A stretch of 20,173 bases of DNA from a virus. Below, piece after piece: positions 1 through 20,173 of this stretch (position 1 is the first letter of the stretch; each line of letters starts with the position of its first letter). Position numbers and translations under genes: made by a program. The stretch spans positions 1-20,173 of the IMG/VR virus record IMGVR_UViG_3300034092_000391. One strand, given 5' to 3'. Below the pieces are notes generated by a model. That model did no database searches and had not been told where the DNA came from. It was given only the letters and a program-made list of their open reading frames with translations.

Positions 1-153
1 GTTGCGTTGCGGTCGGCACTGAAAACAGCCGAGGCGGCACTTGCAGACATCGGGGACGCAACCCGTGAACCGGGCGACGATCTTGCGTGGTGCGAAGCAA
101 GGGCCGCACAGGCGCTTCCGGCTGTACGGGCAGCACTCAAGGCGACCCCATGA
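1..153 (+). CDS. C-terminal fragment of a small hypothetical phage protein (5' truncated)
   Basis: An open frame runs from the first base of the window to a TGA at 151-153, giving 50 residues rich in Ala, Leu and Glu/Arg and predicted to be largely helical (it begins VALRSALKTAEAALADI). The true start lies off the left edge. The stop overlaps the ATG of the next gene in an ATGA, as at every other junction in this cluster; that shared pattern is the main reason to believe the frame. The composition resembles the many short helical accessory proteins of phages, but I do not recognise a family and assign no function. Confidence 0.6.
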   Translation, partial: VALRSALKTAEAALADIGDATREPGDDLAWCEARAAQALPAVRAALKATP

Positions 154-278
154 CGATGCGCCAAAGAAGGAAACAGTTCTGGTGGACTTGGCACCAAGAA
201 GACACCCCACCGTACCCAGAGTCGCCACGGTATTTTGAGCCGGGCGTGGGCAGGATAAAACATCAAGGAAAGCTATGA
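150..278 (+). CDS. Small basic/aromatic hypothetical protein (42 aa)
   Basis: The protein starts MTMRQRRKQFWWTWHQED and is 42 residues long, basic at the N-terminus and rich in Trp, Pro and Arg. An in-frame ATG exists upstream at 87, but I chose the ATG at 150 because it overlaps the preceding stop (ATGA) and is preceded by AAGGCG at a workable ribosome-binding distance. Its own stop overlaps the next start in another ATGA at 275-278. No family is recognised. The existence of the gene rests on its perfect fit in the coupled chain rather than on homology. Confidence 0.5.
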   Translation: MTMRQRRKQFWWTWHQEDTPPYPESPRYFEPGVGRIKHQGKL

Positions 279-559
279 CAGACATCACTGAAAGACTACG
301 TAGCATCTACGTGAGCGAAGGCGCAAATTATGTGCAGGAGGCGGCAGACTTGATTGAATGTTTGCGTGCCGAGCGGAAGTCGATGGTAAACGACGTTCAC
401 TCTTGTCATGCCGGTTGCCAGAAAGCCGGGTGCGTGAATGTGAGGCTGCGGGAGGCGCTGCAAGATGTTTTTATCGGTATCGGTATGGGGGGCAGCGCAT
501 ATGAAATTAGCCAAAGAACCACACCAATTATTCGCGCAGCACTAGGAGAAACGAAATGA
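275..559 (+). CDS. Hypothetical phage protein (94 aa), MTDITERLR family type
   Basis: A 94-residue protein. Its N-terminus (MTDITERLRSIY, then EAADLIECLRAERK) is the short amphipathic helix seen in many phage accessory proteins that begin with a TERLR…EAADEIERLR-like pattern. A Cys/His-containing stretch (HSCHAGCQKAGC, residues 42-53) lies in the middle and could bind metal, although the spacing fits no zinc finger I know. The C-terminus is helical. The start is supported by AAGGAAAG shortly upstream and by an ATGA overlap with the previous gene. The function is unknown; a small early or accessory protein is the most that can be said. Confidence 0.65.
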   Translation: MTDITERLRSIYVSEGANYVQEAADLIECLRAERKSMVNDVHSCHAGCQKAGCVNVRLREALQDVFIGIGMGGSAYEISQRTTPIIRAALGETK

Positions 560-1254
560 CAACGCAGGCAATCAGGGACGCCATGAGTCTGGTCGTTGAT
601 GGTGGCCTAGACCCATGCGAGTTGCAGTTTTTCGACATCTCTCAAGCAATGGATGACCATGCGTTTTATGACCCGCTGATACAGTGCCGACCACCGTTTG
701 ACAAGTGTCTTGTGGTGTATCGTGGGCCATCAAGAAATCATGCTGTGTACGACATGATGATGTTTGTAAATGGCACAGACCCGGAAGAAGGCATTGTCGT
801 CACGCTTTGGAAAGGCCCATACGGTCAAAGGCCCACACACTACCCAATGCTGGTGTACTTGATTGATGGTGATATGGTGCGATATGGACCGGCAGATGAA
901 AACGAACAGATGGAAGAAGATGTTGCCAAGGGCATTCTTGGAATTTTATCTAAGTGGTATGAGTCACTGTCTAGGCCATGCCAAACGCACATTCCCACGT
1001 TACCCCAGACGTTCACAAACCGACGCAAGATTGCAATGGGTAAAGCGCCAAGCTACGACTGGCACACAGTCACCATTGGCCCCAAACAGTCTAAATCAGA
1101 ACCACAAGGCGGCTCCCACGCATCACCCAGACTGCACGATCGGCGTGGACATCTCCGCAGACTACGCAACGGCAAAAACGTATGGGTGCGATCATGCAGG
1201 GTCGGTGACGCCGCGATTGGCACTGTGTTCCACGATTACGAGGTGGCAACATGA
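556..1254 (+). CDS. Hypothetical phage protein (232 aa) with a conserved-looking basic C-terminal domain
   Basis: The largest gene of the plus-strand cluster, preceded by AGGAG and overlapping the previous stop as ATGA. Residues 1 to about 150 form an acidic, mixed alpha/beta region. After a Ser/Pro-rich linker, residues about 170-232 are basic and contain SPRLHDRRGHLRRLRNGKNVWVRSCRVGD followed by FHDYEV, read here in pieces. From memory, closely similar C-termini (RRGHWR…GK.VWV..CRVGD…G.VFHDYEV) occur at the end of otherwise unrelated small phage proteins, so this may be a portable domain. It has no catalytic motif I recognise. The two-part structure suggests a fusion. Function unknown. Confidence 0.7.
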   Translation: MTTQAIRDAMSLVVDGGLDPCELQFFDISQAMDDHAFYDPLIQCRPPFDKCLVVYRGPSRNHAVYDMMMFVNGTDPEEGIVVTLWKGPYGQRPTHYPMLVYLIDGDMVRYGPADENEQMEEDVAKGILGILSKWYESLSRPCQTHIPTLPQTFTNRRKIAMGKAPSYDWHTVTIGPKQSKSEPQGGSHASPRLHDRRGHLRRLRNGKNVWVRSCRVGDAAIGTVFHDYEVAT

Positions 1255-1520
1255 GTGGAGGATCATTTGACTACGCATACGCACGTATGCATGAGTTTGC
1301 AGACGATCTGCGGTGCAAGCTGGCCGAACAGGGGCAAGTCGTCGATGGGTGGAAGATAGGCACTTGGGAGCCAGCAGTAGCAGCGAAACTTGCGGAGATT
1401 GCTGCGCTTGTTGACTACGCCGCGAAGCTGGCAAAAGAGGTTGAGTGGCTGTACTCTGGCGACACGGGGGAGGAAACGTTTATGTGGCGGGTAGCAAAGA
1501 TTGAGGAGAAAAAACCATGA
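1251..1520 (+). CDS. Small conserved phage protein, MSGGSFDY family (89 aa)
   Basis: The N-terminus MSGGSFDYAYARMHEFADDLR is a signature I recognise from numerous small uncharacterised phage and bacterial proteins that open with MSGGS(F/Y)(D/N)Y. The middle is a helical region, and the C-terminus contains KEVEWLYSGDTGEE, which matches the usual family ending in which an (I/V)EW..SGD segment is retained. Length is typical. The start overlaps the upstream stop as ATGA, with GAGGTGG as a likely ribosome-binding site. No biochemical role has been established for this family to my knowledge. Confidence 0.75.
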   Translation: MSGGSFDYAYARMHEFADDLRCKLAEQGQVVDGWKIGTWEPAVAAKLAEIAALVDYAAKLAKEVEWLYSGDTGEETFMWRVAKIEEKKP

Positions 1521-1723
1521 GCAACGAGTTCTACGATCTTGGCAAACGGATGTACGAACGTCTTAAGCCAGCAGTCCCAATTGCCACGCAACGCCCGTGG
1601 GTAGGGCTGACTGATGAGGACATAAAAGAAATCGTTAGGGGCTGGGGGAATACGCCGATCAAGGGCTACACCCGCAAGTTCATCGACCGGCTTGAAGCCA
1701 AACTCAAGGAGAAGAACACATGA
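1517..1723 (+). CDS. Small hypothetical phage protein (68 aa), PWVGLTDEDI type
   Basis: A 68-residue protein with the segment RPWVGLTDEDIKEI in the middle and a C-terminal helix ending FIDRLEAKLKEKNT. I have seen this combination (an aromatic-Gly-Leu-Thr-Asp/Glu stretch, then a terminal EAKLKEKN helix) in small phage proteins encoded in clusters of tiny genes. GAGGAG lies at good distance upstream and the start is embedded in the preceding stop (ATGA). There is no metal-binding, catalytic or membrane signature. Function unknown. Confidence 0.7.
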   Translation: MSNEFYDLGKRMYERLKPAVPIATQRPWVGLTDEDIKEIVRGWGNTPIKGYTRKFIDRLEAKLKEKNT

Positions 1724-1872
1724 CAATACGCGAACGAATTCGCCATCTTGCCGAGCAGGACGGGCTCACGCTAGAAGAGGCAGAAGACATCCTCCTGGAC
1801 GCTGCCGAGTCGGAGGGCGATAGGCGCAGAGATGACGCACTTGAAACCAACTTTTCGGACAATGACGAATGA
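1720..1872 (+). CDS. Very small acidic hypothetical protein (50 aa)
   Basis: A 50-residue frame beginning MTIRERIRHLAEQDGLTLEE and ending ETNFSDNDE. It is strongly acidic in the second half, with the first half predicted to be two short helices. It exactly fills the space between the neighbouring genes, overlapping both by ATGA. AAGGAG precedes its start by eight bases, one of the best ribosome-binding sites in the cluster. The helical pattern in the first 30 residues could be a small DNA-binding or interaction fold, but nothing decides this. Confidence 0.6.
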   Translation: MTIRERIRHLAEQDGLTLEEAEDILLDAAESEGDRRRDDALETNFSDNDE

Positions 1873-2078
1873 CCGAAAAGCACTCATTCCGCGAATGGCT
1901 AAGCGACCAAGTGGGCTTTTTGCATGAGCCAACCGCGTGGACTGCGTGGCTGGCAGCTACCAAAGCAGAGAGAGCCCGCAACAGGCTGGAGATGAAAGGC
2001 ATCATTAATACGATTGCAACCCATGCAAATGATCTTTCACACTTGGCAAACAATTTAATCCGGCAGCACGATAAATGA
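1869..2078 (+). CDS. Small hypothetical protein (69 aa)
   Basis: A 69-residue protein with an N-terminal Trp-rich helix (FREWLSDQVGF, then PTAWTAWLAATKAERARNR) and a second long helix to the C-terminus. The start overlaps the previous stop in ATGA and has only a weak ribosome-binding site (GGACA), so translation probably depends on ribosomes terminating on the upstream gene. No family is recognised. The Trp/Ala/Leu content is compatible with a helical bundle or peripheral membrane association, but no continuous transmembrane segment is present. Confidence 0.6.
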   Translation: MTEKHSFREWLSDQVGFLHEPTAWTAWLAATKAERARNRLEMKGIINTIATHANDLSHLANNLIRQHDK

Positions 2079-2257
2079 TATGCCCCACCTGCGATACATA
2101 CACCGAGGTGCTGGAGACTCGGGTAAACCCGAAAGGTGTGCGTCGCAGGTATATGTGCGCCAATATGCACAGGTTCACAACGCAGGAGGCTCTGATTCCT
2201 GCTGCAAAAACTCAAGCTCAACTGCGCCAGCAACTTAAAGACGAAAACCAAGACTAA
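2075..2257 (+). CDS. NrdR-like zinc-ribbon mini-protein (60 aa)
   Basis: Residues 1-37 align by eye with the N-terminal zinc ribbon of NrdR, the ribonucleotide reductase repressor: a CPxC knuckle (Cys3, Cys6), then VLETR, Gly-x-Arg-Arg-Arg-Tyr, a second Cys (28) and RFTT. In canonical NrdR the second knuckle is also CxxC; here it reads C-A-N-M-H, so His32 probably replaces the fourth Cys. The ATP-cone domain of NrdR (roughly 100 further residues) is absent and is replaced by a 20-residue polar tail. It is the last gene of the plus-strand chain and has no visible ribosome-binding site of its own, so it is probably translated by coupling. A role as a small nucleic-acid-binding protein is inferred. 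Confidence 0.7.
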   Translation: MICPTCDTYTEVLETRVNPKGVRRRYMCANMHRFTTQEALIPAAKTQAQLRQQLKDENQD

Positions 2258-2267
2258 CGTTTTATGG

Positions 2268-2735
2268 TTAAACCTCCAGCAAGTTCTTGGCGATCCTGTT
2301 AGCCCACCCACGGCCAAATGACGGCCAGGTTGGCAGTGCAGACATAAACTGTAGCCTGGAGCCATTGAACCTAGCGACGAACCGCAGGGCTGGCATGGAC
2401 GCCACGGCCTGCAAGGTGATCGGGCCAAGGTTGCCATCGTCATTTACGCCCACCGTGCGCTGCAAGGTCTTAATGGCCGTGATGACGCCGCTGTGTACTG
2501 CCATATCGAACAGGTCGTATTTTATGGCGTCAGGCACCGCATCGCACCCGGCTGGCCCCCAGTAGTCTCGCAAGTAGATTTCCTTTGCGCGTTCCAGCGT
2601 CATCGTGCGGATCATCTCGCCGGGATAGCTGCGCCGACTGATGCCGTACTTAGTCTCTCCACCCGGATCTCGGTGGTCGTTGACCCAAGAGCCCTCGTGG
2701 CCAATCAAACGCTCAAACGCAATATCAAAGTTCAT
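2268..2735 (-). CDS. Endolysin, glycoside hydrolase 108 type (N-acetylmuramidase)
   Basis: A 155-residue cell-wall hydrolase expected to cleave the glycan strand of host peptidoglycan at lysis. Residues 11-32 carry the family's signature: Glu14 followed by Gly (HEGSWVND) and then DPGGETKYGIS, in which Glu14 is the presumed catalytic acid and the D-x-G-G-x-T-x-x-G-I pattern is the conserved core. The C-terminal half (YWGPAGCDAVPDAIKYDLFD onward) matches the peptidoglycan-binding/helical region that accompanies this catalytic domain, including the VGVNDDGNLGPIT stretch. Length is typical. No signal peptide or membrane anchor is visible, so release would depend on a holin. It overlaps the upstream membrane-protein gene as ATGA. 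Confidence 0.93.
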   Translation of the reverse strand: MNFDIAFERLIGHEGSWVNDHRDPGGETKYGISRRSYPGEMIRTMTLERAKEIYLRDYWGPAGCDAVPDAIKYDLFDMAVHSGVITAIKTLQRTVGVNDDGNLGPITLQAVASMPALRFVARFNGSRLQFMSALPTWPSFGRGWANRIAKNLLEV

Positions 2736-2956
2736 GGCTTGTCCGCTTTGTTGTCCAGCCGATCAAAAATCTTGCCGAGCATTTCCTTGACCTCTCGCAT
2801 ATCGTCTTTGTAATCCGATCGTGCAAGATAGACTTTCGGCAGTTGGGCCAGGTCTTCTTTGAGTTGCTGCACAGCAGTCCACAGCTCACGCGCAAACCAG
2901 CCTATCACGGACATCACCGCGCCCAAAGCGATGTTGATTGTTTGTTGGTCAATCAT
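2732..2956 (-). CDS. Putative holin or lysis-associated membrane protein (74 aa)
   Basis: A 74-residue protein with one hydrophobic segment near the N-terminus (about residues 8-30, IALGAVMSVIGWFARELW), followed by a charged coiled-coil-like tail (DDMREVKEMLGKIFDRLDNKADK). Very similar small proteins sit next to endolysin genes in many phages of environmental Proteobacteria. Its overlap (ATGA) with the endolysin and its membrane segment make holin or a lysis-associated role the best inference, although with one transmembrane segment it would resemble class III rather than lambda-type holins. No clear ribosome-binding site precedes the ATG, which may keep expression low. An inner-membrane anchor of another function is the alternative. 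Confidence 0.65.
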   Translation of the reverse strand: MIDQQTINIALGAVMSVIGWFARELWTAVQQLKEDLAQLPKVYLARSDYKDDMREVKEMLGKIFDRLDNKADKP

Positions 2957-2978
2957 GGTGCGTTATTGATTTAACAGT

Positions 2979-5630
2979 TTACTTTTTAGTGCCAGCGCCA
3001 ATTTCTAAGGCTTTTCGCACTTCTGCTTCATTGGCCCGTCGCGCTCTCATTTCCATAACAGTGGTGCCCAGCTGCAAGCCTGGTGCGACTACATTCAAAC
3101 CACCTTCAACGCCGGCGCTAATACCTTGTTTGGCCTTTTCTGCCAAGGCACCAACCAGTGTATTGGAGTTGTTAACAAACACGCCTCTAGGCTGTGCTTG
3201 CGTGTACCTGGCCACATTGCCCAACGTCTTCAACTGGCTTGCTGCTTCAGGCGTAAAGATCTGTTCCATGTTTTTTACGTCATCAAGCTGTTTAAGCGCT
3301 TTATTGAATCCTGCTTGGGTGAAGTTGCCGGTTTCATCAACAATGCCAGCCTTGTCTTTCAACCAGTTCACAGTGCCTGCGGCCATGTGTTGATGGGCCA
3401 CCGAGTCTTTGCCAAGGTGGTTCACCATCGTAGCGATGTTCTTGTTCACGCCATTGACAACAAATTTTTGCAGGAACTTGTCAGCTGGAACAACATCATC
3501 AACCGCAGCTTTGTAAGCAGGATCTTTCTTCAACATATCAAAGCGCTCTTTAGCCAAACCTCTTGCAGAGTCTGCCAGTGGCTTTAGCTTGGTGGCAGCT
3601 TCTCCAGTCAACGGCAGTTGTTCTAAAGCCTCTCGCACAATGCTAGAGGACATTGCAGCGTTACCGTCACCAGACCGTTCTGCCTTGCGGATCTCTGCCG
3701 CCAGGTTAGTACGCATGGCTTCAAATTGCTCAAACGTCATTGGCTCACCAGACTTAAACCGTTCAAGCTGGGATTTAATTGATGGTGGCAAGAATTCTGT
3801 CTTGAGCTTTTTGCCAAGCATCGCCTCTGCGTTTAATGCTAGCTGTGCGCCATCAATGGGAAATTGACCACCGTTTGCATCTTCCAGCGCTTTGTATGCC
3901 GTGCTGATTTTTTTGTTCCGATCACCATCAAGCGTCTTGTAGGCATCAATGATGCCCTGGCTGTTTTCTATGATCTTTGTGCCGTATGCATCAGGCGCAG
4001 CGTTAGTGCGGATTTCGTTGATATTGTCAATCAATAGACCGTTTTGCTCATTGAACCGTTGTGCAAGTTGCGTGTCTTTGCCTCGACGATTTTGTTCATT
4101 GGATAATTGCACTATGTCACCGCTGGCCTGGCCTTTAGTCAAACGGATGGGTACTGGCAAGCTGTCAGCTTCAATATGCCGCATGAACGTTGGCACATTG
4201 GTTTGTTCAAAAGGAATGCCCGTCAACACGGCTTTCAGTTCTGGTGTCGCACCTAACAGCGCTTGCTGAATTGTCGTGATGGTCGGCACAGCAGCAGCAC
4301 CGACACTACCAGCAGCAGGCGCAGCAACAGGCGCAGCAGCCCTTGCAGCAGCTTGTCTTTGTGCAAATGCCGCCTGAGTATCTGCTAGCTGGGTGGCAGA
4401 CATTGCGCCTGATCCTGCTGCTTCTGTCAAAGGTGCCGCCATCGTAGGCTCAACCCTCGGACGTTCCACCGCAGCCGGTACAGGCTTGCCAGCAAATTCA
4501 TCAATGCCCCTAGCAACAGGTTCAATTATTTCGTAAACGCCTGATCCCAATGCCCGTCTCACAGGTGCTGTAACTTGTCCGACAGCAGGAGCAACGCCGA
4601 CCAAGCCTGTGCCAATCATGTTGGCAACATCAGATTCTGGTATCCCTGTTTGTTCAGCAATGTACTTGGCACCTTTGCCAACGTTTTCGCCAATGAAATC
4701 CATGATTTCTCGGCTCAGTTCACCTTTGTACGCTGGCTCTTCAGTAACGCCAAACGTCTTGCCAAACGGCTTTTCTAAGGCTCCAACAACTGATTTTTCA
4801 GCAGCCGCCGCCTCTTCTGGCGATAGTTGCAAGGCTCTGGCGCCAGCATAGGTAAGAGGCCCAGCAATGCCAGGGAGGATGCCGCCAATGGTTGTGTCAG
4901 CCAATGATGCTGTCGCGGCTCCTAGAGCCTTTAGATGCTTTAGCGCAGCCTGGGCAATCGGGCCATCGCCACCAGCAATCCCTGTATCGCCCCTAGTGCC
5001 GGTAAAAGCGCCGGGTTGTGCTACAGGCTTTTGCACAACAGATCCGGGCTGATATGCTGGCACTGTTGTCTCAAACAAATCAGAGAAGTTACCCACATCT
5101 TTAGCGGTCTGTGAAGGAGGTTGTGCAGGAGGTTGTGCAGGAGGATAAGCAGCAATGGGAACAGGATCGCTCAATGTTTGTGGAACAACGGTCAGCTTTG
5201 ACGCAGGAACGCGACCCAGTTCACGGCGAATGCCAGCCATGTCACTTTCGTTACGCGCCAGGCTTGCTTTGAGTTCAGCTACACGATCAAGGTACTTTTT
5301 ATTATCTTGCGCCTCGCCACCACGTTTTTCAGGTTGACCACTGTTGTATTCGCGCAGTAGGTCGGCTTGACGGGATTCGGCTTTCTTAACCTCAGATTCC
5401 AAGATCATCCGTGCGTCGGAATCGCGCAACGTTTGCTGGGACGCATCAACCCGTGATGTGGGCCGAGGCGCAACCGGCGGGGCAGGAGCAAGTTGTACGG
5501 CTGGTGCAATTTGTAAAACTGGCGCTGGTGGCGCTGGTGGGGCGGTAGCAGGAACAACGGTCAGCTTTGGTGGCGCAACTGGTGGCGCAGCAGCAGGCGT
5601 ATCTTCAAAAAGATCAGCAAGAGTAGCCAT
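2979..5630 (-). CDS. Large DNA-ejection/internal virion protein, position of P22 gp16 (883 aa)
   Basis: The largest protein of the window, last of three consecutive genes in the place of P22 gp7-gp20-gp16, whose products are carried in the capsid and ejected to help DNA cross the cell envelope. Residues 1-60 and 145-215 are Pro/Ala-rich and probably disordered; residues 60-140 are charged and likely coiled coil. Residues about 235-270 and 335-360 are Gly/Ala-rich and hydrophobic enough for membrane contact. The C-terminal 400 residues are predominantly helical (for example KLKTEFLPPSIKSQLERFK and KALKQLDDVKNMEQIF). At 883 aa it is longer than P22 gp16 (609 aa). There is no lysozyme motif. The start codon shares one base with the upstream stop (TAATG). 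Family membership is inferred mainly from gene order and composition. Confidence 0.7.
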   Translation of the reverse strand: MATLADLFEDTPAAAPPVAPPKLTVVPATAPPAPPAPVLQIAPAVQLAPAPPVAPRPTSRVDASQQTLRDSDARMILESEVKKAESRQADLLREYNSGQPEKRGGEAQDNKKYLDRVAELKASLARNESDMAGIRRELGRVPASKLTVVPQTLSDPVPIAAYPPAQPPAQPPSQTAKDVGNFSDLFETTVPAYQPGSVVQKPVAQPGAFTGTRGDTGIAGGDGPIAQAALKHLKALGAATASLADTTIGGILPGIAGPLTYAGARALQLSPEEAAAAEKSVVGALEKPFGKTFGVTEEPAYKGELSREIMDFIGENVGKGAKYIAEQTGIPESDVANMIGTGLVGVAPAVGQVTAPVRRALGSGVYEIIEPVARGIDEFAGKPVPAAVERPRVEPTMAAPLTEAAGSGAMSATQLADTQAAFAQRQAAARAAAPVAAPAAGSVGAAAVPTITTIQQALLGATPELKAVLTGIPFEQTNVPTFMRHIEADSLPVPIRLTKGQASGDIVQLSNEQNRRGKDTQLAQRFNEQNGLLIDNINEIRTNAAPDAYGTKIIENSQGIIDAYKTLDGDRNKKISTAYKALEDANGGQFPIDGAQLALNAEAMLGKKLKTEFLPPSIKSQLERFKSGEPMTFEQFEAMRTNLAAEIRKAERSGDGNAAMSSSIVREALEQLPLTGEAATKLKPLADSARGLAKERFDMLKKDPAYKAAVDDVVPADKFLQKFVVNGVNKNIATMVNHLGKDSVAHQHMAAGTVNWLKDKAGIVDETGNFTQAGFNKALKQLDDVKNMEQIFTPEAASQLKTLGNVARYTQAQPRGVFVNNSNTLVGALAEKAKQGISAGVEGGLNVVAPGLQLGTTVMEMRARRANEAEVRKALEIGAGTKK
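5115..5150. repeat. 12-bp tandem repeat encoding AQPP units
   Basis: Two perfect copies of a 12-base unit (AGGAGGTTGTGC on the plus strand, 5115-5126 and 5127-5138) are followed by a third that matches at 9 of 12 positions (5139-5150). On the coding minus strand they give AYPP-AQPP-AQPP at residues 161-172 of the large ejection protein. The in-frame length means slippage would lengthen or shorten a Pro-rich linker without breaking the gene. Confidence 0.85.
5182..5569. repeat. Direct repeat pair (19 bp) within the large ejection-protein gene
   Basis: The 19-base sequence GGAACAACGGTCAGCTTTG occurs at 5182-5200 and again at 5551-5569, identical and in the same orientation. Each copy encodes KLTVVP plus flanking positions (residues 22-27 and 145-150 of the minus-strand gene). 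Identity at the nucleotide level over codons that could vary suggests either recent duplication or recombination between the copies, which would delete or duplicate the intervening 369 bases, a multiple of three. Confidence 0.85.
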
Positions 5631-7114
5631 TATTTTATGACTCCCAAAAGTTTAGCCTTGCGGATCTTGTCAATCATTGCTTTCTGTTCTGCCGAGCTCA
5701 TTGATGCTTTTAACTTGGCTACTTCTTCCCTAGTCATTTCTTGAAACAGCCTGCTGTCTGCTACATCATTGAAATCAGCCAGCTTCTGAATGTAAGCATT
5801 AGGATCGTTTCTGTATTGGCCAAGGTATTGGGCTTTTGCTGACTTCATGTTTTCCATGCCGATCAACTGACCTACAACATCTTTGATAGCCTTTTCGTTC
5901 ATCTTCTTGTTGGGGTTTGCTGCTTCTGCCAGCATCCTTGCTGCATCAGTGTTGCCACCGGCAAGAGACAACAGGTTAGAGTTTTTCATCAACTCATCAG
6001 TGGCTGTCTTTTCTGCCTCAAAAGCTGGAATGCCAATTGCGTTGGCAATTCCTGCAATCAACTCTTTGCGTTGCCCACCAACACCCGTAAACGCTTCAGG
6101 AGCCAGTTGCCTAATTTTCTGCAACGTCATAATGCGTTGTTGAGCAGTAGATGCGTCCTTTGAGGTGGTTGACCAATCTTCATTTGCTGTTGTTGCATTG
6201 GAAATTAATGTTTGAGCAACGCCAGGAGCCTGACCTGTAACCGCTGGTCTAACGGCTGGTTGGGTTATAGGTGCGGCTTGTCTTGGTGTTGGTGACAGCA
6301 TTGGCACAGAGCCAGGCACAGTACCCGCTTGTGGGCCTTTAACGTATGGCGTTCCAGGTGCCAAGCCAGTTCCGTCACCTTCAACAGCAATCAGCGGTTG
6401 GGTCGGTGGCAATTGAGTTGTGACCGCAGTGCCTGGCAATGCAGCACCTGGTCGTGTAGCGCCAAACTCACCAGTAGCAACAACTGCTGTGCCAGCACCG
6501 CTACTAACAGGTGCGCCAGTGGGTTGCATGGCAGAAAGACGACTTCCAGCATCCAACGTTGCCAACAGCTTATCTTTCAAGAACTGCCGCATACCAGCTG
6601 GAGACTGTGCAAGGTAAGGTTGAATCAAGGCAGTTGCTTGGTCTTCTGGTATGCCCATCTCTTTAGCTTGGGTCATGCCATAGTTTTTTATCAAACCATA
6701 CAAGGCTTCTTGGTTAACTGCACTTGGATTTTGTTCAGCAGCAATGATCAACGGATTGTTAATAATCCCCGTCAACCTGTTAGCAACAGCACTTACCTTT
6801 TTATTGGCAAAATCTAAACTAGTTGATGCTTGACCAGTCTCGGCAGTACCTGCGGCAGCGGTAGCGCTACGCAACAATTCTGGATTTACTTTGGCTGCTT
6901 GGTTAACAATTTGTTGCTGGGCTTGCTGGAGCAACGGGTTCATCTGCCGTGCTTGTTCAACCGTTTGCTGTGCAGCTTGCAAGTTCAGAGGATTGATCTG
7001 CTGGGCTTGCTGGTACGCCTGGGCGCTGCTGGCCATGTTCATCATGTCAGACAACGACATTCCAGCCACGGGTTTAACCGTGTTGCCGATCGGTGTTATG
7101 TTGAAATCAGCCAT
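5630..7114 (-). CDS. Putative DNA-ejection/internal virion protein, position of P22 gp20 (494 aa)
   Basis: The length is close to P22 gp20 (471 aa) and the gene sits between the gp7-like and gp16-like genes. The N-terminus (residues 30-90) is very Gln/Ala-rich and contains three 18-residue units that begin INPL, MNPL and VNPE, a period of exactly five alpha-helical turns. Residues about 205-300 are Pro/Gly/Thr-rich and probably disordered. The C-terminal 190 residues are helical and charged, containing QRIMTLQKIRQLAPEAFTGV and ending in a Lys-rich stretch. No enzyme motif is seen. The gene begins three bases after the upstream stop. Its role as an ejected internal protein is inferred from position and architecture rather than from sequence identity. 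Confidence 0.65.
   Translation of the reverse strand: MADFNITPIGNTVKPVAGMSLSDMMNMASSAQAYQQAQQINPLNLQAAQQTVEQARQMNPLLQQAQQQIVNQAAKVNPELLRSATAAAGTAETGQASTSLDFANKKVSAVANRLTGIINNPLIIAAEQNPSAVNQEALYGLIKNYGMTQAKEMGIPEDQATALIQPYLAQSPAGMRQFLKDKLLATLDAGSRLSAMQPTGAPVSSGAGTAVVATGEFGATRPGAALPGTAVTTQLPPTQPLIAVEGDGTGLAPGTPYVKGPQAGTVPGSVPMLSPTPRQAAPITQPAVRPAVTGQAPGVAQTLISNATTANEDWSTTSKDASTAQQRIMTLQKIRQLAPEAFTGVGGQRKELIAGIANAIGIPAFEAEKTATDELMKNSNLLSLAGGNTDAARMLAEAANPNKKMNEKAIKDVVGQLIGMENMKSAKAQYLGQYRNDPNAYIQKLADFNDVADSRLFQEMTREEVAKLKASMSSAEQKAMIDKIRKAKLLGVIK
6836..6997 (-). repeat. Three 18-residue (54-bp) helical repeats in the gp20-like protein
   Basis: Residues 40-57, 58-75 and 76-93 each start with hydrophobic-Asn-Pro-(Leu/Glu) and continue with Gln/Ala-rich helix. 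The repeat is clear at the protein level (INPLNLQAAQ, MNPLLQQAQQ, VNPELLRSAT), while the DNA copies have diverged, so this is an old, selected repeat rather than a fresh tandem duplication. Confidence 0.7.
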
Positions 7115-7117
7115 TTT

Positions 7118-7885
7118 TTATCCAACTAGATATTGATTAAAACTTGAACTTAATGGCGGTGCAGATGTTGGAACATTCATGGCATTAGCATTGGCAACTT
7201 GTGACGGTAAATAGCTAACACCTTGTGGCCTAAGCAAACTTGCCAAGGTTCCAGCGTTGCCGAGTCCTTGCAGGCCACCAGCCATAACGTTTGCCGCACC
7301 TATGTTGCCAGCACCCAGCGCTGATGCACCACCAATCCCAAGTTGCCCAATGTTAGAAGCAATGTTTCCGGATTGTTCTTGGCTTTTCTGACCTATACCC
7401 GCAATATTTGCCAAGGTGTTGTAGATGCCTGTTCTCTGCGAAATGTATTGGGGCAAACCAACATTGGTAGCGTAATCAGTTGCAAACTTTGTTCTTGCCA
7501 AATCCACGTTAGATCCACCACCACCAACGTTCATTGCTTGACCAGCCGCCCCCGTGCCTTGGTTCAACCCAAACTCAAAGCCTGGCATTGAACGTAGATC
7601 CTGCGCTGTTACCTCTTTTGTGAAGTAAGGCAGCATCTCTTGGATTTTGCTTAAGCCTAATTGACCAGATTGACGGTATGGGGCTAGATCTGCGTATTGT
7701 TTTTCTTGCAATGCAGCCGCTCGAGCAGCCGCATCAGATTGCATCTGTGCGCCTTCTCTTGCAGCGTCAGCTTGTTGTCCAGCACCCGCATATCCCAGTA
7801 ATGCACTGCCACCAATGGCTATTGGCAAAGCATTTGCTCCGATAAAAGTTCCTACGCTTCCCAAAGCTGCTGCAATCCAAGTCAT
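7118..7885 (-). CDS. Putative DNA-transfer/ejection protein, P22 gp7-like (255 aa)
   Basis: The protein opens with a hydrophobic Gly/Ala-rich segment (residues 2-35, ending IAIGGSALLGYAGAG). A helical region follows with QQADAAREGAQMQSDAAARA and YRQSGQLGLSKIQEMLPYF, then the segment SMPGFEFGLNQGTGA. The C-terminal half is rich in Gly, Ala and Asn. The ordered features (hydrophobic N-terminus, QADAAR helix, PYR.SG, PG(F/Y).F.L.QG) match many phage proteins annotated as DNA injection or internal virion proteins, and the length is near P22 gp7 (229 aa). P22 gp7 is cleaved near its N-terminus; whether this one is cannot be told. The gene overlaps the upstream cupin gene as ATGA. Confidence 0.75.
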   Translation of the reverse strand: MTWIAAALGSVGTFIGANALPIAIGGSALLGYAGAGQQADAAREGAQMQSDAAARAAALQEKQYADLAPYRQSGQLGLSKIQEMLPYFTKEVTAQDLRSMPGFEFGLNQGTGAAGQAMNVGGGGSNVDLARTKFATDYATNVGLPQYISQRTGIYNTLANIAGIGQKSQEQSGNIASNIGQLGIGGASALGAGNIGAANVMAGGLQGLGNAGTLASLLRPQGVSYLPSQVANANAMNVPTSAPPLSSSFNQYLVG

Positions 7886-8310
7886 GTCAACTCCTTCATT
7901 TTTAACTTATTTGATGAATCAAACAACGCTGCTGTGTCTGGCTCAATCAACTCAGTTTCTATCTCATCAAGATTGGTCTTGTCAGTGCGGTGTATCGTAA
8001 TGCCGATTGCGTCCGTTACTGCCAAAGTTACCCGTTTGGTGCCAGGCTTGCTTTCCAACACATCACCAGCGTACAAGTGCTTCATGCCGCCTTCTGTCCA
8101 AGCAATTATTTCACCTTTGGCGCAAAGAAAGAAATGCGGCTCTTTATGCACCTTGCCAACAATCAGCGTTCCCGCGGGTCGAAATACTTTTCGCAAATAC
8201 ATTCCTGGACTAAATGAATGCTCTGTTACCAACTCAGCCTGCGGCATTGCCGCCATCTGGCTTTGCAGACGTTCAATCTGTTCTTTGGTGACTTGAGTGA
8301 CTAGGCTCAT
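7882..8310 (-). CDS. Cupin-fold phage protein (142 aa)
   Basis: After a helical N-terminus (QIERLQSQMAAMPQAEL), residues about 30-110 form a beta-rich cupin-like barrel. Visible features are PAGTLIVGKVHKEPHFFLCAKGEI (split here only in description), then GMKHLYAGDVLESKPGTKR and a closing strand IGITIHRTD. His55 and His59 of the VHKEPHF stretch fall where cupins place their first metal ligands, and the late HRT could offer another. Proteins with VGK.HK…G…SKPGTKR and HRTD/HATD endings are common in phages and prophages, generally without known activity. It lies between a fibre gene and the gp7-like gene, where P22 has gp14. A structural rather than enzymatic role is possible. Confidence 0.75.
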   Translation of the reverse strand: MSLVTQVTKEQIERLQSQMAAMPQAELVTEHSFSPGMYLRKVFRPAGTLIVGKVHKEPHFFLCAKGEIIAWTEGGMKHLYAGDVLESKPGTKRVTLAVTDAIGITIHRTDKTNLDEIETELIEPDTAALFDSSNKLKMKELT

Positions 8311-8319
8311 CCCACCGCC

Positions 8320-9024
8320 CTAAGTTGCAGGGGTCTGCGCTGTGAGCAAACCGTTGGTAAAAGTCATACTACCGTCTGCGCCAAGTGCGGTCAGTTTAGC
8401 GGTCACGATTGTGGCGCTAACCCCAGCAGTGGAAGTGCCTGTGCCGCCATTGGCTACAGGTAGCACACCGCTAACATGGGTTGTCAGCCCGATCTTGCCC
8501 CATGCTGGCGCAGTGTTCACGCCGCCTGAAATAAGAGCGTTTCCCGTAGCAACATCAGACAGTTTTGCAAAAGTTGTTGTTGTGGCAGCGTACAGCAGAT
8601 CGCCCACAGCGTAGGACGCAAACCCAGTGCCACCATTAACTGCAATCAACGTTCCCGCTAGCGTTACAGCGCCCGTAGTAGCTGCGGCAGGAGTTAGGCC
8701 AGTAGTGCCCCCAGAAACGCTTAGAACGCCCGTGTTAGCTACCGTAGCAGTACCTAAGCCATTGGTAACCGAAATGCCTGCGCCGGCGCCCAGCGTGTTT
8801 AACGTGTAGCCAGTGCCGTTGCCAATCAACAGTTGCCCGTTGGTCGGGATAGTGGTTAGCCCAGTGCCGCCGCTGGTAACTGGTAATGCCGAGCCTAAAT
8901 TAACGGTGATAAAAGACGGGTTCATCAGCCATTGCATCCACGGGATGCTGGGCCTGCCCGTAATCTGGTCAAGAAACTCAGCGTAGGGAATGTTGATATT
9001 GGAATTGGGGATTGCGGTTGCCAT
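8320..9024 (-). CDS. Tail fibre-like protein with GGTG repeats, directly after gp10 (234 aa)
   Basis: The N-terminus contains RPSIPWMQWLMNPSF, a motif I associate with the attachment end of small phage fibre proteins. The rest is low-complexity Gly/Thr/Ala/Val sequence with fibre-type repeats: LPVTSGGTG (48-55), IAVNGGTG (127-134) followed by YAVGDLLYA, and LPVANGGTG (188-196). The GGTG…GDLLYA pattern is typical of trimeric tail-fibre shafts. The ATG shares one base with the stop of the gp10-like gene (TGATG), tying expression to the tail-factor gene. In P22 this slot holds the tail needle gp26, of nearly the same length (233 aa), but no coiled-coil needle pattern is seen here. Confidence 0.75.
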   Translation of the reverse strand: MATAIPNSNINIPYAEFLDQITGRPSIPWMQWLMNPSFITVNLGSALPVTSGGTGLTTIPTNGQLLIGNGTGYTLNTLGAGAGISVTNGLGTATVANTGVLSVSGGTTGLTPAAATTGAVTLAGTLIAVNGGTGFASYAVGDLLYAATTTTFAKLSDVATGNALISGGVNTAPAWGKIGLTTHVSGVLPVANGGTGTSTAGVSATIVTAKLTALGADGSMTFTNGLLTAQTPAT

Positions 9025-10712
9025 CAGTTATCCCCAACAGATGCTTTCAAATTCGCACTGATGATGACCGCTTTGACAGGTGCTGAAATGCTCACCTCAA
9101 AAATTCGATCACGCCCAAATCCTAGCCGCCGCCAGATAGCCCGGTTGCTGTACTGTCCCATTTTGCCGATAGAAGTCCAATGCTCACTAGACCAGGTGCT
9201 GCCACCATCGCTTGACCACCTCAACATGGCTTGTGGATCGTACCCAGGCGTTGCCGGGTATTGTTCAGTGACAATTTCAGCACCAGCCGTATCAGGCCCG
9301 GTATAAGCAAACGTCACCAAAGATTCAAAACCATCGCCAGCCTCAGTAGTGATTTCATCGCCGCTTTCTGTTGCCAAGTATTCCCAGTTAAATTCAGCAA
9401 TTAGTTGGTAGCCTGGCCCGGCTGGTGGGACGTTCAACAACTCAGTAATGATTCCATCAGCAGTCTGCTCTGGTGTAACGCCTAGCCCAACGCCAGGTTG
9501 GAATTGGATTTGCAGTTCATCAAAATATTGCCGTTGGAAATCAGCGACCAGATGCGGAGCTCGCCGCAGTCTGCGAATCGTTGCGCCATCTTCTGTGTAA
9601 ACATCGTTTTGAATGCTGTACAACTTGCCGTTTTCGTAGTCTCCAACAATGTAGGTATTAGCAAAGAACGCACCACAATTTGAACGATGCCGACCATAAA
9701 CGCCACTGGCAAATGCCAGCCACTTGTGCCAGCTTTTGGTTGATAGGTCATAGACCCATGTCAGGTTAACCGATGGAAATGTAACCACGTACATTTCATG
9801 GCCTTCAATCTGGTACGTGTAGGCAATAGCATCAGCAGTGTATTGGTCAATCAATGATTGCTCAACTGCGTGGGTTGAAATGCGAACCCAGGTGTAGCCT
9901 TGCATCATCTCAATCGTGCCATTGCCTCGAGTGTCTTTTGCTACACAGACAAAGCTATCGCCAAACCGTGCCAGAGAAAACCGTGCGTTGATGCCACTTT
10001 GTGAACTTGTTCCCGGAACCCGTTGAAAAGGAAAAGTTGTGATGCCAGCAATGACATTGCCAACGTCAGTCCATACCTCAGTCGTTGTCTCGCCCAACAG
10101 ATAAACTTGCCTGCGGTCAACGATAAGACTTACCAAAAGGTCACTAGACCCATCAGCCGTGCCGTAGAGCGCCAAAGATGATGAGGCAGTACCAAGGTTG
10201 CTACAGGCCCAGTTTTGCGTTCCTGGCTCGTTGTACAGAAAATAGTTATCAACTTGATCTGTAACGTTTGCGCCTTGCCACGGGCCATCAGCGCTAGACA
10301 GGGTTGCAAAGGTGTTTGTGGCTGCAATCCAGGTGTAGCGATTACCACCATCAACAATGTAAGCTGTTAGCCCGTTGTTGGTAGTGATGTTGTCGCTAAT
10401 GGATACTTGCCCTGATACGCTTGCTAAGGTGCCAATCAATGTTGCCACCATGCTGGTATTGACAGAGTACACATTTGCGCCAGATACCGCAATCAGGATC
10501 TGTTCGCCGGACATTGTGTGCAGGCCACGCACTTCTGCCACTGCCAACTGCGTTTTCAACACCAATCCTGGCGTTGGGTATAGCGCTACAACACCACGTT
10601 CACCAGGCTGCTTTTGAGGATCAATCTCAGCAAAGAAATTAATGCACTCTTGAGCGTCTTGATAAATGGATGGAGCTTCGTAAGAAGTCCCAACAAAACC
10701 AAAATCAGGCAT
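9024..10712 (-). CDS. P22 gp10-like tail accessory / packaged-DNA stabilisation protein (562 aa)
   Basis: Expected to form part of the tail hub that closes the portal channel and holds packaged DNA in the head. The N-terminal region (SYEAPSIYQDAQECINFFAEID, given in part) and the downstream YPTPGLVLKT, RGLHTM and VDGGNRYTW segments match the phage stabilisation protein family of P22 gp10. A beta-propeller-like series follows, including LIVDRRQVYLLGETTTEVW, FARFGDSFVCVAKD-like and TWVYDLSTKSWHKW elements. It is about 90 residues longer than P22 gp10 (472 aa), with the excess near the C-terminus (residues about 430-560), which contains LRWSSDGGSTWSSEHW and RIFEVSISAPVKAVI. It begins one base after the upstream stop. 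Confidence 0.9.
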   Translation of the reverse strand: MPDFGFVGTSYEAPSIYQDAQECINFFAEIDPQKQPGERGVVALYPTPGLVLKTQLAVAEVRGLHTMSGEQILIAVSGANVYSVNTSMVATLIGTLASVSGQVSISDNITTNNGLTAYIVDGGNRYTWIAATNTFATLSSADGPWQGANVTDQVDNYFLYNEPGTQNWACSNLGTASSSLALYGTADGSSDLLVSLIVDRRQVYLLGETTTEVWTDVGNVIAGITTFPFQRVPGTSSQSGINARFSLARFGDSFVCVAKDTRGNGTIEMMQGYTWVRISTHAVEQSLIDQYTADAIAYTYQIEGHEMYVVTFPSVNLTWVYDLSTKSWHKWLAFASGVYGRHRSNCGAFFANTYIVGDYENGKLYSIQNDVYTEDGATIRRLRRAPHLVADFQRQYFDELQIQFQPGVGLGVTPEQTADGIITELLNVPPAGPGYQLIAEFNWEYLATESGDEITTEAGDGFESLVTFAYTGPDTAGAEIVTEQYPATPGYDPQAMLRWSSDGGSTWSSEHWTSIGKMGQYSNRAIWRRLGFGRDRIFEVSISAPVKAVIISANLKASVGDN

Positions 10713-10713
10713 A

Positions 10714-11322
10714 TCAAGCAGTTACAGCTTTGATGACAGCAAAGGCAATAACAATCGCTTCAGACAATGAGCCCAAGGAAATATTACGCACGTTGATGCT
10801 TGCCGACCCTGCTGCTGACTGGGCGTTAAGCAAGTAAGAACCCGCCGTACCAGCGCTGATGTGGTTCATTACCAAAATATCGCCAGCTTCAATTACAGTG
10901 TTGGTCAGCGTAAAACTAACAGTCGTAGATGCAGGCAACGCAGCGCCGTCTAGTGTAATTTGACCAGTGGATTTGCTTAAAGTAACCGCTGTTGTTTTGT
11001 CAGTGAGCTGCGTTACAACACCACCAGAACCAGTTGCATATCCCTGCTTTCCAGTCCCTGTGATAACTTGATTGCCAGTGGTCGATAGGCTAGTGCCGGT
11101 GGCTGCGCCGATTACTGGTGTAACCATAACCATACTGGTGCTGGTACAGGCTGAAATAACGCCACTGGCAACTGTTCCCAACGCAGGCGTTACCATTGTG
11201 GGGCTGGTAAACAGAAGTGTCTTGCTGATGCTCTTGGTTGTGCCTGCTTGAACCAAGGGAACAATGTCAGCAGCGTTAATAACGGTAGCAACGGGCAAAG
11301 CAGAAATAGCAACGGTAGTCAT
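10714..11322 (-). CDS. Tail/capsid fibre-like protein (202 aa)
   Basis: The start was placed at the ATG at 11322 because AAGGA lies six bases upstream; a TTG two codons earlier is less likely. Residues 1-35 (ISALPVATVINAADIVPLVQ) match the N-terminal segment of many phage fibre proteins. Residues about 38-90 hold Thr/Val/Gly-rich beta repeats (SPTMVTPALGTVASG and similar). The C-terminal 110 residues, from GYATGSGGVVTQLTDKTTAV through ASINVRNISLGSLSE to VIKA, are a module I have met in numerous phage and prophage proteins with different N-termini, so it is probably an exchangeable trimeric or receptor-contacting tip. It lies between gp4-like and gp10-like genes, where P22 has no fibre. Confidence 0.75.
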   Translation of the reverse strand: MTTVAISALPVATVINAADIVPLVQAGTTKSISKTLLFTSPTMVTPALGTVASGVISACTSTSMVMVTPVIGAATGTSLSTTGNQVITGTGKQGYATGSGGVVTQLTDKTTAVTLSKSTGQITLDGAALPASTTVSFTLTNTVIEAGDILVMNHISAGTAGSYLLNAQSAAGSASINVRNISLGSLSEAIVIAFAVIKAVTA

Positions 11323-11335
11323 GTTCAATCCTTAT

Positions 11336-12304
11336 TTAACGGAATCCACCGTCCATGATAAACCCGGCATCTTTGGCTTTGCCAACCATCAGGGCATCAG
11401 GATAGCGCGAAACTTGTGGTGGTCGCATATTGGTGCGCTTGATCGTAGCCTTGGCCTGAGCAGCAAATGCGTTGATCATTCCAATAGTGGTTGCATTGGT
11501 CTTGCCGTACATAGGCATCAATCGTTCTGCTAGGCACCAACGCAACGCATTGTTGTATCCCTGCGGCAGCTGGATACTGTCAGTGTAGCCATTGAACTGC
11601 CGAAAGATTGTCTGGGTAAACAGATGCAATTCGCCCTGGCTTGGGTTTGGGTAGACAAACAATGTTCCTAGCAACTCACTTGGCTGGTAGTAGATCGCCT
11701 TGGCCCACGGCCCACTTAGCTGCTTAATGCCAATGCTCTGGTATTCCTCTGCGCTAAGAATGGCCACAGGGTAATCAAGGTAACCTCCCGCAACAGAACT
11801 GCCGCCTTGCATCGTTGCAATCCGCACAAAGCCACTCTCAATCGTCAATGGCCGTTCGTAGTACGCTGATATCGTGGTGCTGGACGCTGTTTGGTTGGTG
11901 CTGACAGTGTAGGTGCCTACCTCGTTAACGTTGCCTCCTGCGCCCGTTGTGAAGCCTACGATGGTGGTTCCTGCGGTGATGCCAGTGCCAGACAGTGTTT
12001 GACCAATCGCTATAGCGCCACTGGTGATAGCGGTAACCGTCAGGGTCGTGCCAGCAATAGATCCGGTAAACGATGCGCCGACCTGACCACCTGGCCCAAT
12101 CGTGTACTGCACCTGATTCGGAGTTGTTGAAAAAATAATCTCTGTCTTGTAAAAGACCATCATGTTTTCGTTTGACCACTGCGCGCACATATCATTCAAC
12201 ATATCAAACGCATCTGCCGAATCTGCCGCCGCTGGGGTTTCCCCCGCAGCTAAAGCGCCAATGTCCTTCAGCGCTCGATTGATGATGTCCTGTGGGGTTG
12301 TCAC
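11336..12304 (-). CDS. P22 gp4-like tail accessory factor with an inserted beta module (322 aa)
   Basis: Expected to bind beneath the portal and extend the channel after DNA packaging. The N-terminus (TPQDIINRALKDIGALAAGE, then AFDMLNDMCAQWSNE) is the characteristic helical start of this family. The later parts ERPLTIESGFVR, YPVAILSAEEYQSIGIKQLSGPW and FVYPNPSQGELHLF are also typical, as is the C-terminal helix NAFAAQAKATIKRTN. P22 gp4 is 166 aa; environmental relatives without extra domains are roughly 220-250. The extra length comes from a beta-rich insert between the GPGG turn and ERPL. The start is GTG, overlapping the previous stop as GTGA and preceded by AAGGG. Confidence 0.9.
   Translation of the reverse strand: MTTPQDIINRALKDIGALAAGETPAAADSADAFDMLNDMCAQWSNENMMVFYKTEIIFSTTPNQVQYTIGPGGQVGASFTGSIAGTTLTVTAITSGAIAIGQTLSGTGITAGTTIVGFTTGAGGNVNEVGTYTVSTNQTASSTTISAYYERPLTIESGFVRIATMQGGSSVAGGYLDYPVAILSAEEYQSIGIKQLSGPWAKAIYYQPSELLGTLFVYPNPSQGELHLFTQTIFRQFNGYTDSIQLPQGYNNALRWCLAERLMPMYGKTNATTIGMINAFAAQAKATIKRTNMRPPQVSRYPDALMVGKAKDAGFIMDGGFR
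11858..12082 (-). other. Inserted Gly/Thr-rich beta module inside the gp4-like gene
   Basis: Codons for residues about 75-149 encode FTGSIAGTTLTVTAITSGAI, then IGQTLSGTGITAGTTIVGF and GTYTVSTNQTASSTTISA. This pattern (FTGSI.GTTLTVTAV.SG.I..GQ…SGTG…GT.I…GTYTV…Q…SSTTI.A) recurs in many unrelated bacterial and phage surface proteins, from memory of such sequences. Here it interrupts the usual continuity between the YTIGPGG turn and the RPL.IES.FVR strand of gp4-like proteins. The boundaries are estimates to within about five residues. Confidence 0.7.
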
Positions 12305-12618
12305 AGCCCTTGACCTTGCGTAACGTAGATTACTGCCGTACCAGATGCAGTGATTCCAGTAAAGAATGTACCAGCAGGAAAACTCATTACTTCAACAGCG
12401 CCAGGAACCAAAGGTATACCTGTGGTCACCGATGCAGCCGTTACAGCAATTGCTGACGATGTACCAGTTCCCAAAAACACAGTAACAATCCCGCTATTAA
12501 CAAACCTGAAGTTGGTGTTAACCACATTTGACGGGTTGGGTTGTACTGCTGTTGGCGCATTGGTTGCACCAGTAAAGTTAACAGTCAAGCCAATTGGTTG
12601 AAATACTTCTTGAGTCAT
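12301..12618 (-). CDS. Small beta-rich virion-type hypothetical protein (105 aa)
   Basis: A 105-residue protein predicted to be almost all beta strand. It contains NTNFRFVNSGIVTVFLG and, near the end, VPGAVEVMSFPAGTFFTGIT followed by AVIYVTQGQGL. The combination FRFVN.G…VFLG…PG..EV.SFP…FTGI…..VYVT.G.GL is familiar from small uncharacterised proteins encoded next to gp4-like genes in environmental podoviruses. AAGGA stands five bases before the ATG, a strong ribosome-binding site. Its stop overlaps the GTG of the gp4-like gene, so the two are probably translated together. A minor head or tail protein is likely; the exact role is unknown. Confidence 0.65.
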   Translation of the reverse strand: MTQEVFQPIGLTVNFTGATNAPTAVQPNPSNVVNTNFRFVNSGIVTVFLGTGTSSAIAVTAASVTTGIPLVPGAVEVMSFPAGTFFTGITASGTAVIYVTQGQGL

Positions 12619-12630
12619 CTTTGTCCTTCA

Positions 12631-12647
12631 AAGTTGTTTAGCAACTT
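12631..12647. other. 17-nt perfect hairpin between small virion genes
   Basis: AAGTTG-TTTAG-CAACTT forms a six-pair stem with a five-base loop in the 37-base gap after the stop of the 81-aa gene and just before the ribosome-binding site of the 105-aa gene. There is no U-run after it on the minus strand, so it is not a standard terminator; it may be a processing or stabilising structure. Confidence 0.45.
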
Positions 12648-12655
12648 ATGCTTAA

Positions 12656-12901
12656 TTATGGCCTAGCAACAGCCTGGGTAACCTTGTAAGCACTGATAAC
12701 AGCAGCCGTATGCGTTGCCGCACAAATGGCCTTCACACGGCTATTTTCTCCGCTGTAGTCATCGCCGGGGGCAACAACGTGGCGATGGAATGATCCGCTG
12801 ATTTGCTTGCCATCTTCAAGAATAGCGGTCTTGGTGCGAACTTGAATGCAGCCGTTTTCCACAACTTCAACCAGATCAACAGAGACAACTTTTTCTAACA
12901 T
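12656..12901 (-). CDS. Small conserved-looking hypothetical protein downstream of the tailspike (81 aa)
   Basis: An 81-residue protein. The N-terminal half is strand-rich (MLEKVVSVDLVEVVENGCIQ, then VRTKTAILEDGKQI) and is followed by FHRHVVAPGDDYS and a C-terminal helix AVISAYKVTQAVARP. Similar short proteins (KVVSVD.IEV…G.IQVR…I.EDG…….HR…PG.D) occur near fibre genes in environmental phages. The ribosome-binding region, AGGAAATATCATG including the start codon, is identical over 13 bases to that of the major coat gene, so translation may be unusually strong for so small a gene. A small virion component or spike accessory protein is possible, but no function is known to me. Confidence 0.6.
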   Translation of the reverse strand: MLEKVVSVDLVEVVENGCIQVRTKTAILEDGKQISGSFHRHVVAPGDDYSGENSRVKAICAATHTAAVISAYKVTQAVARP

Positions 12902-12949
12902 GATATTTCCTTGTTTCCAGCCTGACTATCCAGCCAAACATTAAGGTTT

Positions 12950-12966
12950 CCAGTTTTCCGAACTGG
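12950..12966. other. 17-nt perfect hairpin after the tailspike gene
   Basis: CCAGTT-TTCCG-AACTGG forms a six-pair stem with a five-base loop, starting a few bases after the tailspike stop codon on the minus strand. The sequence that follows on that strand is not U-rich, so it is a weak or non-canonical terminator at best, or an end-protecting or processing hairpin. Confidence 0.45.
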
Positions 12967-12972
12967 TACGGG

Positions 12973-14568
12973 TTAAAGAGAAGCGATGATAAAAGCCAAC
13001 AGTTCTTCGTAACGGACACCGTAACGATTTCCAGATGGTTTTGCTGCGCGAATAATGACTCCCGCATCGTCAAGCATTTCAAGTTCTGCATCCCATTCGT
13101 CATAACAAAAAACCGCATACTTTTCAGCAACAAGTCCTTCAGCTTCAAATGCAGTCTTAACTTCCTGTGCAATAACGCCAAAGTGAATACGGGCATCATC
13201 ACCTTTAGCTGTAACCGCATCATTGAACCTAAATGACCGGATCATTCCTTTTAGTCGTGTAGCTACTGCTTTTTCAGTTGTGGACAAGTTTTGCACTTGC
13301 TGTTTTTCACGAGCATCGGAAGTATTGATTGCGCCTGTCGCTGCGAACACAACACTCCAGCGCAGCGAACTGCGGCCAAGCGTTTTAAGGTTGTCATCGC
13401 CGGGAGAAAAAGCAGCCGATCCACTTTCCCATAGAGATGTCGTAAAGTTAATTGAGGCGTTAAGGTAGTTAAAACTCGATGATGTTTGAGGTTGAATATA
13501 GATATTTGCGTTGTTTCCAAGATTGTCTACAAAATCAAGGCCAGATATAGTTCCTTTAGATATTAGCTTTGGTCGCTTTACTGCTCCATTGTTCATGGTG
13601 ATTTGCCATGTGCCTGCTGATGGCAACCAATTTTTGTAGCCGCCAGTTTCATCCTCGTAGACTGAGTCGCTTAAAATTGTATCTGTACCTCCGGTTATAA
13701 AAGAACCAAAGAATGATGTATTCAATCCATTTGCGTATATGTGCCTATTTACGGTATTGCCTTCCCAATAGCAGCCCATGAACGAATTTGTTTCTGCTCC
13801 GCGAGTTCCGGTGGAACCAATGTAACAAGCGGTGTCCATGCCCTCAAAAGTAACAGCAAAAAACTTGTTCCCAGTTCCTCTTAAAGACAGACCAGTACCA
13901 CCACCCGCCCCGGAAATTCTACCGCCAAAGAATGCCCAAGTTGTTATTTGCTCTTTGGTAATTTCAGGGTCACCGAGTTCCAAAGCCACGCCGCCAGAAG
14001 GACGTGATGCAAGGCGCAAAAAGTTACAAGAATAAAACTGGTTGTACCATTGAGAAGGGCCACCAGAACCGGAAAGCGTTGAGTTCAACACTGTTACGCC
14101 AAGGCAACCACCACACCATTCAAAATTTACATTGGTAAAAGTCGAGTAAATAAATCCGATGGCATTAACTATTGTTTGCCCAGATGGTGTTGTTTCGCCA
14201 GAGATCAAAGCTAAATTGCTAATTGTTGGGGAAATAATATCGGCAGCAAGTCCAGATGTTGCAGCCGGACTTTTTATCCCTGTGGAATTTGTACCGTACA
14301 ACGCAAGCGTAGTTAAAAACTGTCCAGCACCCTGAAGGTTAACACCAGCTTTAAGAATTATTCCGTTGTATAAATATTTGCCAGCAGGCAAATAAACAAC
14401 ATTACCCCCACTACCAAATCCAACATTTGTATACGCTGCATTTGCGGCATCAACTGCCGCTTGAATTGCAACAGTTGAGTTTACTACCCCGGTTGGGTCA
14501 GCCCCATAATCAACTGCGTTAAAAACAGCGCCGTTAATCATAGAAAAAGTTGCTTTAGTTAACGCCAT
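12973..14568 (-). CDS. Tailspike: pectate-lyase-fold beta-helix with S74 self-cleaving chaperone (531 aa)
   Basis: Residues about 14-300 begin FNAVDYGADPTGVVNSTVAI and VVYLPAGKYLY, the standard opening of the pectate-lyase-like right-handed beta-helix of phage spikes, which binds and often cleaves surface polysaccharide. Beta-helix rungs follow. Residues 415-531 form an S74 intramolecular chaperone: the conserved SDAREK (Ser417, Lys422; spacing of five as in endosialidases) provides the autoproteolytic dyad, followed by FGVIAQEV and ending YGVRYEELLAFIIASL. The chaperone trimerises the spike and is then cut off. There is no recognisable head-binding domain at the N-terminus; only about 13 residues precede the helix. 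The enzyme's sugar specificity cannot be predicted. AAAGG upstream supports the start. Confidence 0.9.
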   Translation of the reverse strand: MALTKATFSMINGAVFNAVDYGADPTGVVNSTVAIQAAVDAANAAYTNVGFGSGGNVVYLPAGKYLYNGIILKAGVNLQGAGQFLTTLALYGTNSTGIKSPAATSGLAADIISPTISNLALISGETTPSGQTIVNAIGFIYSTFTNVNFEWCGGCLGVTVLNSTLSGSGGPSQWYNQFYSCNFLRLASRPSGGVALELGDPEITKEQITTWAFFGGRISGAGGGTGLSLRGTGNKFFAVTFEGMDTACYIGSTGTRGAETNSFMGCYWEGNTVNRHIYANGLNTSFFGSFITGGTDTILSDSVYEDETGGYKNWLPSAGTWQITMNNGAVKRPKLISKGTISGLDFVDNLGNNANIYIQPQTSSSFNYLNASINFTTSLWESGSAAFSPGDDNLKTLGRSSLRWSVVFAATGAINTSDAREKQQVQNLSTTEKAVATRLKGMIRSFRFNDAVTAKGDDARIHFGVIAQEVKTAFEAEGLVAEKYAVFCYDEWDAELEMLDDAGVIIRAAKPSGNRYGVRYEELLAFIIASL

Positions 14569-14614
14569 AATTAACCTTTTTTTGTTGTGCGATTTTAGTA
14601 AATACCATCATAAT

Positions 14615-15751
14615 TTAAACAAAATAAGTGATGGCTCCGTAGATGCCAGCAGAGGCATCTATGGCTACAAAAGCACTGGTTCCTCCACCAGTCGGCATAG
14701 CAAGAACCCCCATACTTGCACTAGCATTTGCAATAAATACTGAAGGGAGATTTGATGCTGGCAAAGTTAAGCTAGAAAAATCATAGATTATTCCACCGAC
14801 TTGTAAACCTAAACTTCCGTTAACAAACGGCAGGTCTTTTATTAGCATATTTCCAGTACCGGTGTGTGCTGTCCACGCTATATTAAATTGCAAGGTTACC
14901 TGCCTACCAACTTTTACATAAGTGCCAAGCTGTGATGTATATGTCCCCGTTCCAGCACTGCTTGAGCCATTAATAGTTGGAGTCCAAGTACCTTCCTCAT
15001 AGTCAGCCAGCAACTCGCTTGTTCCTGTTCCAGCGGTAGCTGCAAAGTCAATTCCAAAACCGCTTGCAGGGATTACATTTCCGGACAGCTTAATATTGCC
15101 TACAACGTCTAGTTTTTCTGCTGGCGTAATGATACCGATACCTACACGGTTGTTTGTTGCGTCGGTAAAAAACAGATTGGCATCTGTGTCGCCTTCAATC
15201 CGCACGTTGAATACAGCGCCTATATCGTTAATCACAAGATTGGTCGTGCCGATAATCATTTTCTCGGTAGATGCGCCGCCTGTTGCAGTCTCAAAGTGGA
15301 TCTGACCTGTTTCAGCCGTTGACGTTGGGCTAAGAATTGATCCGTGAATGAGAGCGTATTGCTGTTTGTTGCCAGCCGAATCTTGGCCGTTAAACTCAAT
15401 CTCTCCGATTGTGTCGGAGGCGGCTGGGCTTGCCGAGTTTCGGTACAGGTCAAGCAGTGGGCTGGCTGTTGCACCAGCGTCTGTAGAGTTCAGCGTTACG
15501 TTAGCAAAGTTGCCATCGCTTCCGCCTTCTACACGCTGCCACACAGCGCCGTTGTAGACAATCCAATCGCCTGCACCAAAGAACAACAAGATTCCGTTAA
15601 AAGTCTGTGTGCCTGCGGTGCTGACTACGTAATAATCGCCTTTTACCCCAGTTCCATCAGCCAGTGTTGGAGTGTTTGTGCTGGCGTCCCAAGTGCCTTT
15701 GTAGTTCAATGCTCCAATGGCATTGGTTATAGATGAGACTGTCTTTAACAT
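14615..15751 (-). CDS. Tail fibre protein (378 aa)
   Basis: The N-terminal 80 residues (ALNYKGTWDASTNTPTLADG, GDYYVVSTAG, DWIVYNGAVWQRVEGG) are a small Trp/Gly-rich domain common at the start of fibre proteins of cyanophages and other environmental phages. The central region includes RIEGDTDANLFFTDATNNRV, then GIGIITPAEKLDVVGNIKLSG, a fibre segment usually found ahead of a knob. YEEGTWTPTI at 251-260 opens a C-terminal beta domain typical of fibre tips, ending YGAITYFV. No S74 chaperone is present. It lies between the head-binding-like gene and the tailspike gene. It probably contributes to receptor recognition; the receptor is unknown. Confidence 0.85.
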   Translation of the reverse strand: MLKTVSSITNAIGALNYKGTWDASTNTPTLADGTGVKGDYYVVSTAGTQTFNGILLFFGAGDWIVYNGAVWQRVEGGSDGNFANVTLNSTDAGATASPLLDLYRNSASPAASDTIGEIEFNGQDSAGNKQQYALIHGSILSPTSTAETGQIHFETATGGASTEKMIIGTTNLVINDIGAVFNVRIEGDTDANLFFTDATNNRVGIGIITPAEKLDVVGNIKLSGNVIPASGFGIDFAATAGTGTSELLADYEEGTWTPTINGSSSAGTGTYTSQLGTYVKVGRQVTLQFNIAWTAHTGTGNMLIKDLPFVNGSLGLQVGGIIYDFSSLTLPASNLPSVFIANASASMGVLAMPTGGGTSAFVAIDASAGIYGAITYFV

Positions 15752-15759
15752 GGCAATTC

Positions 15760-16218
15760 CTAGTTGTAAACAACTTCAATGATAGATGTGTATGGCGGTG
15801 CTTCGCTAAACGTTACCGTGCCGCTACTGACAGTGTAAGTATTTCGATTTTGGTAAACGCCATTGATGTAAATAGCTGTAAAACCGTTGACCACCGAGAA
15901 AGCAACCTGCGAACCTGTGCCAGTAAAATTAGTGGCAAAAGTGGTGCCGTTGATGTTGTCCACTGTCCAGATCAGCACGTTGCTACTGTCGTACAAGGCA
16001 AACTTATAGACATCCCCACTAAGCCATACATTAGCCTCGCCACGGCTGTCTAGGATGATAGGGTTAGTGTTGGCAATGTTGCCAGTGGAATCGGTGTAGG
16101 ACGCCAATGGCGTTGTTGTACCGGCAGCGTAGGTGTACAGCTTCCCACCCGATAGCGGAGCGCCATTCAAATCAAAGAATTGCAGCTTAGGCGTGGGTGA
16201 TAGGGATGTTGTAGCCAT
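15760..16218 (-). CDS. Tailspike head-binding-like adaptor protein (152 aa)
   Basis: Residues 10-90 (PKLQFFDLNGAPLSGGKLYT, AAGTTTPLASYTDSTG, NPIILDSRGEANVWLSG, YKFALYDSSNVLIWTVDNI) have the strand order of the N-terminal head-binding domain that anchors P22-type tailspikes to the tail. In most spikes this domain is fused to a beta-helix; here the protein ends after a second small beta domain (residues 100-152, TAIYINGVYQNRNTYTVSSG, VTFSEAPP) of a type found as an adaptor in marine and freshwater phage tails. It is therefore probably a separate adaptor. No ribosome-binding site precedes the ATG, and the intrinsic terminator lies immediately upstream, so expression should be low and dependent on read-through. 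Confidence 0.8.
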   Translation of the reverse strand: MATTSLSPTPKLQFFDLNGAPLSGGKLYTYAAGTTTPLASYTDSTGNIANTNPIILDSRGEANVWLSGDVYKFALYDSSNVLIWTVDNINGTTFATNFTGTGSQVAFSVVNGFTAIYINGVYQNRNTYTVSSGTVTFSEAPPYTSIIEVVYN

Positions 16219-16229
16219 AATTTTTTAGT

Positions 16230-16265
16230 AAAAAAGGGAACCGCCCTTGCGAACAGTTCCCTTTT
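16230..16265 (-). terminator. Intrinsic (Rho-independent) terminator after the capsid genes
   Basis: On the minus strand a perfect ten-pair stem (AAAAGGGAAC against GTTCCCTTTT, arms at 16256-16265 and 16232-16241) with a 14-base loop is followed at once by a U-run that continues to 16230. It stands 19 bases past the stop of the capsid accessory gene and before the next start at 16218, which is where a terminator that trims transcription between coat and tail genes would lie. Confidence 0.88.
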
Positions 16266-16284
16266 GTTTTTGATGAAACAGAGT

Positions 16285-16716
16285 TTAGAACGCTGTGAAA
16301 TCAGTACCGTACACGTAAACGTCAACCGTGCCACCAGCAACAGCAGTTCCGATCCGGACGTAGAACACTTGCGCCGAAATGTTTGCCGTGCCAGTTGCCG
16401 CCACCACCGTAGATTTGGTGACAAAGGCTGAACTGGTGTTGCTGGTCAGTGCTGCGTTGGTCACAATTTCAGTGCCCGTACCGCCGGCGCCCGTCCAGAT
16501 TGCCAAAGCAGCTGTTGCAACATCTTTGTTGGCGTTTGTGATAACGACATTGGTGATGTTGTAGGTGGTGGTGTTGATGACGGGCAAGGTAATTGCCGCA
16601 TCGCCGGTAGCATTGACTGAAACGCCAGTTGCGTAAGCAATCAAGCGAATAGCCTGGTTGCTGGACAGAACTTGCGGGTGAACGGTCGTGGTTGTTGCTG
16701 CGCCTGGATTTGCCAT
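16285..16716 (-). CDS. Small beta-rich protein following the coat gene; possible capsid decoration protein (143 aa)
   Basis: I placed the start at the ATG at 16716 (MANPGAATTTTVHPQ) because AAGGAG lies eight to thirteen bases upstream. An upstream in-frame ATG at 16764 would overlap the coat gene and has no such site. The sequence is Thr/Ala/Val-rich and predicted all-beta, with the strand-like segments NITNVVITNANK and STVVAATGTANISAQVFYVRIG and a terminal VDVYVYGTDFTAF. It begins 25 bases after the coat stop and ends at a strong terminator, so it would be made at coat-like levels. That fits a decoration or cement protein, but no family is recognised. Confidence 0.7.
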   Translation of the reverse strand: MANPGAATTTTVHPQVLSSNQAIRLIAYATGVSVNATGDAAITLPVINTTTYNITNVVITNANKDVATAALAIWTGAGGTGTEIVTNAALTSNTSSAFVTKSTVVAATGTANISAQVFYVRIGTAVAGGTVDVYVYGTDFTAF

Positions 16717-16741
16717 GATAGTTACTCCTTGATGGTGAGTG

Positions 16742-17989
16742 TTAAGCGGCAACCCGGCAAGCAAGCTCGGGGTACAGCGGTGCCCAGCCGTAGAGAACGT
16801 CTACACGGGTTGGGATAGAGTCATTGTTGATGGTGTACTGACGCACAACACGCATGGACAAACCAAGTTCCTTGTCAGCAGCACGGCCAGCAAAATGGAC
16901 ACCGTCGGGCAGCTCAAGGTCAGCACAGGCCATCGTGAACGCATTTTTGTGCATAACAATGTTCTGCGGAGAAACCGTGCCGGTGTTGTTGAACGGGGTC
17001 ACAACTGCGGTTGCGCTGGTGCTGTTGACAACCACATTCTGGAATTGACCAGCAGTGATCACAGCAGGGCTGACGATCACAGAAGTCGTACCACCCGTCG
17101 CAACAGTCACATCAGCCTGCACGACAAAGCTACGCAGACGGTTGGAGCCGTAAGCAGCGCGATTCTGTGGGTTAGCTGCAAAGATGTTTGCAATGGTGAT
17201 GGTGTCGCCTTGCTTGAGTCCAGCCGTCGCAGTAGTAGCAGTCAGAGCAATGGTGGACGTTGATGCCCAGCCGCTGGTCAGAAAGCCCGTTGCCGTTGTG
17301 GTAGCGCAAGCCAAGGTAGCAGTAGCGTAGGAACCGAAAGTCTGGCTAACAACGTTCTGATCCATCTTCCACATCATGCCTGCCGAGTCCTTGCCCATCA
17401 TGCCGCGCTCGTATTGCTTGGCAATGGTGTTGGATGGCACGAACAGACCTTTAAGCGAGTCCACGATCGTTGCGCCGGTAAACGGTTCAACAATGCAAGC
17501 CCTGCGACCATCGCGTGGTGCGCCCTCAGAGTCCAGATACGCGCCTGCGGTCAGGTAGGTCAGCAAGCTGGTCGGGACAGTACCGGCAGTGCCGACAATG
17601 TTGGCAGTGGCGTTTTTAGCCATTACCAAACCATCACGGTCAATCTTGTTGGCAATAGCAGCGACGGCTGGTTTCAGCACTCGGTCGCTAAAGCGGTCAA
17701 GTGACAGCGCCAGGTCTTGCGTGGTGAACTGCGTATCAACGTGAAATTGCGTGGACAGGGTAACGGGAACAGAAGTCTCGTTAAAGTCTTCAACGTTCAA
17801 CGCTGGCCCACTGGTGCCAACAAAACGACCAGGGCGGCGAACATTCAATGTCGCGCCAATCTTTGCGCCAGTTACAGCGAACTGGTCATCGTAGTTACGT
17901 TCGACCTGGCTCGTAAAAGTCAGTTCGTTTTCCAGCACCATCAACGCTTCGTTGGTGATCATGCTGATGGTAAGCAAATTATTTGCCAT
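16742..17989 (-). CDS. Major capsid (coat) protein, P22 gp5-like (415 aa)
   Basis: Forms the icosahedral shell. Length is close to P22 coat (430 aa). The N-terminal half has the HK97-fold landmarks of this family: an N-arm with TNEALMVLENELTFT, then GATLNVRRPGRFVGTSGPAL and the long spine helix around VLKPAVAAIANKIDRDGLVM. Residues about 223-345 correspond to the extra insertion domain of P22 coat, recognisable by ATAGLKQGDTITIANIFAAN, which lines up with the MKRGDKISFAGV element of P22. The C-terminal section includes YTINNDSIPTRVDVLYGW. AGGAAATATCATG gives a good ribosome-binding site. It lies directly downstream of the scaffold gene, as in P22. Confidence 0.93.
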   Translation of the reverse strand: MANNLLTISMITNEALMVLENELTFTSQVERNYDDQFAVTGAKIGATLNVRRPGRFVGTSGPALNVEDFNETSVPVTLSTQFHVDTQFTTQDLALSLDRFSDRVLKPAVAAIANKIDRDGLVMAKNATANIVGTAGTVPTSLLTYLTAGAYLDSEGAPRDGRRACIVEPFTGATIVDSLKGLFVPSNTIAKQYERGMMGKDSAGMMWKMDQNVVSQTFGSYATATLACATTTATGFLTSGWASTSTIALTATTATAGLKQGDTITIANIFAANPQNRAAYGSNRLRSFVVQADVTVATGGTTSVIVSPAVITAGQFQNVVVNSTSATAVVTPFNNTGTVSPQNIVMHKNAFTMACADLELPDGVHFAGRAADKELGLSMRVVRQYTINNDSIPTRVDVLYGWAPLYPELACRVAA

Positions 17990-18009
17990 GATATTTCCTA
18001 GAAAAATGG

Positions 18010-18900
18010 TTATCGAATTTGCCCATTCAGTCTACCGGCTTTCCAAGCTTGGAAGCTGCCATGAAACTGCCCATCAGCAGTCAATGCAACATCGCGCCCG
18101 TTAGCGGCTGACCGAATAGGATTAATCGGTGCGCTTGCCTTACTTCTCTGCACAACAGGCTTTGAGTCTTGTTTCTCAAACATAGCCTCTAACTTCCCAA
18201 TCTGTCGCAACTGTGCTGATGGCGTCATCCCTTGCAGCTTTTCAACGAACTCAGGGTTGTCAGCAAGGTGGTACAACAACTGCGGCCCTACATCTGATTC
18301 GAATATGGCATCTCGCACTTCATTGACTACCGTCATGTCTGCGCTTTTTACCACTCGCTCAAAATCTGGCATCGCTGCTTTCGCCTGGTTAACCCGTTCC
18401 ACCCAAGTGTTTAACACTTGTTCTTTCTCGGCTTGAACCTTGGCCTGTACTGCCTTCTGTCTTTCTTCCCCTAATCGCTGGTCAACCTTAAAGTCTGTCA
18501 ATGCTTTCGCATATTCAAACATATCGGTGAACTGGCTTGGATCTGGTTCGGCATCGCCTTTGGGGGCTTGTTTCCGTTCCATGTCCGCTAACCGCTGCTC
18601 CAGGCTTACCCTAGCTTCGCGCTCCCGCATTGCTTCTTGCTTTGCATCGTCGCGGTCTTTGGTTACCTTCTCAAACCGTCGCTCAATCTTAGGTCGTCTT
18701 TTTTCCTCTGTTGTTTGCTGCTCGTCACTGGCAGGCTCACTCTGACTGTCATCATCCAGCGGCTCTATTGTTTCAATAGCCTCGCGTGGCGTTTTGTCAG
18801 CTAAACCTAGTTTTTCAGCTTGGTATTCAGCTAAATTCTCGCTAGTCACCGTACTGGCTTCTAGTCTTTTCTGCGTTTCACTCACTACCACTTCAGACAT
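18010..18900 (-). CDS. Scaffolding-like protein (296 aa)
   Basis: A highly charged, almost entirely helical protein between portal and coat, the position of P22 scaffold gp8 (303 aa), with nearly the same length. Residues 40-75 are acidic and Gln/Glu-rich and probably disordered; residues 70-115 and 130-175 are coiled-coil-like (KRRPKIERRFEKVTKDRDDA, and QAKVQAEKEQVLNTW). Residues about 195-240 contain VRDAIFESDVGPQLLYHLADNPEF and QIGKLEAMFEK, a pattern shared with scaffold-like proteins of many environmental podoviruses. The basic C-terminus, needed for coat binding in P22 scaffold, is represented by Arg/Lys-containing residues 255-296. GGAG precedes the ATG, and a strong hairpin lies just upstream. 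Confidence 0.85.
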   Translation of the reverse strand: MSEVVVSETQKRLEASTVTSENLAEYQAEKLGLADKTPREAIETIEPLDDDSQSEPASDEQQTTEEKRRPKIERRFEKVTKDRDDAKQEAMREREARVSLEQRLADMERKQAPKGDAEPDPSQFTDMFEYAKALTDFKVDQRLGEERQKAVQAKVQAEKEQVLNTWVERVNQAKAAMPDFERVVKSADMTVVNEVRDAIFESDVGPQLLYHLADNPEFVEKLQGMTPSAQLRQIGKLEAMFEKQDSKPVVQRSKASAPINPIRSAANGRDVALTADGQFHGSFQAWKAGRLNGQIR

Positions 18901-18918
18901 GGATTACTCCAAGGATTT

Positions 18919-18950
18919 GCCCCGTAAGAACCCACGGGTCGGGTTGGGGC
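18919..18950 (-). promoter_or_regulatory. Structured leader hairpin upstream of the scaffold ribosome-binding site
   Basis: On the minus strand GCCCC-AACCC pairs with GGGTT and then, after a five-base bulge, with GGGGC (arms 18941-18950 with 18919-18923 and 18929-18933; loop of seven). The ten-pair, mostly G-C structure ends about eight bases before the GGAG of the scaffold gene. It lacks a U-run, so it is not a terminator. Control of translation or protection of a 5' end is possible. Confidence 0.6.
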
Positions 18951-18980
18951 ATTATTACCCAAAAACAAAAGGTTATGCAA
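18951..18980 (-). promoter_or_regulatory. Candidate weak sigma70-type promoter for the scaffold-coat unit
   Basis: Reading the minus strand, TTGCAT (18980-18975, three of six matches to TTGACA) is followed after 18 bases by AATAAT (18956-18951, five of six matches to TATAAT). Transcription would begin near the start of the leader hairpin. The -35 match is poor, so the call rests on spacing, the -10 box and the position between portal and the highly expressed capsid genes. Confidence 0.35.
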
Positions 18981-18990
18981 CTACTGCATA
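18974..18990. other. 17-nt hairpin overlapping the portal stop codon
   Basis: TATGCA-ACTAC-TGCATA is a perfect six-pair stem with a five-base loop that contains the portal stop codon. On the minus strand it is followed by a T-rich stretch (CCTTTTGTTTTTGG), so it could act as a weak terminator or attenuator. Four of its six pairs are A-T. Confidence 0.4.
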
Positions 18991-20173
18991 GGTTGGATCA
19001 GCGGGTTTGCCCCTTCGCTGATGTCTTGGATACTAAATTGAGCGTATGCGGCTTGTTCTTGGTTCATCTTGTCAATTTCTATCATTAGCTGATCTGGAGG
19101 CATTCGAGCTAACAAAATCTTGACCAGTGCTTCAATTTCTGTGCGGTTTTGAGTGGTAACCCTACGCATATTCTCATTGTTAACTCGAGATTCTGCGATT
19201 GTTTCGGTGTTGTGCGCCCGTGCCGTAACGTCCATCAACTTCCGCTTAGTTTCGCCCTCGTCTTTGAGTTGCGCCACTTGCATCCGGTTGTTGATCTCTA
19301 GCTGCGCTGCTTGCAACTGTTGCTGCATCTGCTCAATCTGTTTCTGTTGCTGGGCCATCTGCATCTGCACCTGGGGCGGTATGTCTGATTTCTCGTCAAT
19401 CTGCGCCATTGGGTTTCTTGCGGCCAGGCGGTCAGCAATAACGTCAGCACCGGGAAAGTCCATGTTACGGAACACCAGATCCCCAGCCAGGTCAAACAGT
19501 TCCTTGTTTCCGGTGAGCAGGGGCATCATGGCTTCTACGGCTTGCTGGCGCTTGCTTTGGAAGCCTGGCCCAGTGTCCATCACAACGTCATACTCGCCCA
19601 CGGTCACATCATTCAGCACCTCGCCCACCGCGGTTTGCTCATTGATGGTTGTCATGTCTGGCTGGCCATCGCTGCCAATAATCCGCATAACTCGCTGGGT
19701 GTCGTAAATCTTAGGTATCAAATCCAGCAGGATCTTGCCCGTATGCTTGATGCTGCGCGTCAAGTTGTCGTAGAAATGGAAGTTGCTCAAATCAGTCTGG
19801 CTCTGCTGGCCCTGAAGCGCTTTGCCGCTGATGTTGCCGCTTGGCAGTTGATTAGGGTCTAAGATGCCCAGCACCATCTGCAAGTCAGTGTTGATCGCAT
19901 TGGCAGCGTCCATGATGCCAGCAGGCGGTGATTCAGGCTGTAGGCGCACTGGTACAGGTGCTGGCTGGCCTTCTATGTCCTTCTGCTTGTAGCGCAGCAC
20001 AGGGCTGCTCTTGATGTTAGCCAGCGCCCATTCGTTTTCATGGCCTTCGTCTTGGCCTTCAGCAAGCAACCACTTAGCCTTTGGCGCCAGAGCAATGCTC
20101 TCGGTCATGCTGGTACGCCAGAAGTTGTACATCCGCTGTGGATCTTTGGCAAACCGCACTAGGCCATACTTCT
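18981..20173 (-). CDS. Portal protein, P22 gp1-like (C-terminal part, truncated at window edge)
   Basis: The frame is open to the right edge (it reads KYGLVRFAKDPQRMYNFWRT from the edge inward), so only about 397 residues are present and the start is outside. Family landmarks of the P22-type portal are clear: SIALAPKAKWLLAEGQDEGHE, then SSPVLRYK, PNQLPSGNISGKALQGQQ, the wing/stem helix FHFYDNLTRSIKHTGKILLD, and LIPKIYDTQRVMRIIG. The last 150 residues form a Gln/Met-rich long helix (MAQQQKQIEQMQQQLQAAQ), consistent with the C-terminal barrel of P22 portal, through which DNA passes. An internal GTG at 20159 is not the true start. It is the first gene of the capsid module within the window; terminase genes are expected upstream. 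Confidence 0.93.
   Translation of the reverse strand, partial: KYGLVRFAKDPQRMYNFWRTSMTESIALAPKAKWLLAEGQDEGHENEWALANIKSSPVLRYKQKDIEGQPAPVPVRLQPESPPAGIMDAANAINTDLQMVLGILDPNQLPSGNISGKALQGQQSQTDLSNFHFYDNLTRSIKHTGKILLDLIPKIYDTQRVMRIIGSDGQPDMTTINEQTAVGEVLNDVTVGEYDVVMDTGPGFQSKRQQAVEAMMPLLTGNKELFDLAGDLVFRNMDFPGADVIADRLAARNPMAQIDEKSDIPPQVQMQMAQQQKQIEQMQQQLQAAQLEINNRMQVAQLKDEGETKRKLMDVTARAHNTETIAESRVNNENMRRVTTQNRTEIEALVKILLARMPPDQLMIEIDKMNQEQAAYAQFSIQDISEGANPLIQPMQ

Follow-up and report, generated by a model that had tools for sequence, protein, structure and literature searches.

The first 2,257 nucleotides of a freshwater virus of bacteria hold a row of short codirectional genes in which each stop codon lies within the start of the next gene, and the locus raises the question of what such a row is and what keeps it joined. 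The window analyzed here is the whole virus record of 20,173 bases. The first-pass annotation had reported eight consecutive ATGA junctions on the plus strand, and the same eight positions were recovered (150, 275, 556, 1251, 1517, 1720, 1869, and 2075); all eight are 4-base overlaps, and each of the cassette frames is open from ATG to TGA (Table 1). A mechanical search that used no annotation also returned an unbroken run of eight joints in the window (at least 40 codons per gene). The cassette had been described as nine tiny genes. Eight of them are complete, but g1 is a fragment at the contig end, since its visible residues match exactly the end of the corresponding gene in the related contig L028, and g4 is not tiny. 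The ATGA run extends upstream of the window edge in relatives, reaching 13 consecutive joints in L028, one of which is GTGA.

Table 1. Genes of the cassette and its downstream boundary. Energies (kcal/mol) are those of the ribosome site against the 16S tail at the joint that opens each gene.
Feature	Position	Strand	Site energy	Observations
g1	1..153	+		Truncated by contig end; 50 residues visible of a gene that has 86 in L028; no stop in 12 homologous stretches; dN/dS 0.14
g2	150..278	+	-4.0	42 residues; 15 homologues, no stop, dN/dS 0.13
g3	275..559	+	-5.4	94 residues; 16 homologues, dN/dS 0.35
g4	556..1254	+	-7.3	232 residues; uncharacterised but widespread phage family, C-terminus basic and conserved; dN/dS 0.10
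g5	1251..1520	+	-7.4	89 residues; phrog_6724-like (E 6.6e-6); 19 homologues, dN/dS 0.22
g6	1517..1723	+	-9.3	68 residues; 11 homologues, most with very few synonymous changes
g7	1720..1872	+	-8.5	50 residues; 12 homologues, dN/dS 0.09
g8	1869..2078	+	-3.2	69 residues; 10 homologues, dN/dS 0.27
g9	2075..2257	+	-2.0	60 residues; NrdR-like zinc ribbon (PF22811); 14 homologues, dN/dS 0.11
Endolysin gene (glycosyl hydrolase 108)	2268..2735	-		PF05838, 79.8 bits; phrog_315; convergent, bounds the cassette

The small frames are genuine genes under purifying selection, as the first-pass annotation had supposed: none of 115 homologous stretches from 19 related contigs contained a stop codon, and pooled dN/dS values of the cassette genes were 0.09 to 0.40. 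The chains of relatives also carry a conserved gene for a 23-residue microprotein. Judged by its few synonymous changes, g6 appears to have spread recently between contigs. A longer form of g7 (74-77 residues) occurs in relatives, and g3 consists of a constant N-terminal part and a C-terminal part that is swapped in several of them.

The cassette was also said to be without a recognized core function, and this held, most of its proteins matching no described family. A nucleotide search of the cassette against 50,697 phage records gave no match, nor did tblastn of g4; in the same records, tblastn of g9 matched one record and that of g5 two records of one cyanophage. None of nine proteins scanned with PADLOC (six from the window and three from relatives) gave a defence match. 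The N-terminal zinc ribbon of g9 is present (PF22811, 31.6 bits; cut-off 27.2) and is common to g9 and the NrdR regulator, but the full-length NrdR model (TIGR00244) scored 22.5 bits against a cut-off of 124.65, and the domain that follows the ribbon in NrdR is missing from g9. The g4 family was found at 63 viral loci. It had no Pfam or PDB match, and sequence searches of Pfam, PHROGs, and the PDB with alignments yielded nothing usable. Two AlphaFold models had mean pLDDT values of 59 and 73, with the basic C-terminus poorly modelled. Foldseek found no PDB structure for them at E <= 0.001, the best VIA-align result (Z 3.8, 88 aligned residues, rmsd 4.9) was not informative, and the four BFVD matches at E <= 0.001 were all to proteins without a described function.

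Six junctions had been credited with purine-rich ribosome-binding sites and the last two with weak ones or none. Five sites are clear and the last two joints are indeed weak, whereas the site at 150 is only marginal. Across 122 unique joints, a site of -4.4 kcal/mol or lower was present at 81%, whereas two control positions gave 34% and 17%. At most joints the site is encoded by the final codons of the preceding gene, as in the tail LKEKNT, which reads AAGGAGAAGAACAC up to the ATGA. No good site was present at the joint between g8 and g9 in any of the seven non-redundant relatives with this pair (L003, L014, L016, L028, L035, L036, and L038), and re-initiation at the joints at 1869 and 2075 would fit the predicted energies. 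PMC6728339 reports that 13 of 14 overlapping pairs tested were strictly coupled. The termination-reinitiation coupling described there has the same geometry, with the site inside the upstream gene; the present case differs in its up to 13 serial joints and in the exchange of members, and its coupling is predicted from joint geometry and ribosome-site energies. A scan for promoter-like sites in positions 1-3000 of the window found none.

For the comparisons of mosaicism, junction counts, and linkers, L004, L040, L048, and L022 were omitted as near copies of L003, L041, L033, and L030 (as judged by equal homology matches rather than overall identity), leaving 15 relatives plus the window. L110 was excluded from alignment A3 because the length of its match is not divisible by three. 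The first-pass annotation had proposed comparing gene order and overlap in related contigs. The overlap recurred, at 140 of 148 chain junctions in the 16 contigs, a count biased in favor of ATGA by the shifting of called starts to ATGA where the frame permitted, and the order of shared genes was mostly preserved; membership, however, was not constant. Genes were called by length and ribosome sites, a codon-usage caller trained on the late genes having failed on the cassette, and one miscalled gene each in L029 and L003 was kept as called. In 10 of the 15 relatives g4 was missing between g3 and g5, g8 was missing between g7 and g9 in three, L036 had neither g6 nor g7 between g5 and g8, and in L005 the order was inverted, with g7 ahead of g6. 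In all, the 16 contigs contained 67 distinct gene adjacencies, with 15 gene ends that had more than one successor and 17 starts that had more than one predecessor. That single genes are missing from some relatives hints at a dispensable, accessory role for the chain genes. Synonymous divergence jumped between adjacent genes in the six relatives, of 19, in which it was tested gene by gene, and differed so strongly between neighbours that they do not appear to travel as one unit.

Exchange points coincide with the joints. Among 743 homology-block ends, 31% lay no more than 12 nt from a joint, compared with 8.6% for shifted joints (2000 shifts, maximum 14.8%); the other 69% lay away from joints, and exchange inside genes is thus also common. 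Where one side of a joint had been replaced, six bases were enough for identity to fall from 0.79 to 0.29 or to rise from 0.48 to 0.88. Pressure for compactness, which the first-pass annotation had suggested, cannot by itself account for this coincidence.

Older work on lambdoid phages is reported to have dealt with conserved sequences at gene boundaries. The joints themselves might be recombination sites, the linkers with their ribosome site and ATGA serving as short direct repeats where the phage's annealing recombinase adds or removes genes one at a time. An ERF recombinase does lie upstream of the chain in L006, and in that contig the end of g5 is joined exactly at the ATGAAT that lies inside the long g7 in L030 and L005. 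Rad52-like phage recombinases, among them Erf of D3, act on diverged sequences, according to PMC3945230. Linkers flanking 20 gained or lost segments were slightly more alike than other pairs of joints (0.444 vs. 0.382, one-sided p 0.027), a weak signal that was not significant over the whole 27-base joint (p 0.09) or for the longest shared run (p 0.34). Moreover, unrelated linkers are 0.45 identical at -12 to -7, so that constraint on the ribosome site alone makes linkers alike, and we consider recombination targeted to the joints unlikely as the source of the pattern.

It is rather improbable that the locus is simply an ordinary dense phage operon, in which ATGA is the commonest overlap and alignments tend to stop at gene ends. 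Four-base overlaps are common in prokaryotes according to PMC6728339, and every one of nine reference phages examined has some. The longest ATGA runs in these phages were only 2-5 (30 codons), against 8 here and 13 in a relative, although lambda reaches a run of 7 when the minimum is lowered to 20 codons; the runs found in 60 Markov sequences of 40 kb were 1-4 joints long, mostly 2 (30-codon minimum). Within the window, the minus-strand late genes, hand-picked from the ORF list, had 4-base overlaps at 3 of 18 junctions, compared with 8 of 8 in the cassette (Fisher p = 1e-4). Gene ends also do not decay by themselves, because identity held at 0.85-0.96 across joints where both neighbours were shared. 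Least credible is the proposal of the first-pass annotation that coupling is kept for compactness and to fix the ratios of interacting proteins: overlapping pairs are reported often to encode complex subunits in cells (PMC10666635) and shared genes mostly keep their order, but genes that appear, vanish, and change neighbours, and that differ from those next to them in synonymous divergence, argue against a fixed stoichiometry.

The arrangement is of the nin type, in that consecutive small codirectional genes are joined by ATGA and their content varies among the 15 relatives. According to PMC8022706, the nin region of every lambdoid phage contains ATGA chains, and both that paper and PMC10695390 credit the expression "chain of interlinked genes" to Kroger and Hobom (1982). 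From PMC8022706 and the annotation of lambda and P22, nin genes are likewise small, mostly dispensable members of an early operon, with ATGA joints and phage-to-phage variation in content. However, no window gene matches a nin family, no gene is shared, and the run here is longer and purer than those of lambda and P22, which reach 3 (30 codons). The nin region proper is found on the cro strand, between the replication genes and the late antiterminator. The chain is not the nin region, because NinB and RusA of L006 lie on the other strand, together with P22_Cro.

The chain likewise recalls the early-left (pL) stretch of accessory genes that follows red, erf, or erf/exo in lambda, P22, and D3; in D3 and P22, small genes lie past erf. 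In L006 and L030 the chain lies downstream of ERF, an annealing recombinase (PF04404 in L006), and converges on the late genes, and in L006 its strand is the one opposite P22_Cro. Upstream of the chain in L028 and L036 there is a SNF2-type helicase instead, and this stretch is outside the reach of the window, which itself holds no upstream recombination or regulatory genes. No gene homologous to the chain was found in the pL regions of lambda, P22, and D3. An integrase was found in none of nine related contigs, all of them fragments. Rhodoferax phage P26218, one of the related phages, would make a Burkholderiales host a tentative guess. A literature search, with most subscription journals outside its coverage, recognized nothing on this phage group or on exchange points at ATGA joints.

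We therefore consider it probable that the cassette is the distal accessory part of the early (pL-like) operon of a P22-like phage, a nin-like chain with coupled translation in which genes enter, leave, and change places at the joints. The sequences show the joints, the purifying selection, the ribosome sites, the variable content, and the match of exchange points to joints; we infer that the row is transcribed as one unit and translated by coupling, and that the pattern arises from selection of joins that work. One transcript would span the whole row, a ribosome finishing at a TGA would already stand on the ATG of the next gene, and at most joints the tail of the upstream gene would supply the ribosome-binding site. 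A gene bounded by an ATGA start and by a site plus ATGA at its end could therefore be expressed anywhere in the chain, without its own promoter or leader, and such portable expression would account for the mosaic of which the cassette is one sample. Random or short-homology recombination would come first, selection would keep the joins that work, and these would afterwards spread by ordinary homologous exchange between relatives. A bolder extension, which we regard as doubtful, is that the ribosome site with its ATGA is a standard connector and the locus a plug-in rack, where single genes (down to 23 codons) are inserted, excised, or reordered with the help of the annealing recombinase to give individual host-takeover or counter-defence sets.

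An ATGA-linked accessory chain is a known arrangement, as in the optional genes of lambda, and this is a clear new case of it. What is new is the length of the chain, the evidence for joints as exchange points, the gene for the 23-residue microprotein, and the 232-residue family. An old idea, that ATGA chains let phages swap accessory genes while keeping them translated, is made quantitative here, and with the many close relatives exchange points can be placed to within a few bases. Chains of this kind contain genes of 23 to 69 residues, so that their joints could reveal phage microproteins that gene callers have missed. The locus is also a sensible place for a counter-defence search, because relatives hold a queuine tRNA-ribosyltransferase-like gene and a Vut_1 transporter at the same chain positions. 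If the plug-in rack were true, phages would assemble their own host-takeover or counter-defence gene sets there, expressed at once.

The IMG/VR record, complete at 20,173 bases, is a piece of a larger phage genome whose minus strand carries the late region of a P22-like phage, with genes for portal, scaffold, P22-type coat, head closure, tail fibres and a glycosyl-hydrolase-108 endolysin. On the plus strand, the eight ATGA overlaps reported by the first-pass annotation all lie where it placed them (150, 275, 556, 1251, 1517, 1720, 1869 and 2075), and 10 bases separate the stop of the ninth frame (g9) from the convergent endolysin gene. The g1 frame is interrupted by the contig end, its 50 residues being the C-terminal end of an 86-residue gene in the related contig L028. 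That annotation also took the small frames for genuine genes, and a dN/dS check on 19 contigs with a homologous cassette bears this out. None of the 115 homologous stretches of g1 to g9, which include partial matches (mostly g3, with its gene end replaced), contains a stop codon. Pooled dN/dS, from comparisons that are non-independent through common ancestry and include four near-identical pairs, ranged from 0.09 to 0.40 (0.14, 0.13, 0.35, 0.10, 0.22, 0.40, 0.09, 0.27 and 0.11 for g1 to g9; the g6 value is imprecise, resting on too few changes).

Features of the window and of related or other phage contigs
Feature	Location	Strand	Remark
Cassette	window 1-2257	+	nine frames, eight ATGA overlaps
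g4	window 556-1254
g6	window 1517-1723
Two large late proteins	window 2979-7114		883 and 494 residues; adjoin tail genes
Tail spike/fibre gene	window 12973-14568		C-terminal third matches several tail-fibre families, N-terminal part other, weaker ones
Long g7	L030:6267-6491; L005:7162-7389
g5-g7 joint (short g7)	L006:6962
g4 homologue	L011:1939-4039 (unrelated phage fragment)		follows long chain of small genes, mostly 4- or 8-base overlaps
Queuine/Vut_1 pair	L016:386-1536; L035:4439-5589		family tests on L016; L035 same layout
MTGW...WR(T/S)A microprotein gene	L002:5222, L016:1533, L033:5192, L038:5518, L039:5518, L040:1187, L041:5337

The cassette is a mosaic. Across 16 contigs, window included, in which the chain region was picked by hand, four-base overlaps occurred at 140 of 148 chain junctions, as called by a gene caller that gives no reward for ATGA but with starts later shifted to ATGA wherever the frame permitted; the other spacings were -8, -16 and +1 (two each), 0 and -23 (one each). 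Their joints combine 46 kinds of gene end with 32 kinds of gene start in 67 adjacencies; more than one successor was seen for 15 of the ends, and more than one predecessor for 17 of the starts. Thus g3 is joined directly to g5 in 10 of 15 relatives, and g4 stands between them in the window and in L002, L005 and L006; extra genes separate g3 from g4 in L003, and L014 has only the g4 end. The successor of g5 may be g6, a 68-residue zinc-finger-like gene, g7 or g8; no g8 stands between g7 and g9 in L005, L006 and L030, and g7 precedes g6 in L005. The proposal that the run maintains a fixed stoichiometry is therefore not supported, since chain members are gained, lost and reordered among relatives.

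Similarity changes abruptly at the joints themselves. In 78 joint pairs whose upstream genes are alike and whose downstream genes are not, identity was 0.84 over the six bases preceding the ATG, 0.79 over bases 0-5 and 0.29 over bases 6-11. In 207 pairs of the converse kind it was about 0.3 as far as base -31, 0.33-0.39 between -30 and -13, 0.47-0.48 over the last twelve bases, 0.88 over bases 0-5 and 0.96 over bases 6-11. Because both classes were selected on identity outside the joint, and so are biased towards breaks in its vicinity, all ends of BLAST homology blocks between the 16 cassettes were then tested without selection. Of 743 distinct, though non-independent, ends, 31% were no more than 12 nt from a joint, compared with 8.6% when the joints were randomly shifted (maximum 14.8% in 2000 shifts), and 73 of 352 right-hand ends fell in joint bases 0-5. 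The other 69% lay away from joints, so exchange within genes is common too. In six relatives compared gene by gene with the window, synonymous divergence from it changed in abrupt steps from one gene to the next (p between 2e-4 and 1e-10). In seven relatives g6 showed 1-2 synonymous changes per 44-45 sites, and g7 and g9, where present in those contigs, diverged by 0.15 to 0.56, pointing to a probable recent spread of g6 alone, its neighbours being more diverged. The long g7 of two relatives has an internal ATGAAT a few bases 3' of AAAGGA; L006 lacks the segment before it, and there the g5 end meets ATGAAT directly, as the start of a short g7, a single clear instance of a join made at copies of ATGA. 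A wider test for repeats flanking 20 gained or lost segments gave a weak signal only. Phage mosaicism via Rad52-like recombinases, Erf included, is established (PMC3945230).

A duplex energy with the 16S tail of -4.4 kcal/mol or better was found at 81% of 122 unique joints; two control positions reached this level in 34% and 17%. As the ribosome site falls within the final codons of the preceding gene, unrelated chain proteins share like C-termini (LKEKNT, IEEKKP, ALGETK, IEGETT). Re-initiation at the last two joints, as first suggested, still appears likely: the g8 and g9 sites are weak in the window (-3.2 and -2.0 kcal/mol), and no site is present at the g8-g9 joint in any of the seven non-redundant relatives that have this joint. 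Where g8 directly follows g5 (L036) it acquires a site, and where g9 follows g7 (L006) AAAGGA precedes it; the site is thus a property of the preceding gene, and the gene after it uses whatever is present. No promoter-like site was found in window 1-3000 (1.7 expected in shuffles). From the anatomy of the joints, translation would be coupled along the chain in this phage. In PMC6728339, coupling was strict in 13 of 14 overlapping pairs, the ribosome site contributing to a varying degree.

When ORFs above a set minimum codon length were chained mechanically wherever ATGA or GTGA linked them, the window gave a run of 8 joints at 40 codons. At 30 codons, the longest runs in 60 order-1 Markov sequences, each of 40 kb, were 1 (9 sequences), 2 (45), 3 (5) and 4 (1), and nine reference phages gave 2 to 5: T7, 2; lambda, P22, HK97, P26218 and MW202520, 3; D3 (first 50 kb) and MW202674, 4; BPP-1, 5. 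The 15 close relatives, all fragments, had runs of 4 to 13. The comparison hinges on minimum ORF length, since lambda reaches 7 at 20 codons. Among the window's late genes four-base overlaps occur at 3 of 18 junctions (Fisher p = 1e-4). The two large late proteins gave no PHROG match and, judged by their position beside the tail genes, may be ejection proteins.

Among the cassette products, g9 is an NrdR-like zinc ribbon with the remainder of NrdR missing, and g5 is similar to phrog_6724 and distantly related to a sequence in cyanophage S-SRM01. Uncharacterised proteins of aquatic phages form a widespread family (63 viral loci, plus one contig of a metagenome-assembled bacterium) that includes g4 and has an invariant HASPRLHDRRGH-type C-terminal stretch; tblastn of g4 against 50,697 phage records found no match, and neither a Pfam family nor a similar solved structure was found for it. 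ATGA ends g4 at 35 of the 42 loci inspected, so the gene may move from the chain of one phage to that of another. Insertions seen only in relatives include two upstream of g2. A queuine tRNA-ribosyltransferase-like gene (phrog_887) is paired with a Vut_1 transporter gene, a combination that we take to be associated with phage DNA modification and that is possibly a DNA-modification module. A conserved 23-residue gene that starts and ends in ATGA occurs at seven loci, with five distinct proteins, between g1-like or other genes and g2; its hydrophobic core suggests a single membrane span, and gene callers with a 30-residue minimum overlook it.

The upstream recombination/regulatory region is seen in relatives, the window ending short of it. 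One strand of the 32-kb relative behind L006 carries P22_Cro, DUF1376, RusA, NinB, a co-chaperonin-like gene and terminase, and the other carries ERF and then the chain, a layout like that of the early-left operon in lambda and in P22, in which small accessory genes come after red or erf. A SNF2-type helicase (family test on L036 only) replaces ERF in L028 and L036. No integrase was found in the nine contigs searched, all fragments. The probable accessory character first ascribed to the cassette stands. As described in PMC8022706, the lambda nin region is exceptionally tightly packed, with numerous ATGA overlaps across all lambdoid phages; the cassette has this arrangement and would work as the nin chain does. 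However, the two have no gene in common and the cassette lies on the opposite strand in L006, so it is not the nin region. The kind of arrangement is known from lambda; what is new is a longer and purer run, base-level evidence for the joints as exchange points, and the presence of very small genes among the chain members.
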